Origin: Pegea sp. RAD2-039
Taxonomy: Eukaryota > Chordata > Thaliacea > Salpida > Salpidae
Length of the DNA stretch: 64,000 nucleotides
NCBI GenBank assembly: GCA_034620365.1
Contig: JAQGEQ010000339.1
Span: 372,001 to 436,000, forward strand
Reading direction: 5' to 3'
Shown here: positions 1-64,000 of the stretch, piece by piece
How positions within the stretch are numbered: the stretch's first letter is position 1
Layout: every line of letters starts with the position of its first letter
The notes under the pieces: generated by a model
Database searches by the model: none
What the model was told of the DNA's origin: nothing
The model's input: only the letters and a program-made list of their open reading frames with translations
Made by a program: the position numbers and the translations under genes

Positions 1-140
1 TAGCTGCATCAGTCCATCTGTTCCGCTGTATAACCTGACTGGTGTAAAGAGTGGAATCCTGCTGCATAGGTGACAGCTGAATCTCCATAACTTCTACCCT
101 GACATATATACCCGCGGCCAAAGTGGGCCACAAAACAAAG
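1..140 (-). other. GC-richer island at the window edge, possible exon
   Basis: The first 140 bases are clearly less AT-rich than the following 5 kb. On the minus strand two frames are open over about 100 bases. One contains an ATG (MEIQLSPMQQDSTLYTSQ) and runs off the left edge. The other ends with HQSGYTAEQMD and a stop near position 12. A plus-strand frame is also open to about position 70. The island may be an exon of a gene lying mostly to the left, but the frame cannot be decided from this end alone. Confidence 0.25.
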
Positions 141-3100
141 AATCGTTTACATTTCACTTTCATGTTTGTTACCGTCAGGTGTCAGTAAAGAGCTCACTAA
201 GTTTTTAGATGTAAAAGTTAATAATTAAAAAGATGAAATTTTTTGCAATTTAGTATTTAGTATTGGATGAAATATTGTTTCTAATTATTATCTTTAAATT
301 ATTATTTATAAATTATATATTTTGTATAATGTAAAAATTTTAGTAAATGAAGCTAAAGCGTTTTTGTTCATTTTTTCAAGTAACAAAAAATTGATTAAAC
401 ACTTATTTAAAAACATAAAATAAATAATAAAAAATTGAATTTGAGGAGAAACCTTAGATATCTTAATCATTTAAAGAAACTACTGTTGGTCTACTTTTGA
501 AAATAAAACTTTGAAAAACTAACAGTTTGTTTTCAAAAAATTATCGAATATTGAATGAACATTTTGGACTTTTTCTAAAGTTCTCATTTATTTCATCAGC
601 ATTACTATTCTATAAAAACTAAATTATCCAAACATTTAACTTATTGATTACTTTAAATTTTTGTCTAGAATCAATATTTATTTCACATTAACGTTTTCAA
701 TAAATCTTTGTCAGATTCTTTAAAATTTATAATTTATCAATTTTTTTAAATATTTAATCTAATATACAATTTACATTTTATAGATTATAAGTTTATATTA
801 AAAATATTTGTAAAATAATTCTAAATATAGATAATGTTAGAAAATTATGAATTTTGAACACAGAATATTTGAAAGTAAAAAAAAATTAACAATAACTTTG
901 TGAGTTGAACTAATTTTGGAAAGCAACTAATGATTTGGTGTTAATTGAAATATTTACAAAAGTAAGAAAAAAAATCATTAGAATATATTTAGAGATCTAA
1001 ATAATCAAATTTAGATATAATTTGATTTAATTCAATTGTACAAAATATATTTTAATACAATTTTACTTTTCATTGTTTTAAATATGACTTCAACAGCTAG
1101 ATATAAATTTGTTTGAATTAATTGAATATTTATCAACTTTTATATTTATCAATCAGCAAACGATAAATAAAATTTGCCACTGATAGATAAGAAAATGATA
1201 ATTAAGATTATTTTTGAGCAACAAATTAATGAGGAAAACTAATTTTGATAAACCAATCAACATATTTGTCAATTTTTTCAAACGCTTTAACTAAACTATA
1301 AACAAATATACGTCTTATAATTCATATTTTGTACATGCAGATATAAATTATTTTGAATAAGATCTGAATATATATCAAATGAAAATCAAATATCTTGTTA
1401 CCTAAAATTGATCTTTTTTATATTTAATTTTAAGTATTTTAAAGTAACTTGTAATAAAAAACTTTGAATCAACTATAACAATTTGTTTAAAATATAATTT
1501 GCTTATCACATGCAGTATGATTGAAAATATTGATTAAACTAGAAACTTTAAGTTGTATATTTGCTTAAATTTATTCTGGAATGTAAAGAATGTTTGTACA
1601 AGAATTAACTTCTTTCTTGTTTACTTACTTGTCGAAGTTTTATATTCCTGTTTTTTTTAAATCCACAAAAATTTCATTAAAATACCAAAAACTTTTATAT
1701 AATGCTTTTTCAGCATAATTTCTTACAAGAAAAGTCTGATAATTTTTAGAATTTACAAAAAAAAAATTTGTAAAGTCAGATAGTTTATTTTCAAATTTAA
1801 ACAATTTAAAAATTTATCAAAATAAATTTAAAGTTATTCTGAAAAATGTTTAATATAAATTTTTTATTTAAATAAAGTAATAGATTGTTAAAACAGAAAT
1901 TATTTCATTTAGAACATTTGATCTATTGGTATTAGAAAACAATTTGTAAATTATATTTGATTTTATTAATTTTTATTTAGTTAATATTTTACTAACTCAA
2001 TAATAAAACAAAAAAAAATATTGAATTTAAAAGTATTTAACACTAAGTACTTTATAATGCCAAATTTATATTATAGTTTTTAAGATTTTTTCAGATTTGT
2101 TTTAAATTAATTGTAAATATTGACATTGTTGAAATCACAGATATAACTTTATTTTAAAACACTAGTTCTATTTTCAGTTTTTCCTTCATAAAACTCGTAC
2201 TGGTTAGCTTACAGTTTGTGATTTTTCAGTAATGAGAGATTGTGAAGAGCATTTGATTAATTATCTCTTATTAATGAGGTTTATTGTTGGAAATTTGTTC
2301 AAGTTTCCACTCAGTAGTTTTCATTTTTGTTTTTATTTTTGTTATCTGATGTAAGCTAGTTATTTTGAATTAACTATTATTCCATTCAAGAGCTTATTTC
2401 AATCATATTTAAAAAATGTTTGTGTCTGTACAAAGTCTTTCACTAAGACCTCATAAAATTATCCAATTAGTAAGCATTTGATAAATTCATTAGAGGAAAG
2501 CTTATCTATTTGCAAACTAGAACAAAAAAGTACCGAAAAATTATGCAAGTTTGTTTTGAGTGAAAGATTCAAACTTAATTTTGAAACTCCCTAAAAATTT
2601 ACCGATTACATTGAATTTAGATTTAATAAATTTTATATGCGAAAGTATTTTTATTTTTATAGTAATCTTTTTATGAGCTACAAGAGATCTTGTTTATGAA
2701 ACAAAGTTTGGTTTACTTAGAAGTAACTCTAATATTATCATGTTTACAACAACACTTGACTTTTTGAAAAACATAAAAGTATTTTTTAATAGGATATTTT
2801 TTATGTTTCAATTACTATCCATTCAAAGTAGGATTAGAACCATGAAAAAATTTGCAGAAGTTATAGGAATAAGACTATTTGATTTCTATATGTTTTTTCT
2901 TATTCAAACTTAGGTTAATTTTTACGTTTATTTTGCTTGTCACTAATTTTCATTTAGACATAAATTAAAGAGTTTATCTTCTTCTAATTTACCTTCAACA
3001 GTTTATTAGCTGAATTTTCTTTCACTTTAAATTTAGTATTGAAAAGAAATGTTAACTCTAATCTCAACTTTACGTTGAAGTTAGCAAAACTGTTTGAAAT

Positions 3101-5537
3101 TAATTGTTTCAAGTTTTTTTTATTAAGATAATATGATTGGTTACCAAAATTTTAAAATCGGATTAAACATTATTAACTCTCTTAATAAATTTGTGTTAAT
3201 TTTAGCTTTATAAACTGATCTATGTAAGCAATATTATATAAATAATTCTTATATCAATTGATAGTAATGTATAAAAGTAATTATAGAAAAATAATTTGTA
3301 TTTAGGATGATTTAATTTAAACTGTTTACAACTTCTCATTTTATTTGCATATAAAAAAATCAATTAGAATATGTTCAAAATTTTAATAAATTTGTTTTAT
3401 AACTGAACAATTGTTTAAACCTATCAGTATACAATTGTTGAGTAACCTCTTTAAAGATATATATGTCGCTAAATTTCCTGTTTTAAGAAAAAGCTTTCAA
3501 CTCAAGTATACTTCAATGCTGACAGACGTGTAATCAATATAACTATGACCACTGGTATGCAGATATCTGTGCTAATGATATGTACTTGAAAAAAGTATGT
3601 TTCAAGTTTGATGTAACTTTTTGCTAACTCACCTTTCTTAATTATCTTAAAATTTTTTGTTTCTAAAGTGCTAGCTGTTGTGAATGATTTCAAAGTTTTT
3701 TTTTTTAATAAAGGTATGTAGAATAGGTTACAACAAAACTAGCAACTATCGAATATTTGTTAAATCTTTAGTGACATTTTTTATACCAATTAAAATAGCT
3801 TTTTTCATGATTATATAAATTCATTTTTTATTTTTATACTTTAAACCAGAACCAGTTATTAAATTGATATTAGAATTAGTTTGCTAACAGTTGAATTTTG
3901 TATTTTTATCTAATAGAACAGAGCCGTTGACATAATTTATAATAGAATCAAAGTGATTTTATTAATTTGTTTAATTATTTGTTTTATTCAACTCATGGCT
4001 GCAGATATCCAATTAGACAGATCTTATAAGAACAACAAATAATACAAACAGAATGTTATTGAAAGTCCTTAAGTATCACAATATAGTATAGTTAATATAG
4101 AAAGAATAAAAAAATTGTAGATGCATAAGTAATATATGAATTGTGTATCAAAGACACAAAATAAGTAGAGAAAATGAAGAAGCTGGCAGTATTATTTGAT
4201 CACCTGTAAAAGAGATTACTTAAATTATATTTCTTTAAAAAAAGCTTGAAATAAGTGAGACTTTGATTCTTGTAGTTATGGTAGTTTAAAACTTTTATTC
4301 CCAACCAAAATTTCAATAAATTTAATAAAACCTTATTAAATATGTAAGTAGAATAATGATAAAATTCAAAATGATGAAAAAATACTACAGAAAATTGATA
4401 AAAAACAATAAAACTATTCACTTTGTATTTATATGATGTTAAACTCCCAAAGTTTACAAATGTAATGTTTTCTGTTTAGTCTTATCTAAAAAAAATTTTA
4501 AGCTAAAAAGTTTAAGTGATTAGTTTAATAGTTTAGTTTGTTTATTTACTATTACTTAAGCTAAATCTTATCAGACGTTATTAACGATGAAATATCAACA
4601 GTGATGATAAATTTATATTAAGCTGTAAAAATTTTATCAAATGTTTTCTGCTTTTCTTATTTCTAATCTACTACTACTCATAAAACCCATGAAAATGTTT
4701 AATTGTAACTTCTTTCAGTTAATTACATTTAAATTTCCATGTTGAAAACAAATTTGAAAAATGTACCATGAATTCAAGAAAATAGAATTAAACTTCAGTT
4801 TGCTGTAACATCAGAAAAGTGATTTCATTTTATGGTCTAATTATTTTGAAATAGATTACATAACCAGTTAGAAAAAAACCTAATTCAAAATCTACCCTCA
4901 AAGTATCCTTACATCAAAGCTTTACCGTGATAACTAATCTACCCTAAAAGTAAATTAACTTACATCAATCAAAACACTATAACAAAGAATGTTTTTATTT
5001 GAATCTTATTTTGATTAAATATCAATAATTACAGAAGAATTAAAAAAACAATCAACTATTCGCTCTTGACTTAACTGTTCTAAAGATGTCTTCCTTTTTT
5101 AATTTTATCTAATAATTTATTGAAGGTTTCAACTTCAATAAGTGAAGTAGCGTTTGGTTTACTTGTAAATAAAAGGATTTGATCTTTTTAAAAAATGATA
5201 ATTGATGCTTTTGTTATTTTCTTTGATTGATTTTTTCAAGCTTACATCATTTTTAAAAAATGTTTTTAAATTATTAGGTTACAAAAGAGACTAAATTTAC
5301 ATGATTACTTGATTATAATATAATCTTTTTGAGAGATTTTGAGGTGTGTCTTCTGTATAAATACTGTTTAAAAATATAAATGTGAGTATAAATTGATAAA
5401 GTTGCTTCATTAAACTATCATGTCTATAATATTTTTAATTTTTTCTATTTAATGAACTCTGTTTTAACGTTTTTAGTTAATAAAAAATCATAAAAACTAA
5501 TTTCGAAGCTTTGAGATAGCTAAATAATTTTTATTAA
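141..5537. other. AT-rich sequence without recognised genes
   Basis: About 5.4 kb dominated by A and T homopolymer-like runs. Open frames here are short, rich in Phe, Leu, Ile, Lys and Asn, and look like chance frames. I see no repeat family, RNA gene or convincing exon. Confidence 0.6.
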
Positions 5538-6254
5538 TTATATTCTTTCCATCTTCTTCAAAGCAGTCTCTTGTAATTTTGATGCAGCTGTCAGTAGCTC
5601 ATTTGCTTTCGACTTTAGAGTTTTGTTTAAATCTATCAACATTGATTTTTCTTTAAGGTTGTCAAGCATGGAAAGCTTTTGAGTTTTGTGCGTTGAAAAC
5701 TTATGAGGAAATAGTCTAATTAAAAAAGCTTTTTTAACTTTATAAAAAGTTTAGTAATTGACAAAAATATTGATAAGTGATGGAAGAAAACAAACATTGA
5801 TGCTGATATGAGTTTTTATTAAAACTTTTTGAAGTTTATTTATTCTCACCGTAAAAGTGTCATCATGAAGTTAAAGTGTTTTTGAAAGCAGCAAAGTGGT
5901 TTTCGCAAAAGTTCAAGTTTTCAAAATATTAGTGAGAAAGTTTTCTAAGAAAGAAAAAATAGTCTGAAGTTCCACGATATTACAAAAACTCAACGTTGTC
6001 CTCGTATAAACAAAATATCTGAATTAAAATACAATTTTTACAACAAAAACTGGTTGAATCATTCGTGGAAAATGTGAAGTTAATTCCATTAGAATTCTTT
6101 CAACTTTAGTTTCTAACATTTCTTGTAATGTTTGAGTTTGCGATTACTCGTTGAGCAAGTTCACAAACACGTCATTATGCTTGAGATACTCATGATAGCA
6201 AGGCCTCGTCTTAATCACAGTTCGAGTGACGTCATCTCCAGTCTGCATAAAATC
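5538..6254 (-). other. Candidate minus-strand exons, possible small coiled-coil gene or pseudogene
   Basis: Three GC-richer segments look coding on the minus strand. The first, 6254-6148, has a TTTTCTTAG acceptor and encodes DFMQTGDDVTRTVIKTRPC and further residues to VFVNLLNE, ending at a GTAATC donor. The second, about 6096-6042, follows a 51-base intron in matching phase and encodes ILMELTSHFPRMIQPVF. The third, about 5699-5538, ends with an amphipathic stretch (LKSKANELLTAASKLQETAL) and a TAA stop. Between about 5960 and 5810 another frame (YFENLNFCENHFAAF) is flanked by stops, and I could not join it. I do not recognise the product; it may be a degraded gene. Confidence 0.3.
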
Positions 6255-9200
6255 CTAAGAAAACCTAAGAGTGATTTAAGTAACTTCTTTTAAGTACAAA
6301 TGAAAAAGATGAAGATATTTAAGTCTGTATTTGTTTTTATTAATCAAAATTAATTTAACAAATATCTTTTATCTATTGATGTTGAAATTACAAAAAAAAA
6401 ATACGTTTTTGAACTTTATTTTATTGATTTGACTTTAATAGAACTTCTATTCAATATTTTTTACAGTAGATTAACTTTGAATACTTTTTAAAAATATCTC
6501 AATGTTATATAAATATCATCTTCCCTAAAAAATATTTTTAAGTTAAATAAAGTTCCAAAAATTGTAAGATCAAACCAACTTTGATATTTACATCTGTAAG
6601 AAAATTTGTTATGGCAAATATAATAGAAAATATATACTTCATGATTAGAAGGTTAAAATTATTTTTAACAGAAGTTTAGATAATATTGTTTTGATTTTCA
6701 AAAACAGTTTTGAAAGTATTTTTACTTTCAAACTTTTGTATAAAGTTAATTTCTATACATCAATTACAATTTTAAAGTTCATTTTTTTTACTTTCTTACC
6801 TTTTTCTTCTTAAATATTTTTTATAAAGTATTCAAAAATGAGAAACAGAATAAATAGAAAATAGCGAAATGTAATTTGAATTTTTCAGTTCTATTGTGTT
6901 TCTAAATAAAATTAGAAAAGATTGTTAGCCAAGTAATAACATCTGACAAACTTAAATGCAGCAAAAGATTGAACAAAGTAATATATTTAAATTAGCTATG
7001 AAATGAAAAGTGGTGCAAATTAACTGTTAAAAATATTTTCCATTTTTATTAACAACAATTTTTTGTTTTTATCAATTTAAATAGTGTATTTGCTTCTAGG
7101 CTTCTTGTAGATTGTTGCTTTTGATCTTAATTATCACCTAAGGCGTCATAAAAACTGATCTAACGCTTTTATATATAACAAATATACATTAAAATAAAAG
7201 CCTTCATGCTTAATTTTAATACAATTAAAAATTAGGCAAAACTAGTCAATAGTATCCGGTTTGGTTAATTTTGTTAAAAGCAAAATTAATAGTAAAACAA
7301 AAACGATTTGAAACGAAAAACTTAATTTAAATATTATATGTTTAGCTTGAAATTAAATTTTCTATTTTCTTAAATGAACTTTGAAATAAAACTTAAAGAA
7401 AATTATTTTAATTTTGTTGTTTGTTTCATAAGAACTGTTAATAAATTGAGTTATTTATTTAGAAGAAAATTTAGTTGTTTACTTTATATAAATAAAATTT
7501 CCTTAAATAAAAATATAAATAAGTATAAAAATAATTAATAAAAATCCTTAAATTATTTTTGTTTATCTTTTAGTCACTAATTATAAAATTCTACGAAAAT
7601 TGAAAGAAATAAGAATTAATAGACATCTATATTTAGTTGTTTGTAGCTTTTGAGAGCAAATTGTTTGCTAAGCCATTAATAGAAGCACCCATCAAAAACG
7701 TGTTATCGATTCATTTACAAAAGAAAATATTAAACAAATGATTCAATGATTGATTCCTACTCTGAAAACGATTCTTTGCAGACGATGTTTTATCTATTTA
7801 TCTGCTTTTTATATTTATTAATGGGTTTCAATTGAAGGTTAACTTTTTATTGAAAATTTTTTTCAGCACAATTCAATATTTATACAATTTAAATTTCATT
7901 GTTAAGAAGTTATATAGTCATGAGACTATCAAACAAATTGTGTTAATGGAGTTAGGTGATCTTTTAATAAATCTTTTCTTCAGCATTTTATATTTTTTAC
8001 AGATCTATTCTTCTATTCAATCAATTGTTACTTGTATGTAGTTAATTTTAATAACTTTAATTATTTAATTTTATTTGACATCTTACTTACATACTTCAAC
8101 AAGTTCTACTTTAAAAGATCTTAGATAGTTTTATAGCTTCATTTTGATTAATTAGAATTAACTCTGTAAAGCAAAAGTAAATATTAAATTAATTTAAAAC
8201 CTGTGATGTATTGTTGGCACTTGTATATGAAGTTAAAAACCAATGTTACCTCACAAAAACAAAAAAATATTTACTAGTTAAGAAGAAATAACTTTTATAG
8301 AAAAGAACTTTGAAATATTTCACAAAAATCTGATAATTAGCATCAGTCAATAAGTTGTTGAAATAAAATATATAACTAGATAATATTAAATATAAAATTA
8401 CATTTAATTCTAATAATTTATATTTTTAAACAATGAAATAAAACTTTTAAATCTTATTTTGAAGTTAAAGTTATATTCAAAAACCATTTTGTTTATTTGA
8501 AGCTTATGGTTTTAATTTGTTAATTTTGTTATTTTTCATTAATTCTTAGATTAAATAGAATGATAATATATAATATTTTTACGATTTTTGTCGTATATAT
8601 ATGAAAAATAGTTTTAAATAAGCTTTAGATACTTTAAACAGCGAGTTTAATTGTAATTATCAGCAATTTATATTAAATGTTAAAAAATAAGTTTTTAATT
8701 CCTTTGATTTTAAATTTCTATTTACTCTTGTTTTGTTTAAGAAGTGTAATAACTCATTAATTTTCTTTGTTTTGCTACTTATCATTTTATAATCTATATT
8801 TAACTTTTTATAAAATAAATATTATAATACAAAGTTAAATATATCTTATTCTTAACAAAGATAATTTACATAAAAAAATTTGGCAGCAAATTATTCAAAT
8901 AATTTCGGTTTATATTTCTATTACCTAATCGAAAATGCAAATTAAGTAAATTTTAGTTTTAGTTTAGAAATTTTAAACAAACTTTCATGAGGTGCTTATT
9001 TAAAAGATAATTATTTTTATAAAAGCCTTTAGATGAAAAACCTTATTTTATAAATAGTCTTTTAATTAATATTTCTATAAGTTTTATAAAACTTCACAGC
9101 TTAGAATTTCAGAAGCATACATCTGTAATTTGAGAACTGTTTTGTTTGTTGATGAGGATTATCAATTGAGTTTACAATCAACTTAGTTTGATATTAAACT

Positions 9201-10425
9201 AACTTGTTTACACGTAACAAAACTTTAGTACTTTTACCTAGTCGACTATTTGACATCAGTACAAAAGTTTTGTTTCCGATTTTTATTTAAACTTCCGTTC
9301 GAGCCTTTCTCTTAAATAAACTGTTTTTATAAAGATTTGATATTCAGTTTTATTTTGATATCAAATATTCTTTGTTTTATATGTTGTGTTAGATAGTTAC
9401 AACTAAAGCTTTTAGTATTATCGATTTACTTAAATTATATTCATCAAAAAAATAATAAATATTGTTTTGTTTTGTTTAATAATTTTTATTTAATTTAAAA
9501 CCAAAAACAAAGCATGAGTAATACCCAAAGTTTACTTTAAATCATTTCTTGTCTATTTGTGTCTTTATTCTTAGAGTTCAATGAATAATGACTTAAAATT
9601 GAATTTGTAAGATAAGAAAATTTAAAAGCATCTTAGATTACTTTTAACCCTAAGGTTTTATCACTTAAATTTTTATATAGTAAGAAGAAACTAATGAGTT
9701 AAAAGTTATGGCCCTGTATCGTCCTTAGACTTATCTCTTACAAAAGTTATCTTTAAATAAATCTATAAAAGTACTCATTATAGGCTAACATATTTTCCAT
9801 AAAGGATTAAAAGTAGTTTTTCTCCCATCATAAACCAAACTTATTATTGTGTAGCTTTTAAGTGTATTAGAGATATCAAATCAAAGTGTTTTTTTCTAAA
9901 GTAATTTTCATTCTTTTCTATTTCTAAATAAACAAGTATTCTTTCCTGTTGTTTCAAATTAGTTTTACGGCCGTGAAGTCAGTGAAGCGGAACTTGTAAA
10001 TTTAACTAACGAAGCCTAAACAAAAAAAACTCTAGTTTTAAGCAAGTTGATTTTTAGCGACTCAAAACAACATTTTTTCAGAAAATTTAGATTTGTAAGA
10101 TAAGTATTTAAACTGGTATTATACAAAGTCTTAAAAATTCCTATTAAATTATTATATGCAACTAGAATAAACGTGTTTTTGAGCCTATGGATAAAGATGA
10201 AAAGTATTATAGAATTTACTCATTAATGATTTAGTTTCTTTATTTCTAACATTTTAGAAAAAAAATTTCAATTAAATATTTATTAATATTTTACTTTTTC
10301 AATTTTTTCTAGAAACATTAAATTTCTATTATTTGTTATTTTAACACTAAAACTACTTTTGCAGATTTTATTATTTATTATTATTGATTATTTTGTAAGT
10401 TGGTCGAGAATTTTCAACAGAAATA
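6255..10425. other. AT-rich sequence with two weak coding-like islands
   Basis: Mostly AT-rich, without a convincing gene. Two small islands stand out. On the minus strand about 7705-7645 encodes LMGASINGLANNLLSKATNN and a stop. On the plus strand 9963-10019 follows an AAATTAG acceptor and encodes FYGREVSEAELVNLTNEA and a stop. Both could be terminal exons or chance. Confidence 0.3.
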
Positions 10426-13400
10426 TTATGTTGCAAAGTTTGCTAGAAAATGCTGCAAAGATCTGCACTAAGAAAAGTTGGAAGTTTGACATTTCATATA
10501 GAAACTTTTTTCTTTAGTTTTTAGAAATGATTTTGAAATGTAGAAAAGTAACCCTCAGGCAAGATATCGACTTGTAAAGTTTTTGCTGCCATATACCAAC
10601 GACACTAGAAAATAAACCATTTAACTAAAAAAGAAATTATCATTAAAAAGAAGATTTTAATTTTATGCCAACAGTTGTTCAAGATTGAAATAAAACCTGT
10701 CTTAGTAATTATGTTATTTAATCCTTTTAACCATAGTTCAGATATTCTCAATTTTGAATAATAAGGAAGAACTACATTCCTGGATGTAATTACTCCATGA
10801 AATATCGTGAAGTTGTTAATATTGTCGATTCTAAGAGGTACCCTAAGACTTATCTCAACGATTTTGAACTGTTTTTACTTGTAGTAGATTAATTGTTTAC
10901 TTATACAAATTTTTTGGGTGTTAATACATTCTATTACAAATAAATCGAAATATTTATATTTTAAATTACTTTTGATGAGTTCAAAATGATATTTTTATTT
11001 TTAAAGCTCATTTTTTACAATGGATTTGTAATTTAAAGAAAGCCAAAGTTAATTTTTATCACAAATGAAATTTTTTTAATATAAAAAGTCATGATTTGAT
11101 ATCTAAGAAAGTAAAATGGTTTATTGTATAGTTTCCATTGATCTAAGAATATCAGTTTTTAAAGAACAGACTTATTGTCCTCTTTTAATTCTATCATTAT
11201 GAATCAGAAAATGCGATTTTATTTTAGTTAGAAGAAAAACAAAAAAGTCATTTTAGTGTTTCCACCTTATATGATTTTTAGTCATTTTGTGCTCGGTCAC
11301 GCTTCGTTGCTTCTTCACTAACCATGTTTGCCTTTTTCTCTGAATGACTTCAACTTTACATGTTCGCCGAGCAGAATATACTTTATAGATGATAGGTATC
11401 AACTAACCAGAACAGCTGAAAGTTTAAGAGTTCTGTAATAAGTGAGTCTTTGTAGTTCAAAAGAAGTTTAATAAGAAAATATACTTAATAGATTTTAATA
11501 TTTTTCTGAAAGTCGAACTTTGAATAATAAAAATATTATTTACTATTGTTCAGTTTTTATTCATTTTATTGAAACAACAAAAAGACGAATTGAAATAATT
11601 GGACAGATGTTTGTTGCAGCTTGTTACTTAAGCAAATAATCAACTTGAGATCAACTCTCTGCTTCACAGTTTAAATCCTTTTCGGATGTAGCGGTTAAAT
11701 GTCAAGATAATGAACAAATACTTGAGTATAAATAGAAATATTTGAATCAAAAGTTTAGTTAGCTTTCACAATTCAGAAATATTTTTCGTTAAAATTTTGA
11801 AGATAATTTCTGTAATTTTTTGGTTTCCCACAAGAAGGGCACTTAAGTGTTTTACTTTTTCTATTATTTAAGAATTTATTTTAAACATAGATCGCTTATA
11901 ACTACTATAGGCAAGGTTTACAGATTTTAAACATTATTTTAATAGCATTGAACTTTTATTTTCAAACAAAGTATTATATAAGTAATCTATTGTGTCTATC
12001 TATTGTGTGTTTGTCATTTAAATTGTCTATAGTGACAATTTTGTATGTTTTTGTTGTCTTCTATTATCAGTCTAGGAAACTTTTACAATCACAAAGCAAG
12101 CATGTCTTTAAATCCTTAATATATCAACTATTGCTTTAGAGAAAGTTATCAGATCAATAACGATCTTGATAAATTTATTTCTTTATGTTTATTTATATTA
12201 TATTCTTTATATAGAACTCAAGCTTGACTTAGTGAAAAAATATCTGCAACATTTGGTTCTAAGCTAGTCTACTATATATCATAAAGTATTGATCAAATAG
12301 CTGAACCTTATTGGCTAGTTAACTGCTATTGTTATCAATGTCAAAGTTTTAATTTCTTTAAGACCGCATGTAAGTTTACTTTCAATTTTAAAGAAAATCA
12401 ATTTACTAAATGTTTTAAAACGTGTTTACTAAACAATTATAAGCAGCTAAGTTTTGTGTATTTTTTATGATATTTTGATATTTTTTAAATTAAACTTTAA
12501 TAATTGTTCTGATTTGATTTATTCAAAAACCAAAATAAACTAATTATAAATGAGTTTACGTTAAGTAAATAAAATAAAGCCATAAGAAAATTAATTTTCT
12601 AGCTAAAGCTCGAAAATTCAAGATTTTATTCTTTAATAAAAACTAATTGCAAGTTTTATTAGAAAAAGTAATGAAGAAAATTAACAACCCAAAACTTTCA
12701 GTATTATGTAAAAAATAGTTAGTTTATTGTTAAGGAAGAACAATATTATTCTTATGTTTTAATGTTTGTAATTAAAATTGCTTCTAAATGATTTGAGCAA
12801 GCTATTTTACCACAAATATTTTTATAAACTTTCTTTCTGTGGTTTAGATTTAGTTTAAAATAGTAGTTTTTATTCCAGTAATATAAAATCAAAAAAAAAC
12901 ATTTGTTAGATAAAAAGTAAACAACTGTAAAGTAAAGAATAGTTGATAAACGAGTTGAAAGCAGATTTCTTGCAATAGAATATGCCAATAGTTTGTAGGT
13001 GGTATTTGAAATTTTTTGTTTACTTTAAGTTGTCGGAGACAGAATGCAAAGCTTTAAGAGAATAAAGGAGTCACGGAGATAAAGATCTTTCTTATACCCT
13101 GACGTATCGGACTGTACCAATAGTTTCAGATAGTTTTGGTTGTAGCTTTATTTCAAAATTATTTTTTTTAAGTATTGATGTACTTGAAAATATGGAAAGC
13201 ATCGAGTGTAATTAATGTTGTAGAAGTAATTACAAACAATTTAAAAAAGATACACTTCATTAACTTCAAGTCTATTTAATTGACTTTAAAATTGTTTGTC
13301 AGTCAAAGTGCTTTAATTGTACCTTTTATTTTTTGTGTTAATTACACTACATTTACCTACGTTTGAAAAGTTGTATAATTTCAAGTTTTGTTTGAATATC

Positions 13401-13599
13401 ATTTTGATTATATGTTGTTTAAGATAATTCTATTTGATAACAGGTTTGATTTGGATCTTAAACTTTTTGTTGTTAGCAACACTTTAAAAATGAAACCTTA
13501 GAAGTATTGCTTATAACAACAAATTATTCTATAATTATCATAGTAGTATTACAAATCTGACTTTACTAGTCTTGCGTTCTGCTTTTGATAAAAAAAAGC
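10426..13599 (-). CDS. Candidate minus-strand gene, six short exons, product unknown
   Basis: Six short GC-richer segments with splice-like borders join in consistent phase on the minus strand: 13599-13567, 13145-13098, 11380-11323, 10830-10794, 10604-10553 and 10467-10426, together 270 bases (89 residues and a TAA stop). Residue runs include AFFYQKQNARL, LSETIGTVRYVR, YILLGEHVKLKSFREKGKH, VVGIWQQKLYKSISCLR and the C-terminus LQHFLANFAT. AATAAA-like signals follow the stop. The 5' part is missing; a possible 18-base exon lies near 13845. Acceptor pyrimidine tracts are good for the first, fourth, fifth and sixth exons and poor for the second and third. I do not recognise the protein. With so many tiny exons, chance joining is a real risk. 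Confidence 0.33.
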
Positions 13600-14004
13600 C
13601 TAAGGAGAGGAAGCTATCTTAAAATTACTTTGCCGATTAACGTGGCTTAACTTGTTTAATTAAATTAAAAAAAAACTATAGATAATAAACTAGAATTGGA
13701 AATTAATTTTCTTTTTATATTATTACAATTTTTTATGAAATTATTATGAGCTGCTTAGGGCTATATAAGAACCTTGAACAACTTGATAAAGTTTGATTAA
13801 ATGTCCTTGAAACAAATACAGATATTATGAGGGCACTTACATCTACTTTGATAAAAGCCTAAAATTAAAATTATCTTCAGCTCTTATAATTACAATAACT
13901 CTTGTACTAGCAATAAAACAGCTAAATACAAATACTAATTTTTATGTTAATTAATTGGTTCAAAGTATGATTATTATTAACTCATGAATTTTTCGTATTT
14001 ACAG

Positions 14005-17000
14005 AAGCAATATACAAAGTGTAAAGGGCTTCTATCACAAGCAATTGAGTTTAAACAATTAGGGTATATACCTGAAGGTGAACTACTGAAACGTGCACAG
14101 CTAATTGACGAACAAATATCAAGATTAAAGTTTGTAATGGATGGACGAAAACGAGAGATTGAAGTGGCATCTGAAATGTACCGGTTTATTGACCAGGTTA
14201 CTTCTAATTTGTTCGATTATTTAATCAATTTTATCGTGGTGCACATTTGACACAACTCTCTTATAAATGTTGATAATATTACTAAGATATTTCATTAGTC
14301 ATAGCTATTAAACGTACAAAACAATCTAAAGAATAACATTAATGTCAATACCATGGGTAGACTTAAAATAATATTCATTCTTAATTAATGAAAGCAAATA
14401 AAATCTAACTTTTAAATTTTGATTTTAGCAAATTTTATCAATAAACTTGATTGACTTAAACCAAAATAATTTAATTTTAAAGACTTTTGTAAAACTACGC
14501 CAACATTCGTCCTAACTCTGAAAGTAAAAGCTTGAGAGATCAAAGCTTCTTTAAAGCTTATATCTCAATTATGAGTAAAAGATGGCTCAAGTTAAAAGCT
14601 GCATATTTCAAAAGGCAACATGCTCAAAATACTCATTTAAGCTTCCAAAACTTAAGTTGCATAAACTTGGCAAACTATGAGAATGATAACGGAAACCATA
14701 TACAGATAACTTCAGAAAAATCTTTTGTCTGCAGTGAAAAAAAGGTCAAGGAAAAGATTTCGCTTTTCCAAAGATACTTAAAAGATATTTTAATAAGATT
14801 TTGATAGCAACCTGTGAATTAAAAACAGAAAGATTCTTTAACAGTTTTAATAATTTATCGATTGTAGCTTAATCTGTATAACGTCTTCAATTATATTAAA
14901 ACCGCAAACTAATCGGTAATTTTATTTGTTTTATTAAATTTAGATTAATCACATTTTTGATTACATACTAGTTTACACTGCGTTTGACTCTCTGTAAGTT
15001 TAGATGTAAAACGAAGTCTATGAATTGCTGTAACATCAAAATAATTAGTTGTAGTATTTACTACTTTTTTATAAAAGTTATCTACTCTTTTAATTCAAAC
15101 AATAGTTATCTGTCTGAAAAGGATTTATAAGAATACAATGAGATGTGCTAGAAGTTGAAGTATTACTTCATTTACTTGCTTAACTAGTAAATCATTTTTA
15201 ACAGATCAATTATGAAAGAAATATTATAATGTTTGTCTTGTAAACGATTTAATAGATTTCTATGTAACTGAAATGATTACAGTAGAATTAAGATTTAAAC
15301 TTATAAGAAGAAAACTATTTTATCATAATTGTGAATATTTTGTTTGTTTTTAGGCATATTCATGGGCTTTGAATGGAATGAAGTTTGTGATGCTTCTAAA
15401 AGTCGATGAATGCATCAGTATTGAAAAATGTCAAGAAATGATAAATAAGTTTGATAGTTATATGGAGCAACATCCGGCAATCAATGAGGTTTGGGACTTC
15501 ATTTGAATGCATCAAATTTATATTTTATTTAATAATTTCCATTAAGTTAATGTTTCACTAAATTTTTTGGCGGTTTTATCAACTTTTTAAATACTTAGGA
15601 AGCTTTTGAGGAGATATTCACATTAGGACGTAACTATGGCAACAACAAATGCCTTCGACAAATTGAGTATGCCGAGCAAAAGTGCAAAGAAACATTGGAA
15701 CTGTTCAACAAACGTCGCCAGTTGTTACTGAAAGTAAAACCAAAATGAAATCTTTAAATCTTTACTAACTCACAGTATTAAGTTATTAAAAATTCAATTC
15801 ATTTTATCCTTCGATTAAAAACCTGTTGTGGGTAAAATTTAATTGGCGAGCTGAGGTTATTAGTTGAACTTTTTCTTTACTATGTTTTCTTTTATTCTTT
15901 CGTTACCTGATAAACTTGTTGTGTAACTAGAAAAGAGACGTTTTAACAAGTGATGAAAGTCTCCAGCTTTTTGTTGTATGTCAACTATAGTTTTTGTTAT
16001 TAGTCATTCTCAAGGAGAATTTCTATAAGACTATTAACATTTTTGGCAAAAACAACTTCAATTTTTAGCTCCATCATTAATGTTTACTCTACAAATTCTA
16101 AAGATCTGTTCGTAAATAACGTCTAATAATCAAACAACTTTCTTTTATTAAACTTCATCCAAAAATACATCTCAATTAAATCAAACTAAAGAAGAATCTT
16201 TTATTACTTTAAAAAAATTGAAATATTTTACAAACAGCTCAAGTTGTGTCTTCCACAATATTTAAAGATCTTATCCTATAATATTAGTCATCATAGATCA
16301 CCTGAGAACTTCAAATGTAATAATTTTCAAATATTACAGGCCAAATCCCAACTAAAAGCGAAGAAACGGAGTACAACTTCATTTAAAATACGAAACCGAA
16401 ACAGTTTGGACTCTAAGAGCAAAATAAATGGAGACAACATTGTCCACGTTGTCTCTTCTCCCCAAAGTCCGACTCTTCTGGATGATTCACATCGCCGACG
16501 GATCAGTGTCCAATCCATTGAAAGCAAAAACTCATCAACTAGTGATGATGCATCTTCATCCGGAGACCCAAGTGCTCTTCTAAAACACTCATCACCTTCA
16601 ACCACTCCTTTCAACATCTCTAATGCTGTCACCAAAACTGTTGATGACGTCACACCGAAAGAAATGACGTCATCAGTATCTGAAAGCTCACCACTTTCAT
16701 CATATGCTTCTCCTGAACCAGCAAATACACCGTAAGTTGATCACGTGATCTTCATGACGTCATCAGATTTTACTATGGGATTCTTGTGCAGGAAGATAAA
16801 ATTAATCATTGATGAGTTGATCTCTACTGAACAAGACTACGTCAAGTCGCTCAATTACGTCATCAAGGTAAGTATTGATGTCTTCTCAACTTCCTTTTCT
16901 TTAATTCTTTTTCTCTCAGCATTATGTTCCAGAGATGAGTCGGCTTGATCTTCCTCATGCTCTAAGATGCAAGCGGAACATCATCTTCGGAAATATTGAA

Positions 17001-19011
17001 AAGATTGCAGAGTTTCACACAAATCAGTTTCTTCGGGAGTTGGAACACTGCAGAGATAAACCTCAGTTTGTGGCTCACACCTTCCAACTTCATGTAAGCC
17101 TCGTGGCGTGTCTTTTCTGCCCTCTTCTAACCCTTGCTTTTCTTGCCCAGAAAAATAACTTTAGTTTGTACGCGTGGTACAGCAAAAACAAGCCTCAGTC
17201 TGATCAGCTGCTTACTGAGCATGGTAATGAGTTTTTTCGAACCAAACAACTCAAGTTAGGCGATAAAATGAACTTGGCTTCATATCTGTTGAAGCCTGTA
17301 CAGAGAATGGGTTAGTTGATGTTGATACAAAAATATTTGAAGTGTTTTAAAAGCAAGAAGTTTTTCTATTTAATAAACTAAATTTTCTTTCCCAGCAAAA
17401 TATGCTTTGCTTCTTCATAACATGTCAAAACGAACGACAGGTAATGTTGAAAAGAGCTTAAAAGATGCAGAAAGTTTAGTGAAGTTCCAACTTCGTCATG
17501 GAAATGATCTTCTAACTATGGATTCAATTCGAGATTGCGACGTCAACTTAAAAGAACAAGGCAACCTGCTACGTCAGGTGTGTTAAGTGGCTCCAATTTC
17601 AAATAGAAATTCTAACAATGATCTTTAATTATTCATAGGAGCAATTTATGATGCATTCTGGTCGTAGGAAGATGCAAAGAAGAGTTTTTCTTTTTGAAGA
17701 CCTCATATTATTTGCAAAACCAGTTAGAGTTAGTGGAAGTCATGACGCTTATCAATACAAATGTAGCTACAAAGTAATAAAGCTTCACTTCTATAAAATT
17801 TTTAACGATTATCACAAAGAATATCTCATCCAATCAGAAGTCTCTTACAGACTGCTGAGATTGGGATGACTGAAAACATTGGTGAATCAGGAAACAAGTT
17901 TGAGATTTGGTTTCGAAGACGTAAATCTCATCAAACCTCCCAACCAACCTTCGTCTTCCAAGCAGCTTCTAGAAGCATCAAGCGACAATGGGTAGACGAA
18001 ATCCGGTCGTTACTATGGAAACAAGCTCTTCGAAATAAAGGTTAGAAATTTCAATTTGGGATTGTCCAATGAGAGCAAAGTAATTTAAAGATCACCGGAA
18101 ATTAGAAATGTCATCGATGGGAATCGGAAACAAACCTCACTTAGATTTGGCGCAATCGAGCGAAAACACGATTGTCAGTCGATCTGTAACATCCCTAACT
18201 CTTCCTCGTGATCATTCGGATCATCGTGTGTCTTCGAGAAGTAGAGCATCCATCGCAGTGAGCACTTTCATCTCACCGATCCGAAGACCTCACTCAATCA
18301 TCTCTACATCCTCTTCTTCAATTGGATCTAACTCCTCGTCATTGATGTCATCTTTAAGTCTCGCTTCATGGCCATCTAAAGGAGCAGAGCGTAGATACGC
18401 CACTCTTCCATCTGGGACACAACTTCCTATGGCTTATCGCGACTTCCATGCAATTGCTGAAGTCGATGACGAGGGGAATACCGGTAAGTGAGACCTGTTT
18501 GCATCATTCCTTTATCACGTGATCCCTTTTGCAGAGACTTTCCGCTCTTCTTCACCTTGTACCACTCCTGGACAAGACCCTAGTCCCACTCATCATATGG
18601 ATTATCATTTTACAAGCCACGTAATAGAAGATCGGCATGACGTCACGAAGACATCACCTGATTTGAACGATTCATTGAGAAATGAAAATAATGTAACGAG
18701 TTGTCACGTGACAGTTGAAAACAAAGATGACTTCTCACTTGAAAGTCCTTCTGAAATAAAAGTGAAAAATCCTCAATTTTCAACTAGTACGGTGAGATAC
18801 TTTTCATGTTAATCATCCACGACAAATCACCAAATACTTGCTGTAATTACAACGTCCAATCAAATCTTCTCTCATATTAGTAATAGTTTGTTGCATGCTT
18901 GGTTTGTTTCAAAAAGCTTAAACGTTTCAAATGTTCAAATTGATGAAGGTGTCAACGCCTGAAGCTGAACAGAAGCACTCACATTTTCAAACACTGTGTT
19001 ATGAAGAGTAA
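14005..19011 (+). CDS. PLEKHG4: Puratrophin-1/PLEKHG4-like Rho guanine nucleotide exchange factor, 3' part
   Basis: Thirteen phase-consistent exons: 14005-14196, 15354-15488, 15599-15733, 16340-16731, 16792-16867, 16920-17093, 17151-17310, 17396-17577, 17639-17773, 17851-18040, 18106-18483, 18535-18791 and 18949-19011 (822 residues, 5' end missing). The first three encode spectrin-like helices (EGELLKRAQLIDEQISRLKF). The fourth is a Ser-rich linker. Exons five to eight form the DH domain (ELISTEQDYVKSLNYVIK; GDKMNLASYLLKPVQRM; LKEQGNLLRQ), nine and ten the PH domain (RRVFLFEDLILFAKP; FEIWFRRRKS; FVFQAASRSIKRQW). SSMGIGNKPHLDLA and RSRASIAVSTF are PLEKHG4-family tail signatures. The family activates Rho GTPases at the membrane and actin. 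The last exon has a weak acceptor; reading through 18791 instead gives a stop at 18812. Upstream exons, including the family's CRAL-TRIO-like region, were not found in the preceding 13.9 kb. Confidence 0.9.
14197..15353 (+). other. Large intron of the PLEKHG4-like gene
   Basis: A 1.16 kb AT-rich intron between two spectrin-like exons. It contains an open frame at 14532-14804 of mixed composition (CSEKKVKEKISLFQRYLK), but there is no usable donor after it. The flanking exons join directly in phase, and their product lines up with the family without an insertion. Confidence 0.55.
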
Positions 19012-20681
19012 AACCATCTCATTTCATCTTCATCTTCATCATCATCAGTCATTGAACAGGGCAACATTTCTGTTATTTTCTAATCAGCAAATTTTGAGCT
19101 TCCATCTATCATTTCATTGTTTTTCTACTGAAATTGGAAGTTGGTTAGAGTCACATGAGTTACATCTTGTTATCTGGAGATGATTATTTCAAAAACATCA
19201 ACAATTTCTTTTCTTTTTATAAAGTTTTTTGATCATTTCATTTTATTGCATTATTTTTAGCGTTTTTTATTCGTTCTGTTCAAATTCTATCCATATTTTG
19301 TTTGGAAAGAATACATGGCGTGAAAATAAACGAATATCTTATAGCAAATCTCTGCTCTTTCATCTGAATAATCTTACTAAATGAACTTTGTCGAAAATAA
19401 AATAATTAATTCACTTACGGACTTTTTAAATTTAGGATTGGATGCTAAAATCATTTCAATTTGATCTTATCTAGATGATCAGTTTTATAAATCAATTTTG
19501 AAAACTAAATATTTCAATGATTACTTTAAAATATTTTGTCTCTGACTATTCCGACAGATTATTGTTGATACCACTATTTAGATTTAATTTAATTTGTTTG
19601 TTTTAAATGTATATTTAAACTTTATTATTAATATAACTTCCAAAAAGACATCTTTAACAACCGACACCAGTAACATCACATAAATCATTTATAGTAAATG
19701 AAGATACAATTTAGCAAGTAAAAATGTTCTTCTTCTTAGTCTACATACTCCAATAAGTTTAAAAGTCTGTTGTGATTATCTTTATAGTTTTTTAAATTGA
19801 TCTTTCCAACTCATTAATTGACGACAAATTTACAAGTCTTGCTAAAAACGATTGAAAAATACAAATCGATATAAAAAGTTTATGTTTTAAGAACTATCAA
19901 AGTACTGTAGATTTATAAATCTTAAAAGAAACTTTAATTCTATCTAAGAATTAAAATGCTATTTTACAAACGTTTTAAAACTGATTAATAAGTCAATGAT
20001 TTTATTAAATAATTTTACCTGCAGTTGACTTTTAACACGATTTATGTAATTTCTAAGGCGGCAAACTTCTTTATGTTACTGCTATAATTTGCATTCCAGA
20101 AAATTTACAGCAAAATATTATATTCTGTAAGTAATAAGATATAATCGTATTCTAGAAAAAGCTTTGTCTAAGCCCGCGTTTTACTTGAGTAAGTTTTCAT
20201 CTCATAATAAGCGATTTAGATCAAAAAATAAAATAGTTAAAATTTAAGATTTTAAAAAGTACTTTAAAAGAATAATTAAAATTAAATAATATATTACAGT
20301 AAAATACTAAAAGATTTAGTCAATTAAAATAAACTAAACTAAAAGGTATTTTTATTTCGTGATTCTATTATATTTCATTACAGCTGATATTATTCTTTTA
20401 AAAAGTTTAAAATATCTGAAATGAAAAATAATTACTTTTGTCAAATATAAAGAAATAAATTATAAATTTTTTTAATAACTTTATCTCAAATATAAGCTTA
20501 TTGGTTTAGAATGTAACTCTTAAACATTTTTTCATAGATTTTTTAACAAGTTTTATCAGTCAAAATATAGTCTAAAGTCATTTATTCAAAATTGAAATGC
20601 TATCTAAAATAGAAATAGTTTATTTAACCCCTAATTTAATCAAGCACTATCGTTAAACTTTTCAATCCATATGTCTATGGA
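19012..20681. other. 3' flank of the PLEKHG4-like gene and AT-rich spacer
   Basis: The likely 3' untranslated region carries AATAAA hexamers at about 19326 and 19398. The rest is AT-rich spacer in which I see no gene. Confidence 0.5.
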
Positions 20682-21140
20682 TGCAGCTCTTAGTACATAT
20701 CTCTGTTAACGGGCTAGAATCTAAATTACTTTAGAAATTTAGCTTTTACGTTTGAATGATAAAAACTCTTTAAGAGAGCTTCATCTGATTATAAAAAGTG
20801 GCAATGGTAAGAAACGACGAACAACTCAACGGTCTGCATACAAAGAAAAGCTAGTAATTTGCAAGGCGCCAGTACGAAACTTGAAGACACATTTACAAAT
20901 GCGGTAAAATAATCTTCTGACATATTGCTCAAATATACTACATTCTATCCAAGCAAATAATTAGATCATAACAGCGAAGACCGCACATATTGTGCCACAA
21001 TTACAATCAATATCCATTAGTCTCATCTGTAACGCTTTGGAGGTACATCTTTAGATAATCTGGTGGACCACCGAACCTCCACACTGTTTCCCACTCTTCG
21101 GGTTGACGTCCTAGCTCCTGATACTCGGGTCATCGTCGTT
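20682..21140 (+). other. GC-richer island with a possible two-exon plus-strand start
   Basis: An ATG at about 20680 (MQLL) can be spliced through a 50-base GT-AG intron (GTACAT to ATTTAG) to 20740-20902. That segment is open throughout, encodes a basic stretch (GNGKKRRTTQRSAYKEKL) then VICKAPVRNLKTHLQMR, and stops at a GTAAAA donor. The single Cys followed by NLKTHL is loosely like one half of a C2H2 or BED finger. At 21011-21130 both strands are open, including the minus-strand run PEEWETVWRFGGPPDYLKMY before a stop. I could not connect these pieces, so strand and gene structure are uncertain. Confidence 0.33.
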
Positions 21141-21532
21141 TCTTCCTTATTGTGATTATTATGGAAAAATCTTTCTAAATTTGAAAACTGTTGTTGAAAG
21201 TATTTTTCAGTTTTATAATTTAAATTTTTAGAGATTATTTTTTCTACTTATTTTGAAAATGAAATGAAAAGTACAAATTTTTTATCCTAAAAAAACACTC
21301 TGAGAGTTTTAAGGTATTAAAAATTTACATATTAAGGACCATATAAAAACTTTAAGCATTGCTGAAGGTAGTTGTATATTTCAATAATTTTTTAGGCGGG
21401 TGTATTTCTTGTATGATTCTTTAGTTTCATATTTTGATTATCTTAGCATCAAATACTTTATTTTGAACAGATTTTTAAGGTTTTATTTCTGTCAGTATTT
21501 TAAATATTTGTAACAAGTGGTTTGTGGTCGTT

Positions 21533-24299
21533 ATGTATCCTTATTTTCAGCCACTTTTGTTGTACCAACCAGTTCTGGTTTCAGGTCCACTAGTGCCTGT
21601 ACTTTTACCTCGTTTTGTTCAGCCAGCCGGACAAAGTTATTCATTTTAGATTTTTTTTTTTCAATTTTTTATGAAACTATTTTACAGATCTGAATCCAGC
21701 TCTTGTTCATTTACCATCTTACGCTCCTCAGCTAAGTTGGGTTCCTCTCAGATATCAAATTAATGTTGGGAGAGAGGTTCCAGTTCATCTTACATCAGTA
21801 ACCAGCGTCAACAATCAAAGAGGTAGATCATATCTTTAAACAATTAGCTGTTGATCATAGTTTCAATATTTGTATCATCTTTAAGCAGCAAGTTGTATTC
21901 AGTTTTGCATCAAATACTAAATAACCTCACACTAGATGATTTTGTTTTTGTAACTTTTTTCTTTATTTTAATCCTAAGAAGAAAAAAGCTTGGAGTATTT
22001 ACTTACGACAAATTTCATTTTTATTTTAGCTCCTGATAATAAACAGTTAAAATCTTTTAATGGAAATATTAATGAGAAAGTGAGTAGTCTAGTAATAATT
22101 TGTTGTAAAATCTTTAATTGTGATTTTCATTTTGGAATATTTTTGTTTTAAAGTCGGTTTCTAAACGTGATGAGAAGAAAACTGAAAATATTGTGAGTAT
22201 AAAATCATATTTAAACTCCTCTCAATTTGGTTGATTTAACAAAAGTTATAAGTGATTCAGAGTAAATTTGTTTGTTCTGTTTTTTGTATATTTATTTTCT
22301 ATTGTAACCTGAATCTTAATCCAAAGAAACCTGATGACTCACTGACTGCGCAGAAGAGTGATGAGAATACCAAAGAAAGAAAATTAAGTGTAAGAACAAA
22401 CGGTTCTCGAAAACGAAAAGGTACAGATGAACTTCAGTTGGTATGAGTGATTCCAATGACGTAGTACAGGAGTTTGTAAGAGGTGTAATGTTTCTGTGGA
22501 GTTGAAATCTATGATTGAAGACTCAACCACAAAAGAAGCTTGTGTTTCAAAACGAAACGATTTGAAAGTTTCATTCAATCAAACTGTTTTGGGGTTCATG
22601 GACGTTGCAGATGTACTTGAAGGCAGCAATAAGGTAATAAAGATTGTTTTTCCTAAACTAATATCTGATCTTGTAAAAGAGTGATGAAAGACTTCAACAA
22701 CTAACTAAGGAAGGTGAAGTTGATGATAACTCAACTAAATTAAAAGATGTTTGTGAAGTTTTCAGTAAAGTAAATGAAGTTGACTCTTCTTGTTTAGGAA
22801 ACTTAAACTTTTATTTCAGGAATCTTTTACTTTGACTAACAGTTTTCGATCTGGAAAAGATGTAACCCACTGTTTGGCGGAGAGTGAGCTGCTCGTAAAC
22901 CCGCTGGTGTCTGATGGTCGCTTTTAATATAAACATTTAAGAACCAAACTTCAAATTTGAACTTTTTTTAGCAGATTATCAACAACCAGCTTCCCATCAA
23001 TATGAAACTTCTTATATTCAAAAAGTTGTTTCAATAAATCACCTTCGAGTTGAGATTCAAATATTTTATTTTTCAAGAAACTTCCAAATCCGACAGTGAC
23101 GGAAGAGATGGGGTCCCTAGAAGCTGATCATCCCATTGCAAGTGATAAGAAAGGTTGGTGGAACCTCAAAACTGACTCCACGAAGTCCAAACTCAATAAA
23201 GATGATAAGAAATCAGAAGAATGTCTTCAAGAAGATGTAGAGTTGGTATCAGATGTTAAAAGAGACTTTGAAGCCGATGGTGATGTTAAAGTCAATAAAT
23301 ATTCGATTCCAAAACTTTTTTACAAGCGCATCAAATTACATTCCAACTTTTTCAAGTCTTCTGAAGAAGAATCGAAAAACTCCGAAGATTTTTCTCAAAT
23401 TTTATCCGAGAAGAAAAATAAAACTTCAAGAAAATCGAATGATACTTATGGAGTGTGTCCTAAATCTAATCTGAAGGACACAGGAAGATTCAACATCAAC
23501 AAATCTTCGGATGCTGAAGCTAGGTACATGAACAAAGTGACACCAAAAGATCAAGATGAGAAGAAAGCTTTAACTCCGAAAGAGTTTCGAAAGACTCGAA
23601 AGACTACTGGATCTCAACGATCTGTTAAAGATTTGATTCGATCTTTCGAGAATAAACCAGTTGAAGAAGATTCCACTTTTCAAGATGAAGTTTTTATCGA
23701 TGATAAAATTAAAGCTCACAGCAACAGGTTTCCGGCTGAAGAAGACATAAAGAAGAAAATAAAGAGAAATAGTGAAAAGAAATCCAGTGGAATCCGATAT
23801 CTGTTGAAGTTGGATAAAAGAAGATCCAAATTTCAATCTAAAAGTTTCGATTTTGAAACGATTCCAGATACTAATGAAGAACCATCAATGCAAAGTGTCC
23901 CTACCTTCCTCAATGAAACTACATCTTCATTTGATTGGCCTCAAGCTCGAAGTTTGTGGAATGAAGCTCTGAGTAGGTTCAAGTCGTCTCCACTAGGTGG
24001 CAAACATCAAGAAAAAGTCGCGATAAATCAGAAAGCGATGAGTAGAAAGAGAAAGCTCCGGGTTTGTTCCTATCTTCTAATCTTTTCATAATAATCATAA
24101 TTTTATTTTCAGAAAATTCAGAGTAAGATGAAAAACGTGAAAGTTCGAATTGAAGGTTTTTGTTTTAGAAACACCTCGACGACTCCCTAATGTAGGAGGA
24201 AAAACTGGGAGCATCTTGAATTCGAGTCTTGAGATGAAGAGGAGCACTCCTCTAAGAGGTGAAGATTTCGAATATAGTTTCAGTTCAGGTAATATTTAA
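21533..24299 (+). CDS. Unrecognised 648-residue charged protein, 12 exons
   Basis: Exons: 21533-21635, 21688-21822, 22030-22079, 22154-22192, 22327-22420, 22470-22633, 22680-22769, 22820-22916, 22975-23024, 23078-24061, 24113-24122 and 24169-24299. All phases agree and the frame ends in TAA. The N-terminus is hydrophobic and proline-rich (YQPVLVSGPLVPVLLPRF). A short GVCKRCNVSVELKSM segment follows. The 984-base exon encodes Lys/Glu/Ser-rich, mostly disordered sequence with the helical motifs SVKDLIRSFENKP and WPQARSLWNEALSRFKSSP. The C-terminus has a basic run then TPRRLPNVGG. No catalytic domain is visible and I do not recognise the family; a scaffold is possible. The start is uncertain: the ATG at 21533 precedes a good acceptor ending at 21550, so 21551 may instead be an internal exon border. 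The first donor (GTTATT) and several acceptors are weak. Confidence 0.6.
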
Positions 24300-25581
24300 C
24301 CTAAAAATATTATATTAAAAATTAAAGCAACTTAAATTCTCAAGATTCAATTTGGATGTCTTTACAATATGATGAAGTTTTTGAAACCAATTAACATTTC
24401 ATTATTCGTGGTTTTATAATTAGAATATAAGCTGACTTTAAAAATAAGTTTTGATTTTATTTGTTGTAAAAGGATTGAATGTAACGTCAGCTAGATTAAA
24501 ACAGGACACACGGTCAGTTAGATCATTTAGATCAGTTGGGTTAAGCATAAAGCAGCATCAAGAGAATTAAAGAATTAAAAAAGATGCTGATAATCAGCTG
24601 AAGTAAATCGATAAATATTAGAAACCAATCAGATGCAAGTCCGGTTAGTAGTCTAAACATGAAAGCAGACAACGTGCTCGTCTCTAATGCTCAGATATAA
24701 TTAGACTTAACTACATTAACGTTTATTTATCATGTAAAATGTTTGATAGCTAAAAGAGAACCACAAGCCTAGTTTTATGAAAGTTACTTGAAAAAAATAA
24801 ACAATAAGCAGAAACTAAACTATTTGAGATACTTTCTGATTTGTTTTTTCTGATTTGTTGCATCTACGATTCCTAATCTGATGTAAAAAGTTTGGAGAAA
24901 TTTGAGTGATTAAAAAAAACTTTGTTTTTAGCAAGGAGTTAAAACTCTTTCAATAAAGAAGTTCTTCTTTCGAACCTCATGGGTTTTATTTAAAAAAATT
25001 TTAACTTTTACAAGTTCTGATCATCTACTTTACAACATTACGGCTTTCTTTGAGACTTTATTAAATTTGTAATTAACAAGATTTAGATTCTGATGAAAAA
25101 ACTAATTGTTTATATAATTTGAAAACATTCAAAAAACTATTTTTTTTAAATATAAATTTCAGATATTAAAATGTTCATTCTATAAAGTTATGTAAGTTTG
25201 ATAATTATTTGGAAAGCTTATAAACAACACCAAGATATTTGTAATTTGTTAGTTTTGAAATTAATATTGTTCTTACTAAAAATCTAGAACAAATATTTCA
25301 TTATATCTGATTGTTTTTTGACAAAAGTAGATCTTTAAAGCATCTTAAAACAAATGTCCTTCTAAAAGTTTTACACTAACCACTCTTTGTATGAAAATTA
25401 TTCTAAATTTCTGAAACTTCAGTTTCTAGATATATCACAAATTTTTGTAATTTTCTATTTTATAAATCTTTTCAAAATAACAACAAAAAGCGAACAGGTT
25501 GATACGTGGCAAAGAAACAAATCCAGAAGAGGTTGGATTACAATAAGATGAATAAAAGGAAGTTGAAGTCACGTGGTTTGA
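24300..25581. other. Spacer between two convergent genes
   Basis: AT-rich 3' flanks of the unrecognised plus-strand gene and of junctophilin on the minus strand. 24450-24700 is slightly GC-richer and contains several TCAGTTAGATCA-like repeats, but no coding frame that I can support. Confidence 0.5.
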
Positions 25582-28500
25582 TCACGTGTAAGGTATCCGA
25601 AGAAACATGAAGACAAAACCAACATTAATGACAAAAACCAACAACATCTGATAAACATTTTTCTGTAAAAATAAAATGATTAAAAAGCTGCATCACAATA
25701 AGATGAAGACCTACAATTTGCTCTTTGGGAACATTTCTACCTGGAAACGGAATCCAAGTATTTAATTGGTCAACTTGTTTTGACTCTAAGCTCTTCTGAG
25801 GACAAACTGTGTCCTTGATGCTCTCCTGTGATCACGTGACTTTTTAATGATGAAAGTAGCAATGATAAGGACTTACAAGTTCGGAATAATCGCGGAATAA
25901 TGAGTCTTCTTCATTCAACTGTAAGGAGTCGAGCTGATCAAAAGTATGATGATAAATTCGCGTTTGTAAAATTCGGGAATTTCGCGGCTTCAACGCGTCG
26001 ATTTGTAACACTTCACTAGGTGGCGCTGTTGGTTTTGTTGTCTTCTCTTTGAGCTGATGAGATCGATGTGACGTCATCGGAGGATTCTCCTGCGGAAGTG
26101 TCAATTGTCTCTGACTGACAACGTCTGCCCACTTCCGGCGTCGACTTTTTGCATCCGCTTTGCGCCAATCAAAACGTTCCTCTTTGTGAGAGTCATTTGT
26201 TTGTTTCGTCATCTTATATGGACGAAGATAGTTTCGTTTGTTCCTCACTTTCTCCTCATTTTTCGGTTTAGTCGGAGTTGTTGGCTTGAAGGAGGTCTCT
26301 TCGAAGATTTTACTGAAGATATCTTCATCTTGATTCTCTATTTTATTTGGATGATTTCTACGAACAAATGCAAGCTTCTGATTGGCTGATTGCTGTCATC
26401 AACTTACTTTTGTGTAGTTTTCTTCATACAAATTACTTCTGGTTCTGAAACTAGTTTGTGATATCTCGGTTCCGGATTAGGGTAATTCCCGATTGAGTTT
26501 AATTCTGGAATTTTAAAATTGTAAAATATTTGACGTGACAGCTGAAACAACTGACTTGTTTGTTTCGTTGTTCTCTTATCAACTAATTCAGCTACTATCT
26601 GAGCTGTTTGTGAATGCTTTTTAGCGTCTTTAGCGACTTGATCTGCTTTTGCAGCAGCATTACGACTTTGATAAACACTGAAAAGAAGCTACCGTTTTTA
26701 ATTATATGAAGTAATTATTTAGTTTCGGTTACAAAACGATTATAAGCGATTTATTCAATTCTACTTGAAACTTAAACTGGTAATCTTACTAATGTTCTTT
26801 TACTTTAGTTTTGTAAGTTGCTTTTAATTTTTTAATATACTTTTTGGAAAATAATTATTAATTTTTTTTCCCTAATTAAGAATAGAATTATAGAAAAATG
26901 CTGCAAGATATTAAAAAAAAATTTCAAATATAACAAATTAAAATCTTACAAAAGAAAGTGGAACAATGTTACAAGTCAACTTACTTGGTGGCTACAACTT
27001 CAGCTACTTTCATAGCTGCCCGTTTTGCCTTATGACTTGCTACGACTGCTAATAGAACTTTATCTTTGTTTGATTTTGACAGCAATGACTGTTTCTTCAA
27101 ACCAACGTACACGTTTTGTCTATATTGACCCTCAAGTACCTTGCCACCGTCATATGACGTCACACCATAACCATGACGCTGGTCATTGAACCACTGACCC
27201 TCATACGAGACACCATCACTTCTTTGACATACTCCGTGTCCTGTACAAATACAACTTTCCGCTAGTTGGCGCTAAACGTTGATATATAGAAATGAGAAGT
27301 TTATTTCTAGAAAAATATCACAGAATGATGACATGATACGTCACCAAGCTGTCACATGACTACACACTGATGACGTCATCACCTTGGCGTGTATTGTTGA
27401 CCCACTCGCCGTAGTAAGTTTCTGTGACGTCATCACCGATCTCTGAAACGTCTTCATCAATTGAACATCCAACATCAAAAGAATTGAAGAGATTTTTCTT
27501 TTTTTTACTCTTTGAGGGTCTGTAGAAGAAGAGGTTGATAAAAAAATCAAAAACAGATGATGATGTCACTTGTAGGAAGAAGATTTGGAACTTTTGATTG
27601 ATAGAAGACTGTAAGCAGCTCCTAGATTTGATTTCGACTTCATTCGTGAGAAGATGTTCTTCTTCTTAGAGGATTTGGAGGACTCCGTACTAATTGATGA
27701 AGATGACAAGCAAGGATGTAGAAGAACAAAACCGTTCCTGATCCTCTGCTGGCTTACTCCACCTGAGAAAGATTATCTTCTTAAAACACAACAGCTAAGA
27801 AGTTTTGATGACGTCATCGAATCGATTGGAAGATGTTTTGGGGTAAAATTGCGTTCTACATGAGCAGATGTCTGTCTCATTGATTTTTAGTCTTCAAAAA
27901 CCACGTGACAACTTCAAAAGAAGCAAAATGTTTTGGAGTTTTGATAAAATGACTAAAACTGAAAAAGGCCCAATATGAAACTGCGCCGAATAAAAAAGAT
28001 TTTTGAACAAATTATTTGCTGGAAGTTGCTCGTGACGTTTGATAAGAAACAACAACAGATGTCGAGCTTCTTGGTTGTCATGGTCATAGCAACCACTCAT
28101 ATGGTCATAACAACTTGGCTTCGAATAGAAGCTCTTTAAACTAAAAAATTTACAAACTTGTTTCACTCTGAAGATCTAATTCACTCCGATCTACTGAAAG
28201 ACAATTGCTTTTTCTGGATGCTGCTGATCCATAAGAGCAGCTCTGTCGAATCCCAACTCCATGACGTTTACCAAGACACCACTCTCCTTGATAAGTCCCT
28301 AGAGAGGTAGGAATGAGAAGTAAAGAAGAAGAAGACACACAAATCTTACCTCCATCTGAATACGTTTCAGCTCCTAATCCATTCTTACTACTTCCTTTCC
28401 AATTACCTTCATATCTTACTCCACCGCGCATATTTGTCAAAACGCCAAATTTTCCCTTCACACCCTGGTCCCATTCACCTTTATAGACCCAACCTTCTCG

Positions 28501-28815
28501 AGTTTCAACACCCAACATATGACGGTACCCATCTGACCATTTTCCTAGGTAAGTGTCTCCGTTAGGCCACTCATAAAGTCCAAGTTGTTCGAATCCATTT
28601 TCCCAAAGTCCTGAAAACTGTCCCTGTCCACCAGGACCACTACAAACCCCTTGACCATGGGCTTTCCCATTTCTCCATCGACCACGGTAACTTCCTCCGT
28701 CATCAAATTCAAATTTTCCGCCATCAACCGTGCTGTTGATTGGTTGATTGATGGTTGCTGTGATGACGTCATCAGCTACGTCATTGACTCTCAGTAGTTC
28801 ACAATGTTTCATCAT
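25582..28815 (-). CDS. JPH: Junctophilin
   Basis: Nine exons: 28815-28350, 28298-28167, 27762-27570, 27519-27383, 27240-26985, 26677-26408, 26357-25877, 25825-25715 and 25662-25582, 708 residues, close to the human junctophilin range. MORN repeats begin near residue 31 (GGKFEFDDGGSYRGRW; YEWPNGDTYLGKWSDG) and stop at the joining linker. Two further repeats follow (TETYYGEWVNNTRQG; GVSYEGQWFNDQRHGYGV), then the alpha-helical stretch (SHKAKRAAMKVAEVVATK), a variable divergent region and a C-terminal membrane anchor (QMLLVFVINVGFVFMFL). Junctophilins tie the plasma membrane (MORN) to the ER or sarcoplasmic reticulum (anchor) in excitable cells. An extension of about 30 residues precedes the first MORN repeat, where family members normally start almost immediately. 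TGACGTCA occurs in several coding exons. Confidence 0.95.
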
Positions 28816-29640
28816 TTAAACAAAATGATCAAAATTCAAACTTAAAGCATTTTCTTTTCTGGAAATAGATGAAGCTTTGTTCAATGAAGCGAAACGCTCA
28901 TCAGTATCGATTGACGAGTTCTTATTGGTTAGTTTTATCACGTGACTGCGTCGCTATTTGTTGTTGCTAAGCAACTAGCTGACGAACTGTCAGGTCGGTA
29001 TCAGTTGAAGACAGGGGTTTCCCCGCTCATATCATCACTTCTTTACATATAGCAGAAGTGATGACGTCATCAATTTGTCATCTCAAAGTGATTTTCGAAT
29101 TTAAAACTGCAAAAAGTCGCTTCGCGTTCTTCAAGAAGTTTCAGAAATCATTTGTTTGCTTTCAGCTATATTTATCGATTGCGTTGCATCGAGATTAATT
29201 GAAATGCGTGCATCGTGTGTGTGTGTAGTCACCATGGCAACCGGTTATGAAGGTCGCCACCTTTTTCACGATGGGTAATCCCCAGGAAGATTTGTAGTTT
29301 GAAAATTATGCTTCAATAATATGACGTCATCAAGAGTATATCGTTATGTTGTCAATGGCGACAAGCGGATGACTTCATCATATTTTTCTGTTTATTTTGC
29401 TTTTACGAGTTGGCATGGCAACCAAGATTTATACAATTTTTGAAGGTTACTTAATATGACTAGGAAGTTAAAGGTGATGAGGATTATGAGCGGACATTTT
29501 TTATGATTGACGATAATTGGCTAATACGTTATCGCTCGAATGGTCACGTGGTCATTTTTCACGCTTCACTGAACACAACAGCACGTGACTCGTAGATAGA
29601 AGATTTTTTTTAATTCGAGAGTTTTGATTAAAAGATTCCG
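28816..29640 (-). promoter_or_regulatory. Candidate junctophilin promoter region
   Basis: The 0.8 kb upstream of the junctophilin start is much less AT-rich than the spacer beyond it. It carries TGACGTCA sites at about 29062 and 29322 and CACGTG cores at about 28939, 29546 and 29582. These match CREB/ATF and E-box consensus sites, but both words are unusually common in the gene-rich parts of this window, so function is inferred only from position. Confidence 0.35.
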
Positions 29641-32600
29641 ATTTTAGCCAAAAGTTGAAAATTATGATAATTTATATTAATTTTTTAAAATTAATCAAAC
29701 TTTAAATGGATTATTTTTATTTGTTAATATTTTTGCTGAATTAAAATATTATTTAATTAAATAGTTTAGAAGTTTAACAAATTCTTTAAACTTATCTGTT
29801 ATTCAAAGCATCTTATTTGTCAACTAATTTTTCAAATCTTGCGTACAAAAAACTCGTTAGATGTTACTAATAGCAACGACGCCAATTAATTCTAGCTGTA
29901 AGTAACATTTGGAAAAGTTCATAAAATCTACATTAAAAAATGTAAGAAAGAAAAATAATAAATAATTAATGATAAGCTTCCTAAGAAGCAACAAAACATA
30001 AAAAATTGAACAACTTTCAACAAGTTCTTAAAATAGTTGACCAAAATGTTAAACAACTGAAAAGATATCGATTAATATTACCAAGCGATTACGTCATCAT
30101 AACGCAACGCTGTATATGACGTCATAATTCGGAAGTTTATGAACCACAAAAACCAATAAATAAATTCAGATTTCCATATTTTTATTAATAAGTCTCAAAA
30201 TAATAAATAAAATTCTTTCTAAAAAAACAAATTATTAAAATAACAACTACAGAACAATAAAAAAATATTCGAAAACTCTCTTAGTGATAATTTGCTTCAA
30301 ACAATTTGATCCTACAAATAAAAAAAGATCTTGCACTTCTATTTCTTTTTTCTTCTCTCTCATCTCGAAGTGATGACGTCATCAACATGTTCTTATTTTA
30401 GCAAGAGTAACTTTTGTAACAGGAGCAAGTTTTTAATGAGGTTTCATAATTTCATTACTGTGTACGTCATTACCGAATGACGTCATCTGGTGGACATAAA
30501 TGTTTGTATACATGAAACTTTGTCAAGGTTACCCGGTTTAATAATGACCCTGCCAGGTCACGTGACTAGTTAACAAGTCAGAAATTTCCTGAATAATTTT
30601 AGATTATGAAAAAATAATTAAAAATTTGAAAATTATTGAAATTATTGATTAAAGTTTGAAAAATTGGAATTATTTCATTTGCTTAAATGTTTTTATCTAA
30701 CTTTTTCCTTTTTTATTCATTTTTGAGGTGGTTTTCTAATTTTATTTAAATTATATAATAATAATTCTCTCAAGTATTTTTTAAAAATTGTTTTAAGAAA
30801 ATAAACTTTGCTTAATAATAAGATAGATTAAGAAAGTTTGAATAAGATTGCTTGGAGATAAACTTTTGTTTATTTAAAACCAAATTTTCTATTTTATTTG
30901 TTATTTTAATAAAGAAACTTAAAAGCGTTGAAAACTCGAATTTATTTTAATCTTTTCAATATTAACTTCATTTCTTAAAACATTTTTTCTTTCTAAATTT
31001 ATTTTTTATTTTCTTTATTTCATTCAATTTAAGATTTTTAGGACCTCTTGAAAAATAGAAAGATTTTCTTAATGAATTATTTAATTAAAATAAAAAAACT
31101 GAACAAATTCAAATATCTGATTTTTTATTTTGATCTAAAATGTTTTAGTTTCTATGCATGAAGAAAAATTGGAAAAATTGGAAGATCAAATAAATACTTA
31201 AAATAAATTAAATCATTAAACTAAGAATAAATTAAATCATTAAACTAAGCTTTCGAACTTTAAATTCTTTAATTTTAAACTTCTAATAAAACACAGGTAG
31301 GCAAATACTTATCATACTCTAACTATTTGTAAACCAAATGACGTCATAAGAACTTATGTGATCAAGTGATTTGTAAAGATGAATAAACTGTTACAGAAAG
31401 ATTTATTTCAATCTGTTCAACGAATCTACTACCAGAACATTACTCAAAATGCCTTTTCGCCCAATTAGTATAATAGGGTCGTAAATTATTTAAACAAACT
31501 TTTACAAACTGTAAGATAACGAAGAAATATTGAAAATTTAATTAAAGTGATTAGTACCAGTATGTCACGTGTTACGGTAAAAGCAGCTGTAACTAGCTGA
31601 AATTTGTTTACTTTTTAAATTAGATAATTAGGAAAGTTTTTTTTTAAGTTTTACTTAAAGCTCTAACCAGTTTAATGAAAAAATATTCCTTTTTACATAT
31701 TTGTTGTAAATGTGAATCATAATTAATGTAGAATAAAAAGTAGAAAAGTTAAAAAAATTAAAAGAAAAACTAAATATTTTAATATCTGTAATAATACAGT
31801 TAAAAAATGTTTGTGGTAAAAATTGGTATAAACAGAATTATTTCTTAATATAAATTTAAAAATAATTATTACAACTAAATTTGAGTAACCAAAAAATGCA
31901 ATTAACATCTAATTTTACCAAGTAATTAAATATATAAAGTTTATTTGATCATTTGCCAAATTGGCTTCTATCTACCAACAAATCATCAAAATACACTTTA
32001 ATATCTAACCAAGATAGTCAGATACAACTTATCTTTAGTTAAAGAACCTATAATAAAGAATTGATCGTTAAAAAACTTAAAGACTTTTTTAAAATGTTTA
32101 TTTTTACTAAATTAAAACTCAGTAGTTGTACTTAAGAAATACTAGTAATAACTAAAATAATCTTTTTATAAATACAACTAAAGAACAAGAAATATTATTA
32201 AAATAGTAGACAAGAAAAGCTTTACTGGAAAAGCTTTACTAATTTAAATAATAATTTTATAACTATCTATTTAAAAGAAAAAAATTCAATTAAAGAAAAG
32301 TAAAAACATGAGACTGCTAAAACTGTGATTTGAAGATAAGATTTTACTTGTAATATAAATAAGCTATAATTTGTTCCAATCAATGAATGTCACAAAAGAT
32401 CTAAAAACTATTTGAAGAAAATAAGTCGTCGACAGTGACAGACTCAATTTGTCACTTCATCAGCTGTTTATTCTTCCATTTTCATTTAATAATTTCTTCT
32501 AAACTTGTTGGTTTTATTACAAAGTCATCTGAAAAACAATTTCCTTGAAAACACTTTTTTTAAACATAAATAAAAAACAAACTCTAATCTAAGCAGATAA

Positions 32601-33118
32601 AACAAATTTACAAACAAAACTTTCTCATTATCAAATTTAATTGATAATTTGCGCTAAACTAAAACTGCTTTATCTGCATTGCTTCTTATTTCAGATATCA
32701 TAGCAACCACTAAATTAAATTTTGCAATTACTAAGGTTATGATGATGATGTCACCACAATGTGCTAAAGATACTTTTTAGTTTATTCTGATCTTATAATT
32801 TAATTTCTTTTTGAATCAAAACATTATGCTTAAGTAAACTAGTTAAACTATACATCAAGTAAATGTAAAACTTCAGCCTATTTATTAAAAGCTTATAATT
32901 TATTTTTTTTGCTATTTTACAAAATTTTTATCTATTTTTTATATTAAACTTTAATTTTAACTTCTTACATTTCCTTCTAAAATAAAGACAGAATATAAAA
33001 TTTCTTAACCATTCCTTATGCTTTAATTTGAATTAACTCTTACCCAGTTGGCCTAAAATTTGTTTGTCAAGCTTTAATCATGATTATTAAATCTTTCTTT
33101 CACAGGCATTATACTTGG
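29641..33118. other. AT-rich intergenic sequence
   Basis: No gene is supported. TGACGTCA sites continue at about 30117, 30374, 30478 and 31339. A perfect 24-base tandem duplication lies at 31202-31249. The frame at 31723-31908 on the minus strand is low-complexity and hydrophobic, so it is probably chance. Confidence 0.55.
31202..31249. repeat. Perfect 24-base tandem duplication
   Basis: The unit beginning AATAAATTAAATCATT and ending AACTAAG occurs twice without mismatch at 31202-31225 and 31226-31249. It is a local slippage-type duplication in AT-rich sequence. Confidence 0.9.
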
Positions 33119-34646
33119 TTAGGTATCAACTTGGAAAAACTTCCGGCCCATTTGTGCATAGTCCATTTTAGAATACAGGTAATTTTTTAACCTAACAATA
33201 ATTTATTGTGACTTGAAAGTGAAACAACGTTGTTTAAAAGGGTTTAAATTTAGAATAATATGAAGCTTAAAAGAAAGGTTAGTAATTGATTTCAATCTAA
33301 GTGAATTTGATAATGCTTTTTTATTACCTTCAAAGGTATTAAAACTATTTTAATTAAAATTTTAAAACTTGAAATGTGAACACTTAATCGTCAAACTTCG
33401 CCAGGTTTGTTTTTATCTGGGTCATATCACCTTTCAATTGTAAACAGAATTTTATAGAAGATATATTTTCACCAGAATACATCAGAAGTTGTTTACAGGA
33501 ACAATTTTCTTATTTCAAAAATTAAAAGTATCGCATTATTATAGTTTTACAAATAATAAGATTTTATATAAATATTATGTAATTATTTGATAAAAAGGTT
33601 AAATTAAACTTAAAATGTGTTCGATTAGATATTACAACTTGTCAAATAAAACTCCAGAACTCACTTATAGTTGAAAGAATTCTTTCTGTAATTGAATTTA
33701 TCAAGAGCAGTTCTTTATTTTAACGTTTTTTAAATACACATAATACTCTAGTAGATCACTAATTCACAAAAGGGTTAGTTAAATGCTATTTAGGATTTAT
33801 TTTATAATTTACTTTCTGATTATAGCTTAAAATAACGATTTTTTATAAGCTATTTCACTTTTAATTAGCTTCTATAAAAATTAAGCCTATTTTTAAACTG
33901 TTGATTCAATTATCAAAGGTTTATTTGCTATTAATATTACAATATCATACCCTATGATAACTTTCAAATTACTAAAATATTAACTTTATGCAATAAACTT
34001 GACTCTACGTAAGACGTCTGTCTGATGACAGTTTGATAGTTTAAAGCTTTTAACTCTTACATTTAAGTGGTTTTAACCATACAATTAACTTAATCTTTTG
34101 ATAAAGATTAATATTTAAGAAGTTGTTAAAGTTTTACTTGAAATTTAGTAATTTATAGATATTACGAATATTAAAAACATTTTTATCTAATAAAATACTA
34201 ATATTTTGTTTTTTAGAGCTGTTTAAGCAATCATTAAATTTATTACTTGGTTTTGTTGGTTTACAAAAAATTTTATTTTGATTCCAGATTTTAAAAAGAA
34301 TTTTTTAAAAGAATGAAATAAAAAGACGATTATTCAAAACAGAATTTTTTATAGATTTTTTAGCTATTAGAAATTACAAATACTAACCTATTTTTTTCAA
34401 CTTGTTTTGTAGTAATACGATTTTTTCAATTATTTTAAATTTTTAAATGGAATAAACTGTTTAGTAGTAAAAGTAAATTCCTTTCTCCATGTGAAATAAA
34501 AAAAAAGCTTTAAACTACTGTTACATTTTGAATCTGACAAAAAATCTCTTTAGCTTCCTCAGTATCAAAAAAGAGTGTGCTACAGATCTTACAGCAGATT
34601 CTAGGGTTGGATGCATCTGATTAGTAACTGATCCTTGCAACATCAT
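33119..34646 (-). CDS. Small helical protein, possible KxDL-domain (BORC subunit-like)
   Basis: Five short exons join in phase: 34646-34593 (starting ATG ATG), 34021-34009 (13 bases), 33712-33665, 33508-33397 and 33191-33119 (ending TAA), exactly 300 bases or 99 residues. The donors GTAAGA and GTGAGT are good; some acceptors are weak and the 13-base exon is the least certain. The product is helical (LLLINSITERILSTIKN). It contains LKGDMTQIKTNLAKLKNYL, whose spacing K-x-D-[LM]-x2-I-x3-[IL]-x2-L-K matches the KxDL motif region of KXD1 as I remember it. KXD1 works in the BORC/BLOC-1-related complexes that position lysosomes. The assignment is tentative; another short coiled-coil protein is possible. 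Confidence 0.45.
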
Positions 34647-36061
34647 TATGGCAAAAGTAACAAAAAATGCAAACTTTATATAAAAAGTATTCAATACTTA
34701 TATAATAATTAACAGCATGTATCTAATTATGATTATATAACTAAGTTTTGTTATAAAAATAAGTCGAAATGTTAAAGAAAGATTTTGATGAAATATTCTG
34801 ATGGAAATGCGATAATAATCGTCAATTTAAATCATCTATCCTTTTTTCTAGTAGACCTTTGCTATATTTCCTATCAGTGATCTTCTAAACGCTAAAAACA
34901 GCTACAAAAAATATGTTAAATTTATATTTGTTTACTTATTACTTGTCAATTAACTACAGTTTTATGTACTTTAATATTAAACTAAAAATTTCATTCATGC
35001 AAAAAAATCATGCATTGAACAGTCTAGGTGAATCACCAACTAAAAGCTTTTTGTAATTTCTACAAATTTTAAAAAGTTAAAAAGCTATTTAAAGATCTGA
35101 TCATTTTTCATTCCATATTTATTTTTGCTCTGAAGAGCTAATATAATTTCTTACATTAATTTTAAATAATTTTTGAAAACTTATGATAAATATCGTCTTA
35201 AATATAAAAAAATTTCCTTCACTAAAGTCACAACTTAAAGTTGCTAATTTAATGAATTATTTTCTCAAAATATTTTTTTATCATCTTTGCATTATAATTA
35301 TTTTGTGTTTTTATAATCTTTCAAAAATCTTCGACCTGAAATTAATGTTCGTTTAAAATAAACCTTCAAAAGAAAGTGTTTGCTAATATACCAAGAAAAA
35401 ATTACTTTTTCGTTCACCAAAACTGTATAACTTATTTGAAGCTTAATTTTACGCTATTATTTTTAATTATTAGTTCAGATATTTATGCAAAAGTAAATGT
35501 TTCAAGTTTGGGGAATTACCACGCTAAGATATCTTGTAAACAAATGAGTTAAGAAATACTTTTACATGCTTTTTAGTACTTTACGGAATTAATAGTTTGA
35601 TAATAAAATTAGTTAGTTTTGTTAAAAAAAATATTTTTCATCTTGTTGGTCAACAAAACAATCTAAACATATTTTTCTTGATGTTCTTAAGCTTTTACAA
35701 CTTCAAATGATAATAATTGAACATCAAACTTGAAGATTAAGGATGTTAAAGACAAGTATGATAATAGAAATAGAAGCTTGTTAAAAGTATTTAAATAAAG
35801 AAAACAAAAAAATTGGATTCTTATCTATTCAAAAATAACCTTCTAAGTAAGTTTAAATAATATTCTTTAGCAAATAATTATTTTTTAACCAAATATCTAA
35901 ATATTATCACTAGGATTATTAAACTAATAAATTGATGATATGTAAGCAAGTTTTTGATAAGGTTTAATATCTTACTTTTCAAATATAGTTGGAATATTTA
36001 GTAATAAAGTTTATTAAATTGCTTTAAAAAGTAAGTAAATAAGTACTTTAGTATTCATTTA
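34647..36061. other. AT-rich spacer
   Basis: AT-rich sequence upstream of the small helical gene. I see no exon, repeat or RNA gene. Confidence 0.55.
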
Positions 36062-36310
36062 CTACAATAAACGCGAGAGAGGGTGTCTTAAAAGACCTTC
36101 TTTTACTAGAACACACGCATATAATATTCTTGCTGCTGTAATTCCACAAAGATAACTCATACGTCTAAACCGTCCAAATTTGCAATCAACACTTTCAGTA
36201 TCGTCTTTCACCAGCAAACTCTTTTACATCACTGTAGGACTTTTTCATATGTATGTTGACTGGAATACTACCTGGTACATGTACACATTGGTTTTAGACT
36301 TCCTCTGTCA
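36062..36310 (-). other. Coding-like island, minus strand
   Basis: GC-richer than its surroundings. One minus-strand frame (about 36226-36062) encodes DDTESVDCKFGRFRRMSYLC and then GITAARILYACVLVKEGLL before a stop; a possible GTAAAA donor lies inside it. An overlapping upstream frame (about 36300-36200) encodes CVHVPGSIPVNIHMKKSYSD. Shifting from one frame to the other would need a splice or a frameshift. It could be the end of a gene, a processed fragment or an old transposon piece. I recognise no domain. Confidence 0.3.
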
Positions 36311-36815
36311 TGTGAATTCATTTAACTGTTTTGATAGAAGTTAAAAAATCTAAATATTTGATTTTGTATTTGCACTTTGTTTGAAAACAGTAACTAGATT
36401 TTTAATTTAACTTCAAATAAATTTATAGCAAACTTGTTTATGTTGCTTCTTATTAATTATTAAAATCTTTTATCAACTTAATTTTTCAATCACATTTTAA
36501 AATAGAAGATTAATCATTAACGAATAATTGTTAAAACAGATTGATGAAAAAGAAACTTTTTATATTTTTCAAGTATAGAGGTGGTACTTGAATTTGAATA
36601 TTAAAAAGTCTATTATATATCAAGAATGAAAACTATGTAACTATTGTAGTTGATGAAATCAAACTAAATAATATTTTCTATGATTTATGTAACATTCTTT
36701 GTAAATGATTTAACAAAGTAATAGAAATTTATATATCAGTTTTTCAGGTGTAACCGAAAGTACTTTTGTTGATTTTTCAACAAGCCTTTTCCTAGTATTT
36801 TGTAAGCACTATAGT
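36311..36815. other. AT-rich 5' flank of ketohexokinase
   Basis: AT-rich, without recognisable promoter elements or further exons. TGTAAGCACTATAGT immediately precedes the start codon. Confidence 0.45.
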
Positions 36816-38222
36816 ATGGAAAAGAAAATACTATCAATAGGATTAATTTGTTTGGACATCATTTCAGTTTGTGACAACTTCCCAACTGAAGGATCAGACC
36901 AAAAGTAACAATAAATTAGATATTATTTACATATTTGATTACTCTTAAAATGATTTTATATCAGAGTCAAAGATATGAGAATGCAAAAAGGAGGAAATGC
37001 AGCAAATACAGCGGCAGTACTTGCATTACTAGGTAATAAAGTAGATTTCTTAGGATGTTTTCCTAAAAACCAAAACGACTTTTTTACACAGCAAAGTTTA
37101 AAGTGAGTTTATATAAATGTAAAAAGTATTCAAAATAATTCTAAACTATTAAGTGAGTCTTTTGCCAATCATAATCTGAAACTTTAGATTTATTCAGAAT
37201 GAGATGATGTCTTATGGTGTAGATATTACAAAATGTATTGAAGATATCAGCTTCGAGTTACCAATATCAACTGTCATCATTAATAGCTCAAATGGATCTC
37301 GAACTATTCTTGCAAACAAAAAGTTTGTTTAATTTCTAGTTTTGAATATTAACTTTGAAAGTAGATATTAATTACTTGCCGTTGTTTAACAATATATAGA
37401 AGGTAGAAAAGTTTAATGAATAAATAGTAATTAGTTAATAATAAATATAATGTTAATATTATACAGAACCAATGAAGTTACTTATGAAGCTTTTTCTAAA
37501 ATACAATTAGAAGATTACAAATGGATACACTTTGAAGTAGGAGAAATTATAATTATGAGCTACTTTATTAAAGAATTAAAACATTCAGGGAAGGAATGTT
37601 TTAGAAATTAATAGAATGATGAAAGATATCAAGAATTTTAACTCACGAGCCTCCAAAGCAAACCAAATTTTGATTTCTGTAGAGTTTGAAAAACCGCGAA
37701 GGTCAGATCTACCTCTTCTCTTGCCTTATGTCGATTTGGTTTGTTTATTATTTGTTCTTTGAACTCAAAATCAAAGTCATTTGTAAAGGTTCTAATTAGT
37801 GAAGAATTTGCTAAAAGTAGAAGTCACTTTTCAGCCTTAAGTTGTGTCTCTTCCTTCATAGAACAAGCAAATAAAGGGTGAGATAGTTTCAAATCTACTT
37901 CAAAAAAATCAAACTTGTTGTTGTTAGAACTGATGTAGTATGTGCTTGGGGCAGCAAAGGAGCAGCGTCTGGTTCATCTGGTTCTTCAAAAGTACCAGTT
38001 ATGACACCAGCAACTTCACCTCCTGATGACCTTGTTCGAGACACACTTGGTGCTGGGGATACTTTTAATGGATCTATAATCTCTCATCAATTTCAAGCTA
38101 TTGTGAAAAATGAAAAAGTGGATATCCAGGATAGTGTACAGTACGCATGTGATATAACTGGATATAAAGTTGGATTTTATGGTTACAAATGTTTAAAAGA
38201 TCACCCACATCTAAAAAAATGA
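36816..38222 (+). CDS. KHK: Ketohexokinase (fructokinase)
   Basis: Seven exons: 36816-36904, 36965-37102, 37188-37322, 37467-37536, 37589-37738, 37789-37877 and 37928-38222, 321 residues against 298 in human. The enzyme phosphorylates fructose to fructose 1-phosphate in the cytosol and belongs to the pfkB/ribokinase fold. Visible signatures are the N-terminal strand ILSIGLICLDIISVCDNFP, the glycine motif QKGGNAANTAAVLALLG, NSSNGSRTI, KWIHFEGRNVLEINRM, ISVEFEKPR and the anion-hole/catalytic motif RDTLGAGDTFNGS with the catalytic Asp near residue 268. The ATG at 36816 starts directly before the conserved first strand. The extra length lies mainly in a Gly/Ser/Pro-rich insert before the catalytic motif (about residues 235-256). 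All key residues are present, so it should be active. Confidence 0.94.
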
Positions 38223-38561
38223 TTAATTTATGAAATATTTATTTTGCATTTTTTCTTTTCATTGAAATGAATTTTCGAAATAAAAAGATTTAATTTTGAA
38301 AACGATGTAAGTAATTCCAGGAAAAATGTTTCTTGTGATTTGTTAATTCTAATTTTGAAACTTTTTTTCATTTTATTATTTTCAGTTGAATAAAAATTGT
38401 GATAATATACTTTTATTTACTTTTTAATATTTACACAAAACTAAAAAATATTATTGTAATTCCATTTTTTTGAACTATCTTGGTTTCTAAGTTTGTAGCA
38501 TCAAAATAATTCTAAATAAAAAATTATTTCTAAGATTTACTTTTCTAATAATAATTCAAAA
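38223..38561. other. 3' flank of ketohexokinase and LINE junction
   Basis: AT-rich, with AATAAA-type signals such as ATAAAAA near 38390. The true 5' junction of the LINE cannot be placed because no target-site duplication was identified. Confidence 0.4.
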
Positions 38562-41036
<2,475 letters not shown>

Positions 41037-41362
41037 GTATAGGAAGACAGAATGCTTTAAATAGAAGCTTATATTTCTTATTTATAATATTTTACAAATT
41101 TGAATTTATACTAATATAAAGTAAAATGGATTATATAATAGTAAAGTTTTTATTGAATAAAACGAGTGGTTAGCTCATCAAATAATTTTCTACAACTGTA
41201 AACTTTAAAGGCAATAAAGGATAAAAGATTATTAAAGTGCTTAGCTAAAGTAATCTTAATAACTTCAAAGGGTTGAAAGCAAAATTGTACAAGATAACAA
41301 AACAATATTCTCAGGAAAAATATAACAATCTATAAAAGTAAAAGAAAGTTGGAGAAAGAAGT

Positions 41363-44293
41363 TTATTGAATCTTAAGATTATTACGAAGTTTAGTATTTG
41401 AGATTTGAAGATGTGGTTCGTACCATAGAAATGATTTCAACCAGGCATTTGCTTCGACTTCATCTCTAAAACAAAACTTATAATCCTTCTTACTGGTTCT
41501 TGCCACAACAGTTTGAGGTTTGAACCGCTCTAAAAAGCTTTTTACTCCTCTAAGTTGAATAGATCCCTTACGGTTAACAAAATCCTCATCTATATACCAG
41601 GAAAGGACTCCATCTGATCTCAGACGAAGGAATCTGGGTTTGTAGCCCTGACTAGAGCTGATTTTCTGGCAGAAGCCTATCATCAATAAATTGATTCATT
41701 TAAAATCAAATTACTTTAGCCTTTATATCAGTTATTTCTACGTACCTTGCATGAAAGGACCAGTTGTAGCGTAGAAAGAAAAAGCAAGATGCCAGTATAA
41801 TGCCTCATACTCATAACAATGAAATACCAACATCTTATTTGGTAGTTGACAGCAAAAATATCTCTTGTCTTGGATTGAGATGAAGACTTTCTTGTTTATT
41901 TGGTAAACTTGTTTTTGAGACTCATAGTTTTTATGACTTGTACAAACTATTAGTTGATTTGCATATAACTGGATATATTTTTTGAACCAACATCCGATGT
42001 TTGAGACATTTACTGATGATGCTGTTGATAAAAAGAACGTTTTTTAATTTGATTCCGATATTTAATTGAGGTAACAGTAAAAGCAGAATTTAATGATATT
42101 TTAAAACTTAAAATAATCAAATAATGTGAATTCAGTTATAAAAGTTTGAAAATCGTTTTATTAAGATAAGAACAAGAAAGCAATAATATTTTCAATAAAT
42201 GTTATTTATTTTCAAGACTTTTACCGTTTATGTTTGTAGTTTCTTAATTATTTCATAAATTTTAGGTATATTAAGCAACTAAAAAGTCTTTTAAGGAGGT
42301 AATTTTTATAGAAGCAAGTTTGAAAGTAATACAAAAGATTTGTTTGTGGTTATTTTCCAGCTGGCTATGTCTACAATCCTATAAACTATCAAGCTGAATT
42401 TACATTTCAAAGAAAAGCTACCAACAATTAACATTTTAGAAAAAAATATTAATTTATGCTTAAATTATGAAATGTAAATTTATGAATAACTGCTCGTTTC
42501 TACTTGATGATACATGTGGATCAATCAACTGTAAACTACCCTTTCAAATAATACAATAAAAATCTATAAATAAATGAGAAGGATTTTACAGTAGGTTTCA
42601 CAAGAATAATGAAACATATCAATCGTTAAAGAAAAAGAGTTTTTATCTCCAATTACTCAGCATCATTTTAAAATGTTAAAAAGTGAGAAAATTATGGTAC
42701 TTTCATAAATACGTCAATTTCCACATAAGATTTACTTCTATCTAAAAAGCTCTAAATTGGTTCTCACTTTTTTATGTTCTATAACAGTCAATTTTTTGCT
42801 ACAAATTTTATTGGTATAATGCCAAATTTAAGTATAGAAATTAATCAGCAAAAGTAAAAATTTTGAAACAAGGACGTCATTAATATCATGTGTTTGTATT
42901 TTAAGAATAGAATTTTCCTAAAAAGGAAGTACTAGATTTATTTCCAAAGTCTTATGAACATTTTTTAACAGTTTGTCATCTAAAATATTACGCAAGAGAT
43001 AATCATGTTTTGCAAAGGTCTATTATTTTCTTTAATTAAAAATGTTCAAGCTTGCATTTGCAAAATTGATTTTCTATTTCTAATTCAAATTGTCACTTAC
43101 TTTCGCCATATTGTACGTAACCCGAAACTAGGTTTGCGGTGGCTGGTTTCCATGGTGACATCAGTAATGGCTAGAAAATATTGTTGATTAAAAAGTTAAT
43201 AACTTAAGAGATCAAGTTTAAGCGTCAAAATGTTTAGTTTATTTTAAGTCAGATAAAAAAATGATCATAGTGTAAAAAAAGCAGTTTAATAAAACAAATT
43301 TATTGAATCATTAATTGTCGTGAAAGTTTAATCGAAATAAATTTTTACTTTAAATATTTATTCAATTTTAAATTTAAAATCTAATTTTTATCTAAAACTA
43401 AAAACTGTTTGTGACATCTTTTAAACAGTTGAATATCAATTAAAGTAAAATAGTTTTATATTACAAAAATATAAATGTAGTTAAATAAATATTACCAATG
43501 TTAATTTTAACCAGTTAAAAAAAACTTAACTATAATCATTGAATTTAATGCAAAATTTTTCATTTAAAAAAATCTAATTTTTAAAGGATCATTTTTCGAT
43601 AAAATAAGTTTTATAAATTAGTATAATTTTGTCGAAAATTTCATTTGGTTTACATCAAGAGAACGCGGAAGATTATGTCTTCACGGTATCTCCACTACTT
43701 ATTTAATCTTGGTTTAGTATAATAAAAAATGTTTTAATAACTTATATGTCTTAAATTAGTTTTATTAAAATTATAGAGCTAAGAATCTCTTGCAACAACA
43801 TCTTTTATTCAAAAACAAGTTTTAAGACTTACATGAAGGTTTGTTGAAGGAAAATTCAGATTATTTGCATAAATGTCATCAGGAGGGTTTGCTGCAGAAG
43901 ATTCTTGGTTGAATTCTGCTCTTGAAGCAAAGTTTTGATTAGAAAGAACTTGAAGAGGAGGAGCAACAACTCCTAATCTACCAACTAATGGAGTGGCCCT
44001 GACTTCAGCTTCTTGCTGGTTATAGCTTGAGTTCGATACAAGGATTTCATGAGACACATTATTTGAAAACGGATGTTGGGATGTCTCTTCATAAGGAGGT
44101 GGGAAAATAGGAACTGCATTCTGTTTAGTTTCATTCACAATTCTCTATAAACAAAAAAGTTGAAATGAAATAAATTTTTATGAAATTAAAAGTATTGAAC
44201 CTGATTATTGTAAACTTCTCGTGGAGGAGCTGTTGGTATGATAACTTGACGATTTTCACTGTTTCCAGTTTGGTTAGCTGAATGAATTTCCAT
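41363..44293 (-). CDS. Tandem PH-domain adaptor with N-terminal PTAP and PPPY motifs
   Basis: Five exons: 44293-44201, 44144-43833, 43170-43101, 42012-41746 and 41676-41363; 351 residues, all phases consistent, stop TAA. Residues 1-135 are disordered and Pro/Asn-rich; they contain PTAP at 20-23 (QVIIPTAPPREVY) and PPPY at 46-49 (VPIFPPPYEETS). The first PH domain runs roughly from GYVQYGEINVSNIGCWFKKY to ALYWHLAFSFY. The second runs from GYKPRFLRLRSDGVLSWY to DEVEANAWLKSFLWYEP; both end with the conserved C-terminal-helix Trp. PH domains bind phosphoinositides or proteins at membranes. PTAP normally binds TSG101 and PPxY binds NEDD4-family WW domains, so a trafficking adaptor role is inferred. 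I cannot name an orthologue. Confidence 0.82.
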
Positions 44294-46310
44294 ATTTTAA
44301 AAGTTTTAGAAAAGTTACTTAATCCAACAAGCTAAAATGAAAATAAAAATTAGAACAATTTTTCGAAACTCAATGAAACTAAAAACCTAAAATTAATTCT
44401 AACGAAAATATAAACTGAAAATAAATTCGATTTTTTACTCTATCAGCTACAAGTTCTATCGAAGAAATTATATTGAGTATCAAACTTTTATATGCGAAAA
44501 AATATAAAAGAAAAAAATGTGTTTAAATGTATATGAATTTTTATACGCTTCACTTATTTAGTTCTATACTTCGGTTCTTTTTAAGTTGTGTAACCTTTAA
44601 TTCGATTGATAAAAGTTATAATGAATTGTTTATTTATTCAAAAAAATTCACCGTTGAAAATTTGAAGAACCGGGAAATTTTGACTTTGATGATTTATGAT
44701 GTTCACCGGAAAATTTGTTTCTTAGGTCTTTACGATTGACATTTGATTGATTTATGATGAAAATTTTTTGTTTTTAGTTTCTTAGGTCTTTACGATCATG
44801 AGTTTGAAAAGAATATCTTTCAACAAATTTTATTGGAAACACTTTTGATTTCTAAACAAGTATAAATCATTTAGGTACTTTTTTATTGTTACCACATGAT
44901 CAACTAAATTACGTGACCAAGCAAGTCATATGAGCTAGAGTTACATCACCTTAGTAAAGACTCTAGCAAAGGTTAAAATTGACATTTTAATTTTCAGGAA
45001 AGAGACTTTTATGTGGCTTACTAGAATTACATTTATACAACAAAAAGATAAAAATAATTTAATTGAAAGTTATTTTTATATAGGGGATTTTTATTTAATC
45101 ACTAGATTTAATTTTAGTCAAAAGGTTTTGAAGAAAATCTTGAAGAAATTTTATTACAATTTTACAAAATAAATAAAATTTTTTTTCTAGCTTTTATTTC
45201 AATCCTTAAAGCAAAAGAAATCTCAAAGCATAATTAGAGTAAAATTAACGCATTAAAGTTTTTAACGCTGTATAGTTTTAAATGCTTTAAAAATTTTCTA
45301 AATAAAGATAAACTTCATTTCAGTAACTGTGGTATTAAGACTTACCACCAAAATTCTAGTTTTGGTTTTCAATTTTTTTTTTGATATTTTAATCTACGCT
45401 AAAAAACTTCTCTTTTACTCCAAGTATCTTTGTATCAAATTTCAAAATTTAATCTTTGATTTTAGGGAGATTGCCAGAAGAAAGAGTTATTTAATTCATA
45501 ATTTATCTAAATATTTACTTTTTGAAATAAACTTTATTTATTTTTCGTTCATGTCACAGAAAATATTTCTTAACTACAAAATACAAATAAAAAGTTGTCT
45601 ATCAAAATGTAGTTACCGATAGTTTTCTCTGAATTTTCTTATTTTGATGTTTAAATTTAGATATTTGTGAGTTCTGTAATTCAACCATTTAAGACTCAAT
45701 ATGAAGACTTTGTATGAATTGAGAATAAAAAATTTTTTATACTAAGGCTAGTCATGCATGGCAAAATTGAAAAACTTTTTAGCTAAATTTAATTTAACTT
45801 TTTAACATGTGTTGTCTTATCAGCTCTAAGCTACCAGGATAAAATATTTTTTCATCTTTTTAAATTTCTATCGAATCTGTAGGAATAAAACTATTATTAA
45901 ATCTAATTACAAAATCTATTAAATGAGCAAACATCTGATTTTATTAGTGATTAAGTGACAACTAAAATGTGGAAATTGTTTCAATGAATTTATGATTCAT
46001 AGATCTCAATACAGAAGTTTATATAAACAAAATAACAAGACATAAATTTGATAATTTATTTTACAAATTTTAACTCGAATAAAACTTTACAAATTTGATT
46101 CAGCAATATATTGGCGATGAATCAAACTGATATTGAATCATTTCATGATTATTAGTCTTAAAAAAAAACTCAAATTTTGATAAAAGCACCGAATTGTAAA
46201 ATACTAAAATAATCTTTAATCCAAAATGTTTACTTCAAAATAACTCCTGTGACTCTGCAAGAATCAAATAAAATTTCAGTATTGTTTAAGCAGCAAGTGA
46301 TTTGAAAGAT
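44294..46310. other. Spacer between two minus-strand genes
   Basis: AT-rich. It contains an imperfect duplication at about 44688-44798 and hydrophobic chance frames at 44527-44739 and 45329-45622. I support no gene here. Confidence 0.5.
44688..44798. repeat. Imperfect local duplication of about 60 bases
   Basis: TGATTTATGATG followed by TTTCTTAGGTCTTTACGAT occurs twice, with the second copy about 60 bases after the first and a diverged middle. It is a local tandem duplication in non-coding sequence. Confidence 0.7.
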
Positions 46311-49300
46311 TTAAATAAATCTAAAGAAGTAGCAACCTGATGTGTTCTTCCTAGACTCTTGGCATAGAATGAGTATGTCTGATTGTTCTTCATTATTACA
46401 CTGACTGAAATTTGAAATATCATTTGAAGAATTGTTTCCAACATCACAAAACACTTTCAGATTTTTACGAGGTATATCGGTTAAGCTTTTGTTGAATTGT
46501 TGTAATTTCAACATTTCGTTCTGAAACCAAAAGAAGTATTTGCTTCAAGTTATATGAGTGCTGATAGTTTAAAAGACATAAAAAAATAAGAACCTGATAA
46601 AAATTAGCCATTGTTTTAATCAAGTTGTTTTCTTCATCAGTTTCATCTGGCTTCCGACAAACATCAGTTTGAAATTCTTCCCTTTTAAACGTCTGAAATT
46701 ATCAATTGATTAGTTTACGATTTCAAATTTGATTAAATTAATTTTTAAACCAATACTGACATCAGAAAAATATTTTTTAAAGTCAGCAGATAATTTACAG
46801 GCTTCATTTTTATATGCTTCTCTTTGTTCTCTGAGGTCGTCATGTTCTTCATGCAATTGAGCCATTTTTACCTAAAAAAAAACAAGAACTTTATAGATGA
46901 AGTCAAGCGGATAAACTTCATAGTACGTGATGTTAACTGTTGATTTTTAAAAGAAAATTTATTAAAAAGTAAATTTCCTTATTGCTAATTCAGGAATTTT
47001 AATTCGGAAAAAAATTGTTTTCTTTAAAAATTAGCCAATCACGACCAAGTATTTAAAACTCATCAACCAATCACGTTACTTGTAATTCACGGATGAAATC
47101 CATTTTTCGTTTTCGGCACCTTTGAGCAGCAATTCTGTTTTTTCCTCTCCGTCGTAACTCATGGATTGTGTTCAGCTGTAAGATGATCTGATTCAAGATC
47201 TGATCTTTAAGAAGAAGATTTCAAACTTGTTTTTGAGTAAGATTTGGATGTTTATTGAGGAGCTCTTGAAGATTACTCCGAGGAAGTTTAGTGATTTGTT
47301 CAAATGAAAACGGAAGAACGATATTTAAACTAGAAGTTCGCTTAGATCGTTGACATAAAGATGAAGAAGACGGACTTTCATTGGATGCAGGCATTAGGAC
47401 TTGATTGATTTTTCTGTAAACAAATTAAAATTGCAGCAAACAAAAATAGCCGAAACAATGACCAATGCAAACATCAAACGCAAACATTTCCTATAATCAG
47501 TTTAAAAAACTAAATTAATTATCAGAATTGAATGAAATTACCAGAAATTTCAAACTGATATCAAAAAGATGACTTACGTTTGTCTTTCCTTGATGTTAGT
47601 GTCTGTCGGTTCATTGGTATCTATTGGAGAGAATGACACGCATGTAGCTGTGGTCACATCGTCATTTACTTCTAATTGCTTTTCCTCGTTTTGCATACGA
47701 GCCAGAAAAGAGTTGCCCATAGAAACCTCACTGCTTAGTAGTGGACAATAAGGCCTGTAAAGCGGTCATCAAAAAATCATGGACACTAGATGATGGATTT
47801 TACAAACTATTTTAATCTTTTAAAAAATGTTTGATTAAAATTTTTGTGTAAATGATAATTGTTGAGATTTTGTTAAGTCATTGATAGGTTACCTTGGAAC
47901 AGGTATTTGAGTTTGTGGATGTGGAACTGTTGGGGCAGTTGAAACAGTATGCTGTTGTGATAAAAAGTTACTTGTCAGAAAATATTCAATTAAAATGAAA
48001 ACGTTTTCACGAAAAGCCCTGAAGCAAGCTTGATTAAAAACTTTAGTAAAATGTAAAGATAACCACTAGAAACAAAATAATTGTAAATTTTTTTCGATGA
48101 AACAACCTGAGCTGGATTAGTTTTGTTAAATGATGAACTTGTTGATTGTTTCTTGTTATGAGATTCTGTTGATCTCATACCTGTTTAAAAAAGTCCTTGA
48201 AAACATTGAAGATAGAAAAAAATATTCAAATCTTCGACAAAATTGATGAATAAAGAGGACTTACAGCAAGATTCGGGTCCTAAAGAGCAGGAGTGAGCAA
48301 ACTGAAGAGGTGTTGTTTGTTCTTTGTTTCGTTGAGTTAAGCTTAGACCAGCAAATGCGGGACAGTGACCGTTACTTTGTGGCATCTACAAGTAGTTGTA
48401 ATTAAAAGTTTTAAAATTGAAAATATTTCAATTTTATTTGAAGTCAGTAAAAATAAAATTACTTTTTGAGGTTCACTTCTTACTTGACGTGGAGTTGTTG
48501 TGGTAGAAGGTACTGAGGCCCCTAATACAAAACATGTTTGTGTGTAAATAGAAGATTTTTTACAAACAATTTCACTAATGTCTTACTTTGTTCACTAGCT
48601 GAACATATTGTTGTAAATTTTTCAGGAACTTCAGCTGGTTGAACTTGATGACGACCTCTGTTACTACAAAAAGAGATAAACTTTACTAACAACATTCGTT
48701 TTAATATCTTGATTAGATTTCAAAAACAAAAAAGTTTTGACAAACTGGAAAAAAATTAAGTAAATTGTAAAAATAATAAAGAAAAATGTGAAATAGTTTT
48801 TGATTGTGTAATCTAATCAGATTATATGACAAAATGTATTGCTTATCATGTGAATTAAGACATATCAAATCTAATATGACATCGACACAAAGTCAGCAAA
48901 ACATCAGGAGAATTTAGTTTGTAAACAAAAAGTTTTCTAAATTAAGTAAAGCTTGTTAAATGCAAAGATTTGAAGTTTTGTGTATGTGTCAATAGTATGA
49001 TAAGGAGGACATACTTTGTGGATATTGGATGTGAAGCTCTTGTAGTAACATTACTTGCTTCCACAGTACTTATTTTTGTTGTTGATTCCGAACTTAAAAG
49101 TTTCTGTAACAATTTTAAAAAACAAACTAAAAAAAAAGTGAATTAAAAAATAAAATTTTATAAAAAAAATTGTTAAAAAAGATTTCCTAAACACAAAATT
49201 ACATAAATAACATAATTATCACAAACAACAGACCTCTTTAAGAACGTTAAGACAAGTAAACTCAATGTTTTTTATATCAAGTTCGCGAACAGCATCAAGT

Positions 49301-50887
49301 ATTTGACTAATATTTTTACTAGAAACTGTTAATTGTGATGTATATGCAAACTCCAATAGACTTTCCATTGCAACCCTGAAATGTGTTCGTTAAAAAATTG
49401 AGTCTTTTTGCTGAGTAAGTAAATTTCAACAAATAAATTCTAGGAAATTAAAATTCCACGTTGATTTAAAGATTAGGAAATCTTTTTTTTAGAATAAAGT
49501 TTGTTCCTCTACAAATTATACTATTTAAATCAGAATATAAAAAGGGGTTGGTTTAAATTGGCCAAAAAACAACTTTTCGATTTTGAAAAGAAATTTGGAA
49601 TTGGCATTTTTAAATTATATATTAAAATATTCTGAACAAAGCTTGTATCAGAGACTTTCTTGGTCAGTGACAACTATCTAAATTGCTCAATGACACACAT
49701 GACACAATTGTTATTTCAAGATGTTTTCGCCTTGGTGGCGAAGCGGTTACTACACCTAGCTACAAGGTACATCTAGCTAGGAAGTACCAGGTTCGACCCC
49801 AGGTGGAGACATATAAAACTCCTGAGAAAAACCATAAAAAACTCCTGAGAATGTGTGTTAGTGAGATGTGCTCTCTTTAGGCACCCTCCTTCGCATTTAT
49901 ATATATAAAATAAAAATAAAATAAAGCTAAGCAAATTTGTTTTTACTTTTTTTCTACTTACCAAGCATAAGACTTATTTAAATGATAAAATATCGTACAG
50001 TTTAATCTATTAAATCAAATTAAGTATAATTTTCTTAAAACTAAATACCAGCATTAGAAAATATGATACATAAGAAAACCAGAACTAGATTTAATTATGT
50101 AGCACATCAAATTAATTAATTTCCTTTTGAAGATTTGATTTCAAAACTTATAGAAGCAGTAATGTTGTAATTAACAATTTCAATTACATAATCTATATTG
50201 AAAAATATTTAGAAAAATTTTTAACATTTTTTAATTTAAACAAATAACTTATTCGCTATTATCTAAATCAATAAAAATAATTACAAAACTAATTGTCTAA
50301 ACCTTGAAACAGTGCTAAGTTCAAGGACAATGTTATGGCTGATATTTTCAGGACTTGTAATTAAGCTATTGAAGTATGTGCTACAAGCTGCCAACACAGA
50401 TTTGTGTGCAGGTATTCTTACACCCTTAAAGAAAAATAAATAAGATGAGTATTAATTAAAATAATTTTTATGGACCACATACCTCTACAATCACTGTTAT
50501 ATCACATAAAAGACCTTTTTTACGTTGATCATTCAAAGATGAAAGTAAGTTTCCAGAATGGACACTTGATTTATAAACATATTGAGTTTGTAAATTGCAA
50601 TGAGCAGGTATTGAGGCTGAAATAAAAGATTAATCTTTCATGTATCTGATACAAATTAAATATTTAAAAGTATAACCTTCAAAGGCATAAAAAACTATAA
50701 ATTTTAGTTTTATACCTGTTTATATATTCTTTTTATTAAAATAAATAAATATTGTTGTCTTAAAGTTTATTTTAATAAATTTGCATAATAATTCAAAATA
50801 TATTTTAAAGTGAATTTGTTTAATTAACCAACCTTCAAAATTTAGAAAACTATTCTTCATTTGCAGATGAGATAGATATTCAGACAT
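46311..50887 (-). CDS. BACH: BACH-like BTB and CNC-bZIP transcription factor
   Basis: Sixteen exons: 50887-50833, 50616-50483, 50424-50303, 49375-49234, 49103-49015, 48663-48587, 48521-48484, 48385-48265, 48180-48107, 47951-47893, 47754-47578, 47413-47227, 47175-47080, 46871-46761, 46692-46594 and 46520-46311; 596 residues, every phase agreeing. The BTB domain spans about residues 19-150 ([46 protein letters not shown]). The CNC segment ([20 protein letters not shown]) leads into the basic region [17 protein letters not shown] and the leucine zipper. AAQRCRKRK is BACH-type; NRF-type factors have AAQNCRKRK. BACH proteins pair with small MAFs at MARE sites, repress oxidative-stress genes and are released by heme through Cys-Pro motifs; two Cys-Pro pairs are present. 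The donor of exon 48521-48484 could instead lie 21 bases further on (in frame). The donor after 46761 (GTCAGT) is weak. Confidence 0.93.
49722..49926 (+). mobile_element. tRNA-derived SINE with a LINE-like 3' tail
   Basis: The element lies in a BACH-like intron, in the opposite orientation to the gene. Its head has polymerase III promoter boxes: A box TGGCGAAGCGG at 49736-49746 and B box GGTTCGACCCC at 49790-49800, spaced as in tRNA genes. The body contains the word AAAACTCCTGAGAA twice. Positions 49847-49900 match 40725-40778 of the LINE without gaps at 48 of 54 bases. The tail is A/T-rich (ATATATAAAATAAAAATAAA). Such a tail would let the SINE use the LINE's reverse transcriptase. No clear target-site duplication was found. 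Confidence 0.87.
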
Positions 50888-52557
50888 GGCTTCATATATG
50901 AACCTGTTTCTTGAAAATTATAGTTTTATACATAATCAAGAACAATTTTTATGAATGAGATTATTCTTAAAAACCAATAAAAATGGTAAATTCATATAAT
51001 GGTATAGTTAAGTTTAATAATAAAATAAAGTTTAATTTTGCTTTATCAAAATAACAACAACAAAGTCATAAAACAAAATATGAAGCTAAATTATGTTGAG
51101 ATTAACATATAAAAACCAATTCAAATTAATATGTTTATCATTCAAAAAATCATTAATACATTTAAAAAGGTTTAGAAATTAAATAAACATCTTAGTTAAA
51201 AGTTCATGTTTTTAAACACTAACTTAAACTTACATGAAAAAAAGTATATCATCTAGATAATTTTTCATGCTTTATATGCTAAGGTAGATTTTATTTAAAT
51301 AGATTATAATAATCATTTATAATGATAACTTTTTAATAAAAAATAACTATCTTATCCGAAAGAAGATTAGCTTATAAACTCTGGCTTATTTATAAATAAT
51401 ATAAAATTAGTAATACAAATTATGAACCTCTAGAAAACTGCTACTTCATTTTCAAGAAATACTATTTTTTTTAAAAACATTGTTTTAGTAAATGACTGAT
51501 CAGTATTGACTCGACACTCATACTAGTTTCTTTAATCTAAACGAGGATTACCCAGCGGAAACTTACATATGAATCAGCAAAATACATAAAATGCCTTTTT
51601 GTTTACATCACTTTACTTATTGGGAAGTACTTTTAGCGAATTGAAATAATAAAAACACCATTTTATTACATGAAAAGAAAATTTGAAAGATTTTAAATTT
51701 TTTTCACTATTTTTTTTAAATATTTATAAAAACCTAAAACATTAATGTAAATACTTTTTTTTGGAACTGCAAGCCTAAAGGTATTTCACTATTTTGAAGT
51801 AACTGCTAATTTTAAGTCGAGATAAATAGTTATGAGATGAAATATAAAAATATTGAATATAAACAACGTGGTTTCATCTGTAAATAAATCGTATGTCTGA
51901 AACATTGTATTATACGAGTTTTGTGTAAAAATTCAAAATTAAGTATTTTCAATTTTTTAAAACAATCATAGTCAAGCTAACATTTAATAAAAAAGTTGAA
52001 ATGTCAATGCTTGTTGTAAATTTAATGTTTTTTTAGAAGCATCTTACTTCTATGAAAATTGATTTGTTGTGCTTAAGTACAAACGTTTTCAGCCTCCAAC
52101 TTGAATATTTGCAAAATTTTCAAATTTTACATCTAGAGTTAGTGTTTCAGCGGTTTTATCTCTACTAGTAAAGGATGTGCTTTCAATTAAAAAAGTCATT
52201 TTTATTACATTATTAGAATGACTTGATAAAGGCAAACCATTGGGTATCTAATGGTGATTTATAAGTTATTATAAATGTCAAATTGACTAAAACTGTAAAA
52301 AGCTAAAAGAATTAAAATAGCTACAGTCACTTGTTTTATTACTTCTGGGTACATAGCTAATTTAAACTAGATGAGGAGGCAACGAAAATATTGGCGTAAA
52401 AGTAAAAAAGGATCAAATAACTCTTAGTAAGAAAAAATAAAAAATTATATGATCAAACTATTACAAAGCTAGTTATGAAAATTAAAAAAAACATTTAGAA
52501 ATTTGTTGGGCATAGAATGTGTAAAATGTAGAAATAAAAATAAAACATTAAACTCTA
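50888..52557. other. 5' flank of the BACH-like gene, AT-rich
   Basis: About 1.7 kb of AT-rich sequence upstream of the BACH-like start codon. I see no recognisable core promoter motifs and no other gene. Confidence 0.5.
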
Positions 52558-52690
52558 CTGCCGACTTCTGTGCAGGTGTAAATAAACCCTAAAAAAAATG
52601 AATAAGATAAAAGATAATCAAAATTTCAACTACACCACACACCTCTACAATCAATGAAAAAGTTTTATTCACATAAAAGAACTTTTATAC
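52558..52690 (-). pseudogene. Decayed copy of the BACH-like BTB exon 2/exon 3 junction
   Basis: The segment resembles 50389-50515 of the BACH-like gene: CTGCC then TGTGCAGG (coding end of exon 3's first part), CCCT-A-rich then AATAAGAT (intron), CACACACCTCTACAATCA (donor end of exon 2) and CACATAAAAGA inside exon 2. Between these blocks there are indels and substitutions that destroy the frame. The order of the blocks is conserved and the orientation is the same. It looks like a partial tandem duplication, now a remnant, lying 2 kb upstream of the functional gene. Confidence 0.6.
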
Positions 52691-54826
52691 TTAACGATAA
52701 AATCTTATAAAAATACATAATTAAATAACTGCTGAAAGAATCTTGTAAACTGTTTTGTTAGAGTAAATGATAATAGTTTCGTATTTTATAAATAGTTTCA
52801 AGATATATCGAGTAAGATTTTGACTAATAAAGGTTTTAACTAAGCTGTTTGTAAAACTGTTTATAGTCTATTATAGAATTATACCTTTACCAAAGCAGGT
52901 AACAACTTTTCATACTTGTTATTTTATTACTTAATCGAGTAAGCAGACTGCTTAAATTTTTTGTTTGTATAGACAGTATAAATCGTGACAAAGCTGACAG
53001 ATAATTCTCATGAATTGAATTAAATTAATTCCGTTTTATTCAGCAACAAACCAACTTTTGTGTTTAGCTGTTGCAAAAAAGCTGTTTAATGGTTACTGAT
53101 TGAAGTTGTTTGTCTTTTAAAAATGAAGTAAACAAAAATTTATTCTAAAATAAAAAAAAGACTTTTGTTATTTTACTAAACTTCAGTCTCCTTACATTTT
53201 TTAATTTAGCCCTTATTTCAGTTAAGTAGTTTTAGAAAAACTTTTGTTTTTGTAAAATTCGTAAAAGTAAAGAAGAACAACATTTTTTGTAGGGTATTTG
53301 CACTTTTTATAGTTTTGTAATTAAATTTAATTTTTGATTTTTTAATTTATCACTTTTTAGGGAATTCCCCTAAAAGCTATACTTTGTTTTCTTTGCTAAT
53401 AGTGATTTCAGCTTACTTTAGTAAATACTAAAGATTTCAGCTTACTTCTTAATACTTAACGCAATTAGCTTTGCTGAATTGCTTGAGAAAAAAATTAAAA
53501 AATGAATTTTTCTGTAATCAAGGTATTAAGTTTTCTGCTGTTAGCTAATCAATTTTTAGCTAATCAGCAAAACTTAAAGGTTCATACTGCTTGCTTTGAT
53601 AAAGGTTTGAAAAAGAATTTATTTACAATGGAAGCTTAAGTTGTTTAGAACATCAATTTAAAAATAACTTGTATAAAATCTTGATTAGGATCAAACTGAT
53701 CGATTTTGTGAGTAAAAGTCTTTTAATTTGCATTAAAAGTTTGTTATTATATCTGATAAAACAATATTAAATTATTAATAACAAAATATTTACTTCTAAC
53801 TCTAAAGAAAATATGATAAATCAAACATGTAAAAGTGTTTGAACATATTTTAGATATATAATAGATAGAAGAACATTATTAAAATCATTAAATAATGAAT
53901 AACTAATTATTCCATTTTCTAATAAAAAATAATTTGTTTATTAGCTTTATTGTAATAAAAGTTTTGAAATCTCAAAAATGTTTAATATAAATCTTTAAAT
54001 CATTTATAAAAAGTAAATCATTTGTTATTTTAATGTTAATTAATAAATTTATGATTCATAATTAATGTTTTTTTTACAATTAATATTTATTAGTTTTTAA
54101 CTTTTTACTTGTGAACTTTTTTAAACAGGTTTTTTATTAAGATTAGTTTTTTTATTAGTAAGTTTTATTAATAAGTACTAATTATCAAAAATATAATCAT
54201 TTGTTGTCATAAGACTTTTGTTTGATAGCTTTATCTTTTTTTAACCCTTTTTACTACAGTTTTTGGTCTATAATTTTTATTCATATATTAGAAAATTATT
54301 GTTTGCTGATTTTATTAATTACTTTCATTATATTCTGATTATACACTTAGTTCATTCTATAATTAAATTGTGAGATACAAGTTTATAAATTTAAAACTAT
54401 TTTTATTATAATTTTAAGCTTTATTGATTCAACTAATGAAGTTAATTAACACAAGTTAAATTTGTCTCATCTAGACTTTCTATTCTAAGATTAGTTTTAT
54501 TGACCTTAAAAATTGTATGATACTTTTTATAGAATTGTTGGTTTAATAAAAGAATTTATTATTTTAGATAAATAATCATTTATTGCTTGAATAATATTTG
54601 AAAAATACCTTTTATTTTTATTTCATTGCTGAAATATTTGACTTTTCTAAATTTTATAGATTAAGTTTTTGTATTAACTATAAATTTTAAACATTCTTTA
54701 TCTATACTTTACCTTTAACTTATAAATAGTGATAATTAAGAACTAAGTTTTAACTCTTTTTTATTAGAAGGTTGTTAAGTTATGTTTTTATTGTTTAATA
54801 TACAAGAATAAATTTTCAAGTTTAAA
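52691..54826. other. AT-rich spacer and 5' flank of BLTP1
   Basis: About 2.1 kb of AT-rich sequence. GATTTCAGCTTACT occurs twice near 53405 and 53434. No gene is seen. The region separates two divergent genes and may hold the promoters of both, but no motif stands out. Confidence 0.5.
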
Positions 54827-57800
54827 ATGTCAAATTTTACCACAACCTTCAGTCCAACCGTAATCTTAGACGATAAGAACTGCAGCAGATTAGATTTAAG
54901 CTGCATCAACAACGCTTTAGAGAACAATAATTCATCTATTGGACAGTTATTCGCAGTAATTGCTGCTGCATTTGTTTGGTTTCTTTATCTTACTTATTAT
55001 AATTCAAGACTTTTAGGGTATTTACTTTCACATTTGGGCAACTACTCCATTCCTAATGGTATATTGAAATCTATTTTTTTATATAATTTGTTTAATGTTG
55101 TAATTATATTAAACATTAACTAGGAGAATTAATGTTACCTAAATATACTTGTGAATTCATTCTTTTTAAAATTATTTTTTAATGACCTTAATACTCATGT
55201 TAATTTTGAGATAGTTTTCTTAAAAGTTCAAATAATCAATCAATACTGACCTCTTTTAAACTATGAGTAATGTTTTAGCTTACTAAATCAGGCGATTTGC
55301 TTTTTGTAACGGTAACATGATTTATTTTTACAGATAAATCAATTTATATCGGTTCTTTTTCTATATCTGTTTTATCTGGAAAATTAATGTTTCGTGACAT
55401 TTTATATGTCACACAAAATTACTCACTTCATATAAGTGACGGTTATGTGATTATCAAATGGTGGAGTTTGTTTTCACCAAAACAATTGCAAAAAGAATCT
55501 GGTAATGACATTTGTTTATCTTATCAACTTGAGATATACTTTTAAACATTAAATATTTATAGAACTTTCAGATCAAGATACACGGTTGAAAGTTTACCTA
55601 ACTAACTATCAACTGTACGTTTATAACGTCTGTGAGAAATATGAAGACTTAAAAGAAGCTTTTAGGAGTCATGACAATATTTCATCATCAGAATCAGGTA
55701 GATTGTGTGACAAAAAATGATTAAAAATTTTTAACTTTGAATCACTTTTTTAGATAAAAATTTGAAAGATGTTGTGATACCTTCAGTGTGTTGGTGGAGG
55801 ACTCTATTTCCATCTTTTGATACTTTTATCTCAGATGGAAGTATCACATTTGGCAATAATCATTTACCAAATTCTTTATGTAAGTTTTAACATCCGGGTC
55901 ACTTAATCTAATCTAATTAAGTTGAAACTTTCTAACTTTATCATCATCTGAAGCTAGACTGAAGTCAAACAATCTTTTAATCTAATTATTTGAAGCGATT
56001 GATCAAATTTGCAGCTGTTTCAATCAATAATTAAACCAATTTCAACTTTGTTTATTAATTTATCCATTTTTCAGTGGTTTCGTTCACTGAAAGCCATTTT
56101 AGATACAAAACTACAAAAGCATCAAATCAGTTTGATATCTTTATGCATGTGGTTGATGGGGAGATGGGAAGTTTAAGTATTTCCCTGATTCCTAGTTGCA
56201 ATTTTGATTCTAAAGCTAAAGTTGCTTTTCTTGATATTCAACCGCCTCATATATGTGATCCTCCGCGCAAAATGGGTGAAGGTTATTGTGTAATGAGATC
56301 CACGAGTCTTAAAATAAAAGTTTCATACGATGAACCAGGTGACTTTAACATCTTTACTTTTCTTCTTTAAAGTTGATGATTTTTTAGGTGAAGATCAAGC
56401 TGTAATTGAAGAAGATGTAGCTTATATGCAGTCCTCATTTTTATCAGACGATATTCAGAATGTTCCTGATCCTGTGTTTGATATTTTCATCACTTGTGAA
56501 AAACGGACAAGTTTGAATTACGGACCATGGGCTGACAGGTAAGTCCTCTTTAATAATTCCGATTATCTTCATAAAAATCTTTTTTTTTTGAAAATATTTC
56601 GAATTTAAAACTTTCAGATTTCTTTTTGAAATTACATTTTTATCTCCACATATAAATCACCGACAAAATTTTCAATTTAATCATCAAATGCTTCCAACAT
56701 CACAAATAGATCTTAAACTTTTCTCTTCTCGTCACTTCGAGCTTTTTACAACTTCTCGACTTGCTTCGACTGACTGAATAATTGATGAACTAGCTTCGCG
56801 ATGACATGCTTCGTTTTTTAATTACTCTCTTTTATTTCCAAATCATCAGACAACGAGACCTTCTTCAAAAGTTCTTCTTTCCTCCAACTTACCAAAATCA
56901 TCAATTCAACTCTTACTCTGGGAGTAAAATAAAGATCCGTCAAACTCCCATGATCAACTTCTCAATAAACTTCCTCCATCAATCTGATCTTGATATCCTC
57001 TTTATGACAGATGATCAAATAAGAGTTTTTAACATCAACTCTCAAAAGGTAAAGCAACCACGTGACCAGCTTTTATTAACTCCACTTTTTTGAAGGGTTC
57101 ATTTATTGATATCTCTTTCCCATTACTAATTGGACCAAATGGTTACGAAACATTAGTCCTAGGTGACTTAAAAGAATAAAAATGAAACTTTCTGTCCTAA
57201 ACTTGTAAATTTCAGGACAATTATTACACGCTGATGTCTCTACTAATATGGAATATCGTTATTTACTTAATGCTGAAACTTTACGTTTTAAATTTATTTC
57301 GCATTACCCTCTGGTTTGGAATGATGTTATTCATTATAAGTCTGATCTCACCATCACGAAGGTATCTATTCAAATGACGTCATCAGCTTCCAATGAATTT
57401 TATCTTTTAGGTTTCACTTAATTATATTTTTTCTCTGAATCACTTCTTTAGTGATTTGATTAATGATTGGACTAGAGCTTCAACAAAACCAGATGTTTGC
57501 ACCTTTGTTCCGTACGTCTTTACTTTTCGAGCACTAATGGAAGATGTGGAATTACTTTTACCTTGCAATTCATATAATTGGGTTGATACAGAAAAAAACT
57601 CGACAGAAAATGGTTTCTACAAACCTAATTATTCATATTTCTAAAAAAATTTTTGTTGATTTTCAGAATTACTTGCTTTACATTCTAAACAACTAGTTGT
57701 TGAATTTTCTCTCCCATTTAATGTCTTCTGTCCTCCCACTTACACACTACCTGTGGTATGCAAAGCTACAGGCTTACATTTATGCTTACATATGCAAACT

Positions 57801-60800
57801 TCAAACCCTTCATGGTATTCGTTGTTGAATTTGTCATCAAGCCAAGCTAACTGGAAACGGAACGCATTTGGTGATTTCATTTACTTGTGTGCTTCTTCAA
57901 TAATTTTTTTGTGAATATTTTTTTAAATTTTTAAATATTTTTTTTTTTAGATTTTTCATGTTGTACGTCATTAGTGCAAACTCTAGGCGCTGATAATTTA
58001 AAAGATGAATGGGTGAATTGTTGGCAGATACCACAACTGAATCTAACTATCAAATATACATGGCATAGTTCAGATGTTGATCTTATTGATGAAAAACCAA
58101 ATTGGGATTTTACTCTTTTAGAAAAGAAATACAAGTATTTGAAAAAAAATCGATTTTTGAGAAAATTCTAATAGCTTGAAACTGCAGGAATAAAAATAGT
58201 GGAAAGAAAATTGAGGGGAATCCTAGTGAGGAGTGTTTTCTTCAAACTCATCTTCCTGCTGCTGATATCTTGGAAGTTGATCTTGATATTTCAAAATCTT
58301 GTTTGCTGTTATATGGACCTTTACTCAAATTACTGATTAATGCGAAAGTAAGTAAAAGTGTTTTGAAACAAAGAAGATTTTCACAAGAAAATATGATCTT
58401 AGTAATCAATCATTAAAGATTCTGAAAAGTCACCACTAGATGGTAGCAAACCAGAATTTTTGAAACACAAAAGTGACTTTTTTAATCCTGTTCTTCAAAA
58501 CTCTTTTATTGAAGTCTTACAAGCATCTAATAATCCAAGCTTTAAACCGAAACCTTTTGAAAAATTATGAAAAAATTTTTTCTCATCTGTCATATTTGTA
58601 AACTAACCACCTTGGTTCAAACCCCACGTGCAACTCAAGATTTAGCACCTTGACTTGTAAACAATCCTCGACTAACAATACCAAGTCAACTTTTAGTAGT
58701 TTAAGGTGCTGACGACTCGTTTTGCTTCTAGTATCTACTTTTATACTTGTTTACTTTTTGATATCTTTTTAGGAAGACTATCTCGGTGCCAATGATGTTG
58801 TAACTGATGTTCAGAATCCAGAAGATTCTTCGGATGAAGAAGACTCATCATCATCTGAATCTTCTGAACTTATTCGGTTGTTAAATTTTATGTTTTTATC
58901 TTCATTAACTCTTGATCTTCAGACCACTGGATGTAATCGCCATCGTGAAGTTGGAAAATACATCCGGGTATCTTCCAGTGTATCCTAATCCTTCCTTAGA
59001 TCAACCTCCGAAAGTCTCACTCAAATCTCTTTATGTTGACGTCACATCGAGATATCTGGAAACTGTTGTCAAGGTGAAAGACATCATCTGTATGATGATC
59101 TTTTAAAATCCTTCTCACAGTTGATCCTCGATGATCTTGAGATCAACTTCTCGGAGGTAGACAAAGATCTAGGAAGTTTCCAGGATGATCTTTCTTATGA
59201 TCCGAAACAAGATAAAGGAAAAGTTCATTTGAATAAATTGTTCTTCAACCTATCCGCGTATTTGAGTGATGGAGCCCAGGACACCAACTTCCCGGTCACC
59301 GAGTACGCGTGCATGACAGCTGTGGACGTTGGTGACGTCACTGCCAAGTTATCGGTACCCGAGGTGAAGTTGTGACGTCATCATTGTCGCGGTGACGTCA
59401 TTGTGATGTTTGTAGATGCTTGTTTTAAGTGATTGGGTGGACTTGTTTACATCTCAATATTCAAATAAAGATTATCAATTGAAGATGAGCAAATATTCGA
59501 TTGAAAATCTTCTCAAGGTATTCAACATTCGACATTTCAATTATCTCATCTCAATCATTTATAGAGTAAAATGGAACTTCGATATGTAGAAATTCATCTC
59601 ACTGTTAATCTGATTGATGTGATGTTATGTGTCAGTGACTCTTTCATCTTTCAATTAAAAATCCCCACTATCTCGATTTGTGACGTCATTGGATGCTCTG
59701 ATGTTGCATCTTTAACTCCTCTTCCTCTTAATACGTGTCCCGATCATCCGATTCATAATGAAGTAGGATCAGTTGAAACAATCTTCATACAGATCGGAGC
59801 GATCTCATTGATCAACAATCTTAAAGATCGATCCTCTTCAAGTTAGTTATCTTTATTTGATCCTAATCTTCATCTGATCTTACTCTTCTTTAGCTGGTGA
59901 TTATGTTGAAACTGGAAGATCAAAAGTAGGTCCGATCTTCATCCACATTTCAATCCCGCTTCCATCTATTGATCTTGTCTTCCGTCAAAAGTTCCTTCTT
60001 CAATATGATCGCTCCACGAGAAGGATCCCTAATCTATGGAAGGTCTGAAGATGCTCTTCTCAAACTCATCTGATCTTCTGTCTTCCTAGGAAGAATCTCG
60101 GGACTGTAGAGGATCTTTTCACACTGATTCGTGCTTTCTTCTTCTTCCTTGTACAAATTTTAATGCTTTTCAACATTCAAGAACATCTTCAGGAGATGAA
60201 GACTCGATCTGTGAAAAGAGCGGATCAGATACTTCTCCAAAAACTGCATCAACACTTCAGAGTAAGTCTGATCTTTATTTGATCTTGATCTGATCATCTG
60301 ATCTTTTAGATGTCACTAAAGTTGAGCTGATCAAAGATGAGCCGATTCTTGAAGAAACAGAGATTGACTCTTCATCAATTCCCGAGACCTTTCGCTTACA
60401 ATCTGCATTTAAAGAGATCAAGCAAGACTCGAGTTCTAGTAGTGAGCTCTACTACTCAGCAGAATCCGATGTTGAAGATCTGAATGAGTCACATGATTCA
60501 CCAGTGATGTTCAAGACATCAAAAGAGCCCCATCTAGAAGCCAAACAGACTAATCAAGTTCATCGTCAACTCTTTCCTGATCTTCCAAATGAACCTCCAA
60601 CACAAAGACCTGTTACTCTCAAATTACTCGATCATCTGAAACCAAAAGCTCAAAAGATGACACGAAATGACCACCAGAGGGCGCATAGTATTGATATGTT
60701 GGGTGGATCAGGAGCATATGAGAGTGGATCAGTAGAAGAGTTGGCATCCGCTTACAAAAAGCTCTTAACTGTGTCTCAATTAAAGAGGATGCGACGAAAT

Positions 60801-63800
60801 AGTCCTGGATTTAAGGATAAGGTCCACTGGATGCCATATTTTGAGATCTTTAATAAAGGGATCTACTTTCCGGATGTGATTAGGACTCGTAAAGATCAAA
60901 ATGAAAGCATCCGGCAGAAAAGATGTCTTGTGCAGAAGATCCATTTGCAGATCAATATTGAAGTAAGGATCTTAGAGATCATAATCTTTAATAAATCTTC
61001 ATTTTTTCTATTTAGAAAAATATTGAGATTCAAATTACTCCGATTCTGTTGTTGGCTTTGCAACGAATCATCAAAGCAGTTGAGAAATCAGTTGAGACTT
61101 CATCAGTGACATCCATCATCAACAAGATCCTTTCAAAATGTTTATCAAAATGTTCAGATCAAGTCACTGAACGTAAAACTAAAGGTTTGATGAAGATTAC
61201 TTGATTTCATCACTAAATGATCCTTAAATAGATCTTTGGAAGGAGCTAGCAAGTTGTTGTATGCATCCACCTCCTGAAATGATCTTCAACATCAACATCA
61301 GATCTTTGACGTTAGTCCTGATACAAGCTGGAAGTGGAAGTGAATCTGTATTTAGTCGTCAACTTCAAAGTATCACAGAAGTCCCTTGCTTCTCATCACT
61401 TATCATCAGGTTGATTTTTATCAAAAAGTTTTCAATTTTTATTTCTGAATTTTTTTGTTGAATATTTTCTAAATTTAGCAAATTGATAATTTTAGAAGAA
61501 TTTCAAAATTTATTTTTACATCTCAACCCACTCAAAATTTACTAAAAAAAATAAAAAAAACAACCAACCCAACCATCTGTGAACCATCTACAACCACTTG
61601 AACCATCTACAACCATTAAAATCGTTTCAGATTGAATCAACTCACACTTGCATCTCGACAATTCAGTGCAGTGAAGACGCGCGAAGTAATGACGTCATCA
61701 CATGTAACTGACGACTGACAAATTTGAATTTAGAATGAAGCAGCTTGTCATCCTCTAAGTGGAAGTTTTAGTGTCGAAAATCTTGATTGTCAATTGAGGA
61801 TACTAACACATGATGGATTTGTTCCTGATGTCATCAGCATCACTTCCTTAACTGAATCTTGTTCTAATTGTAACTTTAGAGTCGGAAAACTTCCTGCTGA
61901 TCGCTTGTTACCATCGCAACTTCCAGGTAAGATCTTTTGCTCCTCATCTTCTAATCTCATCACTGATTTCGATGAAGATCACAAACCTTTTGGGTGGTTG
62001 ATGTTGGAGGTTGGAATGATCCGTATTCGTTCAGACTTTGCAATCTTTCGTGATGGAATTCCTCCTTTTAACTTCTCACCACAGAGTACTTCAGGTAGTG
62101 ATCCCAACAAGGAATCCGAACTTCAAAGATTTCTTACAGATCCCGACAATTGTGGAATCGATATCAATTTGACGATTCAAAATATTTGGTCAAATTTAGC
62201 TTCTAAAAGTCATCTACAAACGATCAGGTAATTTCCTGACCATGTATCCCTCATCTTCACGTTCTTTTAGACCAGGGGCACTTCAATGGAACTCAGTGAC
62301 GTCATTGGCGGTGACTTGTCACGCTTGGATGACTCCGCTGGATCGATTATCACACGCGATTAGGAGTTGGAAGTTGAATGAGGTGCGGAGGAACTTAGAA
62401 GTTTGCTCTGCATCTTTTGTTTCCATCTTGATTCATCTTCCGGAGTTGAGGAAGATCACAGAGAAGAGTAAATCTCCCGATTTGATCTTAGAAGATGATA
62501 AACATAACATCACGACTCCTCATTCCAAGTATTTGCTCCCATCTGATCTTCATCATCCACATCTTGATCTTCCAGACGTCTTCGGAGAGTCTTCAGCTTC
62601 CGGTTGATCTCCATAATCTCCAGATGTTTTGTGCTGCATCCGGATGTAGCTTCATCAGTTGAAAGTGCGTTGAAGCACGTGACCGCGGTTCCGCGTCTCG
62701 TCACCTTGCGTCCAGCGATCTTCTTCCTCATCGCTCTTCTTCACAAAAGGATACTTCGAGATGAAGATCACAAAAAGTCCAAACATTAGTCAGTTTGTTT
62801 CTTGTTGTTGTTGTTTTCTAATTTGTTGTTGTCAACAGCTCGCTACATCGTGTCGATGACGTCACACTTTCTGCGTTGACTGACATCGAACAACTGGACC
62901 ATGGCAACCAACAGAAGACAGATCTCGCGGTCAGTGACATCACTACTTGAGTCATACTCATCTTCTATTTATTCACAGACTCTTTATGGAGTCCTCTTCA
63001 ATTGCATCACTTCGGAAGAGTCTGAATCCCGATCTTCAAGTATCTTTGAATGTTTTTTACGTGAAGGTTTCACTATCAAATTTCAAGCTGATGAAATTGG
63101 GTTTGTTGTTGAGAGGGTCTTTCGGATACATGAAGATTCAATAAATCTGTTTTAGGATCCACAAACATCGTTGTGATGAACGAGTCTTTAAAAGTCGGAT
63201 GCAAAGGAACAAGCATCAGTCTTCAATGTCGTCATCATGGAGTAATGATCCGGTTTTATTGTGTCCTTGCATTCAGTGGAAAAAGAGCGATCTTAGGGTC
63301 CCAGGAAGATCATCTTATGAGGATCTGATCGTGTTGTTGTGGTTGAAGGTCGCTATTGAGTTTGATTCGATCAAAAAAATCAAATCGAATCAAGAATTTC
63401 AATTAGAAGATGAGACAGATCCACAAAAGTGAGTAGCGCCATCTAGTGGTATCTTTTATTCATCTATGTCCTGCAGGGATCCGGAAGTGAAGACAGAAGT
63501 AGTCTTGAAAGTATCTTCATCTTTCATCTGTCAGAATATTGATTCAACGATCTTCCACTTGATTCATGAAGGGATTGAGACATTCTCAGTCCTCTGCGAG
63601 ATGCAGTCTGAGATGGAGGTACCCCTCGACCCATTTTATATGCTTCCACTAACTCCTTGATGTGATAGGTCCGTAAATTCCGAGGGAGGCTCTCAGCTAA
63701 CACTAGTGTCCGGATCAATGATCATTCTGTGTCCTCATCTTATCACAGACGAATATCTGATCAAAGGTAAAGACTTTTTCATCTTTTCTTTTTCTCAAAC

Positions 63801-64000
63801 TGATCTTTCATAGAAGTCCTCTTGGGACTTTGAGAGATCCTTTTGATCTTACAGCTGATCTGGAAGATGAAGCAATGTATCCATTCTGGAGGGTTAGTAG
63901 ATCTTGAAGATGTTGAATCCTCATTAAGATTTTTTTTTTCAGATCATCTACAAACTAGTTGATGAAAATTGCCACATCTTAGAGGAAGAAGGAAGATACG
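54827..64000 (+). CDS. BLTP1: BLTP1 (KIAA1109/Tweek) bridge-like lipid transfer protein, N-terminal part
   Basis: Thirty-five exons, about 2,080 residues, then the window ends: 54827-55058, 55334-55501, 55563-55697, 55754-55879, 56075-56338, 56388-56538, 56850-57048, 57096-57162, 57216-57361, 57411-57612, 57667-57870, 57951-58134, 58188-58347, 58773-58876, 58923-59073, 59121-59363, 59416-59517, 59565-59841, 59894-60042, 60090-60261, 60310-60962, 61016-61184, 61232-61409, 61631-61685, 61734-61926, 61978-62227, 62271-62528, 62597-62788, 62839-62929, 62979-63100, 63156-63428, 63477-63618, 63669-63766, 63814-63892 and 63943 onward. One N-terminal membrane segment (FAVIAAAFVWFLYLTYYNSR) anchors it in the ER; the rest forms a beta-groove rod moving lipids at contact sites. 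Family signatures: YIGSFSISVLSGKL, PPRKMGEGYCVMRS, LNYGPWADRQRDLL, WKRNAF and VTAVPRLVTLRPAIFFL. Borders near 62528-62597 and 63100-63156 are the least certain; 61927-61977 could be retained in frame. Confidence 0.96.

Follow-up and report, generated by a model that had tools for sequence, protein, structure and literature searches.

SINEs that share a common 3' end with a LINE are well documented, and 58 such SINE/LINE pairs are listed in one survey (PMC3747384). Among the stringent LINEs of the L2 clade, UnaL2, ZfL2-1 and ZfL2-2 carry a 3' stem-loop near the end, the ORF2 protein of a zebrafish L2-clade LINE binds such a stem-loop, and a single bulged stem nucleotide is needed in UnaL2, as cited in the same paper (PMC4176376). 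HaSE1 of Helicoverpa armigera is a tRNA SINE that its authors aligned to a Drosophila tRNA-Arg, and it has a 43-bp LINE-related 3' end (PMC3272025).

The locus studied here lies in a window, by which we mean the whole stretch of 64,000 nucleotides that was analysed (G+C 28%). It contains a SINE and a LINE with a common 3' end:

49731-49925, + strand: SINE copy of subfamily A, made up of a tRNA-Arg-like head, a linker, a LINE-derived hairpin and an A/T tail
49736-49746, + strand: match to the Pol III A box, TGGCGAAGCGG (by the box consensus)
49790-49800, + strand: match to the Pol III B box, GGTTCGACCCC (by the box consensus)
49818-49851, + strand: linker with two copies of ACTCCTGAGAA (49818-49828 and 49841-49851)
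49847-49899, + strand: LINE-derived core of the SINE, 53 nt, one hairpin with a bulged A (from the match and folding)
49900-49925, + strand: A/T-rich 3' tail of the SINE
38565-40780 (3' end approximate), + strand: 5'-truncated LINE copy of an older family, endonuclease (EN) part missing and frame broken
39130-40152, + strand: reverse-transcriptase (RT) fragment of this LINE (Pfam RVT_1, E 1.9e-32)
40725-40777, + strand: hairpin core of the LINE, 53 nt, agreeing with that of the SINE in 47 of 53 positions
40781-41036, + strand: (AAAT)n tail of the LINE, 64 units
36052-36115, - strand: decayed LINE tail relic, 36/54 against the SINE tail and 80% identical to the young LINE over 44 nt

The SINE resembles the pairs described in PMC3747384 in its tRNA-derived head, its LINE-derived 3' end and its short terminal repeats, and differs from them in its new sequence, in a shared stretch of ~53 nt and in the many intact copies of close partners. 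With UnaL2, ZfL2-1 and ZfL2-2 it has in common the 3' stem-loop near the end, and where a bulged stem nucleotide is reported to be important in UnaL2, the tails studied here have a nearly invariant bulged A; this apparent likeness concerns the stem-loop and its bulge (PMC4176376). Compared with HaSE1, which agrees in its tRNA-Arg alignment and LINE-related 3' end, the tail here is TAAA-like and the target-site duplications (TSDs) are unclear, whereas HaSE1 has an RTE LINE as partner, TGA repeats and 15-bp TSDs (PMC3272025). A literature search, which reached few subscription journals and covered truncation lightly, turned up neither this pair nor any account of LINE copies truncated at a tail hairpin. 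The best supported reading is that the pair belongs to the ordinary, already well known stringent kind and that its sequence is new.

Elsewhere in the window, an open frame just upstream of the LINE (37902-38219, + strand) has a weak match to PfkB carbohydrate kinases (E 7.9e-5, 22.6 bits, curated cut-off 25.8), other frames hold RhoGEF and MORN domains, which say no more than that the host may be an animal, and positions 2-109 match the flank of one LINE locus (L010, 347-454) at 78.7% over 108 bp, representing another repeat.

A young SINE family with a tRNA-like head

The original prediction described a tRNA-headed SINE with well preserved A and B boxes. Matches to the consensus of both boxes are present in the head. 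ARAGORN and Rfam called no tRNA in the head of the window copy or of other copies, and the description as tRNA-headed therefore rests on the boxes together with an alignment to the host tRNA-Arg(TCT). Genes for this tRNA were sought (nine places) because subfamily B of the SINE has a CTTCTA loop. Among 16 distinct host tRNA sequences of six anticodon kinds, tRNA-Arg(TCT) was the best match to the head (z 5.5-6.3 against shuffles), followed by tRNA-Arg(CCT) with z 2.8. On this evidence the description holds, though neither program gives a match.

The assembly searched comprises 105.7 Mb in 387 contigs and gave no match to COX1. By a DNA search with the SINE, in which 40 of 1844 candidates were scored, we found 39 other full-length copies with 96-99% identity. 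Their alignments place the 5' start of the window copy at about 49731, from where 38 of the 39 align, the remaining one aligning from 49724. The element is about 195 bp long and has at least two subfamilies. Against the consensus of subfamily A, the window copy is 99.5% identical over 190 bases if the first six consensus bases are left uncounted; these six (GTCCTG) have been lost or changed beyond recognition in the window, and counting them gives 5 differences in 175. In the linker, the second copy of ACTCCTGAGAA overlaps the start of the LINE-derived part. Genome-wide, the head occurs 358 times (22-nt pattern, at most two mismatches; control 0) and the tail 261 times (53-nt pattern, at most two mismatches; control 0), so that the head is clearly multi-copy.

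The tail is also normally attached to a head. We examined 20 exact-tail loci, drawn in listing order from 100 listed (those skipped were mostly places known from the DNA search, and one of the 20, L040, is also in the scored set of that search). Of these, 19 carry the head and the last (L044) is a 5'-truncated SINE. Conversely, we fetched the first 20 listed exact heads without a listed exact tail, omitting three already known copies, and 17 of them keep the full tail core. The core is broken in L086, and in L087 and L089 it has been lost through an internal deletion. In these two loci the head runs directly into the A/T tail and both the linker and the hairpin are missing, perhaps as the result of a jump while the copy was being reverse-transcribed.

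The alignment of the family used 44 of 48 loci (L044, L086, L087 and L089 were left out), with 32 copies in subfamily A and 12 in subfamily B. Subfamily A has an anticodon arm 10 bases longer than that of B, and subfamily B often has a tail nearer to the (AAAT)n of the LINE as well as the junction ..CTCGTGAGAATG, which is closer to the LINE's ..TTTGTGAGAATG. Divergence from the respective consensus is below 3% in 41 of the 44 copies and 3.4, 5.8 and 8.7% in the other three, in a sample whose first eight loci were chosen for similarity and a further twenty because their tail was exact. The copies thus make up a genuine dispersed family of young age.

The LINE families and the shared hairpin

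According to the original prediction, the end of the SINE matches the 3' end of a CR1/L2-like LINE in the same window without gaps at 48 of 54 positions (49847-49900 against 40725-40778). The match stands up to a shuffle control, in which 300 shuffled queries were run against both strands of the window and the best of them reached 32; for the real query, the next-best place in the window reached 36, at the old tail relic (36067, minus strand). The A/T-rich runs described after both shared tails were recovered as well, at 49900-49925 in the SINE and as (AAAT)n at 40781-41036 in the LINE. That a SINE and a LINE of this kind co-occur in one window is ordinary, since both are repeated hundreds of times. 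The 64 AAAT units of the window LINE compare with about 2 to 10 in the other copies inspected by eye, and this long array is a microsatellite grown from a retroelement tail.

A protein search with the reverse transcriptase of the window LINE, in which 119 of 3212 candidates were scored, separated two families. Most of the scored rows form a younger sister family with 78-80% (~79%) identity to the window sequence. Of the 23 other rows with 84-90% identity, which constitute the older family, 19 contain stops, and the longest frame is at most 652 aa. A frame of at least 1007 aa with no stop within the match was counted by hand in 36 of the 119 rows. The window LINE belongs to this older, mostly broken family, and the younger sister has intact members.

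In one young copy (L059), an ORF1 of 331 aa overlaps an ORF2 that measures 1015 aa from its first ATG. The ORF2 contains the domains PF14529 (Exo_endo_phos_2), PF03372 and PF00078 (RVT_1), i.e., an apurinic-type endonuclease and a reverse transcriptase, a combination that fits the CR1/L2 group and is also common to other LINE clades. Among PDB entries, the best matches of the LINE reverse transcriptase were R2 and L1 proteins. CR1 ORF1 carries a PHD-like zinc finger, and residues 34-64 of the L059 ORF1 match PHDvar_NSD at E 0.042 and 14.3 bits, under the cut-off of 27. The 3' ends of young LINEs are 96.5-100% identical (66 pairs among 12 copies). The copies L060 and L061, and likewise L059 and L068, lie on different contigs or ~31 kb apart within the same or almost the same flanking sequence, which is duplicated DNA or uncollapsed assembly; the LINE copies are therefore not all independent insertions.

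The shared core is predicted to be a single folding unit, consisting of a seven-pair outer helix and, inside it, a stem that carries a bulged A. Of the five intact tail types that were folded, four gave this same structure, with z from -2.0 to -3.5. It is not favoured in a LINE tail variant on three copies with frames of 1024-1028 aa (L060-L062; z -1.1) or in the window tail relic (z -0.3). Over 25 distinct tails, 97.1% of cells pair, compared to 38-59% when the structure is slid, and a pairing score as high arose in 8 of 500 shuffles. Covariation is weak: changes on both sides were seen in 2 of 18 pairs, a result matched by 24 of 500 shuffles. Folding energy and kept pairs, and weakly covariation, thus point to a stem-loop in the shared 3' part. 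The homology between SINE and LINE starts at the 5' base of this predicted hairpin, or two bases earlier in subfamily B.

With a probe made of the SINE core and the LINE end, we found 235 places within three mismatches (none with at most one, 13 with two; control 0), and the two commonest of these near tails match the SINE core at 51 of 53 positions. Eleven near tails were fetched, ten of the 13 with two mismatches and one with three. Two lie on young-type LINE copies (L114 and L118), two on older-type copies (L117 and L119), and the other seven are tail-only (L115, L116, L120-L124). One of the tail-only places, L122, has the SINE's GAGATGTGC and matches at 52 of 53 positions; this headless tail is assignable to neither SINE nor LINE.

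Target sites and LINE truncation

On the whole, target-site duplications are not clearly discernible. The only clear long one among 44 SINE copies is 19 bp (L088). In a loose test of the same copies, matches of at least 6 bp occurred in 18 versus 9.3 expected, above all 300 shufflings, and of at least 7 bp in 5 versus 3.6 expected; the matching words are A/T-rich and lie at varied distances, 8-61 nt beyond the core, and local composition is left uncontrolled by the shuffling. When the test was bound to the tail end, 10 of 39 SINE copies had matches of at least 4 bp versus 6.7 by chance (26 of 1000 shufflings reach 10), and from 5 bp upward the excess was gone, L088 excepted. Truncated LINE copies likewise gave no TSD excess among 42, with one 12-bp match (L156) lying 33 nt into the compared 3' stretch. 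At L007, where a SINE sits within a LINE, (A)TATC flanks the insert on each side and five extra bases are present. ZfL2-1 makes TSDs of 5 bp, and L007 resembles these and the extra 5' nucleotides of ZfL2-2 (PMC4245944).

Some inserts consist of little more than the hairpin. Only the hairpin and 0-22 bases upstream are present in 7 of the 11 near-SINE tails and, among 20 young-type tails drawn in the order listed, in 4. Hairpin-only inserts with unrelated flanks were seen at the seven tail-only places named above, at L125, L129, L133 and L138, and at L156, L163, L167, L178, L215, L218 and L221. Following this observation, the 3' half of the tail was searched alone, so as to catch ends inside the hairpin. 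The search returned 469 places, the first 89 of which were classified, 71 by sequence and 18 as long through their reverse-transcriptase rows; four rows were dropped from the young count (L170, L173 and L142 as internal deletions, L181 as older-type). Relative to the hairpin base, one young truncation falls inside the hairpin (-33 to -5), 12 fall at -4 to 28 (33 nt) and 8 at 29 to 280 (252 nt), while 64 copies extend beyond 280. Ends called by script and by eye differ in places (L129, 21 vs 7; L138, 8 vs 3; L192, 71 vs 63).

In the older family, the first 29 of 68 places gave one truncation inside the hairpin, four in the zone and six at 57-71 nt upstream (L193, L202 and L204, among 20 loci, were intermediate and not called truncations). 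The six (L186, L189, L190, L192, L194 and L199) have unrelated flanks. Given this second cluster, the hairpin base is not the sole hotspot. Among 50 listed SINE tails up to contig C51, four are truncated, two of them at ~+11 (L209) and ~+22 (L044) as judged by eye, one inside the hairpin and one in the head; most of this set was called full from head coordinates and seven were fetched.

There is a sizeable chance, somewhat short of even, that the hairpin plays no part in the LINE pile-up at its base, which would then be just the short end of an overall decay in length. The cluster at 57-71 nt (6 of 29 places) would agree with this, as would the short truncated inserts commonly left by L2-clade LINEs, for which one report gives 2 of 33 ZfL2-1 inserts as full length in DT40 cells (PMC4245944). 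Such decay should, however, run on into the hairpin, and both families together have 2 ends inside it (29 nt) against 16 in the zone (33 nt; binomial p 0.0016). The young zone also exceeds the density further up (Poisson p 1.4e-9; for both tests the limits -4 to 28 were chosen after the data were seen), and the zone as first noted (0-22 nt) holds 7 ends versus 0.73 expected when new loci only are counted.

The junction of SINE and LINE sequence falls within the same truncation zone. We tentatively suggest, as a hypothesis that the truncation counts allow without proving, that LINE reverse transcription may pass a checkpoint at the hairpin. Nearly all inserts include the hairpin in full, and the enzyme, held by it, would often be released just after copying it; a jump from the same spot to a tRNA-Arg-like RNA may have founded the SINE. 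Hairpin-only inserts would then be abortive products and the SINE a successful jump.

Origin of the SINE tail and its partner

The SINE core is identical to the window LINE at 47 of 53 positions, to the older consensus at 48 and to the young consensus at 49, in a LINE tail comparison that took 29 of 30 old loci (L036 was left out). A G-to-T change beside the bulged A breaks one hairpin pair in the SINE. The form GAGATGTGC occurs in 10 of 16 head-selected SINE tails versus none of 91 surveyed LINE tails. Because of this absence, and with L122 assignable to neither element, no clear LINE copy with the exact SINE tail was found among the 91 surveyed tails and 11 near tails.

A TTTT run terminates Pol III transcription, and selection against such a run could account for the divergence of the SINE tail from that of the LINE. 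TTTT is present in the core of 1 of 16 head-selected SINE tails, 13 of 20 old LINE tails and 19 of 71 young ones. We consider such selection doubtful, as the difference between SINE and young LINE is not significant (Fisher p 0.10), one SINE copy (L085) has TTTTT, and 52 of the 71 young tails already lack TTTT, so that a chance founder suffices for a TTTT-free SINE. TTTT avoidance had been suggested by selected samples and was set aside on the counts from the less selected ones.

Since the tails with 51 of 53 identities sit on both young- and older-type copies, the donor of the SINE tail would be an intermediate or else related to the young family, to judge by these alignments. That the older family of the window LINE, or an intermediate subfamily, is the partner instead of the young one is unlikely. 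The older family has the same hairpin fold and (AAAT)n tail, it agrees with the SINE in having TTCGCATT, a stretch that reads TTCACATT in the young consensus, and two of the 51/53 tails (L117 and L119) are on older-type copies. Against this, neither its consensus nor the window copy comes as near to the SINE as the nearest tails do, it has GGTACCC where the SINE has GGCACCC, and stops and short frames prevail among its reverse-transcriptase rows, with none above 652 aa. The original prediction of a SINE paired with a stringent LINE is therefore right in kind, as a dispersed tRNA-derived SINE shares a LINE 3' end, and needs correction as to the window LINE itself, which, with its more distant tail and its family's broken frames, is probably not the partner.

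That head and tail are separate repeats which merely adjoin is highly improbable: tail-only copies without a head do exist (L115, L116, L120-L124), but 19 of the 20 exact-tail loci, at unrelated flanks, repeat one and the same junction and linker.

We conclude that the SINE is very probably a tRNA-Arg-derived element in which the 53 bases preceding the A/T tail represent the 3' hairpin of a LINE lineage with intact members, and that it would be mobilised as one half of a stringent pair. Sharing this hairpin tail with the LINE family, it very probably hijacks the family's copying enzyme. What we observe is the shared hairpin, the copy numbers, the near-identical SINEs, the intact LINE ORFs, the 51/53 tail and the 5' truncation of both elements. 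In the mechanism that we infer, Pol III would transcribe the SINE from its A and B boxes, and the LINE ORF2 protein would bind the SINE hairpin as it does that of its own RNA. Target-primed reverse transcription would then start in the A/T-rich tail and insert the copy, usually with no clear TSD, making the SINE dependent on the LINE.

The pair is young and well preserved, and the partner lineage has intact members. It therefore offers a usable natural test of tail recognition, in which the SINE has a change beside the bulged A that is absent from the surveyed LINE tails and single bases distinguish the LINE tail variants. Should the accumulation of truncations at the hairpin base be borne out genome-wide, it would tie the sites of LINE truncation to the places where SINE/LINE junctions form, connecting two open questions.
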